52,662 nucleotides of DNA from Streptomyces sp. WM4235 (GTDB taxonomy: Bacteria; Actinomycetota; Actinomycetes; Streptomycetales; Streptomycetaceae), in assembly GCF_001279725.1 (NCBI RefSeq), contig NZ_LGDE01000427.1, positions 1 to 52,662 of the forward strand, read 5' to 3'. A model generated the notes under the pieces. That model was not told the origin of the DNA. It searched no databases and saw only the letters and a program-made list of their open reading frames with translations. The position numbers and the translations under genes were made by a program. How positions within the stretch are numbered: position 1 is the stretch's first letter; each line of letters begins with the position of its first letter. This document shows positions 1-52,662 of this stretch, piece after piece.

Positions 1-113
1 CCCCCCCCGCCCTCGCCGCCCCCGTCCCCGTCCCCGTCGCCACCCTCGTGCCCGTTCCCGTCTCCGTCCCCCTCCTCGTGCCCGTTCCCGTCCCGGGCGC
101 CGCGGTCCCACCC
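1..113. repeat. Low-complexity CCCGTC-type tract with a 19-bp direct repeat
   Basis: This is a pyrimidine-rich stretch built from CCCGTC/CCCGTT units. A 19-bp sequence starting CCTCGTGCCC occurs at 44-62 and again at 74-92, 30 bases apart, which keeps the reading frame. In the frame of the first gene it reads as an alternating Val-Pro tract. It is probably the variable N-terminal tail of that gene, or the untranslated DNA just before it. Confidence 0.6.
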
Positions 114-1424
114 GCAGGACTCGGGGGGCCGCCCGCGCCGGGCACGGTCGCGGGCCGGGGCCCCCGGGGCGGGCACCTCCCGGTCGAGGCGCCGCACCCG
201 GGGCCGCGCACCACCGCCCTCGCCGCCCCGCCCCCCGCGGAGGCGACCGGCACCGCCTCCACCCCGGAGGGGCCGAGCGGGCCGCGCCGTATCGAGGGGC
301 TCCTCCTCGGTCTCGCCGCGGGCGACGCGGCCGGCTGGCCCGCCGCCCGGCACCGGGCCAGCCGGATGCCCGAGTGGACCCGCCGCCTGACCCGCGAGCT
401 CGACACCTTCGCCGAGCAGAACGCCACCACCACGCTCCCCGTCCCGATCGCCCTCAACCAGCCCCCGGAACCACTGCGCCTGGGCCCGTCCGACGACGCC
501 GAGTGGGCCGCGTTCGCCGCCGAGTCCGTGCTGACGGCCGCCGGGGTGCTGCTCAGCGACCTCAGCCGGTCCCGCCGGATGCGGGCGGCCATCGACCTGG
601 CGTGGAACGCCCTGGCCTCCGAGGTCGCGGCGGCGGCCGAGCGCGCCCCCGAGGTCGAGTCGGCCGTACTGCCCCTGCGCGCCCGGATCTCCGTCCGCGC
701 CGGCCTCGGCAACCTCGCCGCCGGCCTGCGCCCGCCCGCCACCGGCCACGACAACCCGCACTACTTCGACGACGCCGCCTGCGTCCGCGCCTGTGTCCTG
801 GCCGTCGTCCACCCCGGGGACCCCCGCGCCGCGGCCGACCTCGCGGAGTTCGACGCCCGGTACACCCAGGACGGCGACGGGGTGCACGGCGCCCGCGCCA
901 TGGCCGCCGCCATCGCCACCGCCCTCGGCGGCGCGGACACCGACGCCGCCGTGGACGCCGCTCTCGCACAGCTGCCCGCCTCCACCGAGATCGGCCGCAA
1001 CGCCCGTCACGCCGTCGAACTCGCCCGCGCCGATCCGGACGGAGGCGCCTTCGCCATCGTCCCGCTGCTGGAACACCAGATCGTCGACCACGTGTACAGC
1101 TACGGAATCGCCGCCGCCGAAACCGTCCCGGTCGCCCTCGCCCTGGCCACCGCGGCTCGCGGCAAGGTCTCCGAGGCCGTCCCGGCGGCCGCCTGTCTCT
1201 CCCGTGTCGCCGACTCCGCCCCCGCCCTGGCCGGCGCCCTCGCCGGCGCCCTCGGGGGCGGCGACTCCCTCCCGCCCGCCTGGCGCGAGGCCTGCCGCAC
1301 CCTGTCCGGCTGCGCGCTGCCCCGCCTGGCCGGCACCGATCTCGTCGAACTCGCCGCGCTGCTCACCCGTACGGAGCTCACCTCCCCCAAAAACCCCAAC
1401 GCCCAAGGGATGATTCGGACATGA
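3..1424 (+). CDS. ADP-ribosylglycohydrolase-like protein, degenerate C-terminal metal motif (5' end uncertain)
   Basis: First of three tandem members of the ADP-ribosylglycohydrolase (DraG/ARH) family, whose members use a two-magnesium centre to hydrolyse ADP-ribosyl or ribosyl linkages. The frame is open to the left edge, so the true start may lie outside the window. A GTG at 48 is the first usable start inside it, and the first in-frame ATG (366) comes after the conserved N-terminal motif. The first ~90 residues are Val-Pro-rich filler. The domain then begins with GLAAGDAAGWP (about 309-341), and SDDAE (489-503) stands where the family has TDDT. At the C-terminus the usual GGDTDT is replaced by RVADSA, with VADSA at 1206-1220, so one metal-binding Asp seems missing. 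Its stop overlaps the next start (ATGA). It may be an inactive or regulatory partner of the following homologues. Family assignment is firm; catalytic state is inferred. Confidence 0.75.
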   Translation, partial: PPALAAPVPVPVATLVPVPVSVPLLVPVPVPGAAVPPAGLGGPPAPGTVAGRGPRGGHLPVEAPHPGPRTTALAAPPPAEATGTASTPEGPSGPRRIEGLLLGLAAGDAAGWPAARHRASRMPEWTRRLTRELDTFAEQNATTTLPVPIALNQPPEPLRLGPSDDAEWAAFAAESVLTAAGVLLSDLSRSRRMRAAIDLAWNALASEVAAAAERAPEVESAVLPLRARISVRAGLGNLAAGLRPPATGHDNPHYFDDAACVRACVLAVVHPGDPRAAADLAEFDARYTQDGDGVHGARAMAAAIATALGGADTDAAVDAALAQLPASTEIGRNARHAVELARADPDGGAFAIVPLLEHQIVDHVYSYGIAAAETVPVALALATAARGKVSEAVPAAACLSRVADSAPALAGALAGALGGGDSLPPAWREACRTLSGCALPRLAGTDLVELAALLTRTELTSPKNPNAQGMIRT

Positions 1425-2575
1425 CGCACGCTCCCCTCTCCCTCGACGACCGCGTGGCCGGCTCCCTGATCGGCGCCGCCGTCGGCGACGCCCTGGGAGG
1501 TCCGGTGGAGGGCTGGTCCCCGGACCGGATCGTCGAACGGCACGGCGGCCGGGTCCACGGCATCGTCGGCCCCTGGTACGAGGACTGGCGCACCGCCCGC
1601 CCCATCGCGCCTTACCACAAGGGCGACGGGCACGTCACCGACGACACCCTCATGACGCACGCGCTGGTCCGGGTCTACGAGAGCGTGCGGGACCACCTGG
1701 ACGCGTACGCGGTCGCCGACCACCTCGTCCCGGACCTCATGACGAACCCCCGTTGGATCCCGGAACTCGAAGCCGAGGCCCTGCCCCTCCAGCGGATCTT
1801 TCTGGCCGAGAAGTGGATCGTGACCCGGATCCACTACGCCCACGCGGACCCCCGCGAGGCCGGCGCCGGCAACATCGTCAACTGTGGCGCCGCGATGTAC
1901 ATGGCCCCGGTCGGGCTCGTCAACGCGGGCCATCCGGCGGCCGCGTACGCGGAGGCGCTGGACGTCGCGGGCGCGCACCAGTCCTCGTACGGCAGGGAGG
2001 CGGCGGGCGTGTTCGCCGCCGCGGTGGCGGCGGCGTGCGTACCGGGCGCGAGCGCGGCCTCGGTCGTCGAGACGGCCCTGTCGCTGGCGAAGGACGGCAC
2101 CCGGGAGGCCATCGCGGCGGTGTGCGACGTGGCCGCGCGCCACCGGGACTTCGAGTCGGCGCTGGCCCCCCTGCGGGTGGCGGTGGCCCCGTACGACTCG
2201 GTGGGCCCGGACTACCGCACACCCTCGCTCGGCGCCCGGCGGCCCTCGCGGCTGCACTCGATCGAGGAACTCCCCGTCGCGCTCGGCATGCTGCTGGTGG
2301 CCGACGGGGCGTACGAGGCGTCCGTGCTCGGGGCGGTCAACTACGGCCGGGACTGCGACTCCATCGCCACCATGGCTGGGGCGATGGCCGGCGCCCTGGG
2401 CGGCGAGGCCGTGGTCCCCGCCGGCTGGGCGAAGCAGGTGGCGGAGGCCAGCCGGCTGGACCTGCACGCGCCGGCGGCCGCGCTGGCGACGGTGGCCCGG
2501 GAGGTCTTCGACCGCGACCGGGAGCGGCGCCGCGCCCACGAGGCGGCCTTCGCCGAGATCGCGACGCCGCGGTGA
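1421..2575 (+). CDS. ADP-ribosylglycohydrolase family protein, canonical motifs
   Basis: A 384-residue member of the ADP-ribosylglycohydrolase family and the most canonical of the three paralogues. Visible motifs are GAAVGDALGG near residues 18-27, TDDT at 73-76, the glycine-rich GNIVNCGAAMYMAPVG in the middle, and GRDCDS (309-314), equivalent to the C-terminal GGDTDT metal motif. Together these supply the acidic ligands of the two-Mg2+ centre, so this copy should be catalytic. The ATG at 1421 overlaps the preceding stop (ATGA), and its own stop overlaps the next GTG (GTGA), so translation is coupled on both sides. The genetic context (sugar kinase, CoA-transferase, lyase) argues for small-molecule riboside hydrolysis rather than protein de-ADP-ribosylation; that is inference. 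Confidence 0.88.
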   Translation: MTHAPLSLDDRVAGSLIGAAVGDALGGPVEGWSPDRIVERHGGRVHGIVGPWYEDWRTARPIAPYHKGDGHVTDDTLMTHALVRVYESVRDHLDAYAVADHLVPDLMTNPRWIPELEAEALPLQRIFLAEKWIVTRIHYAHADPREAGAGNIVNCGAAMYMAPVGLVNAGHPAAAYAEALDVAGAHQSSYGREAAGVFAAAVAAACVPGASAASVVETALSLAKDGTREAIAAVCDVAARHRDFESALAPLRVAVAPYDSVGPDYRTPSLGARRPSRLHSIEELPVALGMLLVADGAYEASVLGAVNYGRDCDSIATMAGAMAGALGGEAVVPAGWAKQVAEASRLDLHAPAAALATVAREVFDRDRERRRAHEAAFAEIATPR

Positions 2576-4020
2576 CCGGGCCCGCGGCGTGCGCGGTGCG
2601 CCTGACCTGGGTCCAGCCGGAGGACCTGGTCGGGCACGAGTTCCGTCAGGCGGCGGAGGACGGGCGCGAGGCGCGGCCGCTGCTGCGCGCCTGGCTCGAC
2701 GCGGGGGGCCGTGCGGCCCCGGCCCGCGCCGGCGCCTCGGCCGCTGCCGCGCCGCCGGAGCTGCGCGCCCTGGCCGGTCGTCTGCTGGCCGAACTCGCCG
2801 CCCTGCCCTCGCCGCTGGCCGCCGACGAGCCGGAGACCTGGCCCGCCATCCGCTCCACCTGGCCCCCGGCTCCCCCACCGACCCGCCCCGACGGCCGACC
2901 CCGGCCCGAACCCCTGCCGGCCACCCTCACCGACCGCCCCGCGCCATCGCCGCCGGCGGCCCGCCCCGACGTCGCCCGCCTGGAGGCCGCCTGGCTCGGG
3001 CGGGCCGTCGGGTGCCTGCTCGGCAAGCCCGTCGAGAAGCTCCCCCTGGACGGGATCCGGGCCCTGGCCCGCGCCACCGGCAACTGGCCACTGTCCGACT
3101 GGTTCACCGCCCGCGGCGTCCCGCCGGAGCTGCTGGCCGCGCATCCCTGGAACCGCAGGTCCGCCCCGACCTCCCTCGCCGAGAACATCGACGGCATGCC
3201 CGAGGACGACGACCTCAACTACCCCCTGCTGAACCTGCTCCTGCTCCAGCGCCACGGCAAGTCCTTCACCACCGCCGACGTCGCACGGCTCTGGCTCGAC
3301 GAACTCCCCGCCGGCCGGACCTTCACCGCCGAGCGCGTCGCCTACCGCAACCTCCTCCAGGGCCTGGAGCCCCCCGCGTGCGCCACCCACCACAACCCGT
3401 TCCGCGAGTGGATCGGCGCCCTCATCCGGGCCGACGTCCACGGCTGGACCAACCCCGGCGACCCGGTGGCCGCCGCGGCCCAGGCCCACCGGGACGCCGC
3501 CCTCACCCACACCGGCAACGGGATCTACGCGGCCCTCTTCACCGCCGCCGCCATCGCCGAGGCGGCCGGCGGCCGGTGTGACGTGCACGGCGCGCTGCGG
3601 GCCGGGCTGGCCGTCGTACCGCCCCGCTCGCGCCTGGCCGGGGCGGTCCGCCTCGGCATCGACGAGGCGGGCCGCCACCGCGACTTCGACCGGGTCGTGG
3701 ACGTCCTCCACGCCCGCTACGACCACCACCACTGGGTCCACTCCCTCCCGAACACGGCCCTGATCGCGGCGGCGCTCACCCACGCCGACGGCGACTTCAC
3801 CCGGTCGGTCTGCAACGCCGTGTCCGGCGGCTGGGACACCGACTCCAACGGCGCCACCGCCGGTTCCCTCGCCGGGCTCCTCACCGGATCGCCCGAGCGG
3901 CTCCCGCGGCGTTGGACCGCGCCGCTGGGCAACCGTCTCGCCACCAGCGTGCCCGGTTTCGACGGCGTCGGCTTCGACACCCTCGCCCACCTCACCGCTC
4001 AGGAGGCAGCCCGCTCATGA
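2572..4020 (+). CDS. ADP-ribosylglycohydrolase family protein with N-terminal extension
   Basis: A 482-residue third paralogue. Residues 1 to ~130 form an extension not typical of the family: a segment beginning LTWVQPEDLVGHEFRQA, then an Ala/Leu-rich helix-prone part and a Pro-rich linker. The glycohydrolase domain follows, with GRAVGCLLGKPVEK near 143-156, EDDD at 211-214 in place of TDDT, and a fully canonical GGWDTDS at 419-425. The GTG start at 2572 overlaps the previous stop (GTGA), and the stop overlaps the kinase ATG (ATGA). The retained acidic motifs suggest an active enzyme. Divergence from its two neighbours suggests three different substrates or a heteromeric complex. Start choice rests on the coupling pattern. 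Confidence 0.85.
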   Translation: MTGPAACAVRLTWVQPEDLVGHEFRQAAEDGREARPLLRAWLDAGGRAAPARAGASAAAAPPELRALAGRLLAELAALPSPLAADEPETWPAIRSTWPPAPPPTRPDGRPRPEPLPATLTDRPAPSPPAARPDVARLEAAWLGRAVGCLLGKPVEKLPLDGIRALARATGNWPLSDWFTARGVPPELLAAHPWNRRSAPTSLAENIDGMPEDDDLNYPLLNLLLLQRHGKSFTTADVARLWLDELPAGRTFTAERVAYRNLLQGLEPPACATHHNPFREWIGALIRADVHGWTNPGDPVAAAAQAHRDAALTHTGNGIYAALFTAAAIAEAAGGRCDVHGALRAGLAVVPPRSRLAGAVRLGIDEAGRHRDFDRVVDVLHARYDHHHWVHSLPNTALIAAALTHADGDFTRSVCNAVSGGWDTDSNGATAGSLAGLLTGSPERLPRRWTAPLGNRLATSVPGFDGVGFDTLAHLTAQEAARS

Positions 4021-4982
4021 CGGCCATCGCCGTGCTCGGCAGTACGAACATGGATCTCGTCGCCTACGTCTCCAAGGCGCCTCGCCTCGGGGAGACCGTC
4101 ACCGGCCGCGCGTTCCACACGGTCCCCGGCGGCAAGGGCGCCAACCAGGCCGTGGCCGCCGCCCGCCTCGGCGGCGAGGTGGTGATGATCGGCGCGGTCG
4201 GCGCGGACGAGTTCGGCGTACGGTTGCGCTCCGCGCTCGCCGCGGCCGGCGTGGAGACGGCCGCCCTGCGCACGGTGGAGGGGGCCAGCGGCACCGCCCA
4301 CATCACCGTCGACGACGAGGGCGCGAACAGCATCGTCGTCATCCCCGGCGCCAACGCCCGCGTCACCGGGCTGGAGGTGGGCGACGACTCCCGGATCGGC
4401 TCGGCCGACTCCCTGCTCCTGCAACTCGAACTCCCCCTGGAGGCCGTGATCGCCGGCGCCCGCGCCGCCCGCGCCCACGGTGTCCGTACGATCCTCACCC
4501 CGGCGCCCGCCCGGCCCCTGCCCGCCGAACTCCTCGACGTCACCGACCTCCTGGTGCCCAACGAGCACGAGGCGGCGACCCTCACCGGGCTCACCGACCC
4601 GTACCGGGCCGCCGAGGCGCTCCTGCGCAGCGTGCCGCAGGTGGTGATCACCCTCGGTGGGGCCGGGGTGCTGTTCGCCGCACGGGGGCGCGAGCCGCTG
4701 GCTCTGCCGGCGATCCGGGTCCGGGCCGTGGACACCACCGCCGCCGGCGACACCTTCGTCGGGGCGCTCGCCGTGGCCGTCGGGGAGGGCCGTCCGATGC
4801 CCGGGGCGCTGCGCTGGGCCTCGGCGGCGGCGGCGCTGTCCGTGCAACGGCCCGGCGCCCAGGACTCGATGCCGACCCGGTCCGAGACGGACGCCTTCGC
4901 CGCGACCGCCCCCGACACCGGCCCCGAGCCCGGAGGCGGGACCACCGCGGCGGCCGGCCGAGCCACCGGGGGCGCCTCGTGA
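4017..4982 (+). CDS. Ribokinase-like PfkB-family carbohydrate kinase
   Basis: A 321-residue PfkB-family kinase most like ribokinase. It begins with the family's AVLGSTNMDL strand, carries the substrate-binding GGKGAN motif (38-43), and ends with the ATP/anion-hole signature DTTAAGDTF (239-247) holding the catalytic-base Asp245. Such enzymes phosphorylate ribose or a nucleoside 5'-hydroxyl in the cytoplasm. It lies between three glycohydrolase-like genes and two CoA-ester genes and overlaps both neighbours by four bases, so the expected job is to trap the sugar released upstream. The last ~35 residues after the kinase fold are Pro/Gly/Thr-rich and probably disordered. Exact sugar unknown; I do not assign rbsK because a true ribose operon is not visible. 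Confidence 0.88.
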   Translation: MTAIAVLGSTNMDLVAYVSKAPRLGETVTGRAFHTVPGGKGANQAVAAARLGGEVVMIGAVGADEFGVRLRSALAAAGVETAALRTVEGASGTAHITVDDEGANSIVVIPGANARVTGLEVGDDSRIGSADSLLLQLELPLEAVIAGARAARAHGVRTILTPAPARPLPAELLDVTDLLVPNEHEAATLTGLTDPYRAAEALLRSVPQVVITLGGAGVLFAARGREPLALPAIRVRAVDTTAAGDTFVGALAVAVGEGRPMPGALRWASAAAALSVQRPGAQDSMPTRSETDAFAATAPDTGPEPGGGTTAAAGRATGGAS

Positions 4983-6232
4983 CCCGGACACCCCACCGCG
5001 CGCCCGCGACCCGGCCCGCCACCACCCCCGGCCCGGTCGCCGACGCCACCGGTCCCCTCGCCGGACTGCGCGTCCTGGACCTGGCCACCCTCTTCGCCGG
5101 CCCGCTGGCGGCCACCCTCCTCGGGGACTTCGGCGCGGAGGTCGTCAAGGTCGAGCACCCGGTCCGTCCCGACCCCTCGCGCGGACACGGTCCCGCCAAG
5201 GACGGGGTCGGCCTCTGGTGGAAGCTGCTCGGTCGCAACAAGCGGACGATGACCCTCGACCTGTCCGCTCCCGGCGGGCGGGACACCCTGCTCCGCCTCG
5301 CCGCCGGCGCCGACGTGATCATCGAGAACTTCCGCCCCGGCACCTTGGAGAAGTGGGGCCTGGGCTGGCCGGAGTTGTCCGCCGCCAACCCGCGGCTGGT
5401 GCTGGCCCGTGTGACGGCCTTCGGTCAGCACGGCCCGTACGCCCACCGCCCCGGCTTCGGCACCCTCGCCGAGGCCATGAGCGGTTTCGCCGCGATCACC
5501 GGGGAACCGGACGGCCCCCCGACCCTGCCGCCGTTCGGGCTCGCCGACTCCGTCGCCGCGCTGACCACCGCGTACGCCGTGATGACGGCGTTGGCCGGCC
5601 GGGACCGCACCGGGCAGGGGCAGGTGGTGGACCTGGCCATCATCGAGCCGATCCTGACGGTGCTGGGTCCGCACCCGCTCTGGTACGACCAGCTCGGTTT
5701 CGTCCAGCCGCGCACGGGCAACCGCTCCACCAACAACGCGCCCCGCAACACCTACCGCAGCGCGGACGGGCGTTGGCTGGCCGTGTCCACCTCGGCGCAG
5801 TCCATCGCGGAGCGCGTGATGCGGCTGGTCGGTCGACCGGAGTTGATCGCGGAGCCCTGGTTCGCGACGGGCTCCGGCCGGGCCGCCCACGCGGGGGTGC
5901 TCGACGAGGCGGTCGGCGGTTGGATCGCCCGGTACAAGGCGGAGGAGGTGATCGCCGCGTTCGAGGACGCCCAGGCGGCGGTCGCGCTGGTCTACGACGT
6001 ACGGGACGTCATGGCCGATCCGCAGTACGCCGCGCTCGACACGATCACCGAGGTGGAGGACCCGGAACTCGGGCCGCTCCGCATGCAGAACGTGCTCTTC
6101 CGGCTGTCCGGCACCCCGGGTGCCATCCGCTGGGCGGGCCGCCCCCACGGCGCGGACACCGAGGCCGTCCTCACCGAACTCGGCCTGACCGAGGCCGAGA
6201 TCACCGCACTCGCGAAGGACGGAGTCCTGTGA
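4979..6232 (+). CDS. CaiB/BaiF family (class III) CoA-transferase
   Basis: A 417-residue class III CoA-transferase, the family of formyl-CoA and carnitine CoA-transferases, which moves CoA between carboxylic acids through an aspartyl-CoA intermediate. After a short Pro/Thr-rich N-terminus the fold begins GLRVLDLATLFAGPLAA. The conserved block HPGFGTLAEAMSGF is not altered, and Asp190 in FGLADSVAAL matches the catalytic Asp position. A GTG start overlaps the kinase stop (GTGA) and the stop overlaps the next GTG (GTGA). Followed directly by a CoA-ester lyase, it probably activates an acid released from the glycoside upstream. The donor and acceptor acids cannot be read from sequence. Confidence 0.9.
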   Translation: MTRTPHRAPATRPATTPGPVADATGPLAGLRVLDLATLFAGPLAATLLGDFGAEVVKVEHPVRPDPSRGHGPAKDGVGLWWKLLGRNKRTMTLDLSAPGGRDTLLRLAAGADVIIENFRPGTLEKWGLGWPELSAANPRLVLARVTAFGQHGPYAHRPGFGTLAEAMSGFAAITGEPDGPPTLPPFGLADSVAALTTAYAVMTALAGRDRTGQGQVVDLAIIEPILTVLGPHPLWYDQLGFVQPRTGNRSTNNAPRNTYRSADGRWLAVSTSAQSIAERVMRLVGRPELIAEPWFATGSGRAAHAGVLDEAVGGWIARYKAEEVIAAFEDAQAAVALVYDVRDVMADPQYAALDTITEVEDPELGPLRMQNVLFRLSGTPGAIRWAGRPHGADTEAVLTELGLTEAEITALAKDGVL

Positions 6233-7044
6233 TCCTTACTTGGCTGTACGCTCCCGGCGACCGCCCCGAGGTGGTCTGGAAGGCCCTGCACTCGGGGGCC
6301 GACTCCGTCATCGTCGACCTGGAGGACGGGGTCTCGGCCTCCCGCAAGGAGTACGCGCGGGCCGCGACGGCCGAACTGCTCGCCGACCGGCCGCCGGTGC
6401 CCGTGCAGGTCCGGGTCAACGCCCTGGACTCGCCGTGGGCCGGCGCCGACCTCAGCGCCCTGACCGGGCTCCGGGGGCTGTCGGCGCTGCGGCTGCCGAA
6501 GATCGCCGCCCCCGAGCAGATCACCGCCGTCGCGAACCGCACCGGCGGCGTGGCCCTGTACGCGCTGCTGGAATCGGCCCTGGGCGTGGAGCGGGCGTAC
6601 GAGATCGCGCGCGCCCACCCGGCCCTGCACGGCCTCTCCCTCGGCGAGGCGGACCTGCGGGCCGACCTGAACGTCAGCGCCGAGGCGGGCCTGGACTGGC
6701 CGCGCTCACGGGTGGTGGTCGCGGCGCGGGCCGCGGGTCTGGTCGCGCCCGCGCAGTCGGTGTTCCCCGACATCCGGGACCTGGAGGCGCTGGCCGTCTC
6801 CTGCGCGCGCGGCCGGGCCCTCGGGTTCCTCGGCCGGGCCGCGATCCACCCGCGCCAGCTCCCGGTGATCGAACGGGCCTACGTGCCCGGCCCGGAAGAG
6901 GTCAGCGCCGCCGAGGAGATCGTCACCGCCGCCCGGGCCACTCCGGGCGCGCTGGCCCTCCCCGACGGCCGGTTCGTGGACCCGGCCGTGGTCGCGGCCG
7001 CCCACCGCACCCTGACCCTCTCCCGGCGCGGCGACCGGGTCTAG
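6229..7044 (+). CDS. HpcH/HpaI-fold CoA-ester lyase (CitE-like)
   Basis: A 271-residue TIM-barrel lyase of the CitE/malyl-CoA/citramalyl-CoA group, which cleaves beta-hydroxyacyl-CoA esters in a Mg2+-dependent retro-Claisen reaction. Visible residues include APGDRP at 8-13, the VDLEDGV strand (29-35), Arg62 in VRVNALDSPW, metal-ligand candidates Glu115 (ALLES) and Asp142 (GEADL), and the C-terminal GRAAIHPRQLPVI block. At 271 residues it is like stand-alone CitE-like proteins rather than the citrate-lyase beta subunit, and no citrate-lyase alpha or gamma gene is nearby. Last gene of the coupled operon; a strong terminator follows after 13 bases. It probably releases acetyl-CoA, pyruvate or glyoxylate-type products. 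Confidence 0.88.
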   Translation: MILTWLYAPGDRPEVVWKALHSGADSVIVDLEDGVSASRKEYARAATAELLADRPPVPVQVRVNALDSPWAGADLSALTGLRGLSALRLPKIAAPEQITAVANRTGGVALYALLESALGVERAYEIARAHPALHGLSLGEADLRADLNVSAEAGLDWPRSRVVVAARAAGLVAPAQSVFPDIRDLEALAVSCARGRALGFLGRAAIHPRQLPVIERAYVPGPEEVSAAEEIVTAARATPGALALPDGRFVDPAVVAAAHRTLTLSRRGDRV

Positions 7045-7057
7045 GTCCTGCCGGGCA

Positions 7058-7098
7058 ACGCAGTGGGGTGCCGCGCTGAGCGCGGCACCCCACTGCGT
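7058..7098. terminator. Strong bidirectional terminator
   Basis: Near-perfect inverted repeat: a 19-bp stem (ACGCAGTGGGGTGCCGCGC paired with its exact complement) around a three-base TGA loop. It sits between the convergent ends of the six-gene operon (stop at 7044) and lgt (stop at 7126), and is symmetrical enough to stop both transcripts. Confidence 0.85.
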
Positions 7099-7125
7099 CG
7101 ATCACGGACCCCCGGTCCGGACCGG

Positions 7126-8184
7126 TCAGACCTTCTTGGCCTCGGAGGCCGTCTCGGAAGCCGTCCCCGAGGCCGACTCCGCGTCCGCCCGCTCGGCGTC
7201 CTTCGGCTCGGTGTCCCTCGGCGCGCTCTCGGCCTTGACGAGGCTCGGCGTCTTGTCCCCGGCCACGCTCTTCGCCTCCGCGTCCGTCGCGTCGGCGTCC
7301 TTCACGTCGGCGTCCTTCGGTTCGGCGTCCGCGGCGTCGATCGGGGTCTTCGCGTCCCCGGCGGCGGGACCGCGGTCCGGCTCCACGATCTCCTCGCGGC
7401 CCGGCCGCAGCTTCGCGGACAGCACCAGGTAGATCACGGCCAGCAGGAAGACCACGATCGAGGTCCACACGTTCAGCCGCAGGCCGAGGATGTGGTGTGC
7501 CTCGTCGACGCGCATGTACTCGATCCAGCTGCGGCCGACGCAGTACGCGGCCACGTACAGGGCGAAGGCCCGGCCGTGTCCCAGCTTGAAGCGGCGGTCG
7601 GCCCAGATCACCAGCACGGCGACGCCGACGCACCACAGGGACTCGTACAGGAAGGTGGGGTGATAGGTCCCCGCGACCCGGTTCGGGCCCTCGCTGATCT
7701 TCACCGCCCACGGCAGGTCGGTGGCGCGGCCGTAGAGCTCCTGGTTGAACCAGTTGCCCCAGCGTCCGAAGGCCTGGGCCAGCGCGATGCCGGGGGCCAG
7801 GGCGTCGGCCCAGGCCGGCAGCGGGATGCCGCGGAGTCGACAGCCGATCCAGGCGCCCACGGCGCCCAGCGCGATGGCGCCCCAGATGCCGAGGCCGCCT
7901 TCCCAGATCTTGAAGGCGTCGACCCAGTTGCGGCCCTCGCCGAAGTAGAGCTGGTAATCGGTGATGACGTGGTAGAGGCGACCGCCGACAAGGCCGAAAG
8001 GCACCGCCCACACGGCGATGTCCGCGACCGTGCCCGGCTTTCCGCCGCGCGCGATCCAGCGCCTGTTGCCGAGCCAGACGGCGACGAAGACGCCGATGAT
8101 GATGCAGAACGCGTAGCCGCGGAGCGGGATCGGTCCGAGATGGATCACGCCGGTCGACGGGCTGGGGATATAGGCAAGTTCCAT
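7126..8184 (-). CDS. lgt: Prolipoprotein diacylglyceryl transferase with long acidic C-terminal tail
   Basis: Lgt transfers diacylglyceryl from phosphatidylglycerol to the lipobox cysteine of preprolipoproteins in the cytoplasmic membrane. The 352-residue protein has about seven hydrophobic segments and the Lgt signature GRWGNWFNQELYG (140-152), with GGRLYHV at about 67-73. Bacterial Lgt enzymes are usually about 260-300 residues. Here roughly the last 70 residues are a soluble tail rich in Ala, Asp, Glu and Lys, with repeated KDAD/DAEPKDA-like units, predicted to lie in the cytoplasm. ATG start at 8184, 100 bases downstream of the dsbA-like gene. The lipoprotein signal peptidase lspA is at 47400-47960. 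Confidence 0.95.
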   Translation of the reverse strand: MELAYIPSPSTGVIHLGPIPLRGYAFCIIIGVFVAVWLGNRRWIARGGKPGTVADIAVWAVPFGLVGGRLYHVITDYQLYFGEGRNWVDAFKIWEGGLGIWGAIALGAVGAWIGCRLRGIPLPAWADALAPGIALAQAFGRWGNWFNQELYGRATDLPWAVKISEGPNRVAGTYHPTFLYESLWCVGVAVLVIWADRRFKLGHGRAFALYVAAYCVGRSWIEYMRVDEAHHILGLRLNVWTSIVVFLLAVIYLVLSAKLRPGREEIVEPDRGPAAGDAKTPIDAADAEPKDADVKDADATDAEAKSVAGDKTPSLVKAESAPRDTEPKDAERADAESASGTASETASEAKKV

Positions 8185-8284
8185 GGCAGGACCGACGCTA
8201 CCCTGCCGGGCGGTGCAGACCGCAACCCGCCCGGCAACCTCGGCTGAATCGATACAGGGACGCCACGCCTTCCCCGGGGGCCTC

Positions 8285-9313
8285 TCAGTCCTCGCCGGCC
8301 CCCCGGGAGACGGAAGCGGAACCGGCGGAACCGGCCTGGCTCCCCGCCGTCGAGCCCGACCGCGACGAGGAACCGTTCGAGGAGGACCTGTTCGAGGAGG
8401 ATCCGGTCGACGTCGAGGACGACAGCCCGGACGAAGAAGAAGAGGAGGACGAGGAGGAGGACGAGGCCTTCGACCCGTTCTTGCCCGTCCCGGAGGCCTT
8501 CGGGCTCGGGGCGGCCGACCCGCCCTTCGCCGCTGCCTCCACCTGCGCCTTCAGCTTCTGCGGGGTCAGCGGATTCGCCTGGTCGGCGAAGATGTCCTTC
8601 CCGTCGAGGAGGATCGTCGGGGTGCCCCGGAACTTCCCGGCGCGGAACGCCTCCTGCGACTTGCCGGCCCAGGCGTTGTGCGTGCCCTTCTCGACGCAGG
8701 CGCGGAACTCGGGGGTGTCGAGCCCCTCCACCTTCCCGGCCAGCTCCAGCAGCTTGGCGTTCTTGCCGTAGGCGTCGTCGACCTCCTCGGGCTGGTTCTG
8801 GAAGAGGACGTCGTGGTACGCGGGGAACTTCCCGGCGTCCTGGGCGCACGCGGCGGCGTTGGCCGCCTTGAGGGAGCCGGTGCCGCCCATGTTCCCGTCG
8901 ATCAGCGTGACCAGGTGGTAGTCGACCTTGAGCTGTCCCTTCGCCTCCAGCTCGTGGACGGTGGCCCGGTAGTTGTCCTCGAAGGCCTTGCAGGCCGGGC
9001 AGCGGAAGTCCTCCCAGACGGTCAGGGTGGACGTGGCCGCGTCCTTGCCCGTCCGGATCGCGAGCGCGTCCTTGCCCACGGCCCCGGACGGGGCGACCAC
9101 CGGGCCCTTGGCGGAGTCGCCCGATTTCCCGGTGTTGGCCGCGATCAGGCCGACAACGGCGGCCAGACCGAGTACGCCGACCACCGCCGCCGCCACGATC
9201 AGGGTCCGTCGGCGCTTGTCCCGGGTCTTCTGCCGCTCGCGCTCCACGAGGAGTCGCTCCCGGGCCGATCGTTTCGTCGCATCGCGGTTCGCACCGTCGT
9301 TCTTGTCGCTCAC
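8285..9313 (-). CDS. Membrane-anchored DsbA-like thioredoxin-fold protein with poly-Ser tail
   Basis: A 342-residue protein with a highly charged cytoplasmic N-terminus (1-36), one transmembrane helix (about 38-58) and an extracytoplasmic DsbA-like domain with the CPAC redox motif at 105-108 and a cis-proline segment RGTPTILLDG (229-238). It should act in disulfide formation or exchange on exported proteins. After the fold, residues ~265-342 are low complexity: a run of 12 serines (284-295), then more Ser/Gly/Thr repeats, probably a flexible or wall-spanning tail. The GTG at 9313 is chosen because it gives the N-terminal layout shared with a second paralogue at 38748-39542. It lies between trpA and lgt. 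Confidence 0.88.
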   Translation of the reverse strand: MSDKNDGANRDATKRSARERLLVERERQKTRDKRRRTLIVAAAVVGVLGLAAVVGLIAANTGKSGDSAKGPVVAPSGAVGKDALAIRTGKDAATSTLTVWEDFRCPACKAFEDNYRATVHELEAKGQLKVDYHLVTLIDGNMGGTGSLKAANAAACAQDAGKFPAYHDVLFQNQPEEVDDAYGKNAKLLELAGKVEGLDTPEFRACVEKGTHNAWAGKSQEAFRAGKFRGTPTILLDGKDIFADQANPLTPQKLKAQVEAAAKGGSAAPSPKASGTGKNGSKASSSSSSSSSSSSGLSSSTSTGSSSNRSSSNGSSSRSGSTAGSQAGSAGSASVSRGAGED

Positions 9314-9327
9314 GTTCGGCCAAACGA

Positions 9328-9357
9328 AGCGGGGAGGCACTCTCGTGCCTCCCCGCT
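9328..9357 (-). terminator. Hairpin between trpA and dsbA-like gene
   Basis: A 13-bp perfect stem around a TCTC loop (core GCGGGGAGGCAC) lies between the trpA stop (9409) and the dsbA-like start (9313). It has no T-run. It could end trp transcription or reduce read-through into dsbA-lgt. Confidence 0.6.
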
Positions 9358-9408
9358 CCCACTTCCACCCGATCGGGCTACAGAACCCCGCTCGGGGCCC
9401 GTCCGGCG

Positions 9409-10248
9409 TCAGGACCTGCGTACGCCTTCCGCAAGCTCGGCCGCCAGCGCCCGCACCCCGGCGAGCCCGCTCCGCGGGTCCGGCGCGTCCAGCAGCACCT
9501 TCACGAAGGCCGAGCCGACGATCACCCCGTCGGCGAAGGCGGCGACCTCCTTCGCCTGAGCGGCGTTGGAGACGCCCAGACCGACGCAGACCGGGAGGCC
9601 GCGCCGGGCGCCCGGGGTGGCGCGGGTCCGCTCGACGAGGGCCTGCGCCTCGTTGCCGACGGACGCGCGGGTGCCGGTGACGCCCATCAGGGAGGCCGCG
9701 TAGACGAAGCCCGAGCCGGCCTCGGTGATGGTGGCCAGGCGGGCGTCCCGGCTGCTGGGGGCCACGACGAAGACGGTCGCCAGACCGTGCTTGGCCGCGT
9801 GCTCGCGCCACAGCGCGGACTCCTGGACCGGCAGGTCGGGCAGGATGCAGCCAGCGCCGCCCGCCGCGGCGAGCTCGGCGGCGAACCGCTCGACGCCGTA
9901 GCGGTCGATGGGGTTCCAGTACGTCATCACCAGGATCGGGACCCCGGTGGCCTCGTGGGCCTCGCGCACGGTCCGCATCACGTCGGCGATCTTGACTCCG
10001 CCGCGCAGGGCGATGTCGTCGGCGGTCTGGATGACCGGGCCGTCCAGGACCGGGTCGCTGTGCGGCAGGCCGATCTCGACGACGTCCGCGCCGCCCGCGA
10101 TGACGGCCTTGACCGCCTCGATGCCGCCGTCGACGGTCGGGAAGCCGGCCGGGAGGTAGGCGACGAGGGCGGCACGGTCCTCGGACTTCGCCTTCGCGAG
10201 GGTCGCGGTGAGCAGTTCGATGTTGCCGGTCCCGTGCGTGGTGCTCAC
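9409..10248 (-). CDS. trpA: Tryptophan synthase alpha chain
   Basis: Cleaves indole-3-glycerol phosphate to indole and glyceraldehyde-3-phosphate, passing indole to TrpB in the cytoplasmic alpha2beta2 complex. The 279-residue TIM barrel carries the catalytic pair Glu58 (VVEIG) and Asp69 (SDPVLDGP), separated by the family's usual 11 residues. The GTG start at 10248 overlaps the trpB stop (GTGA), giving coupled translation of the two subunits. A hairpin follows the gene. Confidence 0.97.
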
Positions 10249-11519
10249 TTGTCGTCCCCCTCGGAGAACTCGTTCTCGGCGACTTCGCCGTCGGTGTCGT
10301 ACAGGTCGAAGTACCGCGCGGCCGTGTCCATGTCCTTGTCGCCGCGACCGGACAGGTTGACGACGATCAGGCCGTCCGGGCCCAGTTCCCGGCCCAGGTC
10401 GAGGGCGCCCGCGAGGGCGTGCGCGGACTCGATCGCCGGGATGATGCCCTCCGTGCGGGAGAGCAGGCGCAGGGCCTGCATGGCGGCGTCGTCGGTGACC
10501 GCCCGGTACTCGCCGCGGCCGGTGTCCTTGAGGTAGGAGTGCTCCGGGCCGATGCCCGGGTAGTCCAGGCCCGCCGAGATCGAGTACGGCTCGGTGATCT
10601 GGCCCTCCTCGTCCTGGAGGACGTAGGAGCGGGAGCCGTGCAGGATGCCGGGCTCGCCCGCGGTGAGCGTGGCGGCGTGCTCCCCGGTCTCGACGCCGTG
10701 TCCGGCGGGCTCGAAGCCGACCAGGCGGACGCCGGCGTCCGGGATGAAGGCGTGGAACAGGCCGATGGCGTTGGAGCCGCCGCCGACGCAGGCCGCGACC
10801 GCGTCGGGCAGCCGTCCGACGCGCTCCAGGATCTGGCGGCGGGCCTCGACGCCGATGACCCGGTGGAAGTCGCGGACCATCGCGGGGAAGGGGTGGGGGC
10901 CGGCGACCGTGCCGAAGAGGTAGTGGGTGCGGTCGACGTTGGCCACCCAGTCGCGGAAGGCCTCGTTGATGGCGTCCTTGAGGGTCCGGGAGCCGGACTT
11001 CACCGCGATGACCTCGGCGCCCAACATGCGCATCCGGGCCACGTTCAGGGCCTGGCGCTGCGTGTCGATCTCGCCCATGTAAATGGTGCAGTCGAGGCCG
11101 AAGAGTGCGCAGGCGGTGGCGGTGGCCACGCCGTGCTGGCCGGCTCCGGTCTCGGCGATGACGCGGGTCTTGCCCATGCGCTTGGTGAGCAGTGCCTGGC
11201 CCAGCACGTTGTTGATCTTGTGCGAGCCGGTGTGGTTGAGGTCCTCGCGCTTGAGGAAGATCCGCGCGCCGCCCGCGTGCTCGGCGAACCGGGGCACCTC
11301 GGTGAGGGAGCTGGGCCGGCCGGTGTAGTTGACCATGAGCTCGTCGAGCTCGGCCGCGAAGGCCGGGTCGCTCTTGGCCTTCTCGTACTCGACGGCGACC
11401 TCGTCCACGGCGGCCACGAGGGCCTCCGGGATGAACTTGCCGCCGAAGTCGCCGAAGTAGCCCTCGGCGTTGGGGACGTGACCCTCGGGGTCCGGGATGA
11501 AGAACGAGCTGGTGGACAT
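10245..11519 (-). CDS. trpB: Tryptophan synthase beta chain
   Basis: PLP enzyme joining indole and serine to give tryptophan. 424 residues starting at the ATG at 11519, which has an AGGAGT ribosome-binding site at 11527-11532; a longer in-frame extension exists but lacks conservation signals. PLP lysine is Lys101 in [11 protein letters not shown], and GGGSNAIG is the phosphate loop. It overlaps trpA by four bases. The 193 bases between it and trpM include a small CACCCC/GGGGTG hairpin (11587-11603). Confidence 0.97.
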
Positions 11520-11712
11520 GGCCACTACTCCTACGGGGTGCGACGGGAGGACTTCACCGTATTGCGCCGCCTGCCCGCACCACGCGCACCCCGCTGAGGG
11601 GTGGGGAGGGTACGGACGGAGCGACCCGCGCCCGGAGCCGGCGGCTCGGGGCGGCGGGCCGTACGGGACCACCCGGCGGGTACGCGGGGTACCGGACGGG
11701 GCGTGGTCTTCG

Positions 11713-11922
11713 TTACGGCGCCGAGGCGCCGCGCCATCGCATGCCGTTGACCTGGCCCGGCTCGGAGCCGATCACGTAGCGCACCCGTCGCCCGTGCACG
11801 CGCCGGGCCGGGGCACGGCAGCCGCGGGGGCGGCAGCCGCGCGCCAGCGGCGCGTGCGTCGTCGGCACGGCGGCCGGGCCGGGGCCCGGTCGGGTGCGGA
11901 CGAAGGAGCGGAAGGGCGGCAC
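11713..11922 (-). CDS. trpM: TrpM-like small basic protein of the trp cluster
   Basis: A short, strongly basic ORF between trpC and trpB, the place where streptomycetes carry trpM (trpX), reported as a small modulator of tryptophan biosynthesis. The C-terminal part, [18 protein letters not shown] then [11 protein letters not shown], is what I recall of that family. The start is uncertain. The GTG at 11922 gives 69 residues and begins 8 bases after the trpC stop, with GGAG about 12 bases upstream inside trpC; a second GTG would give about 51 residues. No membrane segment or catalytic motif. Function taken from position and remembered similarity only. Confidence 0.65.
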
Positions 11923-11930
11923 GGGAGGGG

Positions 11931-12740
11931 TCAGCTCCGCCCGTGGCGCAGGGCGGGGTGGGCGCCGGCGGCGACGAGGTCGGCCACGGCCGCCTTCGGG
12001 TCGCGTCCGGTGACCAGGGACTCCCCGACGAGGACGGCGTCGGCGCCCTCGTTGGCGTAGGCGATCAGGTCGTGCGGTCCGCGGATGCCGGACTCGGCGA
12101 TCTTCACGATGTGGTCGGGGATCTCCTGGACGACGCGCTCGAAGGTGGAGCGGTCGACCTTGAGGTCCTTGAGGTTGCGCGCGTTGACACCGATGATCTT
12201 GGCTCCGGCGGCGACGGCGCGCTCGACCTCCTCCTCGTCGTGGACCTCGACGAGCGGGGTCAGACCGATGGTCTGGGCGCGCTCGATGAGGGAGACCAGG
12301 GCCTCCTGCTCCAGGGCCGCGACGATCAGCAGGGCGAGGTCGGCGCCGTAGGCGCGGGCCTCCCAGAGCTGGTAGGCCGTGACGATGAAGTCCTTGCGCA
12401 GGATCGGGATGTCCACGCGGGCGCGGACGGCCTCCAGGTCGGCCAGCGAGCCGCCGAAACGGCGCTGCTCGGTGAGGACGGAGATGACCGCCGCACCGCC
12501 CGCCTCGTAGTCGGCGGCGAGCGCGGCCGGATCGGCGATGGCGGCCAGCGCGCCCTTGGACGGGCTGGAGCGCTTGACCTCGCAGATCACCTTGACGCTG
12601 TCGCCGCGCAGGGCCGCGACACCGTCCTTGGCCTGGGGCGCCTTGGCGGCACGCTCCTTGAGCTCGTCGAGGCTCACGCGGGCCTGCCGTTCGGCAAGGT
12701 CTTCGCGGACCCCTTCGATGATCTCGTCGAGCACACTCAC
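11931..12740 (-). CDS. trpC: Indole-3-glycerol phosphate synthase
   Basis: Converts 1-(o-carboxyphenylamino)-1-deoxyribulose-5-phosphate to indole-3-glycerol phosphate. 269 residues, TIM barrel, with [11 protein letters not shown] holding Glu54 and Lys56 of the active site, and the [17 protein letters not shown] block. Monofunctional: no TrpF domain is fused, consistent with PriA (19533-20261) supplying the isomerase. GTG start at 12740 with a GGAAGGGG-type site about 9 bases upstream. The 174-base gap before it suggests its own promoter. Confidence 0.96.
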
Positions 12741-12787
12741 GCGAGCGGCCCCCTTCCGGGTCGATGACGGTCGGCCGCCTCACAGAC

Positions 12788-12816
12788 ACGTATCACTGCA
12801 AGGTCGGCACACTCAA
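12788..12816 (-). promoter_or_regulatory. Possible trpC promoter region
   Basis: On the minus strand a TTGAGT (12811-12816) lies 17 bases from ATACGT (12788-12793), about 50 bases before trpC. The -35 is good and the -10 poor. The region also holds CAGTGATACG, a 10-mer repeated upstream of hisD (25539-25548). Confidence 0.25.
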
Positions 12817-12914
12817 ATGGTATCCGCAGGTCGCCGCGGCCTCCGCACGGACGTCGCCGTTTCCCAGGGACTGGACAGTCGGAATGCGGGCTTCCTCCGG
12901 CTGTCGCACGGTCC

Positions 12915-13421
12915 TCAGGGGGCCAGGGCCGCCCCGAACGGGAGATTGCGGACCATCGCGAAAACCAGCATCAGGGATCCGAGAACCCACCAGTACGCCG
13001 GCTTCAGGTCGATCCGCGGGGCCGGGGCGCCGCGCCAGGCCCGGACCAGCCACACGGCGGTGAACGCCGCGAAAAGCACGTAGCCGGCGACCGCCGCCGC
13101 GTTCGCGCCGAGGGCGGTGAGCAGGTCGCCCCGCGCGAAGGCGTGGGCGCTGCGCAGCCCGCCGCAGCCGGGGCACAGGATGCCCGTCAGCCGGAACAGC
13201 GGGCAGACCGGGTAGTGCCCGGGTTCGTTGGGGTCGACCGCGCCCACGTACGCGAAGGCGGCGACCACCCCGGCCAGGGTGAGGACGGGAACGGCCATCG
13301 TCCGGGCCCGGGAGGCCCGCACCGGGGCGGGCGGGGCGTACGGAGGCAACGGGGGCCCGGGGGCGGGGTGCGGGGCGGGAGGGGTGCGGGAGGCGTCCAC
13401 GCGCCGATTCTCTCCGGTCAT
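12915..13421 (-). CDS. DUF2752 family membrane protein
   Basis: 168 residues. A Pro/Ala-rich cytoplasmic N-terminus (1-~40) is followed by three hydrophobic helices. The DUF2752 signature is clear: YPVCPLFRLTGILCPGCGG then LRSAHAFARGDLLTALGAN, with three cysteines in a CP...CPGCG arrangement that may bind metal or form a disulfide. No enzymatic function is known for the family. It lies in a run of three small membrane proteins between trpE and trpC, all on the minus strand. ATG start at 13421. Confidence 0.85.
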   Translation of the reverse strand: MTGENRRVDASRTPPAPHPAPGPPLPPYAPPAPVRASRARTMAVPVLTLAGVVAAFAYVGAVDPNEPGHYPVCPLFRLTGILCPGCGGLRSAHAFARGDLLTALGANAAAVAGYVLFAAFTAVWLVRAWRGAPAPRIDLKPAYWWVLGSLMLVFAMVRNLPFGAALAP

Positions 13422-13477
13422 GACAAAAGGCGCAGCCCGACAGGGCCGCGCCTTCCGCTTCTCCCGGTCCGCGTGCG

Positions 13478-13729
13478 TCAGACGCTCGCGGGGACCTTGG
13501 ACGCGGCGATGACCTCGGCGAGGTCCTTGTGGGCGGCCTTCGGAGCGCCCATGCCGGCGGCCTTCATCGCCATCCCGACGACACCGCCGAGGACGACGAC
13601 GCCCAGGCCGGCGTAGAACCCGAGCGGGTTCGCGAGCACCATGAAGGCGCCGGAGACGCAGAAACCGATGAAGGCGATGATGACACCGGTCCAGGCGGCC
13701 GGGGTGTGTCCGTGGCTCGTGCCCGCCAT
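13478..13729 (-). CDS. Small HGxxPAAW-motif membrane protein
   Basis: 83 residues, with two transmembrane helices after the N-terminal motif HGHTPAAW that defines an actinobacterial family of unknown function; the C-terminus (KAAHKDLAEVIAASKVP) is soluble. The ATG at 13729 is chosen because an AGGAGC site lies about 5 bases upstream and the motif directly follows; a longer in-frame start upstream has no such support. Regularly found next to trp genes in streptomycetes as far as I recall. No biochemical role can be read from the sequence. Confidence 0.8.
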   Translation of the reverse strand: MAGTSHGHTPAAWTGVIIAFIGFCVSGAFMVLANPLGFYAGLGVVVLGGVVGMAMKAAGMGAPKAAHKDLAEVIAASKVPASV

Positions 13730-13828
13730 GAGTTGCTCCTCGTTGCTCTGTCGCACGTCACGTGCTGTGTCGAACGCTCGGTGCCCATTGTCCCGCACCG
13801 GACGCGGCGCTCGCTCACGGGGGTCCCG

Positions 13829-14494
13829 TCAGCGGGTGGGGTCCTCGCCTCGGTCCAGAGCCTTCCACAGGTCCTCGGGCCGGTCCGGGTCCACGGGCGC
13901 GGGAGTCCGGGTGCGGGGGCTGCCGTCGCGTTCGTAGCGGCCGCCCATCGCGGGCCAACTCCGGCCGAAGCGCAGGGCCAGGAGGCCGGCCAGCAGGATC
14001 AGGGCCCCGCCGACGGCGGTGACGTACGGCCACGCCGTATGGGTGAGCCCGACCACCTGGGCCGCGGTGTCCGCGGTGGTCCTGGCGGCCTGTTCGTCCA
14101 GGGCCCGGTGGTCGTCGGCGGCGAACACGGCCGCCAGGGCGGCGCCCAGACCGCTCAGCGCGAGCAGTCCGGACACCAGCCGCCGGCTCCTGCCGCGGAC
14201 GGCGAAGACGGCGACCAGGGCGGCGAGGGCGACGATCGCCAGGGCGGCGGGCAGGCCGGTGACGGCCCGCCCGTCGGCGCTCAGCGGCAGCGAACCACCG
14301 CCGACGGCCGCCCGGCCCTGGGCCCAGACGCGGCCGGAGGCGAGCAGCACGACGGTGGCGCCGAGCGCGCCGAACAGCAGGGCGACGGCCACGCTGCGGC
14401 GGCCGGCGCCGCTCTCGGGCCTCGGCGGGGCCTCTTCGGTCCCGGGGGCGGCGGCATCGTTTCGGGGCGGGGGTACGGCACTCACGCACCCCAC
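13829..14494 (-). CDS. Trp-operon-associated membrane protein (TIGR02234 family)
   Basis: About 221 residues with four predicted transmembrane helices, an N-terminal Pro-rich segment and a C-terminal soluble tail ending PEDLWKALDRGEDPTR. It matches the Trp_oprn_chp/TIGR02234 family, known only from its association with tryptophan genes in Actinobacteria. It begins about 15 bases after trpE, so it is surely cotranscribed with it. Start is ambiguous: GTG at 14494, or GTG at 14485 which gives the more usual VSAVPPPR N-terminus. Possible roles include Trp or precursor transport, untested. Confidence 0.8.
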   Translation of the reverse strand: MGCVSAVPPPRNDAAAPGTEEAPPRPESGAGRRSVAVALLFGALGATVVLLASGRVWAQGRAAVGGGSLPLSADGRAVTGLPAALAIVALAALVAVFAVRGRSRRLVSGLLALSGLGAALAAVFAADDHRALDEQAARTTADTAAQVVGLTHTAWPYVTAVGGALILLAGLLALRFGRSWPAMGGRYERDGSPRTRTPAPVDPDRPEDLWKALDRGEDPTR

Positions 14495-14508
14495 TATCCC
14501 CTACGTCC

Positions 14509-15999
14509 TCAGCCGCGGTGGAGGCGGTTCGCCGCTCCCACCGCGCGGAGCACCGCGGCGGCCTTGTTGCGGCATTCGAGGTCCTCCAGCTCGGGCACCG
14601 AATCCGCCACGACCCCCGCGCCGGCCTGGACGTACGCCGTCCCGTCGCGCAGCAGCGCCGTGCGGATGGCGATGGCCGTGTCGGAGTCCCCGGCGAAGTC
14701 GAGGTAGCCGACGCAACCGCCGTACAGCCCGCGGCGGGAGGGTTCAAGCTCCTCGATGATCTGCATGGCGCGCGGCTTGGGCGCGCCCGAGAGGGTGCCG
14801 GCGGGGAAGCAGGCGGTGAGCACGTCGAAGGCGGTCTTGCCCTCGGCGAGCCGGCCGGTGACGGTGGAGACGATGTGCATCACGTGGGAGTAGCGCTCGA
14901 TCGACATGAAGTCGACGACCTCCACCGACCCCGGGGCGCAGACCCGGCCCAGGTCGTTGCGGCCGAGGTCGACGAGCATCAGGTGCTCGGCGCGCTCCTT
15001 GGGGTCCGCCATCAGCTCTTCGGCGAGGTCGTTGTCCTTCTGCGGGGTGGCCCCGCGGTGCCGGGTGCCGGCGATGGGGTGGACCATGGCCCGGCCGTCC
15101 TCGACCTTGACCAGCGCCTCGGGGCTGGACCCGACCACGTCGAAGCCGTTCTCGAAGCGGAAGAGGTACATGTACGGGGAGGGGTTGGTGGCCCGCAGCA
15201 CCCGGTAGACGTCGAGCGCGGAGGCCTCGCAGGGCGTCTCGAACCGCTGCGAGGGCACCACCTGGAAGGCCTCGCCGGCCCGGATGCGTTCCTTCACGTC
15301 CTCCACGGCCGCCTGGTACTTCTCGCCGCCCCACAGGGCGGAGAACTCCGGCAGCTCGGAGACGGGCAGCGGGGTGGGTACGTACGGGGCGGGCCGCGCG
15401 AGGTCGGCCTCCATGGCGTCGAGGCGGGCGACCGCGTTCGCGTACGCCTCGTCCACGCCCGTGTCGAGGTCGTTGTGGTTGATGGCGTTGGCGATGAGCT
15501 GGACCGTGCCGTCCCAGTGGTCCATGACGGCCAGGTCGGAGGTGAGCAGCATCGTCAGCTCGGGCAGCTCCAGGTCGTCGGCGGTGTGCTCGCCGATGCG
15601 CTCCAGGCGGCGGACGATGTCGTAGCCGAGGTAGCCGACCATGCCGCCGGTGAAGGGCGGCATTCCGCCGGCGATGTCGCGGGGGGTGTGCAGGGCCTCG
15701 ACGGTGGCGCGCAGGGCCTCCAGCGGGTCGCCGTCCGTGGGTACCCCGACGGGCGGGGTGCCGATCCAGTGGGCCCGGCCGTCGCGGACGGTCAGGGTGG
15801 AGTCGCTGCGGACGCCGACGAAGGAGTAGCGGGACCAGGAGCGGCCGTTCTCGGCGGACTCCAGGAGGAAGGTTCCGGGGCGTTCGGCGGCCAACTTGCG
15901 GTAGAGCCCCACGGGCGTGTCGCCGTCGGCCAGCAGTTTGCGGCTGACGGGGATGACGCGGCGGTCGACGGCGAGCTTGCGGAACGTCTCGAGATCCAT
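14509..15999 (-). CDS. trpE: Anthranilate synthase component I
   Basis: Converts chorismate plus ammonia/glutamine to anthranilate, the first committed step to tryptophan. 496 residues; the N-terminal domain has LLES (45-48), the tryptophan feedback-binding motif, and the C-terminal chorismate-binding domain contains [10 protein letters not shown] and [10 protein letters not shown]. No fused amidotransferase is present and trpG is not in the window. ATG at 15999 lies 15 bases after the hisI stop. No leader peptide or attenuator fits in that gap, so regulation must act further upstream or on the protein. Confidence 0.97.
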
Positions 16000-16014
16000 G
16001 GCGTGGAACCCTAC

Positions 16015-16371
16015 CTATTCGGTGTCGCCGAGGAGGACATCGGCGTCGAAGCACGTACGGGCGCCGGTGTGACAGGCGGCCCCGACCTGGTCGACCTTCA
16101 CGAGGAGGGTGTCGGCGTCGCAGTCGAGGGCGACGGACTTCACGTGCTGGAAGTGGCCGGAGGTGTCTCCCTTGACCCAGTACTCCCCGCGGCTGCGGGA
16201 CCAGTACGTGCAGCGCCCGGTGGTCAGGGTCCGGTGCAGGGCCTCGTCGTCCATCCAGCCGAGCATGAGCACCTCACCGGTGTCGTACTGCTGGGCGATG
16301 GCCGGAACCAGACCGTCCGCGGAGCGCTTGAGACGGGCGGCGATGGCGGGGTCGAGGGAGGTCGTACTCAT
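16015..16371 (-). CDS. hisI: Phosphoribosyl-AMP cyclohydrolase
   Basis: Third step of histidine synthesis: opens the adenine ring of PR-AMP. 118 residues, single-domain (no HisE fusion). Motifs: [12 protein letters not shown], and [11 protein letters not shown] with the zinc-binding cysteines. The ATG at 16371 is chosen because the conserved region follows at once; an in-frame extension upstream is unlikely. There is no Shine-Dalgarno, but CACAAT (16378-16383) ends 6 bases before the ATG, hinting at a leaderless transcript. First gene of the trpE-proximal run, separated from the other his genes. Confidence 0.95.
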
Positions 16372-16450
16372 GAGGCCATTGTGCCGGGAGAAGGCGGCGA
16401 TCACGGAGCGCCGTCCACCTGATGGGCGGGCGCGCGACGGGTTCCGGCCG

Positions 16451-16456
16451 TAGGCT
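16451..16456 (+). promoter_or_regulatory. -10 box of a likely leaderless promoter
   Basis: TAGGCT (TANNNT type) ends 7 bases before the ATG at 16464, placing the transcription start at or next to the start codon. No ribosome-binding site is present. The -35 is not clear. Confidence 0.4.
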
Positions 16457-16463
16457 GGCCCGC

Positions 16464-17096
16464 ATGTCTACCCATGCGAAGCGTGAACGACTGCTCCTGG
16501 CCGACCTGTTGGAGTCGGCGGGGCCGGAGGCGCCGACGCTGTGCGACGGCTGGCGCGCCCGGGAACTCGCGGCGCACGTGGTCGTCCGCGAACGCCGCCC
16601 GGACGCGGCGGGCGGTCTCCTGCTGGACGTGCTGAAGACCCGGCTGGACAAGGTGATGGAGGAGTACGCGGCCAAGCCGTACGAGGAACTGATCCAGTTG
16701 ATCCGTACCGGCCCGCCGAAGATGTCCCTCTACTCCCTGAAGCAGATCGACGAGGCGGCCAACGCGGTGGAGTTCTACGTCCACGCGGAGGACGTCCGGC
16801 GGGCCCGGCCCGACTGGTCGCCGCGGGCGCTGGACCCCGTGTTCTCGGACTCCCTCTGGTCCCGCCTGGAGAAGCTGGCCCGGCTGACGGGCCGCCGCTC
16901 CCCGGTGGGGCTGGTCCTGCGCCGCCCGAACGGCCAGACGACGGTGGCGCACAAAGGCACCCCGGTGGTGACGGTCACGGGCGAGCCGGGCGAACTCACG
17001 CTGTTCTGCTTCGGCCGCCAGTCCTCGGCGGCGGTGGAGCTGGACGGTCCGGCGGAGGCCGTCGCGAAGCTGACGACGGCGCGGCTGGGCCTGTAG
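16464..17096 (+). CDS. TIGR03085 family (maleylpyruvate isomerase N-like / DinB fold) protein
   Basis: 210 residues. The N-terminal part ([15 protein letters not shown], then [23 protein letters not shown]) has the Trp/His pattern of the mycothiol-dependent maleylpyruvate isomerase N-terminal, DinB-like four-helix bundle. Such proteins bind a metal and often use mycothiol as cofactor. The [16 protein letters not shown] segment gives further His/Glu ligands. Stand-alone gene between divergent hisI and convergent MFS. Substrate unknown. Confidence 0.8.
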
Positions 17097-17150
17097 CGCC
17101 CGGCGGGCGTGTGCGGGGCCGCCGGGTCGGCGGAGGGCCCGGGCCCCGGC

Positions 17151-17174
17151 GGTCAGGCGGTCAGGCGGTCAGGC
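17151..17174. repeat. Three tandem copies of GGTCAGGC spanning the MFS stop
   Basis: An exact 8-bp unit repeated three times. On the minus strand each copy carries TGA, and because 8 is not a multiple of 3 the three TGAs fall in three different frames. The MFS gene ends in the first of them (17169-17171). Confidence 0.8.
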
Positions 17175-18371
17175 GAAGGCGAGTTCCGCCCTGCGGACCT
17201 CGCGGGCCGAGGTGCCGACCACCGCTCCCGCCATGCTCAGCAGGCCGCCGGCCAGGAACACCGGGGTGATGCCCCACAGGTCCACCGCCAGGCCGAAAAC
17301 GGGGTAGGACAGCGGGGCCAGGCCCACCGCCGTGAAGGCCATGACCGAGCTGACCCGGCCCAGGTACGCGGGGTCGGTGGAGGTCTGGATCAGGGCGACG
17401 GCCAGGCCTCCGCAGATGCCGCAGACCAGGCCGGTCAGCAGCGAGACGGCGACCGCGGTCGGCAGGCCGGGGGCCAGGGCGAGGCTGCCGATGCCGGCCG
17501 AGCCGACGATCAGGGTGAGGTTCTGCACCGCGCCCGCGCGGGGGAACCGGGGCACCAGCGTCAGGACCAGGGCGCTGGACGCCGCACCCGCCCCGAAGGC
17601 GCCGATGATCCAGCCGACCCCGCCGGCGCCCCAGTCCCGCTCCTCGGCCAGCAGGATCAGCCCCAGGGTGAGCGGCGCGGAGGTGCCGAGCTGGCTCAGC
17701 GCGCCGGACACCGTCAGCGGACCGATCACCGGGTGCCGCCGGATGTAGGCGAGCCCGGACAGCAACTGCCGCCAGGGGGTCTGCCCCGCCGAGGGGTCCT
17801 CGGAGTCCCGCACCGTGGGGGCGATCCGTACGGCCAGCAGCAGCACCAGGGAGAGCCCGAACAGCGCGGCGGCCACGCCGAAGGCGGCTCCCACGCCGCC
17901 CAGACCGATCGCGAGGCCCGCCACCGGCGGCCCCGCGGTGTGCCCGACGCGTTCGGCGAGGCTGCGCAGCCCCTGGACCCGCACCAGCTGTCCGGGGCCG
18001 GCGATGCGGGGCGGCAGCGCGCCGACCGCCGGCATGAACAGCGCGTCGACGGCCCCGAAGACCAGGGCCACCGTCACCAGGACCCACAGCCCGGGTGAGG
18101 CGAGCGCGACGATCAGGGCGAGCGCGAGGATGACCGCGCAGCGCACGGCGTCGGAGGAGACGACCACGAGCCGGGGCCCGAAGCGGTCGGCGACCACCCC
18201 GCCGCCCAGCATGAGCAGGGCCCTCGGGACGGCGCCGGCCGCCATGACCAGCCCGACCTCGGCCGGCCCGGCCACGTGCGCGGCGGTCCAGCCGAGAGCG
18301 AGGAAGTAGATCGCGTCGCCGATCAGCGAGGCGGCGTAGGCGGCCAGCCAACGCCATGTGTTCCGGTTCAA
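17169..18371 (-). CDS. MFS transporter
   Basis: 400-residue major facilitator with about 12 hydrophobic helices; the cytoplasmic loop VVADRFGPRLVVVSSD resembles the MFS motif A region (G-x-x-x-D-R-x-G-R). The general type is an MFS_3/EntS-like drug or metabolite exporter. The TTG at 18371 is chosen: a GGGGGG site lies 5 bases upstream and the first helix follows directly. It begins 17 bases after the hisF stop, so it is probably the last gene of the his transcription unit. Substrate unknown. Confidence 0.85.
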   Translation of the reverse strand: MNRNTWRWLAAYAASLIGDAIYFLALGWTAAHVAGPAEVGLVMAAGAVPRALLMLGGGVVADRFGPRLVVVSSDAVRCAVILALALIVALASPGLWVLVTVALVFGAVDALFMPAVGALPPRIAGPGQLVRVQGLRSLAERVGHTAGPPVAGLAIGLGGVGAAFGVAAALFGLSLVLLLAVRIAPTVRDSEDPSAGQTPWRQLLSGLAYIRRHPVIGPLTVSGALSQLGTSAPLTLGLILLAEERDWGAGGVGWIIGAFGAGAASSALVLTLVPRFPRAGAVQNLTLIVGSAGIGSLALAPGLPTAVAVSLLTGLVCGICGGLAVALIQTSTDPAYLGRVSSVMAFTAVGLAPLSYPVFGLAVDLWGITPVFLAGGLLSMAGAVVGTSAREVRRAELAFA

Positions 18372-18388
18372 CGCAGCCCCCCGGGGCG

Positions 18389-19144
18389 TCAGCGCACCGG
18401 GTGGCCGGCCCCCCGCAGCGCGTCCTTGACCTGGCCGATGCGCAGGTCGCCGAAGTGGAACACCGACGCGGCGAGTACCGCGTCCGCGCCGGCCTCGATG
18501 GCCGGCGGGAAGTGCTCCAGCCTGCCGGCGCCGCCGGAGGCGATCACCGGGACCGTGACGTGCCTGCGCACGGCCGCGATCATCTCCGTGTCGTAGCCGT
18601 CCTTCGTACCGTCCGCGTCCATGGAGTTCAACAGGATTTCCCCGGCGCCCAGTTCGGCCGCCCGGTGGGCCCATTCCACGGCGTCGATGCCGGCGCTCCG
18701 CCGGCCGCCGTGGGTGGTGACCTCGAAGGAGCCGGAGGCGGTGCGGCGGGCGTCCACGGACAGCACGAGCACCTGCCGACCGAACCGCTCGGCGATCTCC
18801 CGGATCAGCTCGGGGCGGGCGATGGCGGCCGTGTTGACGCCCACCTTGTCGGCGCCCGCCCGCAGCAGTTTGTCGACGTCGTCGGCGGTGCGCACGCCGC
18901 CGCCGACGGTCAGCGGGATGAAGACCTGTTCGGCGGTGCGGCGCACCACGTCGTAGGTGGTCTCGCGGTTGCCGGAGGAAGCGGTGATGTCGAGGAACGT
19001 CAGCTCGTCGGCGCCCTCGGCGTCGTAGAGCTTGGCCATCTCCACCGGGTCGCCGGCGTCGCGCAGGTTCTGGAAGTTGACTCCCTTGACCACGCGGCCG
19101 TTGTCCACGTCCAGGCAGGGGATCACCCGTACGGCGAGGGTCAT
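18389..19144 (-). CDS. hisF: Imidazole glycerol phosphate synthase cyclase subunit
   Basis: Uses ammonia from HisH to turn PRFAR into imidazole-glycerol phosphate and AICAR. 251-residue TIM barrel with catalytic Asp12 ([14 protein letters not shown]) and Asp131 (LSVDARR). ATG at 19144 overlaps the ridA stop (ATGA). Its partner hisH is two genes upstream, separated by priA and ridA. Confidence 0.97.
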
Positions 19145-19536
19145 GCGGAGGCTCCTGAGGGACCGAAGGCTTCGACCTCCACCTCGACGACCATGGAGGG
19201 GTCGACGAAACCGGAGACGATGATCATGGATGCTGCGGGCCGCACCGCGTCGAACAGCTCCTTGTGGGCGCGGCCGACGTCCTCCACGTCGCGGGCGTGC
19301 GTGAGGTACATGCGGGTGCGCACCACGTGCTCGGGGCCGAGCCCGGCCTGCTCCAGGGCCTTGAAGGCCACGCCGAAGGCCGTGATGGCCTGGTCGTACG
19401 GGCCGCCCCCGTCGACGGCGGTGCAGCCGGAGACGAGGACCAGGCCGTTGGGGAGCTGTACGGCGCGCGAGTAGCCGATGACGTCCTCGTAGGCGCCACC
19501 GGAGGAGATGCGTCGTACCTGGTCGGAAGAGCTCAT
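19141..19536 (-). CDS. RidA family (YjgF/YER057c/UK114) protein
   Basis: 131-residue RidA-type protein; RidA enzymes hydrolyse reactive enamine/imine intermediates, protecting PLP and other enzymes. Visible family features: VSGCTAVDG, the [17 protein letters not shown] block with the substrate-carboxylate-binding Arg, and a C-terminal [15 protein letters not shown] with the conserved acidic residues. It is embedded in the his operon with 4-base overlaps on both sides (ATGA with priA and with hisF), so it is made together with the late histidine enzymes. Whether it acts on a his intermediate or on a general metabolite is open. Confidence 0.9.
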
Positions 19537-20261
19537 GCGGAGACCACCTTCAGGGCTTCTTCCAGGGTGAAGGCCTTGGCGTACAGGGCCTTGCCGACGA
19601 TGGCGCCCTCGACGCCCTGCGGGACGAGCGCGGACAGGGCCCGCAGGTCGTCCAGCGAGGAGATGCCGCCGGAGGCCACGACGGGCCGGTCGGTGGCGGC
19701 GCAGACGTTCTTCAGCAGCTCCAGGTTGGGGCCGGTCAGCGTGCCGTCCTTGCCGATGTCGGTGACGACGTAGCGGGCGCAGCCCTCGGAGTCCAGGCGG
19801 GCGAGGGTCTCGTAGAGGTCGCCGCCCTCGCTGGTCCAGCCGCGGCCCTTGAGGGTGGTGCCGCGCACGTCGAGGCCGACCGCGATCCTGTCGCCGTGCT
19901 CGGCGATGGCCTTGGCGGCCCACTCGGGGGTCTCCAGGGCGGCGGTGCCCAGGTTGACGCGGGTGCAGCCGGTGGCGAGGGCCGCGGCGAGCGAGGCGTC
20001 GTCGCGGATGCCGCCGGAGAGTTCGACCTTGATGTCCATGGCGCCGGTGATCTCGGCGACCAGGGCGCGGTTGTCGCCGGTGCCGAAGGCGGCGTCGAGG
20101 TCGACCAGGTGGAGCCACTCGGCGCCGGAGGCCTGCCAGGCGAGGGCCGCCTCCAGCGGGGAGCCGTAGGAGGTCTCGCTGCCGGAGACCCCGTGGACGA
20201 GGCGGACGGCCTGTCCGTCGCGGACGTCGACCGCGGGGAGGAGTTCAAGGGTCTTCGGCAT
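19533..20261 (-). CDS. priA: Bifunctional HisA/TrpF isomerase (PriA)
   Basis: 242-residue TIM barrel. In Actinobacteria PriA isomerises both ProFAR (histidine, HisA step) and phosphoribosyl-anthranilate (tryptophan, TrpF step). N-terminus [18 protein letters not shown] contains the general base Asp12, and [15 protein letters not shown] contains the second Asp. The [16 protein letters not shown] loop with Arg and Trp is characteristic of PriA rather than HisA. No trpF is present in the window. ATG at 20261 overlaps the hisH stop by one base (TGATG). Confidence 0.95.
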
Positions 20262-20920
20262 CAGAGGGTCTCGATCCAGTTGGTGAGGAGCCGGGCCCCG
20301 GCGTCGCCGGACTTCTCGGGGTGGAACTGGGTGGCCCACAGGGCCCCGTTCTCCACCGCCGCGACGAAGGGCTCGCCGTGGGTGGCCCAGGTGACCTTGG
20401 GGGCGCGGATCAGCGGGTTGGTGACTTCCAGGCTCCAGTCGCGCGCCGCGTACGAGTGGACGAAGTAGAAGCGGGCGTCCGCGTCCAGGCCGGCGAAGGC
20501 CTGGCTGTCGGCCGGCGCGTCGACGGTGTTCCACCCCATGTGCGGGACGACGGGGGCCTTGAGCGGTCCGACCGTACCGGGCCACTCGTCGAGGCCCTCG
20601 GTCTCCACGCCGTGTTCGATGCCGCGCTCGAAGAGGATCTGCATGCCCACGCAGATGCCCATGACGGGGCGGCCGCCGGAGAGCCGGCGGCCGATGATCC
20701 AGTCGCCGCGGGCGTCCTTGAGGCCCCGCATGCAGGCGGCGAAGGCGCCGACGCCGGGGACGAGGAGTCCGTCGGCGTCCATGGCCTTGTCGTAGTCGCG
20801 GGTGATCTCGACGTCGGCGCCGACGCGCGCGAGGGCGCGTTCGGCGGAGCGGACGTTGCCGAAGCCGTAGTCGAAGACGACGACCTTCTTGGTCGGTCTG
20901 GCGGGACCAGCAGCGCTCAT
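20261..20920 (-). CDS. hisH: Imidazole glycerol phosphate synthase glutaminase subunit
   Basis: Class I glutamine amidotransferase supplying ammonia to HisF. 219 residues with nucleophile Cys90 ([10 protein letters not shown]) and the His200/Glu202 pair in QFHPEKSG. A strong AGGAGG site (20927-20932) precedes the ATG at 20920. Just beyond that site the usual operon neighbour is displaced by the TnpB element, so hisH, priA, ridA, hisF and the MFS gene may depend on read-through or on a promoter inside the element. Confidence 0.97.
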
Positions 20921-21029
20921 CCCAAACCTCCTTGCGTGAAAACTCCCGGCTGCAGCCAGGTAGGAAACGCGTCCACGGCTCGGGACCGCGCCCAGGCGCG
21001 GTGCCGCTGCGTGAAGCCGTGACCTGTAC

Positions 21030-21059
21030 TTGTGTTCGGATCGTGACCGCCCCTAGCGT
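21030..21059 (+). promoter_or_regulatory. Candidate tnpB promoter
   Basis: TTGTGT (21030-21035) and TAGCGT (21054-21059) are separated by 18 bases, and the GTG at 21067 follows 7 bases after the -10. This predicts a leaderless tnpB mRNA and supports that start. Confidence 0.4.
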
Positions 21060-21066
21060 CCGGGGC

Positions 21067-22284
21067 GTGGGAACTTCTTCTCTGGTGAAGCGGGCGTTCA
21101 AGTACCGCTTCTATCCGACCGACGCGCAGGCGGCCGGGCTGTCGCGGACGTTCGGGTGTGTACGGAAGGTCTACAACCTGGCTCTGGCCGCCCGCGCGGA
21201 TGCCTGGACCCGCCAGGAGCGTATGGGGTACGGACAGACGTCGGCGCTGCTCACGACGTGGAAGCGGACCGAGGAGCTGGCGTACCTGGCCGAGGTCTCC
21301 TCGGTGCCGTTGCAGCAGGCACTGCGGCATCTGCAGAGTGCGTTCGCGGGGTTTTGGGGAAAGCGGGCGAAGTACCCCCGCTTCAAGTCGAAGCGGAAGT
21401 CCCGGGCCTCGGCCGAGTACACGCGCAGTGCGTTCCGCTACGCCGACGGTCACCTGACGCTCGCGAAGATGGCCGAGCCGTTGGACATCGTGTGGTCGCG
21501 CCCCCTCCCGGCTGGGGCGGCACCGAGCACCGTGACGGTCTCCCGGGACAGTGCCGGGCGCTGGTTCGTGTCCCTGTTGTGCGAGGACACCCCTGCCCCG
21601 ATGCCCGCCACCACGAATGCGGTGGGCATCGACGTCGGACTGACCGTACTGGCCACCCTCTCGACCGGCGAGAAGATCCCCAATCCCCGACATGAGCGCA
21701 GGGAACGCGACCGGCTGGCGCGTGCACAAAGGGCGCTGGCCCGGAAGGAGATGGGAAGCAAGAGCCGAGCCAAGGCCCGCACCCGCGTGGCCAGGATCCA
21801 CGCCCTCATTGCCGATCGCCGCCGGGATCATCTGCACAAACTGACGACTCGACTCGTGCGCGAAAACCAAACGCTCGTGATCGAGGACCTCACCGTCAAG
21901 AACTTGCTGAGGAATCACACGCTCGCCCGGGCCGTCAGCGATGCGGGCTGGCGTGAGCTGCGCTCCATGCTGGAGTACAAGGCGGCCTGGTACGGACGGG
22001 TGCTGGTCACCACCGACCGGTGGTTCCCCAGCACACGCCTGTGCTCGGTCTGCGGGACCTCGGCCGACACGATGCCCCTGCACGTCCGCGAGTGGACGTG
22101 CGAGAACTGCGGAACGACCCACGACCGGGACGGGAACGCCGCGATCAATCTTCTGGCCGCCGGGCTGGCGGTCGCTGCCTGTGGAGCGGGTGTAAGACCT
22201 CATCGGGAGTCCTCCTCTCGGTTGGGGCGGTCCGTGGTGAAACAGGAAACCCCACCCGTGAGGGTGGGACTCCCCTCCTCTTAG
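21067..22284 (+). CDS. tnpB: TnpB (OrfB), RNA-guided nuclease-like transposon protein
   Basis: 405 residues. TnpB proteins are RNA-guided endonucleases ancestral to Cas12 that help IS605-type elements persist. Features in order: N-terminal [11 protein letters not shown] helix-turn-helix-like start, a Lys/Arg-rich region ([15 protein letters not shown], 99-113), RuvC-I GIDVG with Asp189, RuvC-II VIEDL with Glu273, a four-cysteine zinc ribbon (Cys326, 329, 345, 348) and Ruv[16 protein letters not shown] (352-363). All catalytic carboxylates are retained, so the nuclease looks intact. Residues after ~370 run into the right end and may be non-conserved. The GTG at 21067 is preferred because of a -10 box 7 bases upstream and the short distance to the conserved start; the frame stays open to 20932. 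Confidence 0.9.
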
Positions 22285-22290
22285 GGAGGG
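22251..22290 (+). ncRNA. Right-end hairpins, putative omega-RNA scaffold
   Basis: Two hairpins follow or overlap the end of tnpB: CCCACCC-GTGA-GGGTGGG (22251-22268) and CCCTCC-loop-GGAGGG (22273-22290). In studied TnpB systems the guide RNA is made from the 3' end of tnpB plus the right end, and the guide is the ~16-20 bases just outside the element. By that rule the guide would start near 22303 and match flanking his-operon DNA. The RNA itself is inferred from family knowledge. Confidence 0.35.
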
Positions 22291-22297
22291 AAGGAGG

Positions 22298-22465
22298 TCA
22301 ATCCCAAATCCCTTGGATCCGCAGGACTCCGGCGGCGAGACACATCGCGGAGCCGATGGCGAGCAGGACGACCAGCGACAGGGGCATCTTCTGCTTGTGG
22401 AAGGAGTAGACGCCACCGGCGAGGAAGAGGCCGACGACGATCAGGATGGTGTTGAGGCCGGTCAC
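22298..22465 (-). CDS. Small two-helix membrane protein of the his operon
   Basis: 55 residues, two hydrophobic helices (TGLNTILIVVGLFLAGGVYS and PLSLVVLLAIGSAMCLAAGV) joined by a basic turn FHKQKM, and a short C-terminus RIQGIWD. GTG at 22465 begins 2 bases after the hisB TAA, so it is cotranscribed. No function known to me. Its stop (22298-22300) lies at the edge of the TnpB element. Confidence 0.75.
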   Translation of the reverse strand: MTGLNTILIVVGLFLAGGVYSFHKQKMPLSLVVLLAIGSAMCLAAGVLRIQGIWD

Positions 22466-22467
22466 GG

Positions 22468-23061
22468 TTAGAGGGCGCCCTTCGTGGAGGGCAGGATCCC
22501 GGCGGCGCGCGGGTCGAACTCGGCCGCGTAGCGCAGGGCGCGGGCCAGCGCCTTGAACTGGCACTCCACGATGTGGTGGGCGTTGCGCCCGTACGGGACG
22601 TGGATGTGCAGGGCGATCTGGGCCTGCGCGACGAAGGACTCGAAGATGTGCCGGGTCATCGTCGTGTCGTAGGTGCCGATCATCGGCGCCATGTTCTCGG
22701 GCTCGGTGTGCACGAGGTAGGGGCGGCCGGACAGGTCGACGGTCACCTGGGCGAGCGACTCGTCCAGCGGGACGGTGCAGTTGCCGAAGCGGTAGATGCC
22801 CACCTTGTCGCCGAGGGCCTGCTTGAAGGCGGCGCCGAGCGCGAGGGCGCTGTCCTCGATGGTGTGGTGGCTGTCGATGTGCAGGTCGCCCTCGGTCTTG
22901 ACGGTGAGGTCGAAGAGGCCGTGGCGGCCGAGCTGGTCGAGCATGTGGTCGTAGAAGCCCACGCCCGTCGAGACGTCGACCTTGCCGGTGCCGTCGAGGT
23001 TTATCTCGACGACGACCGAGGTCTCCTTCGTGGTCCGTTCGACCCGTCCGATGCGGCTCAT
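22468..23061 (-). CDS. hisB: Imidazoleglycerol-phosphate dehydratase
   Basis: Mn-dependent dehydration of imidazole-glycerol phosphate. 197 residues, monofunctional (no phosphatase domain). Metal-binding His clusters: [29 protein letters not shown] and the second set near [27 protein letters not shown] at 23061 overlaps the hisC stop (ATGA). Confidence 0.97.
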
Positions 23062-24179
23062 GCGTGCTGCTCCTTCTTCAGTGCGCGAACCGCTTCCAGG
23101 AACGCGTCGTTCTCGGCCGGGGTGCCCGCGGTGACCCGCAGCCATCCCGGCACGCCGTTGTCCCGGACCAGGACGCCCTGGTCGAGGATCTTTTCCCAAG
23201 CGGTGTGGGAGTCGTCGAACTTCCCGAACTGGATGAAGTTCGCGTCGGACTCGGTGACCTCGAAGCCGATGGCCCGCAGCTCCTCGACGAGGCGGTCGCG
23301 CTCGGCCTTGAGCTGCTCCACGTAGCCGAGGAGGGTGTCGGTGTGCTCCAGCGCGGCCAGCGCGGTCGCCTGGGTGACGGCCGACAGGTGGTACGGCAGG
23401 CGTACGAGCTGCACGGCGTCGACCACGGCGGGGTGCGCGGCCAGGTAGCCCAGGCGCAGCCCGGCGGCGCCGAAGGCCTTGGACATGGTCCGGGAGACCA
23501 CCAGGCACGGGCGGCCCTCGATGAGCGGCAGGAGCGAGTCGTGGTGGCTGAACTCCACGTACGCCTCGTCGACGACGACGAGGGAGGCCGAACCTCGATC
23601 GGCACGCGCGGCCTGGGCGGCCTCGTACAGGGCGAGGACCGTCTCGGCTCCGACGGCGGTGCCCGTGGGGTTGTTGGGCGAGGTGATGAAGACGACGTCC
23701 GGCGCGTGCTCGGCGATGGCCCGCTCCGCCGCCTCCGCGTCGATGGTGAAGTCGTCCCGGCGCGGGCCGGAGATCCACCCGGTGCCGGTGCCGCGGGCGA
23801 TCAGCGCGTGCATGGAGTACGAGGGCTCGAAGCCCATCGCGGTGCGGCCGGGGCCGCCGAAGGCCTGGAGGAGCTGTTGGAGGACCTCGTTGGATCCGTT
23901 GGCGGCCCAGACGTTCTCACGCGCGACGGGGTGCTTGCCGGTACGGGTGAGGTACGCGGCCAGCTCGGTCCGCAGCTCGATCGCGTCCCGGTCGGGGTAG
24001 CGGTTGAGGGTGCGGGCGGCTTCGGCCACGCGTTCGGCGATGCGCCGCACCAGCTCCTCGGGGAGCTCGTACGGGTTCTCGTTGGTGTTCAGCTGGACGG
24101 GCACGTCGAGCTGCGGGGCGCCGTAGGGGGACTTGCCGCGCAGCTCGTCGCGGATGGGGAGGTCGTCGATGCCGGTCAT
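23058..24179 (-). CDS. hisC: Histidinol-phosphate aminotransferase
   Basis: PLP aminotransferase making L-histidinol phosphate from imidazole-acetol phosphate. 373 residues, fold type [16 protein letters not shown] at the N-terminal substrate loop, [16 protein letters not shown], and the PLP lysine in [20 protein letters not shown] at 24179 overlaps the hisD stop (ATGA). Confidence 0.96.
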
Positions 24180-25498
24180 GCCTGGGGGACCTTCCATCCG
24201 AAGCGCGCCTTGAGGGCCGCGCCGTGCGCGGGCAGGTCCTCGGCCTCGGCGAGCGTCACCACGTGGTGGGTGACCTCGGCGAGGGCGTCCCGCGTGTAGT
24301 CGACGATGTGGATGCCGCGCAGGAAGGACTGCACGGACAGGCCGGAGGAGTGGCAGGCGCAGCCGCCGGTGGGCAGCACGTGGTTCGAGCCCGCGCAGTA
24401 GTCGCCGAGGGAGACCGGGGCCCAGGGGCCGACGAAGATCGCGCCGGCGTTGCGGACCCGGGCGGCCCAGGCGGCCGCGTCGGCGGTCTGGATCTCCAGG
24501 TGCTCGGCGCCGTACGCGTCGACGACCTTGAGGCCGTCCTCCAGGCTTTCCACCAGGACGATCGCGGACTGCCGGCCGGCGAGCGCGGGCTTGATCCGGT
24601 CCTCGACGTGCTTGGTGGCGGCGACCTGCGGCTCCAGCTCCCGTTCCACGGCGTCCGCGAGCTCGACGGAGTCCGTGACGAGGACGGCGGCGGCCAGCGG
24701 GTCGTGCTCGGCCTGGCTGATCAGGTCGGCGGCGACGTGCACCGGGTCGGCCGTGGAGTCCGCGAGGACGGCGATCTCGGTGGGGCCGGCCTCGGTGTCG
24801 ATGCCGATCTTCCCGGTGAAGTAGCGCTTGGCGGCGGCGACCCAGATGTTGCCGGGGCCGGTCACCATGTTCGCCGGGGCGCACTCGTCCGTGCCGTACG
24901 CGAACATCGCGACGGCCTGGGCGCCACCGGCCGCGTACACCTCGTCCACGCCGAGCAGCGCGCAGGCGGCGAGGATCGTGGGGTGCGGCAGACCGTCGAA
25001 TTCTTTTTGCGGCGGGGACGCGAGCGCGATGGACTCGACGCCCGCCTCCTGGGCCGGCACCACGTTCATCACGACGGAGGACGGGTACACCGAGCGGCCG
25101 CCGGGCGCGTACAGGCCCACCCGCTCGACCGGAACCCACTTCTCGGTCACGGTTCCGCCGGGGACCACCTGGGTGGTGTGCTCGCCGCGGCGCTGGTTGC
25201 GGTGCACGATCCGGGCGCGCCGGATGGACTCCTCCAGGGCGGCGCGCACGGCCGGGTCCAGCTGCTCCAGGGCGGCCTTGAGGGCCTGCGCGGGCACCCG
25301 GACCTGCGAGAGTTCGACCCCGTCGAACTTCCGCGCGTAGTCGATCAGCGCCGCCGTGCCACGATGATGGACGTCCTCGCAGATGGGCCGCACCTTGTCC
25401 AGGGCGGCTTCCACGTCGAACTCGGCACGGGGCAGCAGATCGCGCAGGGCGCCACCCTCGGGGAGGGTGTCACCGCGCAGGTCGATACGAGAGATCAC
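24176..25498 (-). CDS. hisD: Histidinol dehydrogenase
   Basis: Zn-dependent, NAD-linked two-step oxidation of histidinol to histidine. 440 residues; family blocks include [46 protein letters not shown], and [19 protein letters not shown] with the catalytic and metal-site His residues. GTG at 25498. First gene of the hisDCB operon, divergent from the gene at 25625; a palindrome lies in the shared promoter region. Confidence 0.97.
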
Positions 25499-25539
25499 CT
25501 GCCAATTCTCTCAGACCGTTTCCCGGCACCGTTCGCCCG

Positions 25540-25556
25540 TATCACTGGCTGATACA
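25540..25556. promoter_or_regulatory. Palindromic candidate operator between hisD and the divergent gene
   Basis: GTATCACTGGCTGATAC has perfect 6-bp arms (GTATCA/TGATAC) around a 5-base spacer. It lies 42 bases upstream of the hisD start and 69 before the ATG at 25625. It is of the size bound by a dimeric repressor. Part of it (CGTATCACTG) recurs upstream of trpC. Protein unknown. Confidence 0.4.
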
Positions 25557-25581
25557 CGCCCCGGACGTCACCGCCGCCCCT

Positions 25582-25587
25582 TAGCGT
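25582..25587 (+). promoter_or_regulatory. -10-like box for the gene at 25625
   Basis: TAGCGT, the same hexamer as in the candidate tnpB promoter. It would give a start near 25595 and a leader of about 30 bases carrying the GGAGGGGG site. No clear -35. Confidence 0.3.
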
Positions 25588-25624
25588 TCCCCTGGGTGTG
25601 ACGGACGAGCGGAGGGGGACCGCC

Positions 25625-27223
25625 ATGGCCGAGGCGCGCGCGGGCGGGGAGCCCGCCGACGCGACCGCCGCCGAGCTGCGGATGTGGCAGGCGTACCGGA
25701 CGGGCGGTGTCTGCGACCTCAGTGCGCGCGCCGCCGGCCGGGACGACCCGCATTCCGACCGGGTCTGGGGTCCGGAGCGCACCGTCCGGGCCGGGACGGT
25801 CGCCCTGCTGCTGCTCCACGGCCCACCGCCGGTACCGGGCCGGGTCGCCTCGTTGAAGCTGCGCGGGGTGCGGATCAGCGGGCGGCTCGACCTGTCCGGG
25901 GGCACCGTCGAGCCGTACGTGGAGTTCCAGTCCTGCCGCTTCGACAGCGAGATCCAGCTGTCCGAGGCCCGGTTCGGCACGTTGCGCCTGGTCAACTGCG
26001 CGATCCCGCGGCTGGAGGCGGCCCGGCTGCACACCGAGGGCGATCTGCACCTGCCGCGGTGCCGCGTGGCGCGGGGCATACGGCTGACCGACGCGCAGAT
26101 CGGCACCGACCTGTTGATCAGCCAGGCGGTGGTGCAGCGCGACAGCAAGGGTCGGGCCATCGCTGCCGACGGGATGGCGGTGGCGCAGGACTTCCAGGGC
26201 GAGATGCTGGAGGCGTACGGGGAGGTCAGTCTGCGCGGCGCGAAGGTCGGCGTGTCGATGAGCCTGCGCGGGGCCCGGCTGCGCAACCCGTCGGGGCGGC
26301 GCGCGCTGAACGCCCCGCAGCTCACCGTGGAGCGGACCCTGTACCTGACCTCGGTCGCCCTGGACCACTCCCCCGGTGACTCCGGGACCCACACGCCCCC
26401 GTACGGGCTGGGCGAGACCCCGCTCGGCGGTCGGCGGGCGCGGGCCTTCGAGTGCGAGGGCGGGATGCGGCTGGACGACGGGCGGTTCGGCGACGCGATC
26501 GACTTCTACGGGGCCCGGTTCCTCCTGTCGGCGGAACAGGAGCTCTCCCTGCGGCGGATCCAGACGCCGGAGCTGCGGTTCGTCGGCGAGCAGCCTGAGC
26601 GGGGAAAGGTGGTGCTGTCCGGGGCCAAGGTGGTCAAGCTGGTCGACATGTCGACCAGCTGGCCGGGCCCGGGTCGGCTGTCGATGGAGGGCTGCTCGTA
26701 CGAGCTGCTCGCGCCCCGGGGTCACTTCCCGCTGGCCCGCCGGCTGGCCTGGGTGGAGGCCGCCACGCCCGACTACTCGCCGGAGCCGTACGAGCGGCTC
26801 GCGGCGGTCCTGCGGGCGAGCGGCGAGGACGCGGACGCCCGGATGGTGCTGTTGGCCAAGCAGCGCCGTCGCCGGGCCACGCTGCCGCCCGCGGCGAAGG
26901 CCTGGGGGTACCTCCAGGACTGGACGGTGGTGTACGGCTACCGGCCGGGCCGGGCGGCGCTGTGGATGGCGGTGCTGTGGGCGGCGGGCTCGCTGCTGTT
27001 CTCCCGGCTCGACCCGCCCGCGATCAAGGCGGACGAGCATCCGCACTGGAACGCCGCCCTGTACGCGCTCGATCTGCTGCTCCCGGTCGTCGATTTCGGG
27101 CAGGAGGGGCAGTGGGATCTGCGGGGTGGTTGGCAGTGGGGGGCGGCGGCCCTGGTCGTACTGGGGTGGATCCTGGCCACGACGGTGGCGGCGGGCGCGT
27201 CCCGGCTGCTGCGGCGGGGGTGA
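25625..27223 (+). CDS. Beta-helix-like repeat protein with C-terminal membrane pair
   Basis: 532 residues, no confident enzyme assignment (relatives are sometimes labelled oxidoreductase without visible support). Residues ~70-380 show repeating short strands with Leu/Phe at fixed spacing (LKLRGVRISGRLDLSGG, FRTLRLVNC-like and SLRGAKVGVSMSLRGARL units), like pentapeptide/beta-helix proteins. The C-terminal ~120 residues have a basic stretch (KQRRRRATLPP), then two transmembrane segments (about 445-465 and 505-528) separated by a soluble loop. The ATG at 25625 is chosen because GGAGGGGG lies 8-9 bases upstream; GTG at 25598 is an alternative. Probably a cytoplasmic scaffold tethered to the membrane. 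Confidence 0.75.
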   Translation: MAEARAGGEPADATAAELRMWQAYRTGGVCDLSARAAGRDDPHSDRVWGPERTVRAGTVALLLLHGPPPVPGRVASLKLRGVRISGRLDLSGGTVEPYVEFQSCRFDSEIQLSEARFGTLRLVNCAIPRLEAARLHTEGDLHLPRCRVARGIRLTDAQIGTDLLISQAVVQRDSKGRAIAADGMAVAQDFQGEMLEAYGEVSLRGAKVGVSMSLRGARLRNPSGRRALNAPQLTVERTLYLTSVALDHSPGDSGTHTPPYGLGETPLGGRRARAFECEGGMRLDDGRFGDAIDFYGARFLLSAEQELSLRRIQTPELRFVGEQPERGKVVLSGAKVVKLVDMSTSWPGPGRLSMEGCSYELLAPRGHFPLARRLAWVEAATPDYSPEPYERLAAVLRASGEDADARMVLLAKQRRRRATLPPAAKAWGYLQDWTVVYGYRPGRAALWMAVLWAAGSLLFSRLDPPAIKADEHPHWNAALYALDLLLPVVDFGQEGQWDLRGGWQWGAAALVVLGWILATTVAAGASRLLRRG

Positions 27224-27244
27224 CCGCCGCGGCCCCGCGGCCAC

Positions 27245-27250
27245 TACCCT
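27245..27250 (+). promoter_or_regulatory. -10 box, likely leaderless promoter
   Basis: TACCCT ends 7 bases before the GTG at 27258, and no ribosome-binding site is seen. Same arrangement as at 16451 and 43169. Confidence 0.35.
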
Positions 27251-27257
27251 GTGCCTC

Positions 27258-27995
27258 GTGACCACCGTTCGCCTGCCACTCTTCCCGCTGAACTCGGTGC
27301 TGTTCCCGGGCCTCGTGTTGCCGCTGAACATCTTCGAGGAGCGCTATCGCGCCATGATGCGCGAGCTGCTGAAGACGAGCGAGGACGAGCCGCGACGCTT
27401 CGCGGTCGTCGCGATCCGCGACGGCCGGGAGGTCGCGCCGACCGCGCCCGGCCTGCCCGATCCGACGGCGCTGCCCGAGCGGGGCCCGACGGCCGGTTTC
27501 GGCGCGGACCCGATCCAGGCGTTCCACCGGGTGGGTTGCGTCGCGGACGCCGCGACGATCCGGGAGCGGGAGGACGGCAGTTTCGAGGTGCTGGCCACCG
27601 GGACCTCCCGGGTCCGCCTGCTGTCGGTCGACGCGTCGGGGCCGTTCCTGATCGCGGAGCTGGAGGAACTCCCCGAGGACTCGGGCGAGGGCGCGGGAGC
27701 GCTCGCCGAGGGCGTGCTGCGGGCGTTCCGGAACTACCAGAAGCGGCTGGCGGGGGCCCGTGAGCGGTCGCTGACGGGCGCCGAGCTGCCGGACGAGCCG
27801 TCGGTGGTCTCGTACCTGGTCGCCGCGGCGGCGGTGCTCGACATCCCGGCGAAGCAGCGTCTGCTCCAGGCGCCGGACACGGCGACCCGGCTCGCCGAGG
27901 AACTGAAACTGCTGCGCGCCGAGACGGCCGTGATCCGCCATCTGCCGTCGCTGCCCGCGGTGGACCTGACGCGCGCGCCGACGAGCCCGAACTGA
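27258..27995 (+). CDS. Lon substrate-binding-domain protein
   Basis: 245 residues corresponding to the N-terminal LON (PUA-like) domain of Lon protease, without ATPase or peptidase parts. Starts TVRLPLFPLNSVLFPG, followed by LPLNIFEERYRAMM, the family hallmark; then a beta-rich core and a helical C-terminal half. Stand-alone forms are common in Actinobacteria and their partner is unknown. Its stop overlaps the ybaK ATG by one base (TGATG), implying coupling. Confidence 0.9.
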   Translation: MTTVRLPLFPLNSVLFPGLVLPLNIFEERYRAMMRELLKTSEDEPRRFAVVAIRDGREVAPTAPGLPDPTALPERGPTAGFGADPIQAFHRVGCVADAATIREREDGSFEVLATGTSRVRLLSVDASGPFLIAELEELPEDSGEGAGALAEGVLRAFRNYQKRLAGARERSLTGAELPDEPSVVSYLVAAAAVLDIPAKQRLLQAPDTATRLAEELKLLRAETAVIRHLPSLPAVDLTRAPTSPN

Positions 27996-28486
27996 TGGCG
28001 AGGAAGAAGTCCGGGGCGGCGACCCCGGCCATAGCGGCCCTCACCGCGGCGGCGGCGGAGTTCACGGTGCACTCCTACGAGCACGACCCCGCGCACCCCT
28101 CGTACGGCCAGGAGGCCGCGGAGGCGATGGGGGTGTCCCCCACGCAGGTGTTCAAGACGCTCGTCACGGACGTGGACGGGGTGCTGACGGTGGCGGTGGT
28201 CCCGGTGTCGGGGTCGCTGGACCTGAAGGCCCTGGCGGTGGCCGTGGGCGCCAAGCGGGCCTCGATGGCCGATCCGGCCCTGGCGGAACGCACCACGGGC
28301 TACGTCCTGGGCGGCATCTCGCCGCTGGGTCAGCGCAAGCGGCTGCGTACGGTGCTGGACGCCTCGGCGACCGCCCATCCCACGATCTGCGTCTCGGCGG
28401 GCCGTCGCGGCCTGGAGGTCGAACTCCCGGCGGCGACGCTGACGGAGCTCCTGGGGGCCGTGCTGGCCCCCATCTCGCGCCCGTAG
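27995..28486 (+). CDS. ybaK: Cys-tRNA(Pro) deacylase, YbaK/EbsC family
   Basis: 163 residues. YbaK hydrolyses Cys-tRNA(Pro) mischarged by prolyl-tRNA synthetase. Conserved parts are VFKTLV with Lys54, the AVVPVSGSLDLKALA strand, and GGISPLGQRKRLRTVLD. Alternative members of the superfamily edit Ala-tRNA(Pro), but the length and the GGISPLGQ motif fit YbaK. Translationally coupled to the LON-domain gene; terminator after 6 bases. Confidence 0.92.
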   Translation: MARKKSGAATPAIAALTAAAAEFTVHSYEHDPAHPSYGQEAAEAMGVSPTQVFKTLVTDVDGVLTVAVVPVSGSLDLKALAVAVGAKRASMADPALAERTTGYVLGGISPLGQRKRLRTVLDASATAHPTICVSAGRRGLEVELPAATLTELLGAVLAPISRP

Positions 28487-28492
28487 CCCGTT

Positions 28493-28518
28493 CGGCCCGA
28501 CCCTTCGGGGTCGGGCCG
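28493..28518. terminator. Terminator with TTCG tetraloop
   Basis: Perfect 11-bp stem CGGCCCGACCC closed by TTCG. It lies between the convergent ends of ybaK and the DUF2567-like gene and can serve both. Confidence 0.85.
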
Positions 28519-28527
28519 TCGGTGTGT

Positions 28528-29190
28528 TCAGGGGCGGGGCGGCTCGGGCGACGGGTCGTTGGCGTGGGCGTGCGCGGGCGGGTAGGTCGCGCCGTACCAC
28601 TCGATGTCCGGCTCGGGGTCCTTCGGCGTGAACGCGGCCGTCAGCCCCAGGTGGGCGGCCACCGCGACCATCGGCCACGCCAGCAGCACCCCGTGGGCCA
28701 GCAACTGGAGCGGCGCGTCGAAGGGCACGCCCTTGCCGGCCTTCAGCGCGGCCGCCGCCTGGTCGGACGTGGGGCCGAGCCACAGGCCCAGGCGCCATCC
28801 GACCAGCGCGGCGAAGCAGGACCCCACCGCGAGCCCGACGACGAGCGGTACGCCGCCCCGGCGCCGCCACAGGAAGGTTCCCACCCCGCTCAGCAGCCCG
28901 AATCCGGCGGAGAGCAGCAGGAAAGTGGCGTCGGACCCGACCCGGGCCTCGCTCTCGGTGTCCCGCAGGAAGACGGCCTCCCCGTTGGAGACGTACTGGA
29001 CCCTGGGCGCGAGCCAGACCCACAACAGCCCGAGCAGGACGCCCGCCACCGCCACCACCAGGGCGACGCCGGCCCCGTCTCGGACATCGGCGGGGGTGAT
29101 TCCCCCGGCGGCGTCGCGCGGCTTCTCGGGCGGGAGCGCCGGCGGGTCGAACGGGGACGGCGGCGGGGTCACGGCTTCGGTCACCCCCAC
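28528..29190 (-). CDS. DUF2567-like membrane protein
   Basis: 220 residues with a Pro-rich N-terminus, four hydrophobic helices and a His/Pro-rich C-terminus (YPPAHAHANDPSPEPPRP). The order of helices and the VWLAPRVQYVSNGEAVFL extracytoplasmic segment resemble DUF2567 proteins of Actinobacteria. Start is GTG at 29190 or GTG at 29184. No transport or catalytic signature. Sits downstream of the ABC exporter pair on the same strand, separated by 28 bases. Confidence 0.7.
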   Translation of the reverse strand: MGVTEAVTPPPSPFDPPALPPEKPRDAAGGITPADVRDGAGVALVVAVAGVLLGLLWVWLAPRVQYVSNGEAVFLRDTESEARVGSDATFLLLSAGFGLLSGVGTFLWRRRGGVPLVVGLAVGSCFAALVGWRLGLWLGPTSDQAAAALKAGKGVPFDAPLQLLAHGVLLAWPMVAVAAHLGLTAAFTPKDPEPDIEWYGATYPPAHAHANDPSPEPPRP

Positions 29191-29218
29191 ATCGTGCCAG
29201 GTGCGGCGGGCACCGGCC

Positions 29219-29989
29219 TCAGCGGACCGCCGCGCGGCGGTACGCCCAGGTGGCGACGGCGAGGGACAGCGCGCCGACCACCGCGCACACCCCGAGGTCG
29301 AGGAGGACCGCCGCCCAGTCGGGGTGCGGCTCGAAGGTGCGGGCGAAGGCCTCGACGCCGTACGTGGACGGCAGCAGGTCCCGCGCCCAGACGACGACCT
29401 CGGGCATCCGCTCGGGCGGCAGGACGCCCAGCAGCAGCGCGGCCGACATGCCGAGCTGTCCGGCCAGCGTGGCCAGTTCCTGCCGGGGGGCCAGCAGACC
29501 GAGCGCGGCGCCGAGTCCGGCCAGCGCGGCGCCGGCGAGCGGCACCACGGCGGCCAGGATCCACAGCCCGCTCATGGGCAGCCCGAACAGCAGGCAGCCG
29601 AAGAGGGCGGTGACCAGGGTCCCCGGCAGCGTGAAAGAGGCGTAGGCGGCGGCCGCGCCGAGGACGACGGACGCGGGCGGCACCGGCAGGGTCGCGTAGT
29701 GGTCGAGCCCGCCACTGGCCCGGAGCTGCCCGAAGTACTGCGCGAGCAGGTTCAGCGCGACGAAGGCGACGACCAGGACGGACGAGCCGGCGACGACGGC
29801 GCGGGCCTCGGAGCCCCCGTCGACCACGCCCCGCATCAGGATCATGATCCCGACGGACTGGAAGGTGGCCACGAACAGCAGCGGGATCCGCGCCACGCGC
29901 GCCCGGGACAACTGCGCCCGGTACACGGCGGCCAGCGCCGGGAAGAAGCGGGCTCGGGGAGCCAGCACTCCGACAGCGGCGGCACTCAC
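29219..29989 (-). CDS. ABC-2 type exporter permease
   Basis: 256 residues, six hydrophobic helices typical of ABC-2 permeases (GVVDGG then ARAVVAGSSVLVVAFVALN), a membrane partner of the ATPase just upstream. GTG at 29989 overlaps the ATPase stop (GTGA). Substrate not deducible; such pairs export lipids, peptides or antibiotics. Confidence 0.88.
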   Translation of the reverse strand: MSAAAVGVLAPRARFFPALAAVYRAQLSRARVARIPLLFVATFQSVGIMILMRGVVDGGSEARAVVAGSSVLVVAFVALNLLAQYFGQLRASGGLDHYATLPVPPASVVLGAAAAYASFTLPGTLVTALFGCLLFGLPMSGLWILAAVVPLAGAALAGLGAALGLLAPRQELATLAGQLGMSAALLLGVLPPERMPEVVVWARDLLPSTYGVEAFARTFEPHPDWAAVLLDLGVCAVVGALSLAVATWAYRRAAVR

Positions 29990-31026
29990 GACTTGACCAG
30001 CCCCTTCGATACGCGCCCGCCCAGGGCCAGGTAGACGTCTTCCAGGCTCGGCGTGGCCAGAGTGAAGTCGTCGAGCGCGGCGAAGGCGGGGCTGCCGGTC
30101 ACGGCGGCGACCGCGGCGCGCGCCTCGTCGGGGCCCAGCCTCAGCACCCACCGCCGTCCCGACTCGACGGCCCGCGGGGCCAGCGCCGCGACCTCCGGCA
30201 CCTCCAGCGGGGCGGTGGTCCGCCACACCAGTTCCAGCCTGACCTCGCCGGAGACCTTGGCCTTCAGTCCGGCCGGGGTGTCGCAGGCGATGACCTTGCC
30301 CTGGTCGATGACGGCGACCCGGTCCAGCACGGTCTCGGCCTCTATGACGTTGTGGGTGACGAGCAGGACGGTGGCGCCGCACTGGGCGCGGCGCCGGTCC
30401 ACGGCGGCCCATACGGCCCGTCGGGCGACCGGGTCCATACCGGTGGTGGGTTCGTCGAGGACCAGGACGGCCCGTTCACCGACGAGGGCGGCGGCGAAGC
30501 AGGCCAGCCGGCGTTGTCCGCCGGAGAGTTTCTTCAGGGGCCGGCCGGCGATCCCGGTCAGACCGAGTTCCTCCAGGACCTCGTCGCGCGCGGCCCGTGC
30601 GGCCCGCGCGTCGAGCCCGCGCAGCCGTCCCGTGGTCTCGGCGGCCAGGGACACCGTGAGCTCGTCCAGGGCGGTGGATTCCTGCCCGAGGTAGGCGAGC
30701 AGGCGGGAGGCGCGCTCGGGGTGGCGTACGAGGTCGTGGCCGAGCAGGGTGACGGAGCCCCCGTCGGGCCTCATGAGGCCGGTCAGCTGGCGGACGAGCG
30801 TGGACTTGCCGGCGCCGTTCGGCCCGAGGAGGCCGAAGATCTCGCCGCGCCCCACGTCCAGGGAGATCCCGTCGGTGGCGCGGGTCTCGGGCAGGGCGGG
30901 CGCGCCGCGCCGGCCGCGTACGGCGGGATACGTCTTGACCAGGTCACGCACCGCGCAAACCACGTCGGAGGCCGCTTCCGCGGCTGCTGCCGTGCCCTGC
31001 CTCGCTGATGCTGTGCCCGTACTCAC
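29986..31026 (-). CDS. ABC transporter ATP-binding protein
   Basis: 346 residues. Walker A GPNGAGKST, signature LSGGQRRLACFAAAL, Walker B VLVLDEPTTGMDP and H-loop VTHNVIEAE are all intact. The C-terminal ~100 residues match the DrrA-like extension. GTG at 31026; TAGGCT on the minus strand (31035-31040) ends 8 bases upstream, suggesting a leaderless message. Coupled to the permease at 29219-29989. Confidence 0.93.
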   Translation of the reverse strand: MSTGTASARQGTAAAAEAASDVVCAVRDLVKTYPAVRGRRGAPALPETRATDGISLDVGRGEIFGLLGPNGAGKSTLVRQLTGLMRPDGGSVTLLGHDLVRHPERASRLLAYLGQESTALDELTVSLAAETTGRLRGLDARAARAARDEVLEELGLTGIAGRPLKKLSGGQRRLACFAAALVGERAVLVLDEPTTGMDPVARRAVWAAVDRRRAQCGATVLLVTHNVIEAETVLDRVAVIDQGKVIACDTPAGLKAKVSGEVRLELVWRTTAPLEVPEVAALAPRAVESGRRWVLRLGPDEARAAVAAVTGSPAFAALDDFTLATPSLEDVYLALGGRVSKGLVKS

Positions 31027-31034
31027 GAGGGAGC

Positions 31035-31040
31035 AGCCTA
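31035..31040 (-). promoter_or_regulatory. -10 box, likely leaderless promoter of the ABC operon
   Basis: TAGGCT on the minus strand with an 8-base spacer to the GTG at 31026; identical hexamer to the one at 16451-16456. Confidence 0.35.
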
Positions 31041-31054
31041 CGCGGCTTCCGCCC

Positions 31055-32347
31055 TCACTCGGCCGCCGGGGGCGTCGGCGACCCCGGCGGCGCGGGCACC
31101 GCGAAGGGCGGACCGGCCACGTGTTCGGCGGCCGCCCGGACGTCGATCTCCCGCCAGAAGCCGGCCCGGATGGCGTAGCGGTCGTGCTCGTCGATCTGGT
31201 CGTCCTTGTGCGCGAGGAGTCCGAAGCGGGCGGCGTAACGCAGCAGCTCACCGTCGATGCGGTGCGGGATCCGGGGGTACATGGTGGCCAGTTTCTGGAG
31301 GTGGACGCTCTCGGGGAGCCGTTCCATCCAGCGTCGGGCGAAGACCTGGCCGACCTCGAAGGGGTCGCCGCCGACGGTGGTGATGTCCTCCTCGCGGTCG
31401 GCCCAGCGCTGCTCGGCGGAGGTGAGTTGGGCGAGGGTGGGCAGCGAGGCGGTCTCGGCGGGTTCCCCGAGCGGTCCCGCCCGGTCGACCCAGCCCTTGT
31501 CGGAGGACCAGCGCAGGGCGCTGCCGGCGGGGGCGGCCGACTGGCCGTTGTGGGTGGCGGGGGCGGCGGCCCCGGGGGCGCGCAGGGCGGCCAGGTCCTT
31601 GGGCGTGGGAACGGGCCGGGCGCCCTCGGTGACGGGCGGTACGGGCGCGCCGCGCTCGGCGGCGTCCGCCGGGGTGGTGGAGGCGCCGTTGCGGGCGGCC
31701 TCGGCCAGGGCCGCCTCGGGCAGCGGCGCGGAGAGGATCGCGGCGATCTCCGGGCGTGGCGCGGGGGCCGGGGAGCACAGGCCGGCGAGGTCCTTGGCGC
31801 GGACGGCGCGGGTGATCCAGGCGCGGTCCAGGACCCGGCGTTCGTCGGCCTCGGCGACGAGGTCCTCGGACTGGTTGTAGTCCCCGTCGGCGGCTTGGAC
31901 GGCCCACAGGTGGACGGCGACCCCGTGTTCCTTGGCGGACATCAGGCCGGGCAGCAGATCGCCGTCGCCGGTCACCAGGACCACGTCGGAACAGGCGCGG
32001 TTGCGGGCCAGCTCGGTGAGCTCGGCGTGCATGGCCGCGTCCACGCCCTTCTGGGCCCAGCGGCCGTCGCTGCGGGTCAGCGCACCGAGCCGTACGGTGA
32101 CCCGGGGCATCACGCGCAGCCTGCGGTGTTCGGGCTGGGGCACCCGGTCGGGCGCGCCGTCGAACCAGTAGATCCGCAGCAGGGGTTGTTCGGTGTCCGC
32201 CTCCGCGCGTTCGCGCAGGCCCTGGATGAGGGCGGCGTGGTCGACGGTGATGCGGGAGCGGGAGGGCTCCCCTGCGAGAAGGCTCGCGGCGGCGCCCAGC
32301 AGATAGCCGGCGTCCACCAGGACGACGCAGCGGTCCACGCGTTCCAC
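31055..32347 (-). CDS. NYN (PIN-like) domain protein
   Basis: 430 residues. Residues 1-~190 form an NYN domain, a PIN-related nuclease fold: VLVDAGYLLG gives the first Asp, KGVDAAMHAEL the second and DVVLVTGDGDLLP the third/fourth acidic residues, so a metal-dependent RNase is plausible. The middle (~200-320) is Ala/Pro-rich linker. The C-terminal ~100 residues (RWMERLPESVHLQKLATMYP then HRIDGELLRYAARFGLL) look like a separate helical/winged-helix module that may bind RNA. GTG at 32347 chosen (VERVDRCVVLVDAG); a second GTG three codons on is possible. Confidence 0.82.
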   Translation of the reverse strand: MERVDRCVVLVDAGYLLGAAASLLAGEPSRSRITVDHAALIQGLRERAEADTEQPLLRIYWFDGAPDRVPQPEHRRLRVMPRVTVRLGALTRSDGRWAQKGVDAAMHAELTELARNRACSDVVLVTGDGDLLPGLMSAKEHGVAVHLWAVQAADGDYNQSEDLVAEADERRVLDRAWITRAVRAKDLAGLCSPAPAPRPEIAAILSAPLPEAALAEAARNGASTTPADAAERGAPVPPVTEGARPVPTPKDLAALRAPGAAAPATHNGQSAAPAGSALRWSSDKGWVDRAGPLGEPAETASLPTLAQLTSAEQRWADREEDITTVGGDPFEVGQVFARRWMERLPESVHLQKLATMYPRIPHRIDGELLRYAARFGLLAHKDDQIDEHDRYAIRAGFWREIDVRAAAEHVAGPPFAVPAPPGSPTPPAAE

Positions 32348-32558
32348 CCTCTTCCGTGGGGGTCCTCTGGATATTCCCCGAGTCTGCCCGACCGCAAGGA
32401 CGTTGACGGCCGGAACTCGATCATCGGCGTGGCGTATCTCCCGGCGACCGGAAGACGGGGCACCGACTACGCGCAGTAATGATCCAAAATGCGCGCTTTG
32501 TGGTGCTGTGTGAGTGTGAAGGCGGCCCTGGCCCCTACACCCCCCACGGAGGCTTCCC

Positions 32559-32729
32559 ATGGCCAAGAACAAGAACCGCCAGCAGCCCGCCAAGCCCCAG
32601 GACCGCTCGTCGGCGCAGGATCCGGGCAAGAGCTCGATGGAATCCACGCCCGAGCCCTCGCCGTCGTCCGCGCCGAGTCCGATGCACATGGCCGGCAAGC
32701 GCAAGGAAAAGAAGTTCGGCCACAACTGA
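32559..32729 (+). CDS. Small basic hydrophilic protein (56 aa)
   Basis: 56 residues: MAKNKNRQQPAKPQDRSS at the start, a Ser/Pro-rich acidic middle, and a C-terminus MAGKRKEKKFGHN. No hydrophobic segment and no cysteine; probably disordered and possibly nucleic-acid binding. Supported by a GGAGG site 6 bases before the ATG, high-GC codon bias, and a strong terminator 65 bases downstream. I believe near-identical proteins occur in other streptomycetes at this place, from memory. Function unknown. Confidence 0.8.
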   Translation: MAKNKNRQQPAKPQDRSSAQDPGKSSMESTPEPSPSSAPSPMHMAGKRKEKKFGHN

Positions 32730-32794
32730 CACCACCGACACCACCGACCCGACCGACGACCGCCACGACCCGCGTCGCGTCGGCCGGACAGGAC

Positions 32795-32829
32795 GAAGGG
32801 CGCGCCCGGTTTCCCCGGGCGCGCCCTTC
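32795..32829. terminator. Strong bidirectional terminator
   Basis: Perfect 15-bp stem (GAAGGGCGCGCCCGG) around a 5-base TTTCC loop between the 56-residue gene and the convergent end of dnaE. Confidence 0.85.
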
Positions 32830-32911
32830 CTCGTTCTCGTGCGCGGCATCGTTCTCGTGCGCGGCGTGCCGCCGCGGCGTCTCGTACGCGGCGTGCCGCC
32901 GCCAGCAGCGA

Positions 32912-35900
32912 CTAGCCGGCCAGGCAGGACGGGCCGAGCAGCACCTTGAGGTCGCCGAACAGCGCCGGGTCGGGCTTGACGCGGTGCTTGTCGAGGCGGA
33001 GCACGGTCGTGGTGCGCGGCCCCTGGAGCTTGATCCGCACCTCGGTGTTGCCGTGGTGGTGGCGCAGGATCTCGCCCAGACGGGTCACCATCGGCGGGGT
33101 CACCTTGACCGTCGGGATGGTGAGGACGACGGGCGCGTTGGTGCCGGCCGAGGAGAGGTCGGGGACCATCATCTCCATCGCCACGAGCCGCGGGACGTCC
33201 TCGCGCTTGTCGAGGCGGCCCTTGACGAAGACGACCGTGTCCTCGACCAGCTGGGTGGAGACGAGCTGGTAGGTGGCCGGGAAGAACATGCACTCGATGG
33301 AGCCGGCGAGGTCCTCGACGGTGGCGATGGCCCAGGCGTTGCCCTGCTTGGTCATCTTGCGCTGGAGGCCCGAGATGATGCCGCCGATGGTGACGACCGC
33401 GCCGTCGGAGTGCTCGCCGCCGGTGAGCTGGGAGATGCCCGCGTCCGTCTTGTCGGAGAGGACGTGTTCCAGGCCGAAGAGCGGGTGGTCGGAGACGTAG
33501 AGGCCGAGCATCTCGCGTTCCTGGGCGAGCAGGTAGGACTTCTCCCACTCCACGTCGGAGAACTCGACGTCGAGTCCGAAGCCCGGCTCGTCGCTCGCGC
33601 CCTCGTCGCCCATGCCGCCGAAGAGGTCGAACTGTCCCTCGGCCTCCTTGCGCTTCACCGCGACCACGTTGTCGATCATCGGTTCGTGGTGGGCGACCAG
33701 GCCCTTGCGCGTGTGGCCCATCTCGTCGAAGGCGCCGGCCTTGATCAGCGACTCGACGGTCCGCTTGTTGCAGACGACGGCCTCGACCTTGTCCAGGAAG
33801 TCGGGGAAGGTCGAGTACTTCCCCTTGGCCTTCCTCGTCTTGATGATCGAGTCGACGACGTTGTTGCCGACGTTGCGGACGGCGGTGAGGCCGAAGAGGA
33901 TCACGTCGTCGCCCTGGGCGGCGAAGTTCGGCTCGGACTCGTTCACGTTCGGCGGGAGCACCTTGATGCCCATGCGCCGGCACTCGTTCAGGTAGATCGC
34001 GGACTTGTCCTTGTCGTCCTTGACCGAGGTGAGCAGGCCCGCCATGTACTCGGCGGGGAAGTTCGCCTTGAGGTAGGCGGTCCAGTAGGAGACCAGTCCG
34101 TACGCGGCCGAGTGGGCCTTGTTGAAGGCGTAGCCGGCGAAGGGGACCAGGACGTCCCACAGGGCCTGGATCGCCTTGTCGTTGTACCCGTTCTTGCGGG
34201 CGCCCTCCTGGAAGATGGTGAAGTTCTTCGCCAGCTCCTCGGGCTTCTTCTTGCCCATCACGCGGCGCAGGATGTCGGCCTCGCCGAGCGAGTAGCCGGC
34301 GATGATCTGCGCGGCCTTCTGCACCTGCTCCTGGTACACGATCAGGCCGTAGGTGACCGCGAGCACCTCTTCGAGGGGCTTCTCCAGGTCCGGGTGGATC
34401 GGGGTGATCTCCTGCTGCTTGTTCTTGCGCAGGGCGTAGTTCGTGTGCGAGTTCATGCCCATCGGGCCCGGCCGGTACAGGGCCGAGACGGCGGAGATGT
34501 CCTCGAAGTTGTCGGGCTTCATCAGGCGCAGCAGGGAGCGCATGGGGCCGCCGTCGAACTGGAAGACGCCGAGGGTGTCACCGCGGCCGAGCAGTTCGAA
34601 GGTCTTGGGGTCGTCGAGCGGGAGGCCGAGGAGATCGATGTCGATCCCCTTGTTGGCCTTCACCATCTTGACGGCGTCGTCCATGATCGTGAGGTTGCGC
34701 AGGCCGAGGAAGTCCATCTTCAGCAGGCCGAGCGACTCGCAGCTCGGATAGTCCCACTGGGTGATGGTGACGCCGTCGGTGTGCCGCACCCAGACGGGCA
34801 CGTGGTCGGTGATCGTCTCGCTGGACATGATCACGCCGGCGGCGTGCACGCCCATCTGCCGGACCAGGCCCTCCACACCGCGGGCGGTGTCGATGACCTT
34901 CTTCACGTCGGGCTCGTTCTCGTACATCCCGCGGATCTCGCCGGCCTCGCCGTAGCGCGGGTGCGTCGGGTCGAGGATGCCGGAGAGCGGGATGCCCTTG
35001 CCGAGGACGTCGGCGGGCATGGCCTTGGTGAGCCGGTCGCCCATGGCGTACGGGTAGCCGAGGACGCGGGCGGAGTCCTTGATCGCGTTCTTGGCCTTGA
35101 TGGTGCCGTAGGTACCGATCATGGCGACCTTGTCGGCGCCGTACTTCTCGGTGACGTACCTGATCACTTCGACGCGCCTGCGCTCGTCGAAGTCGATGTC
35201 GACATCGGGCATGGAGACGCGCTCGGGGTTCAGGAAGCGCTCGAAGATCAGACCGTGGGTGAGCGGGTCGAGGTCGGTGATGCCCATGGCGTACGCGACG
35301 ATCGAGCCGGCCGCGGAGCCTCGTCCCGGGCCGACCGCGATGCCCTGGTTCTTGGCCCACATGATGAAGTCGGCGACCACGAGGAAGTAGCCGGGGAAGC
35401 CCATCGAGATGATCGTGTCCATCTCGTACTCGGCCTGCTTCATCCGGTCGTCCGGAATGCCTCCCGGGTAGCGGCGGTCCATGCCGCGCATGGTCTCCTC
35501 GCGGAACCAGGTGACCTCGGTGTAGCCGTCCGGGATGTCGAACTTCGGCATCAGGTTCCGGAACTGGAACATGCCCTCGGTGTCGACCTGCTCCGCGACC
35601 AGCCGGGTGTTGGCGCAGCCTTCCTGCCAGGCGTCCGAGGAGTCGATGGCGTACATCTCCTCCGTGGACTTCAGGTAGTAGCCGGTGCCGTCGAAGCGGA
35701 AGCGGTCCGGGTCGGAGAGGTTCTTGCCGGTCTGGATGCAGAGCAGGGCGTCGTGGGCGGTCGCCTCGGCGGCGTAGGTGTAGTGCGAGTCGTTCGTGAC
35801 CAGCGGCGGGATGCCGAGCTTCTTGCCGATCTCCAGCAGTCCGTCGCGGACCCGGCGCTCGATCTCGATGCCGTGGTCCATCAGCTCCAGGAAGTACCGC

Positions 35901-36454
35901 TCCTTGCCGAAGATGTCCTGGTACTCGGAGGCGGCCTTGAGGGCCTCGTCGAACTGGCCGAGGCGCAGTCGGGTCTGGAGTTCGCCGGAGGGGCAGCCCG
36001 TGGAGGCGATCAGCCCCTCGGACCACTTGGAGATGGTCTCCTTGTCCATCCGGGGCCACTTCGTGAGCCAGCCCTCGGCGTACGCGTCGGAGGACAGCCG
36101 GAAGAGGTTGTTCAGGCCGGTCGCGTTCGCCGCCCAGATCGTCTTGTGCGTGTATCCACCCGAACCGGACACGTCGTCGCGCTTCTGGTGCGGTTGCCCC
36201 CACTGGATCCTGCGCTTGTTGCGGCGGGACTCCGGCGCGACGTACGCCTCGATGCCGATGATCGGGGTGACCCCGGCCTTCTTCGCGGTGTGGAAGAAGT
36301 CATAGGCGCCGTGCAGGTTGCCGTGATCGGACATGGCGATGTGCGACATGCCCATCTCGTTGCACGCGTTGAACATGTCCTTCAGCCGCGCGGCACCGTC
36401 CAGCAGCGAATACTGGGTGTGGACGTGCAGGTGCGTGAACGGCGCCTTGGTCAC
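32912..36454 (-). CDS. dnaE: DNA polymerase III subunit alpha (replicative)
   Basis: Catalytic subunit of the replicative polymerase, 1180 residues. Order: PHP domain (FTHLHVHTQYSLLDGA at the N-terminus), polymerase palm/thumb with the catalytic Asp motif MPDVDIDFDE near residue ~413 and PGRGSAAGS just before it, a tandem helix-hairpin-helix and OB-fold (VTIGGIISGLQRKMTKQG), and the tau-binding C-terminus. The N-terminal PHP keeps its His/Asp cluster. GTG at 36454 with a GGAGGA site 8 bases upstream; an upstream in-frame extension is not conserved-looking and is rejected. Confidence 0.98.
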   Translation of the reverse strand: MTKAPFTHLHVHTQYSLLDGAARLKDMFNACNEMGMSHIAMSDHGNLHGAYDFFHTAKKAGVTPIIGIEAYVAPESRRNKRRIQWGQPHQKRDDVSGSGGYTHKTIWAANATGLNNLFRLSSDAYAEGWLTKWPRMDKETISKWSEGLIASTGCPSGELQTRLRLGQFDEALKAASEYQDIFGKERYFLELMDHGIEIERRVRDGLLEIGKKLGIPPLVTNDSHYTYAAEATAHDALLCIQTGKNLSDPDRFRFDGTGYYLKSTEEMYAIDSSDAWQEGCANTRLVAEQVDTEGMFQFRNLMPKFDIPDGYTEVTWFREETMRGMDRRYPGGIPDDRMKQAEYEMDTIISMGFPGYFLVVADFIMWAKNQGIAVGPGRGSAAGSIVAYAMGITDLDPLTHGLIFERFLNPERVSMPDVDIDFDERRRVEVIRYVTEKYGADKVAMIGTYGTIKAKNAIKDSARVLGYPYAMGDRLTKAMPADVLGKGIPLSGILDPTHPRYGEAGEIRGMYENEPDVKKVIDTARGVEGLVRQMGVHAAGVIMSSETITDHVPVWVRHTDGVTITQWDYPSCESLGLLKMDFLGLRNLTIMDDAVKMVKANKGIDIDLLGLPLDDPKTFELLGRGDTLGVFQFDGGPMRSLLRLMKPDNFEDISAVSALYRPGPMGMNSHTNYALRKNKQQEITPIHPDLEKPLEEVLAVTYGLIVYQEQVQKAAQIIAGYSLGEADILRRVMGKKKPEELAKNFTIFQEGARKNGYNDKAIQALWDVLVPFAGYAFNKAHSAAYGLVSYWTAYLKANFPAEYMAGLLTSVKDDKDKSAIYLNECRRMGIKVLPPNVNESEPNFAAQGDDVILFGLTAVRNVGNNVVDSIIKTRKAKGKYSTFPDFLDKVEAVVCNKRTVESLIKAGAFDEMGHTRKGLVAHHEPMIDNVVAVKRKEAEGQFDLFGGMGDEGASDEPGFGLDVEFSDVEWEKSYLLAQEREMLGLYVSDHPLFGLEHVLSDKTDAGISQLTGGEHSDGAVVTIGGIISGLQRKMTKQGNAWAIATVEDLAGSIECMFFPATYQLVSTQLVEDTVVFVKGRLDKREDVPRLVAMEMMVPDLSSAGTNAPVVLTIPTVKVTPPMVTRLGEILRHHHGNTEVRIKLQGPRTTTVLRLDKHRVKPDPALFGDLKVLLGPSCLAG

Positions 36455-36623
36455 GGTGGAGTCCTCCGGGCGGGAGTGAGGGGGGCAGCCTCGAAGTCTA
36501 CGTCTCCCGAGTGACAGAAAACGGGCACCGACGGGTACGGTCATCCGTTGCAGACCCAGGGACGGTGTCCGATTCCACACCTTCCGCACGCGATCGATCC
36601 AGCGCCACCAGGAGGCACCCGCC

Positions 36624-37949
36624 ATGGCGGTTCCCGAGACGACGAACGAGCAGCGCGCCGAGCAGATACTCGATGTGTTCGACACCGCCTTCGGTGAGCT
36701 CCTCGCCGCCGACCCCGCTGCCTTCCAGGTGAAGTTCCGCAAGATGGCGGCGTCCGCGTTCGCCTTCTACCGGGGGACGGCCTGCCTCTTCTACGCCGAC
36801 CTGGAGCGCGACCGGCACGGCGGCCCGTACCTGGACGAGCGGACCGGCCGGGTGTGGATCCACGGCGATCTGCACGCCGAGAACTTCGGCACGTACATGG
36901 ACTCCAACGGCCGCCTCGTCTTCAACGTCAACGACTTCGACGAGGCCTACGTCGGCCCGTTCACCTGGGACCTGAAGCGCTTCGCCGCCTCCGTCGCCCT
37001 GATCGGCTACACCAAGGCGCTCAGCGACGAGCAGATCAGCGGGCTCGTGCGGATCTACGCGGCCGCCTACCGGGAGCGGATCCACGCCCTGGCCACCGGC
37101 GCCAAGCACGAGGAGGTCCCCTCCTTCACCCTGGACACCGCCGACGGCCCGCTGCTGGCCGCCCTGCGCGCCGCCCGCGCGCGGACCCGCTTCTCGCTCC
37201 TCGACTCGATGACGGAGATCCGGGACTACGAGCGCCGCTTCACGGCGGGCCCCGGCACCATCGAGCTGGACGCGGCCACCCGGTACAAGGTGCTGGCCGC
37301 CTTCGACGGGTACCTGGAGACCCTGCCGGAGGAGTCCCTGGTGCGCCCGGACTCCTACCGGGTCAAGGACGTGGTGGGCCGGCGCGGCGTCGGGATCGGC
37401 TCGGCCGGCCTGCCCTCGTACAACATCCTGCTGGAGGGGCACAGCGACGCCCTGGAGAACGACGTCGTGATCTACCTCAAGCAGGCGCAGACCCCGGCGG
37501 TGTCCCGGCACATCACCGAGCGGTCGGTGCGGGACTACTTCCAGCACGAGGGACACCGCACGGTGATCTCGCAGCGGGCCCTCCAGGCGCACGCCGACCC
37601 GTGGCTGGGTTGGACGGAGCTGGACGGCTCCGGGCAGCTGGTGGCGGAGGTCTCCCCGTACGCGGTGGACCTGGACTGGTCGGACCTGGACGACCCCGAG
37701 GAGATCGCGGCGGTGGTCGCCGACCTGGGTCGGGCCACGGCGACGATGCACGCGGCGGCGGACGCGGCGGAGAGCGGCCAGTCCCTGGTGCCCTTCTCCA
37801 CGGAGCGGGCCATCGACGCGGCCATCGCCGCCGACGAGGTCGGCTTCCCGGAGCTGCTGGTCGACTTCGCCCACGCCTACGGGGCCCGGGCGCGCGCCGA
37901 CCACCAGATCTTCGTCGACCTGTTCCGCAACGGCCGGATCACGTCGTAG
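36624..37949 (+). CDS. DUF2252 family protein (kinase-like fold)
   Basis: 441 residues. DUF2252 proteins share the fold of aminoglycoside phosphotransferases: IHGDLHAENFG supplies the Brenner-like catalytic Asp, and VFNVNDFDEAYVGPFTWDLKR the metal-binding DFD-like segment. The substrate is unknown. ATG at 36624 has an AGGAGG site 8 bases upstream. It is divergent from dnaE and is followed by a membrane protein 62 bases on. Confidence 0.9.
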   Translation: MAVPETTNEQRAEQILDVFDTAFGELLAADPAAFQVKFRKMAASAFAFYRGTACLFYADLERDRHGGPYLDERTGRVWIHGDLHAENFGTYMDSNGRLVFNVNDFDEAYVGPFTWDLKRFAASVALIGYTKALSDEQISGLVRIYAAAYRERIHALATGAKHEEVPSFTLDTADGPLLAALRAARARTRFSLLDSMTEIRDYERRFTAGPGTIELDAATRYKVLAAFDGYLETLPEESLVRPDSYRVKDVVGRRGVGIGSAGLPSYNILLEGHSDALENDVVIYLKQAQTPAVSRHITERSVRDYFQHEGHRTVISQRALQAHADPWLGWTELDGSGQLVAEVSPYAVDLDWSDLDDPEEIAAVVADLGRATATMHAAADAAESGQSLVPFSTERAIDAAIAADEVGFPELLVDFAHAYGARARADHQIFVDLFRNGRITS

Positions 37950-38011
37950 CGGGCGGGCCGTCGGGAACCCGGGGCCTCCGATTCACAGGGAGTCGTGAAA
38001 GACTCGCGGCG

Positions 38012-38701
38012 ATGGACATATCAGGGGCAGGACTCCGGGGGCTGCGAGCCGCGCTGTTCAGCGCGTTCGTCGTGCTGCTCTCCGCGGGCTCGCACGTCCT
38101 CATGTCCCGGGTGCCGTTGCCGCCCGCGCTGGTGGTCGGCTCCTTCGCGGGGGTGTTCGCCCTGGCGTTCGCGCTGGCCGGCCGGGAGCGCGGCTTCGGC
38201 CCGATCGCCGGGTTGCTGGTGCCGCTGGAGCTGGCGGCCGACACCGTCTTCACCGCCGGGCAGCACCTCTGTTACGGCCCCGCGGGCGGCCCGGTCGCCG
38301 GTCCGCTGCGGGCGCTGGGCCTGGACGAACTGTGCGGGGGCACCCCGGTGGGCGGGCAGCTGGCCGGCGTGCCCGGCTCCGTGACCGACGCGGGAGCGCT
38401 GTCCGCGGCGGCGGGGCCCTGGACGCCCTGGCTGCTGCTGGGCGGGCACGTCGCGGTCGGGATGCTGGCCGCCGCGTGGCTGCGGTACGGCGAGCGGGCG
38501 CTGGGCCGGCTGCTGCGGGCCGTGGCCGCCTTCGCCTTCCGTCCGCTGCTGTTGGCGGTGACCTCCGTCGCGGCGGTCGCCGGTCCGGCACGCCGGCGGG
38601 CATGCCCGCCCGGGCCGGGCTCGGGTGCCCGTACCCGGTTCCCGGCACATTCCGTGGGGCGGCGGGGACCGCCCGTGCGCGGGACGCTCGCGAGCGTCTG
38701 A
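38012..38701 (+). CDS. Integral membrane protein of unknown function
   Basis: 229 residues with about four to five helices (AALFSAFVVLLSAGSHVLMS, ALVVGSFAGVFALAFALAG, then two near the C-terminus) and two cysteines in predicted external loops (QHLCYGPAGG and LDELCGG) that could form a disulfide. The C-terminal ~40 residues are Arg/Pro/Gly-rich and cytoplasmic. It directly precedes a DsbA-like gene, which fits a disulfide role, but no enzyme motif is visible. ATG at 38012 lacks a clear ribosome-binding site. Confidence 0.75.
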   Translation: MDISGAGLRGLRAALFSAFVVLLSAGSHVLMSRVPLPPALVVGSFAGVFALAFALAGRERGFGPIAGLLVPLELAADTVFTAGQHLCYGPAGGPVAGPLRALGLDELCGGTPVGGQLAGVPGSVTDAGALSAAAGPWTPWLLLGGHVAVGMLAAAWLRYGERALGRLLRAVAAFAFRPLLLAVTSVAAVAGPARRRACPPGPGSGARTRFPAHSVGRRGPPVRGTLASV

Positions 38702-38747
38702 CACGCGTACGGCAATCCCCCCTCTTCCACACCCCACGGAGATCACG

Positions 38748-39542
38748 ATGAGTTCACGCAACAGCCAGGCGAACAAGGCGGCGGCCCGCGATCGACTGCG
38801 CGTCGAGCGCGAGAAGCAGGCCAAGAAGGACAAGGCGCGCCGGCAGCTGATCGTCGCCGGCGCGGTGGTGGCCACGTTGGCCCTGGCCGGCGGTGTCGGC
38901 TACGCGGTCGTGCAGGCCAACCAGCCCGACCACTGGGAGAAGGCCGCCTCGGCGGAGCTGGTCAAGCCCAAGAACACCTCGGGCGACAACGGCACCACGG
39001 TCGTCATCGGCAAGCCCGAGGCGAAGAAGACCCTGGACCTGTACGAGGACTCGCGCTGCCCGGCGTGCGCCGCGTTCGAGCAGACCAGCGGCGAGCAGAT
39101 CAAGAAGGACGTGGACGCGGGCAAGTTCAAGCTCCGCTACTTCGGCGCGACCTTCATCGACAACGCCGCCCAGGGCGAGGGTTCGAAGAACGCGCTGAGC
39201 GCGCTGGGCGCGGCGCTGAACGTCAGCCCGGACGCCTTCCTCGCGTACAAGGGGGCGCTCTACTCCAAGGACCTGCACCCCGAGGAGACCGTCGACAGCT
39301 TCGCCAAGGACGACTACCTGATCAAGGTCGCGGACACGGTCCCGGCGCTCAAGGGCAACGCCGAGTTCAAGAAGGCCGTCGAGGACGGCACCTATGACCG
39401 GTGGGCGCTGGAGATGTCGAAGGTCTTCAACAAGTCCGAGGTGAAGGGCACGCCGACGCTGATGATGGACGGCAAGAAGATCGAGACTCCCTCGACGGCG
39501 GAGGCGTACACCGCGGCGATCGAGAAGGCTCTCGCGGGCTGA
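38748..39542 (+). CDS. Membrane-anchored DsbA-like thioredoxin-fold protein
   Basis: 264 residues. Charged N-terminus (NKAAARDRLRVEREKQAKKD), one helix about 33-55, then an external DsbA-like domain with CPAC at 104-107 and cis-proline in GTPTLMMDG. Likely an exported-protein thiol oxidase or isomerase. It is a paralogue of the protein at 8285-9313 (same N-terminal ARERL/ARDRL-type stretch, same CPAC) but has no Ser-rich tail. ATG at 38748 with a GGAG site; terminator follows. Confidence 0.92.
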   Translation: MSSRNSQANKAAARDRLRVEREKQAKKDKARRQLIVAGAVVATLALAGGVGYAVVQANQPDHWEKAASAELVKPKNTSGDNGTTVVIGKPEAKKTLDLYEDSRCPACAAFEQTSGEQIKKDVDAGKFKLRYFGATFIDNAAQGEGSKNALSALGAALNVSPDAFLAYKGALYSKDLHPEETVDSFAKDDYLIKVADTVPALKGNAEFKKAVEDGTYDRWALEMSKVFNKSEVKGTPTLMMDGKKIETPSTAEAYTAAIEKALAG

Positions 39543-39573
39543 CCCTCCCCGGTCCCGGCAACGGGCGGACGAG

Positions 39574-39610
39574 AACGGGCGGACGAACTCCTGGAGTTCG
39601 TCCGCCCGTT
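39574..39610 (+). terminator. Terminator after the DsbA-like gene
   Basis: Perfect 18-base arms (AACGGGCGGACGAACTCC) around a single T, in practice a ~16-bp stem with a 5-base loop. The left arm is preceded by a copy of ACGGGCGGACGA (39561-39572), a local duplication. Confidence 0.8.
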
Positions 39611-39646
39611 GCCTTTCCATGTCTGTACCGACGGTATACCGGTCAG

Positions 39647-39652
39647 TAATAT
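39647..39652 (+). promoter_or_regulatory. -10 box of a likely leaderless phoD promoter
   Basis: TAATAT ends 8 bases before the GTG at 39661; TGTACC (39624-39629) at 17 bases is a weak -35. I see no convincing PHO-box direct repeats (GTTCACC type) in the 118-base gap. Confidence 0.4.
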
Positions 39653-39660
39653 GACCGCCC

Positions 39661-41322
39661 GTGACCAGTCAACTCTCCTCTTCCCCCGCCGCGACAAACC
39701 CGCGCCGCCGTACGGTGGTTCTGGGCGCCGCGGCCGCGGCCGCGCTCGCGCCGATCGCCACGCTGGGCCTCTCGCCCGCCCACGCGGCCGAGACCGCCCC
39801 CGCCTTCCCGCACGGCATCGCCTCCGGCGACCCGCTGCCCGACGGGGTCCTGCTGTGGACCCGCGTCACCCCCTCCCCCGAGGCCGTCCCCGGCTCCGGC
39901 CTCGGCCCTGCCACCGCGGTGGGCTGGGAGGTCGCCGAGGACCGCAACTTCGCCCGGGTCGTGGCGAGCGGCGCCGTCACGGCGACCGCCGCGTCCGACC
40001 ACACGGTCAAGGTGGACGTGCGCGGCCTGCGCCCGCACACCCCGTACTGGTACCGCTTCACGGCGGGGGCGACCGTCTCCGCGATCGGGCGCACCCTGAC
40101 CGCCCCGCCCGTCGACGCGGCGACGCCGGGGATCCGCTTCGGCGTGGTCTCCTGCGCGAACTGGGAGTCCGGGTACTTCTCCGCGTACCGGCACCTGGCG
40201 GCCCGCACCGACCTGGACGCGGTTCTGCACCTGGGCGACTACGTGTACGAGTACGCCTCCGGGGCCTATCCCGAGGCGAAGTACGTCGTGCGCCCGCACC
40301 AGCCGCGCCACGAGATCGTCTCGTTGGCCGACTACCGGACCCGGCACGGCACGTACAAGACCGACGCGGACCTCCAGGCGCTGCACGCGGCGCACCCCGT
40401 CGTCGCGATATGGGACGACCACGAGTTCGCCAACGACGCCTGGTCCGGCGGCGCCGAGAACCACACCCCCGGCGCCGAGGGCGACTGGGCGGCCCGTGCG
40501 GCCGCCGCGAAGCAGGCGTACTTCGAGTGGATGCCGGTGCGCGCCTCCATAGCCGGCACCGTCTACCGGCGGCTGCGCTTCGGCAGTCTCGTCGACCTGC
40601 ACCTGCTGGACCTGCGGACCTTCCGCTCGCAGCAGGTCAAGGTGGGCAGCGGCGCGGTGGACGACCCGGAGCGCACCATCACCGGGCGGGCGCAGTTGGA
40701 CTGGCTCAAGTCGGGGCTGGCGAACTCGAACGCCACCTGGAAGCTGGTCGGCACCTCGGTGATGATCTCGCCGGTGGCCTTCGGCTCACTGCCCGCGCAC
40801 CTGCTCAAGCCCCTCACGAAGCTGTTGGGCCTGCCCGAGGGCGGTCTCACGATCAGCACGGACCAGTGGGACGGCTACACGGACGACCGCAAGGAACTCC
40901 TGGGCCACCTGAAGGACCGCGGCATCAAGAACACGGTCTTCCTGACCGGTGACATCCACATGGCGTGGGCGAACGACGTCCCGGTGAACATGGCGACGTA
41001 TCCGGGCTCGGGCACGGCGGCGACCGAGTTCGTGGTGACGTCGGTGACCTCCGACAACATCGACGACATCCTGCACGTGCCGGCGGACACCGCCTCGTTG
41101 GTCGCCGAGGCGGCCATCAAGGCCGCCAACTGGCACGTGAAGTGGCTGGACATGGACTCTCACGGGTACGGCGTCCTGGACGTGACGGGCGAGCGCTCAC
41201 AGATGGACTACTTCGTGGTCTCGGACAAGCGAAGGCAGGACGCGCGCTCCACGTGGGCCCGTTCGTACCGCACCCTGAACGGGACGCAGAAGGTCGAGCG
41301 GGCCGACCGCCCGGTTTCCTGA
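39661..41322 (+). CDS. phoD: Tat-secreted alkaline phosphatase/phosphodiesterase D
   Basis: 553 residues. A twin-arginine signal ([10 protein letters not shown], residues 13-22) precedes a hydrophobic stretch ending LSPAHAAE, with cleavage expected near residue 42. The PhoD domain follows: [31 protein letters not shown] and [11 protein letters not shown] carry metal ligands, and [13 protein letters not shown] is near the C-terminus. It hydrolyses phosphomono- and diesters outside the cell using Ca/Fe in the family. Start GTG fits a leaderless message. Strong terminator downstream. Confidence 0.94.
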
Positions 41323-41346
41323 CATTCCATCAATTTTGCTGCTCAG

Positions 41347-41376
41347 AGGGGCGCTTGGTTCACACCAGGCGCCCCT
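41347..41376 (+). terminator. Rho-independent terminator after phoD
   Basis: Stem of 13 pairs (AGGGGCGCTTGGT with ACCAGGCGCCCCT, one G-T) around TCAC, followed by TTTCGTCTC. One of the few in the window with a T-rich tail. Confidence 0.85.
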
Positions 41377-41499
41377 TTCGTCTCTCACGCAACAAATCTT
41401 TAACCGCCGAGATCTTGCCATCCTTATGACATGCCCACGTAAGCTCGCGCCGGCGTGAGGAAGTCCCTCACCCCCCACCACGCTTCGCGAGGAGTACAC

Positions 41500-42498
41500 G
41501 TGCGCGCTCTCGCCCGCATATCCCCCCTTCTCCGCCGCCGCATCACGGGTACGGCCCTGTTGGCCGGAACCCTGGCGTTCGCCCCGCTGACGGCCCCCAC
41601 CTCCGTCGCCGCGGCGCCCACCGCCAAGACCCCGGCGCAGGCCTGTCTCGAACAGGCCGGCGGCACCGCCGCCAACGCCCGGGTCGCGCGCCCGCGCGAC
41701 CACCAGGCCGCCGACCCGAACGAGGTGACGGACGCCCAGGTCAAGGCCATGGACGCCGACCTCAAGAGAAGACTCGGTCAGTCGACCCCGCAGCAGCTCG
41801 ACGGCATGCGTGCCCGGGTCGCCGCCACCACGACCATCCCGGTCTACGTGCACGTCATCCACTCCGGTGCGACCGGAAAGCTGACCGCCGCGCAGATCAA
41901 CAGCCAGCTCGCCGTCCTCAACTCGGCCTACGCCGGCCAGGGCAGCGGCAACGTCAACTCCGGCTTCCAGTTCTCGCTGGCCGGGACCGACTACACCGAC
42001 AACGCGACCTGGTACAACGTCTCGGACGGCACCACCGCCGAGAAGAACATGAAGAACGCCCTGCGCAAGGGCGGCAAGAACGCCCTGAACCTCTACACCG
42101 CCAACCTCGGCGGCGGGCTCCTCGGCTGGGCCACCTTCCCGAGCTCCTACGCCTCCCAGCCCAAGATGGACGGCGTGGTCATCCTCAACAGCTCGATCCC
42201 CGGCGGCTCCTCCGCCAACTACAACCAGGGCGACACCGCCACCCACGAGGTCGGCCACTGGCTCGGCCTTTACCACACCTTCCAGGGCGGCTGCTCGGGC
42301 AGCGGCGACTCGGTCTCCGACACCCCGGCCGAGGCGAGCGCCGCGTTCGAGTGCCCGACCGGCCGCGACACCTGCGGTGCGAGCGGAGCGGACCCGATCC
42401 ACAACTTCATGGACTACACGTACGACTCCTGCATGTACCAGTTCACGAGCGGCCAGGTGTCGCGCATGAAGAGCATGTGGACGGCCTACCGGGCCTGA
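41500..42498 (+). CDS. Secreted M43-type zinc metalloprotease
   Basis: 332 residues. Signal peptide with a basic start ([14 protein letters not shown]) and an AAAP-type cleavage region near residue 38-42. A ~65-residue propeptide-like section leads to the protease domain beginning [12 protein letters not shown]. Zinc motif [11 protein letters not shown] (249-259) is the extended M43/metzincin HExxHxxGxxH, followed by a Met-turn in [12 protein letters not shown]. Cysteines 50 and later C-terminal ones could form disulfides. GTG at 41500 chosen: GAGGAG 6 bases upstream. Close to cytophagalysin-like (M43B) enzymes. The region before it (41377-41499) is AT-richer and holds its promoter. Confidence 0.93.
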
Positions 42499-42508
42499 CG
42501 CACGTGAC

Positions 42509-42544
42509 AGGGGCCCGGCCGGGCGTCCATCCGGCCGGGCCCCT
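42509..42544. terminator. Terminator between metalloprotease and hydrolase genes
   Basis: Perfect 14-bp stem (AGGGGCCCGGCCGG) with an 8-base loop between convergent stops. Confidence 0.8.
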
Positions 42545-42561
42545 TCGCGCGCACCCGCCCC

Positions 42562-43131
42562 CTACAGCCCGTCGAGGAAGGACAGCGCGACCTTCCAGGT
42601 CTGCTCGGCGGCCTCCGCGTCGTAGTCGTCGAGATCGGGATCGGTGAACAGGTGCCCGGCGCCCGGGTAGCCGTGGACCTCCACGTCCGCCCCGGCCCGG
42701 CGCATCCCCAGGTACCAGGCGGTCAGCCAGTCGTGCGGCTCGAAGGGGTCCGGGTCCGCCACGTGCAGCTGCACCGGCAGGTCGTCCGCCGAGGCGTCGT
42801 CGTCCAGGTCGGACGTACCGTGCAGGAGGAGCAGCCCGCGCGCCTTCTCGTCGTGCAGGGCCAGGTGCTGCGCCACGGAGGCGCCGAAGGAGAACCCCGC
42901 GTAGACCAGGCCCCGGTCCGAGTAGGGGGCGGCGGCCAGGATCGCGCGCTTGAGCAGTTCGTCACGGCCGATCTCGTCCCGGTGAGCCATGCCCTCCTCG
43001 ACGTTCCCGAACGTGCGCCCCTCGAACAGGTCGGGCACGTGGACCTCGTGCCCCGCCGCGCGCAGCCGGTCGGCCGCCGCGTGCACTGCGGGCCGCAGCC
43101 CGTACGTCGAATGGAAGAGCATGATGTTCAT
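42562..43131 (-). CDS. Dienelactone-hydrolase-like alpha/beta hydrolase
   Basis: 189 residues, shorter than classical dienelactone hydrolase (about 230-240). The nucleophile elbow is GFSFGASVAQ, i.e. serine in place of the catalytic cysteine of true dienelactone hydrolase. A C-terminal GAGHLFTDPDL supplies the His. DPDPFEPHDW suggests the Asp. Best called a DLH-family esterase of unknown substrate. ATG at 43131, divergent from the MscS gene. Confidence 0.88.
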   Translation of the reverse strand: MNIMLFHSTYGLRPAVHAAADRLRAAGHEVHVPDLFEGRTFGNVEEGMAHRDEIGRDELLKRAILAAAPYSDRGLVYAGFSFGASVAQHLALHDEKARGLLLLHGTSDLDDDASADDLPVQLHVADPDPFEPHDWLTAWYLGMRRAGADVEVHGYPGAGHLFTDPDLDDYDAEAAEQTWKVALSFLDGL

Positions 43132-43168
43132 ATCCCCATCGTGCCAGTTTCCCGGGTCCCCTTCCGGT

Positions 43169-43174
43169 TAGGTT
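43169..43174 (+). promoter_or_regulatory. -10 box, likely leaderless promoter
   Basis: TAGGTT ends 7 bases before the ATG at 43182, with no ribosome-binding site between. Confidence 0.4.
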
Positions 43175-43181
43175 CACGGGC

Positions 43182-44237
43182 ATGGATATGGAGAACGTCC
43201 TGCGCCCCGTCGTGGTCATCGGCGGCGCGGTGGTCCTCACGCTCGTCGCCGCCTGGCTGCTTGACCTGCTGCTCCGCCGGGCCGACGCCCGCCACGGCGA
43301 GACACCCCTGTGGGGGCTGCTACGCCGGTGCGGTCCACCCTTCCGGATCGTCCTGTGCACGGCCCTGCTGAGGGCCGCCTACCCCCAGACCAGGATCCTC
43401 ACGGATCACCGGGACGGCGTGGGCCGGGCCCTCACCCTGGTGCTGATCGCCTCGACCGCCTGGCTGCTGATCCGGATCGCCACCGCCGTCGTCGACTCGA
43501 CGTACACGCGCTACGCGGCCGGCGCCGGCGACGCCGCCCGGGTCCGCCGGGTCCGCACCCAGGTCACGCTGATCCAGCGGGTCGTGACCGCGGTGGTCGT
43601 CGTCGTGGCCATCGCCTCCATGCTGCTGACCTTCCCCGCGATGCGCACGGTCGGCGCCTCGATGCTGGCGTCCGCGGGCGTCCTCGGCATCGTGGCGGGC
43701 ATCGCCGCCCAGTCCGCGCTGGGCAACCTCTTCGCCGGCCTCCAGATCGCCTTCGGCGACACCGTCCGCATCGGGGACACCGTGGTCGTGGACAAGGAGT
43801 GGGGCACGGTCGAGGAGATCACCCTCACCTTCCTCGTGGTCCGCACCTGGGACGAGCGCCGGATCACGATGCCGGTCTCGTACTTCACCGGCAAGCCGTA
43901 CGAGAACTGGTCGCGCGGCGGGGCCCAGATGACCGGCACGGTCTTCCTGCACCTGGACCACTCGGCGCCGATCCCGCTGCTGCGCGAGCAGTTGTCGGAG
44001 ATCCTCAAGGAGACCCCGGAGTGGGACGGTCGCGCGAGCGGCCTGGTCGTCACCGACTCCACCCCGAACACGATCCAGGTCCGGGCCACGGTCACCGCGA
44101 AGGACGCCGACGACATCTGGACCGTGCGCTGCGTGGTCCGCGAGCGCCTGATCACCTGGCTGGTGGACCACCACCCGTACGCCCTCCCCCACGTGAACAC
44201 CGCCGACGCGGTGCAACAGCCCCCGCTCGCCCCCTAA
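43182..44237 (+). CDS. MscS-family mechanosensitive ion channel
   Basis: 351 residues. Two or three N-terminal helices are followed by the pore-lining helix TM3 (ASMLASAGVLGIVAGIAAQS) and the hallmark ALGNLFAGLQIAFGDTVRIGD region leading to the beta domain. Releases solutes on hypo-osmotic shock. Its TAA stop overlaps the antiporter's TAG stop on the other strand by two bases (the four bases CTAA, 44234-44237, contain both). Confidence 0.93.
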   Translation: MDMENVLRPVVVIGGAVVLTLVAAWLLDLLLRRADARHGETPLWGLLRRCGPPFRIVLCTALLRAAYPQTRILTDHRDGVGRALTLVLIASTAWLLIRIATAVVDSTYTRYAAGAGDAARVRRVRTQVTLIQRVVTAVVVVVAIASMLLTFPAMRTVGASMLASAGVLGIVAGIAAQSALGNLFAGLQIAFGDTVRIGDTVVVDKEWGTVEEITLTFLVVRTWDERRITMPVSYFTGKPYENWSRGGAQMTGTVFLHLDHSAPIPLLREQLSEILKETPEWDGRASGLVVTDSTPNTIQVRATVTAKDADDIWTVRCVVRERLITWLVDHHPYALPHVNTADAVQQPPLAP

Positions 44238-45826
44238 GGACTGCGCAGGCTGCGGACGTCGAGGTGGCGGAGCACCCGGTCCACGATCTCCGGGTCCGAA
44301 CCCGGTTCGCTGCGCGCCGAAAGCACCTCGTGCCGGGCGGCGGACATCATCTCGCGCTGGATCCGCTGGACGTCCCGGATCCGCTCGACCCGCTTCGCGT
44401 ACGCCTCCCGCCGTTCCTCGTCGACCATGTCGGGGCTGATCCTGGCGCCCACGTCGTAGGCCCGCCGGTACAGGGTCTCCACCAGGTCCTCGGGGAGGTC
44501 CTCCGCCGCCTCGATCTCCTTCAGCCGCTGCTTCGCGGCCTTGGCGGCGCGGATCGCCAGCCGGCGCTCGGTCTCCTTCTCCGCGTCCTCGTCGGCCTCC
44601 ACCCCCAGCCGGCGCACCAGCCAGGGCAGGGTCAGGCCCTGGCAGACCAGCGTCGCCATGATCACGGCGAAGGCGATGAAGATGATCTGGTCCCGCGCCG
44701 GGAAGGGGTCCCCGCCGTCCACCTTCAGCGGGATGGCCAGGGCCAGCGCCACCGAGGCCACGCCGCGCATCCCGGCCCACCACATGACGACGCTCTCCCG
44801 CCAGCTCACCGGGATCTCCTCGTCGTAGTCGCGCCGGTTGTGCAGCTTCTTCGCCAGCCAGCCGGCCGGCAACAGCCACGCCAGTCGTACGCCGACCACC
44901 ACGGCGACCACGATCCCCGCCCAGCCGGCCATCTCTCCCACACGGTCCCCCGCGACGCCGAACACGTGGTGCAGTTCGAGTCCGATCAGGCCGAACGCGA
45001 CGCCGGTGACCAGCATGTCGACGATCTCCCAGAACGTGTGCCCGGCGAGGCGTCCGAGCACGTCGTCGGCGTCGGTCGCGTACTCGGCGAGGAACAGCGC
45101 GGTGGTCAGCACGGCCAGCACGCCCGAGCCCTGGAGTTCCTCGGCGACCACGTACGCCACGAACGGCACCAGCAGCGTCAGCCCGATCTGCAGGGTGACC
45201 TCGCCGAGCCTGCCCATGAGCCGGTTCGTGGCCCAGCCGAGCGCGAGCCCCACGGCCACCGCGACCACGGCGGAGAGCACGAACTCCCCGAGCGCGTCGG
45301 GCCAGGAGAAGCTGCCGCTGACGGCGGCGGCGATGGCCACGTGGTAGAGCACGATGGCGGTGACGTCGTTGAAGAGCCCCTCGCCCTCCAGGATGGAGAC
45401 CATGCGGCGCGGCAGCCCGAGCGCGCCGGCGACGGCGGTGGCCGCGACCGGGTCGGGCGGCGCGACGAGCGCGCCGAGCGCGACGGCCGCGGCGATGGGC
45501 AGGCCGGGGACGGCGGCGTGCGCGACGGCGGCCACGGCGGCGGTGGTCACGAAGACCAGGGCCACGGCCAGCAGCAGGATGGGGCGCACGTTGGCGGCGA
45601 ACTGTCGCCAGGAGGTGCGCTGCACGGAGGCGTACAGCAGCGGTGGGAGCACCAGCGGCAGGATGTACTCGGGCGGGATGTCGACGTTCGGCACGGCCGG
45701 CACGAGGGCCAGCACCACCCCGCCGATGGTCATCAGCACGGGCGAGGGCAACCCGAGCCGGTCCCCGAGCGGTACGGTCACCACGGCCCCGAGCAACAAC
45801 ACGAAAAACAGAGCAAGCTGGTCCAC
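44234..45826 (-). CDS. CPA1-type Na+/H+ antiporter
   Basis: 530 residues, about 12 helices, CPA1 family. Motifs: PPLLYASVQRTSWRQF, ALVAPPDPVAATAVAGALG with the ion-site Asp in PPDP, LEGEGLFNDVTAIVL, and MRGVVASVALALAIP-like segment (MRGVASVALALAIPL). A ~110-residue charged cytoplasmic C-terminus follows the last helix. GTG at 45826. Confidence 0.92.
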   Translation of the reverse strand: MDQLALFFVLLLGAVVTVPLGDRLGLPSPVLMTIGGVVLALVPAVPNVDIPPEYILPLVLPPLLYASVQRTSWRQFAANVRPILLLAVALVFVTTAAVAAVAHAAVPGLPIAAAVALGALVAPPDPVAATAVAGALGLPRRMVSILEGEGLFNDVTAIVLYHVAIAAAVSGSFSWPDALGEFVLSAVVAVAVGLALGWATNRLMGRLGEVTLQIGLTLLVPFVAYVVAEELQGSGVLAVLTTALFLAEYATDADDVLGRLAGHTFWEIVDMLVTGVAFGLIGLELHHVFGVAGDRVGEMAGWAGIVVAVVVGVRLAWLLPAGWLAKKLHNRRDYDEEIPVSWRESVVMWWAGMRGVASVALALAIPLKVDGGDPFPARDQIIFIAFAVIMATLVCQGLTLPWLVRRLGVEADEDAEKETERRLAIRAAKAAKQRLKEIEAAEDLPEDLVETLYRRAYDVGARISPDMVDEERREAYAKRVERIRDVQRIQREMMSAARHEVLSARSEPGSDPEIVDRVLRHLDVRSLRSP

Positions 45827-45943
45827 AGCTCCCAGCCTGCCCCATCCGCCCCCCGAGCCCCGCCAGCCCCGCCGGCTTTCCGGGCGCGGGGTCCGGGGCC
45901 GAGCCCCGCGGCGACACCCGACGCCCGGCCGGCACCGGACGAC

Positions 45944-46408
45944 CTACGGCAGACGGCGCCGCATCGACCGGTGCGGGATGCCCGCGTCCTGGAACTCCGG
46001 CCCGTAGGCCTCGTATCCGAGCCGCTCGTAGAAGGCGAGGGCGTGGGTCTGCGCGCCCAGGTCGACGGCGGTCAGCCCCAACCTCGCGGCCTCCGCCTCG
46101 ATCGCACGGACCAGCGCCGCGCCGACGCCCAGTCCGCGCGCGGACTTCGCGACGGCCAGCCGCCCGAGGGAGCCGATCTCCGCGGCGCCCGTCTTGCCGA
46201 GCGCCCCCGGCCCGTGCAGCAGCCGGCCGGTGCCCAGCGATTCCCCGTCCGGCCCCTCGGCCAGCACGTGCACGGCCATCGCGTCGTAGGCGTCGTACTC
46301 GATCGACTCCGGCACGGACTGTTCGACCACGAACACCTCGGTGCGCACGGCGAAACAGGCCGCCAGGTCGGCGTCGCAGGAGGCCACGCGCACCTGGTAC
46401 GAGGTCAC
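45944..46408 (-). CDS. GNAT family N-acetyltransferase
   Basis: 154 residues with the acetyl-CoA loop [19 protein letters not shown] (R-x-x-G-x-G/A) and the ElaA/PhnO-like C-terminal [17 protein letters not shown]. Substrate unknown. GTG at 46408 overlaps the rluD stop (GTGA), so it is translated with it. Confidence 0.9.
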
Positions 46409-47346
46409 TCGCTCTCCGCCCGGATCACGTCCAGGGCGTGCTGGAGGTCCGCCGGGTATCCGCTCTCGAACTCCACCCATCGGCCGTCCGACGGGTGCTC
46501 GAAACCGAGCCGCACCGCGTGCAGCCACTGCCGGGTCAGCCCCAGTCGCTTCGCGACCGTCGGGTCGGCGCCGTACGTCAGGTCACCGACGCAGGGGTGC
46601 CGGTGCGCGGACATGTGCACGCGGATCTGGTGCGTGCGGCCGGTCTCCAGCTTGATGTCCAGCAGGGAGGCCGCGCGGAAGGCCTCGATCAGGTCGTAGT
46701 GGGTGACCGAGGGCTTGCCCTCCTGGGTCACGGCCCACTTGTAGTCGGCGCTGGGGTGACGGCCGATGGGCGCGTCGATGGTGCCGCTCATCGGGTCCGG
46801 GTGGCCCTGCACCAGCGCGTGGTAGCGCTTGTCGACCACGCGCTCGCGGAACTGGTTCTTCAGCGAGGTGTACGCCCGCTCCGACTTCGCGACGGCCATC
46901 AGGCCGGACGTGCCGACGTCGAGCCGGTGCACGACGCCCTGGCGCTCGGAGGCGCCGGACGTCGAGATCCGGTAGCCGGCCGCGGCGAGGCCACCGATGA
47001 CGGTGGTGCCGGTCCAGCCGGGGCTCGGGTGGGCGGCGACGCCCACCGGCTTCATGATGACGACGATGTCGTCGTCGTCGTGGACGATCTCCATGCCGGG
47101 GACCGGTTCGGCCACCAGCTCGACGGGCCGCGGCGGCGCGGGCATCTCGACTTCGAGCCAGGCGCCACCGTGCACGCGCTCGGACTTCCCGACGACACTG
47201 CCGTCGACCGACACCTTCCCCGCGGCCGCGAGATCGGCCGCCTTCGTCCGGGAGAACCCGAACATACGGGCGATGGCGGCGTCGACGCGCTCGCCCTCCA
47301 GGCCATCGGGAACGGGCAGGGTTCGGATCTCGGGAATCGTACTCAC
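46405..47346 (-). CDS. rluD: RluA-family 23S rRNA pseudouridine synthase
   Basis: 313 residues. An N-terminal S4 domain ([20 protein letters not shown]) leads to the RluA catalytic domain with [13 protein letters not shown], whose Asp is the nucleophile, and the C-terminal [16 protein letters not shown]. Modifies uridines in 23S rRNA; RluD rather than RluC is a best guess from context. GTG at 47346 has no clear Shine-Dalgarno; CATACT on the minus strand ends 6 bases upstream. Confidence 0.9.
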
Positions 47347-47399
47347 CTGTCGAGTATGCAGGACGGGGCGCGGGAGCCTTCCCGCGAGCCGCCCCGCGA

Positions 47400-47960
47400 T
47401 CAGTCCTTGTGGACCGTGCCGTCCGGGTCGAGACCCCTGAACGACAGCAGGACGATCAGGATCCCGCCGCACACGATCGCCGAGTCCGCGAGGTTGAAGA
47501 CGGCGAAGTGGGCGGGCGCGATGAAGTCGACGACCGCTCCCCGGAAGACCCCCGGCGAACGGAAGATCCGGTCGGTCAGGTTGCCCAACGCCCCGCCCAG
47601 CAGCAGGCCCAGCGCAATCGCCCACGGCAGGCTGTAGAGCTTGCGCGCCAGTCGGACGATCACCACGATCACGGTGGCCGCGATGCAGGTGAAGATGATC
47701 GTGAAGGCCTCGCCGAAGCCGAAGGCGGCCCCGGGGTTGCGGATCGCCGAGAACTTCAGCAGCTCACCGATGATCTCGATGGGCTGCTCGTGCTCCAGTT
47801 TCGCGACGACCAGCATCTTGCTGCCGAGGTCGATCAGGTACGCCAGCGTCGCCACCACCAGCAGTGCCACGATCCGCCGGCGCCCCTTGGGCGCGGTCGA
47901 TTCGGGCTCGGTGTCGTCCCCGACCTCCGGCGTACCGATGATGCGCTCCGCCTCTGCCAC
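47400..47960 (-). CDS. lspA: Signal peptidase II (lipoprotein signal peptidase)
   Basis: 186 residues, four helices. Catalytic Asp pair in GNLTDRIF and FNLADSAIV, plus NPGAAFG. Cleaves the signal peptide of prolipoproteins after Lgt has acted; Lgt is encoded at 7126-8184. GTG at 47960 with a GAGGGA site. It is followed by rluD and GNAT, all on the minus strand. Confidence 0.95.
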
Positions 47961-48068
47961 GTGAGTCCCTCGAACTAGCTCGAACCAGGTTCCGGCGAAA
48001 CCGCCCTGCCAGGTTCCTGGACCCTGACGAGACACGAGGGTACGTCAGGGCGCCCGCCCGCCGCCCGG

Positions 48069-48860
48069 CTAGTGCCGCCGCTCCTGCCTCTGCTTGCAGT
48101 CCACACAGAGCGTGGCGCGCGGAAATGCCTGCATCCGGGCCTTTCCGATGGGCTTTCCGCAGGTCTCGCAGAGCCCGTAGGTGCCCGCCTCCAGCCGTTC
48201 CAGCGCGCGTTCCGTCTGCTCCAGCATCAGGCTGGCGTTCGCCGCGAGGGCCAGTTCGGACTCCCGGGTGATGTTCTTGGTGCCGGTGTCCGCCTGGTCG
48301 TCCCCCGCGCCGTCACCCGAGTCCCGCATCAGGCCGGAGATGGCCGCGTCGGAGGCCTGGAGCTCGGCCCTCAGGCGCAGCACCTCGCTCTCCAGCTCGG
48401 CCCGTGCCTCGGCGACCTCCGCCGGCGTCCAGGGGTCCTCTCCCGGGCGTACGGGGAGCTCTCCGGGGGTGGCGGCCACCGCACCGCCCCGCGCCTTGGG
48501 CAGTCCACTGGTGGCGGCAGCGGCCGTCTTCCTGGCCGTGCCGGTGCTCTTCTTGGCGACCACTTTCCGGGCTCCCGTCTCTGACGCGGCATGCGCCGCC
48601 CCCTCGGTCGCGGCCCGTTTGGCCGTGACCTTCTTCGCCGTCGACTTCTCGGCGGCGGCCACCTTGGCGGTGGTCGCCGACTTCCTCGCGGATGCCTTTC
48701 TCGCGGGCGCCTTCCGCACGGCGGCCGTCTTCTCGGGCGCCGCCTCGGCGGGAGCCGGCGCCGGTGCCCCGACCTCGGTTCCGACCTCGGTTCCGACCTC
48801 GGCCCCGACAGCCTTCCCGACAGCCTTCTTGGTAGTCCCGGCGGTCTTCTTCGCCACCAT
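48069..48860 (-). CDS. DksA/TraR-type C4 zinc-finger protein with histone-H1-like N-terminus
   Basis: 263 residues. Residues 1-~140 are Lys/Ala/Thr-rich with repeated KKTA, RKA and KAVG/EVG units, like the C-terminus of histone H1 and bacterial nucleoid proteins. Residues ~150-263 are a DksA/TraR domain: a coiled-coil-like helical part (EVAEARAELESEVLRLRAELQ), then the C4 zinc finger with Cys231, 234, 252 and 255. It may bind RNA polymerase's secondary channel and DNA. ATG at 48860 chosen: GAAGGGG 9 bases upstream; an in-frame extension upstream is unlikely. Confidence 0.88.
   Translation of the reverse strand: MVAKKTAGTTKKAVGKAVGAEVGTEVGTEVGAPAPAPAEAAPEKTAAVRKAPARKASARKSATTAKVAAAEKSTAKKVTAKRAATEGAAHAASETGARKVVAKKSTGTARKTAAAATSGLPKARGGAVAATPGELPVRPGEDPWTPAEVAEARAELESEVLRLRAELQASDAAISGLMRDSGDGAGDDQADTGTKNITRESELALAANASLMLEQTERALERLEAGTYGLCETCGKPIGKARMQAFPRATLCVDCKQRQERRH
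48769..48828. repeat. Five 12-bp units in the N-terminal coding region
   Basis: Three CCGACCTCGGNN units (48769-48804) followed by two CCGACAGCCTTC units (48805-48828). They encode tandem 4-residue repeats: KAVG twice, then (A/T)EVG three times, changing charge from basic to acidic. The 12-bp period keeps the frame when copies are gained or lost. Confidence 0.8.
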
Positions 48861-49123
48861 GGCCGCGGCCCCTTCACATACTGTGATCATTGCTCGCGAA
48901 TCGTGCCGGAACGATAAATCGACGCCGGCCCCGCGGCAACGGGGCGCGCATCCCGCGAGGTCAACCTGCATCCGTTGTGCCCATCCGACGGCCCGGTAAT
49001 CCGCCCCTCCCGCCCCACCGGAACCGGGACCGGCGCGTCAGCCCATCCGGGTCACTCCGCCCCGCGCCCCGCGGCCCCGCGCCCCGCCCGGAATATCGGT
49101 CGGCCGCGCGCGGCGTCGGCCCG

Positions 49124-49129
49124 TACACT
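49124..49129 (+). promoter_or_regulatory. -10-like box upstream of the T-box
   Basis: TACACT, with a transcription start expected near 49136. No convincing -35. The 260 bases between 48861 and here hold no other feature I can identify. Confidence 0.3.
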
Positions 49130-49135
49130 GGGCCC

Positions 49136-49432
49136 AGCGAGAGGCATGGATGGGGACGAGTAGCGTCGGACGCAGCCAGGAGCGACCCGGGGACGGTGAG
49201 AGCCCGGGGGCGAGCGCGATGCGAAGGATCACCCCGGAGCCGCCGGAAGAAAGCCGTCACGATCACGGATCCCGCACGGATCCCCGTACGGGAAGTAGAA
49301 CCGGCTTCGCACCCCAATGAGGGGGCCATCGGATCCGTCCGACGGCCAAGGAGGGTGGTACCGCGGGAGCGCGTCAAGGCTCTCGTCCCTCCGGACGGAA
49401 GTGACATCCCGCCGGAGGAAGAGTTCAGCCTC
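49136..49432 (+). promoter_or_regulatory. T-box leader (Ile-responsive, translational type)
   Basis: The conserved T-box AGGGTGGTACCGCGGGAGC lies at 49352-49370. Upstream is a compact Stem I region with an ATC codon (49228-49230) in GAAGGATCACCCC, which fits the specifier for isoleucine. Downstream, CCTCCGG (49388-49394) can pair with CCGGAGG (49412-49418), which overlaps the Shine-Dalgarno site of ileS. So uncharged tRNA-Ile binding should free the ribosome-binding site rather than affect transcription, as described for actinobacterial ileS T-boxes. Exact Stem I limits are estimates. Confidence 0.88.
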
Positions 49433-52400
49433 ATGACCACACCGCCGCAGTACCGCCCGGTACCCGCCCAGGTCGACCTGCCCGCCCTCGAACACGCCGT
49501 CCTGGAGTTCTGGCGCGAGAGCAAGACCTTCGCCAAGACGCTGGAGCAGTCCGAGGGCCGCCCCGAGTGGGTCTTCTACGAGGGCCCGCCCACCGCGAAC
49601 GGCATGCCCGGCGCGCACCACATCGAGGCCCGCGTCTTCAAGGACGTCTTCCCCCGTTTCCGCACCATGCGCGGCTACCACGTGGCCCGCAAGGCCGGCT
49701 GGGACTGCCACGGCCTGCCCGTCGAGCTCGCGGTCGAGAAGGAACTCGGCTTCAACGGCAAGCAGGACATCGAGGCGTACGGCATCGCCGAGTTCAACTC
49801 CAAGTGCCGCGAGTCGGTGACCCGTCACACCGACGCGTTCGCCGAGCTCACGACCCGCATGGGCTACTGGGTCGACCTGGACGACGCCTACCGGACCATG
49901 GACCCCGAGTACGTGGAGTCCGTGTGGTGGTCGCTGAAGGAGATCTTCAACAAGGGTCTGCTCACCCAGGACCACCGCGTCGCCCCCTGGTGCCCGCGCT
50001 GCGGCACCGGCCTCTCCGACCACGAGCTGGCCCAGGGCTACGAGACGGTCGTCGACCCCTCGGTCTACGTCCGATTCCCGCTGACCTCCGGCCCCCTCGC
50101 GGGCGACGCCGCGCTGCTGGTGTGGACGACGACCCCGTGGACCCTGGTGTCCAACACGGCCGTCGCCACGCACCCCGAGGTCACGTACGTCGTCGCCACC
50201 AACGGCGAGGAGCGCCTCGTCGTCGCCGAGCCGCTGCTGGAGAAGTCCCTCGGCGAGGGCTGGGAGGCCACCGGCGAGACCTTCACCGGCAAGGAGATGG
50301 AGCGCTGGACGTACCGGCGCCCCTTCGACCTCGTCGAGTTCCCGGAGCCCGCCCACTACGTCGTGAACGCCGAGTACGTCACGACCGAGGACGGCACCGG
50401 TCTGGTCCACCAGTCCCCCGCCTTCGGCGCCGACGACCTCGCGGTCTGCCGCGCCTACGGCCTGCCGGTCGTGAACCCGGTCCGCCCCGACGGCACCTTC
50501 GAGGAGGACGTCCCGCTCGTCGGCGGCGTCTTCTTCAAGAAGGCCGACGAGAAGCTGACCGCCGACCTCGACGCGCGCGGCCTGCTCTTCAAGCACATCG
50601 CCTACGAGCACAGCTACCCGCACTGCTGGCGCTGCCACACCGCGCTGCTCTACTACGCGCAGCCGTCCTGGTACATCCGCACCACCGCCGTCAAGGACGC
50701 GATGCTGCGGGAGAACGAGAAGACGAACTGGTTCCCGGACTCGGTGAAGCAGGGCCGCTTCGGCGACTGGCTGAACAACAACATCGACTGGGCGCTCTCC
50801 CGGAACCGCTACTGGGGCACGCCGCTGCCGATCTGGCGCTGCGAGGAGAACCACCTCACCTGCGTCGGTTCCCGCGCCGAGCTGGGCGAGCTGTCCGGCA
50901 CCGACCAGTCGGCCCTGGACCCGCACCGCCCGTACATCGACGACATCACCTTCACCTGCACGCACGAGGGCTGCTCCCTCGAAGCCGTGCGCGTCCCGGA
51001 GGTCATCGACGCCTGGTACGACTCGGGTTCGATGCCGTTCGCGCAGTGGGGCTACCCGCACAAGAACAAGGAGATCTTCGAGAAGCGCTACCCGGCGCAG
51101 TTCATCTCGGAGGCCATCGACCAGACGCGCGGGTGGTTCTACACGCTGATGGCGGTCGGCACCCTCGTCTTCGACAAGTCCTCCTACGAGAACGTGGTCT
51201 GCCTGGGGCACATCCTCGCCGAGGACGGCCGCAAGATGTCCAAGCACCTGGGCAACACCCTCGAACCGATCCAGCTGATGGACCAGCACGGCGCGGACGC
51301 CGTGCGCTGGTTCATGGCGGCCGGCGGCTCCCCGTGGGCGGCCCGGCGCGTGGGCCACGGCACGATCCAGGAGGTCGTCCGCAAGACGCTCCTCACGTAC
51401 TGGAACACGGTGGCCTTCCAGGCCCTGTACGCCCGCACGTCGAACTGGGCGCCGTCGGCGGCCGACCCGGCGCCCGCGGACCGCACGGTCCTGGACCGCT
51501 GGCTGCTCTCCGAGCTGCACACCCTCACCTCCGAGGTCACGGAGGCGATGGAGTCCTACGACACCCAGCGCGCCGGCAAGCTTCTGTCGTCCTTCGTGGA
51601 CGACCTGTCGAACTGGTACGTCCGCCGCTCGCGCCGCCGCTTCTGGCAGGGCGACAAGGCGGCCCTGCGCACCCTCCACGACGTGGTGGAGACGGTGACC
51701 CGGCTGTTGGCCCCGCTCACCCCCTTCATCACGGAGCGGGTCTGGCAGGACATGGTCGTCCCGGTCACCCCGGACGCCCCGGAGTCCGTCCACCTCTCGA
51801 CGTGGCCGACCGCGGACACCACCGCGATCGACCCGGAGCTGTCGCGGCAGATGCTGTTGGTCCGCCGCCTGGTGGAGCTGGGCCGCGCGACCCGCGCGGA
51901 GTCGGGCGTCAAGACCCGCCAGCCGCTGTCCCGGGCCCTGGTCGGCGCGACCGGTTTCGACGCCCTGACCCCGGAGCTCCGGGCCCAGATCACGGAGGAG
52001 CTGAACGTCTCCTCGCTGGCCTCCCTGTCCGAGGTCGGCGGGTCCCTCGTGGACACGACGGCGAAGGCCAACTTCCGTGCGCTCGGCAAGCGGTTCGGCA
52101 AGGGCGTGCAGGACGTCGCCAAGGCCGTGGCCGCGGCGGACGCGGCGGGGCTCTCGCTGGCCCTGCGCTCCGGTGAGGCCTCGGTCGAGGTGAACGGCGA
52201 GACCGTGACCCTCACCCCGGAGGAGGTCATCATCACCGAGACCCCGCGCGAGGGCTGGTCGGTGGCGTCCGATTCCGGGGCGACCGTCGCCCTGGACCTG
52301 GAGATCACCCCGGAGTTGCGGCTGGCGGGCCTGGCCCGCGACGCGATCCGCCTGATCCAGGAGGCCCGGAAGAACTCCGGTCTGGACGTGGCGGACCGGA

Positions 52401-52579
52401 TCGCCCTGCGGTGGTCCTCGGCGGACCCGGAGCTCGTGACGGCCCTGACGGACCACGCGGAGCTCATCGCGGAGGAGGTCCTGGCCACGGACTTCGCGAC
52501 CGGCGAGGCCGACGCGTCCTACGGCGACCCGTTCACGGACGAGCCCCTCGGCCTGACGTTCCGCCTCCGCAAGGCGTAA
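49433..52579 (+). CDS. ileS: Isoleucyl-tRNA synthetase, type 2, with GxHH-form signature motif
   Basis: 1048 residues, class I synthetase. The HIGH signature is replaced by Gly60-Ala61-His62-His63 (in MPGAHHIEAR, coded at 49610-49621), i.e. first and third positions of HIGH exchanged. The KMSKS loop is KMSKH (601-605, in GRKMSKHLGN). The editing domain lies between (TTPWTLVSN region), then the anticodon-binding domain. Length and motifs fit the eukaryote-like type-2 enzyme, which is known for reduced mupirocin sensitivity. ATG at 49433 has the GGAGGAAG site sequestered by the T-box. Terminator follows. Confidence 0.96.
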   Translation: MTTPPQYRPVPAQVDLPALEHAVLEFWRESKTFAKTLEQSEGRPEWVFYEGPPTANGMPGAHHIEARVFKDVFPRFRTMRGYHVARKAGWDCHGLPVELAVEKELGFNGKQDIEAYGIAEFNSKCRESVTRHTDAFAELTTRMGYWVDLDDAYRTMDPEYVESVWWSLKEIFNKGLLTQDHRVAPWCPRCGTGLSDHELAQGYETVVDPSVYVRFPLTSGPLAGDAALLVWTTTPWTLVSNTAVATHPEVTYVVATNGEERLVVAEPLLEKSLGEGWEATGETFTGKEMERWTYRRPFDLVEFPEPAHYVVNAEYVTTEDGTGLVHQSPAFGADDLAVCRAYGLPVVNPVRPDGTFEEDVPLVGGVFFKKADEKLTADLDARGLLFKHIAYEHSYPHCWRCHTALLYYAQPSWYIRTTAVKDAMLRENEKTNWFPDSVKQGRFGDWLNNNIDWALSRNRYWGTPLPIWRCEENHLTCVGSRAELGELSGTDQSALDPHRPYIDDITFTCTHEGCSLEAVRVPEVIDAWYDSGSMPFAQWGYPHKNKEIFEKRYPAQFISEAIDQTRGWFYTLMAVGTLVFDKSSYENVVCLGHILAEDGRKMSKHLGNTLEPIQLMDQHGADAVRWFMAAGGSPWAARRVGHGTIQEVVRKTLLTYWNTVAFQALYARTSNWAPSAADPAPADRTVLDRWLLSELHTLTSEVTEAMESYDTQRAGKLLSSFVDDLSNWYVRRSRRRFWQGDKAALRTLHDVVETVTRLLAPLTPFITERVWQDMVVPVTPDAPESVHLSTWPTADTTAIDPELSRQMLLVRRLVELGRATRAESGVKTRQPLSRALVGATGFDALTPELRAQITEELNVSSLASLSEVGGSLVDTTAKANFRALGKRFGKGVQDVAKAVAAADAAGLSLALRSGEASVEVNGETVTLTPEEVIITETPREGWSVASDSGATVALDLEITPELRLAGLARDAIRLIQEARKNSGLDVADRIALRWSSADPELVTALTDHAELIAEEVLATDFATGEADASYGDPFTDEPLGLTFRLRKA

Positions 52580-52593
52580 CCCCACCCCACCCC

Positions 52594-52630
52594 GACGGCC
52601 CGCGCCCCCACCCGGGAGCCGCGGGCCGTC
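52594..52630 (+). terminator. Terminator after ileS
   Basis: A 10-bp stem (GACGGCCCGC paired with GCGGGCCGTC) around a 17-base loop, 15 bases after the stop. Followed by GCCTTTCCCC. Confidence 0.7.
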
Positions 52631-52662
52631 GCCTTTCCCCTCCCCGCCGAACACCCCCAGCC

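Follow-up and report, generated by a model that had tools for sequence, protein, structure and literature searches.

A conserved actinobacterial operon of ADP-ribosylglycohydrolase-family proteins and CoA-ester enzymes: a candidate pathway for the catabolism of an acid-bearing glycoside

Why does a Streptomyces operon encode several proteins of the ADP-ribosylglycohydrolase (ARH) family together with a sugar kinase, a CoA-transferase and a CoA-ester lyase, and what do these proteins hydrolyze? The Streptomyces literature lists as ADP-ribosyl hydrolases a group of proteins that we take to be encoded by this operon. Should they instead act as catabolic glycosidases, the number of S. coelicolor DraG/ARH homologues, eight as listed, would fall by half, and a new kind of ARH-fold substrate would become open to assay. 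An earlier note, made from the DNA sequence alone, held that the neighbouring genes speak against protein de-ADP-ribosylation and knew of no described pathway with this gene set, and no description of the pathway was found in the PubMed Central open-licence literature. On balance we favour the reading in which the six genes, preceded by one more, form a seven-gene operon for the catabolism of an acid-bearing glycoside, which would be imported and cleaved by ARH-family enzymes, its pentose being phosphorylated and its acid loaded with CoA and split by the lyase.

The window, that is, the whole stretch of DNA analysed (52,662 nucleotides of Streptomyces sp. WM4235), is an entire contig, C426, so that the DNA begins at a contig edge, which leaves the start of the first gene uncertain. 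The features are as follows.

3..1424, + strand: GHB, PF03747 protein, 5' end truncated at the contig edge
1421..2575, + strand: GHC, PF03747 protein with complete metal-site motifs
2572..4020, + strand: GHD, PF03747 protein with about 138 residues ahead of the domain
4017..4982, + strand: RBK, ribokinase-type PfkB kinase (TIGR02152 score), optional member
4979..6232, + strand: CAIB, family III CoA-transferase (PF02515 match)
6229..7044, + strand: CITE, CitE-superfamily acyl-CoA lyase (PF03328 match)
7126..8184, - strand: convergent lgt-like gene (lgt assigned by eye), right-hand boundary and flank marker

The third-codon G + C of the six open frames is 0.935-0.963, and adjacent genes overlap by exactly 4 bases at each of the five junctions, with ATGA at 1421-1424 and 4017-4020 and GTGA at 2572-2575, 4979-4982 and 6229-6232; the six genes with five such overlaps described in the earlier note are therefore borne out by frames and junction sequences. 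The extent of the operon has to be revised, however, because the contig edge cuts into GHB, the N-terminal region of which is a C-rich linker, and a seventh gene likely lies upstream. A fourth PF03747 gene, GHA (202.3 bits), is located at the left end of a different contig from this genome (C248:83-1066, minus strand), and its stop codon overlaps an ATG as ATGA. Because GHA directly precedes GHB in relatives and its stop has this overlap, the operon is most likely one gene longer, that is, seven genes with GHA first, divided between the two separate contigs C248 and C426. The three glycohydrolases noted earlier are present in the window, but the operon would have four in total, one of which, GHB, has a degraded metal site.

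GHB, GHC and GHD match the whole PF03747 domain with 126.8, 169 and 168.8 bits, respectively (cut-off 26.2), and the predicted fold of GHC is the alpha-helical ARH fold. GHA, GHC and GHD carry the two-metal ligands and the Glu flap: the flap Glu is invariant in 79/79, 112/112 and 106/106 sequences, respectively, and D-D and D-x-D likewise, in sets that contain some genomes twice, and the conserved metal-site acids of GHD are E, EDDD and DxDS. GHB does not carry this site, since none of 67 sequences has a Glu at the flap position or in the surrounding stretch and none has the first Asp of D-x-D, while the D-D positions are each kept in 64; judged from these residues, GHB would most probably be a partner of GHA that is altered or has no catalytic activity. 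The identity of operon protein(s) to the (ADP-ribosyl)hydrolases DraG, ARH1 and ARH3 is 17-25%, and, unlike these, the operon proteins have long conserved stretches of their own and a catabolic operon context, and GHC and GHD have D-x-D-S in place of D-x-D-T. GHB and GHD gave no match in NCBIfam.

RBK exceeds the cut-off of the ribokinase model TIGR02152 (319.7 against 299.65 bits) but falls below the stricter NF008353 (282.6 of 341 bits needed), and among solved structures it matches ribokinases best (245.2 bits). The ribokinase-like kinase proposed earlier holds good by this model, but it is an optional member, found in 39 of the 59 complete cassettes described below and missing from 20; a ribokinase relative exists in nine of nine genomes tested, seven of which have none in the cassette (40-48% identity). 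CAIB is a family III CoA-transferase (PF02515, 399.5 bits) that scores far too low for any of the named equivalog models (SucGlutTfsCaiB, formyl-CoA, mesaconate and carnitine), the highest score being 225.8 bits where 750 are required. CITE belongs to the CitE superfamily (PF03328, HpcH/HpaI, CitE-like, 113.9 bits) and is also far below the named cut-offs (RipC, the best named model, 141.8 of 375 bits; citE, 134.5 of 443.4 bits). Comparison with solved structures did not settle the specificity of either enzyme.

The earlier note suggested a search for synteny of the six genes, and the gene order does recur, in more than 20 named genera. In relatives it runs as LacI regulator, ABC sugar importer, GHA-GHB, GHC, GHD, optional ribokinase, optional GH13-like barrel/FGE protein, CaiB and CitE-like lyase. 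Members were counted by tblastn probes, which may miss very diverged ones, and not from the contig gene calls, which follow a crude G + C rule and include shadow frames; the 59 named loci are complete by our own rule. GHC, the query of the named scan, is in all 59, GHA and GHB together in 48, and CaiB and CitE together in 48, these two not lying beside the glycohydrolase genes in the other 11; LacI, two permeases and a solute-binding protein are together in 38, and neither LacI nor ABC adjoins the genes in 20. Streptomyces sp. NRRL F-5126 (L120) and Herbiconiux solani (L100) are among those with the cassette in its full form. The GH13-like barrel/FGE protein is in 13, including all 11 without GHA/GHB; Pfam shows only its FGE domain (four copies scanned), the barrel having been found by predicted fold. 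The overlapping gene order exceeds chance, recurring across genera together with the overlaps themselves, which occur at 69/88 CAIB>CITE, 57/70 GHD>RBK, 55/96 GHC>GHD, 48/59 GHA>GHB, 32/62 GHB>GHC and 29/40 RBK>CAIB junctions and more rarely at the importer (PERM2>SBP 13/71, SBP>GHA 3/45), in a set of loci that includes some genomes twice. An MFS-DHDPS pair upstream of LacI in three genomes (L049, L050 and L052; DHDPS alone, broken, in L051) was not counted with the cassette, being taken for a neighbour of that lineage.

A transporter and a regulator, which the earlier note advised looking for, thus adjoin these genes in relatives, but none was found in the genome of the window. Its 478 contigs hold no close relative of the importer binding protein (best 23% identity, E 4.5e-16) or of LacI (best 39% identity, E 5.2e-51), and with these two as queries no complete LacI-ABC-glycohydrolase-acid cassette was detected there. 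The cassette binding protein matches SBP_bac_1 and resembles sugar and oligosaccharide binders, and comparison with solved structures did not settle its specificity.

Among 394 genomes drawn from the class, a close CaiB is present in 62 of the 62 with GHC (weakest CAIB match E 2.4e-151; Fisher p 8.8e-46 with kinship ignored), in a survey confined to GHC and CAIB. Halves of the pathway without glycohydrolases, which the earlier note had named as evidence against it, were encountered in part, as 39 of the 394 have a close CaiB and no GHC. In 27 of these 39 the CAIB places were read: 19 are in PrpD-type clusters, 20 have no same-strand CITE relative following, and seven have one just downstream on the same strand, among them a cassette cut at the contig end (G383, L229) and a locus with GHA- and GHB-like genes nearby (G096, L207). 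As CITE does not follow at most of these places, CAIB is able to function without a CITE partner, perhaps on other acids. The dependence runs in one direction: a genome with GHC has CaiB, but one with CaiB may lack GHC. Such a pattern speaks less for a refutation of the pathway than for an acid-handling enzyme that is shared.

Beyond the observed genes, overlaps, conservation, GHC-CAIB co-occurrence and metal-site residues, the fold predicted for GHC and the ribokinase family score, we infer the reactions, their order, the sugar and acid and the part of GHB as follows. In the full form found in other actinobacteria, an acid-carrying glycoside would be taken up by the ABC sugar importer under a LacI-type repressor. 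GHA, GHC and GHD would then cleave off the sugar by their two-metal sites, which in studied relatives grip the cis-2,3-diol of an alpha-linked ribofuranose, GHB with its damaged site most probably serving GHA as an altered or catalytically silent partner. In cassettes that lack GHA/GHB, the GH13-like barrel protein with its C-terminal FGE-like domain points to another entry step or to a second glycosidic bond. The cassette ribokinase, or another one of the cell, would phosphorylate the released pentose, most probably D-ribose. CAIB would turn the released acid, most probably a hydroxydicarboxylate of the malate or citramalate type, into a CoA ester, which CITE would cleave into acetyl-CoA and a 2-oxo acid. 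As the substrate we would guess first at a malate-like hydroxydicarboxylic acid in an alpha-ribofuranosyl-type conjugate. The sugar-half and acid-half catabolism of the earlier note is supported by the conserved cassette, the importer and regulator and the GHC-CaiB partnership, but its kinase is dispensable. Against this main reading may be set the cassettes without RBK, those with CAIB/CITE away from the glycohydrolase genes, the importer and regulator unfound in the genome of the window, the CAIB places in PrpD-type clusters or with no CITE following, the scores of CAIB and CITE far under the named subfamily cut-offs, the same-genus genomes with no GHC match, and the GH13-like fold of the extra protein, which hints at a hexose part. 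More tentatively, and with some doubt, a widespread and so far undescribed actinobacterial nutrient composed of a furanoside and a hydroxydicarboxylic acid may be degraded by a dedicated ARH-fold team, in which case the ARH fold would serve as an alpha-furanosidase scaffold in general, with the removal of ADP-ribose among its uses, and GHA-GHB would be a hydrolase with its metal-dead sister.

PF03747 membership and the ARH fold would also agree with de-ADP-ribosylating enzymes for protein, DNA or RNA, the remaining genes being bystanders. SCO2028-SCO2031 of S. coelicolor, probably GHA-GHD to judge from their number, order and place near trp, are named DraG/ARH homologues in the accessible part of PMC9411070 (three of them in that of PMC5087735), and SCO5809, an ARH-like protein of a different S. 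coelicolor locus, is described as removing ADP-ribose from RNA ends (PMC11833690, accessible part). Nevertheless, we regard this explanation as very improbable: the constant partners are an importer, a regulator, a CoA-transferase and a lyase, and GHC scores far under the cut-offs of the DraG equivalog TIGR02662 (51.4 of 337.05 bits; GHB and GHD without a match at E 1e-4) and of the Tri1 ADP-ribosylarginine hydrolase NF041672 (43.9 of 490 bits). In addition, recombinant SCO2028 and SCO2030 were inactive on U-alpha-ADPr according to the accessible text of PMC13036486, although U-alpha-ADPr represents a single substrate type and was not cleaved by SCO0086 or another ARH-like protein either. Because of the cassette partners and the GHC-CaiB co-occurrence, small-molecule catabolism is preferred to protein editing, as the earlier note had argued from the neighbours. 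A substrate with a hexose, either an oligosaccharide or a glycosyl acid, with the ARH-fold enzymes acting on something else than ribose, would suit the GH13-like protein of the cassettes without GHA/GHB and the resemblance of the binding protein to sugar and oligosaccharide binders; it is rather unlikely, since the cassette kinase satisfies the ribokinase model and the two-metal sites of studied enzymes use the ribose cis-diol, ARH1 and ARH3 requiring cis-2'',3''-OH and an alpha linkage (PMC7050489, accessible part).

It is quite unlikely that two unrelated pathways, glycoside use (glycohydrolase genes, importer and kinase) and acid use (CAIB and CITE), share one transcript, even though the pair CAIB-CITE is separable. 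In a CAIB clade of 12 loci away from glycohydrolase genes, CITE directly follows CAIB in 12/12, with an FCD/GntR regulator nearby in nine and a DctM permease, TRAP-type and by family a dicarboxylate-type carrier, in five, and the CAIB tree requires several changes between contexts (92 rows, cassette near-copies and rows of <250 residues dropped, L229 labelled 'other' though a cut cassette). However, GHC is still present in 11 of these 12 genomes, and all 11 complete cassettes without adjoining CAIB/CITE have a CAIB relative elsewhere in the genome (63-71% identity, one with an internal stop); GHC and CAIB are kept together though unlinked, which unrelated pathways would not need. Little probability is also given to a core Streptomyces operon for salvage or repair of an internal metabolite, its dedicated importer lost, as might be supposed from the loci where LacI and ABC both do not adjoin and from four of seven same-genus genomes tested, including that of the window, without a close binding-protein relative. 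The other three keep one at another locus (58-59% identity), and one locus (L137) retains the whole set from LacI and ABC through GHA to CITE at the same place, between VIT1 and the lgt-like gene, where another (L150) has LacI only.

The preferred catabolic pathway has partial counterparts among known systems. In the ribose-utilisation locus of Bacteroides, ribokinases and nucleoside hydrolases are accompanied by an ARH-family gene and, to our knowledge, by no CoA-transferase or CitE-like lyase. Ribose utilisation (rbs) shares a ribokinase-type kinase, an ABC importer and a LacI regulator, whereas the cassette has an SBP_bac_1-type binding protein and adds the hydrolases and the acid half. Itaconate/citramalate dissimilation (RipC/Ccl) with CitE-like beta-hydroxyacyl-CoA lyases likewise uses a CoA-transferase and then a CitE-superfamily lyase, but the cassette as mapped has no hydratase, its transferase is of family III and its lyase is under the RipC and citE cut-offs. 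The E. coli operon yegTUV with its repressor YegW (GgaR) also combines an ARH-family protein (YegU), a sugar kinase (YegV) and a transporter (YegT) (PMC10819704, accessible part), but it has one ARH protein, an MFS nucleoside-type transporter, a GntR-type regulator and no CoA-transferase or lyase. The names rbsACB, rbsK and RbsR are used for the ribose system in PMC13432705; the PfkB ribose kinase of that paper was rejected as a description of the present set, its gene neighbours in the accessible text being unrelated.

No GHC match was found in 11 of 40 same-genus genomes. In a draw of 296 phylum genomes searched with profile A1, GHC occurred in eight only, all of the genus of the window, and the named scan gave two Trueperaceae (Deinococcota) contigs with GHC (L108 and L162), so that spread beyond the class looks thin. 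The cassette is kept in very small genomes, those of a bin of the fresh-water family Nanopelagicaceae (G384, 1.3 Mb, L098) and of G313 (1.8 Mb, L094), which points to a substrate of some value to the cell.

The earlier note had rightly described a plus-strand run of six genes (3..7044), and five of its five junctions are exact four-base overlaps. The window spans contig C426 from end to end; the assembly has 7.8 Mb in 478 contigs, and the window's left edge is a contig break within the C-rich linker of the first gene. Contig C248 of this genome carries at its left end a fourth gene of the PF03747 family, GHA. The stop codon of GHA overlaps an ATG in the four bases ATGA, and some 80 bases past this overlap the contig breaks off, again in C-rich sequence. 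Because GHA stands directly before GHB in relatives, the operon is probably one of seven genes: the ADP-ribosylglycohydrolase-annotated GHA, GHB, GHC and GHD, the ribokinase-type RBK, the CoA-transferase CAIB and the acyl-CoA lyase CITE. The genome has six more PF03747 genes, on C203, C180, C414, C35, C424 and C101. Downstream of the operon (7126-12740, minus strand) are look-alikes of lgt, a DsbA-like protein, trpA, trpB and trpC, recognized by eye from translations.

With GHC as the query and each species represented by one genome, a scan matched at least 593 stretches, of which 585 were confirmed. Of the matched loci, the best 80 were kept in order of their similarity to the L074 sequence, hence not as a random sample, and 59 of these had more than 1200 bases to either locus end and were counted as complete cassettes. 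GHC, being the query, occurs in all 59 and GHD in 58; GHA and GHB occur in 48, never one without the other, and the same is true of CAIB and CITE (48). LacI is present in 39 and the ABC importer in 38. The earlier reading of the genes as small-molecule catabolism holds in outline, but the set is larger than was seen and the kinase is not essential, RBK being present in 39 of the 59. Cassette-bearing taxa include Streptomyces, Nonomuraea, Microbispora, Kribbella, Glycomyces, Herbiconiux, Leifsonia, Cellulosimicrobium, Nanopelagicaceae and, outside the phylum, Trueperaceae. One cassette, 88% identical to that of an uncultured actinobacterium, lies in a metagenome bin titled Bifidobacterium breve (L095), a title that looks wrong.

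A further protein occurs in 13 of the 59, namely in each of the 11 that lack GHA/GHB and in 2 that have both. Three examples, all from cassettes without GHA/GHB, are:
L077, 5282-7279, minus strand, a GH13-like barrel fused to an FGE-sulfatase-like domain
L080, 13430-15430, plus strand, the same fusion
L074, 2411-4276, minus strand, the same fusion
Its relatives number 2022 among 7994 scored candidates, and in the 120 listed any name given is hypothetical or follows the FGE part.

The transporter and regulator that the earlier note had proposed to seek leftward are present in relatives: in other lineages a LacI regulator, two ABC permeases and a solute-binding protein precede the same genes. 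In the mapped same-genus loci, the operon is flanked by gltB/gltD with a VIT1-family gene and by a convergent gene, a look-alike taken by eye for lgt. At this gltB-VIT1...lgt site, Streptomyces sp. HNM0575 (L137) has LacI, ABC and all GH, RBK, CAIB and CITE genes, and L150 has LacI without ABC; therefore core Streptomyces reads as having lost the importer and regulator, gain being possible too. A relative of the binding protein (58-59% identity) was found at a separate locus, amid other genes, in three of seven same-genus genomes tested, and not in the other four, including that of the window. Close GHC was found in 9 of 10 same-genus genomes drawn (79-100% identity), and in 29 (one partial only) of a larger draw of 40, being absent from 11. 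The importer relative lies at a different locus in three same-genus genomes (L239, L240, L241), in the latter two divergent from an APH-type-kinase-like gene, as judged by eye.

Co-occurrence was counted over one draw of 394 class genomes, which by their handles served for both searches (GHC, E ≤ 1e-30; CAIB, E ≤ 1e-110): GHC was in 62 and CAIB in 101, both in 62, GHC alone in none and CAIB alone in 39. All 11 complete cassettes without adjoining CAIB/CITE have CAIB elsewhere in the genome (63-71% identity), and in all eight of these places read (L213, L222-L226, L230, L231; one via a twin record) CITE directly follows. These eight, with L207, L208, L209 and L227, make one clade in which 12 of 12 loci have the CAIB-CITE unit, nine an FCD/GntR regulator and five a DctM permease, and 11 of the 12 genomes have GHC. 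The acid half, CAIB-CITE, can thus leave the glycohydrolases' side yet remain in the genome. In the twelfth genome (G096, L207) GHC was not found at E 1e-30; L207 contains GHA-like (46%) and GHB-like (35%) genes and is perhaps another form of the cassette. A LacI-like gene (39%) accompanies them, some kilobases from the CAIB-CITE-DctM group.

Among the 39 CAIB places in genomes without GHC, 27 were read, and MmgE/PrpD-family genes are near CAIB in 19, many with allantoinase-like and cyclase-family genes too. A same-strand CITE relative follows in seven: five PrpD clusters (L194, L199, L201-L203), L207, and L229, where a contig end truncates a cassette. CAIB relatives thus also have roles where these glycohydrolases, and often CITE too, are absent. 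When the cassette label is mapped on a tree built from 92 CAIB sequences, it has to change five times, and well-supported branches force at least three of these changes. Around close CAIB relatives (L201, L202, L203 and other loci) lies a second uncharacterised kind of cluster, with varying sets of MmgE/PrpD proteins, allantoinase-like amidohydrolase, cyclase-family protein, Asp/Glu/hydantoin racemase, FAD-binding dehydrogenase and branched-chain-type ABC importer.

From the chemistry of the families, our best guess is that in the substrate a ribofuranosyl group would be joined to a malate-like acid. No description of this gene set was found in the open-licence literature searched; the nearest described operon type found there is E. 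coli yegTUV (PMC10819704). SCO2028-SCO2031 of S. coelicolor appear in the literature as uncharacterised DraG/ARH homologues (PMC9411070), three of them also being so named elsewhere (PMC5087735). They probably correspond to GHA-GHD, since SCO2038 is trpX (PMC5036795) and trp-like genes, identified by eye, are near the operon in the window. Recombinant SCO2028 and SCO2030 are reported as inactive on U-alpha-ADPr (PMC13036486), and ADP-ribosylated RNA ends are a substrate of the ARH-like SCO5809, encoded at another locus (PMC11833690).
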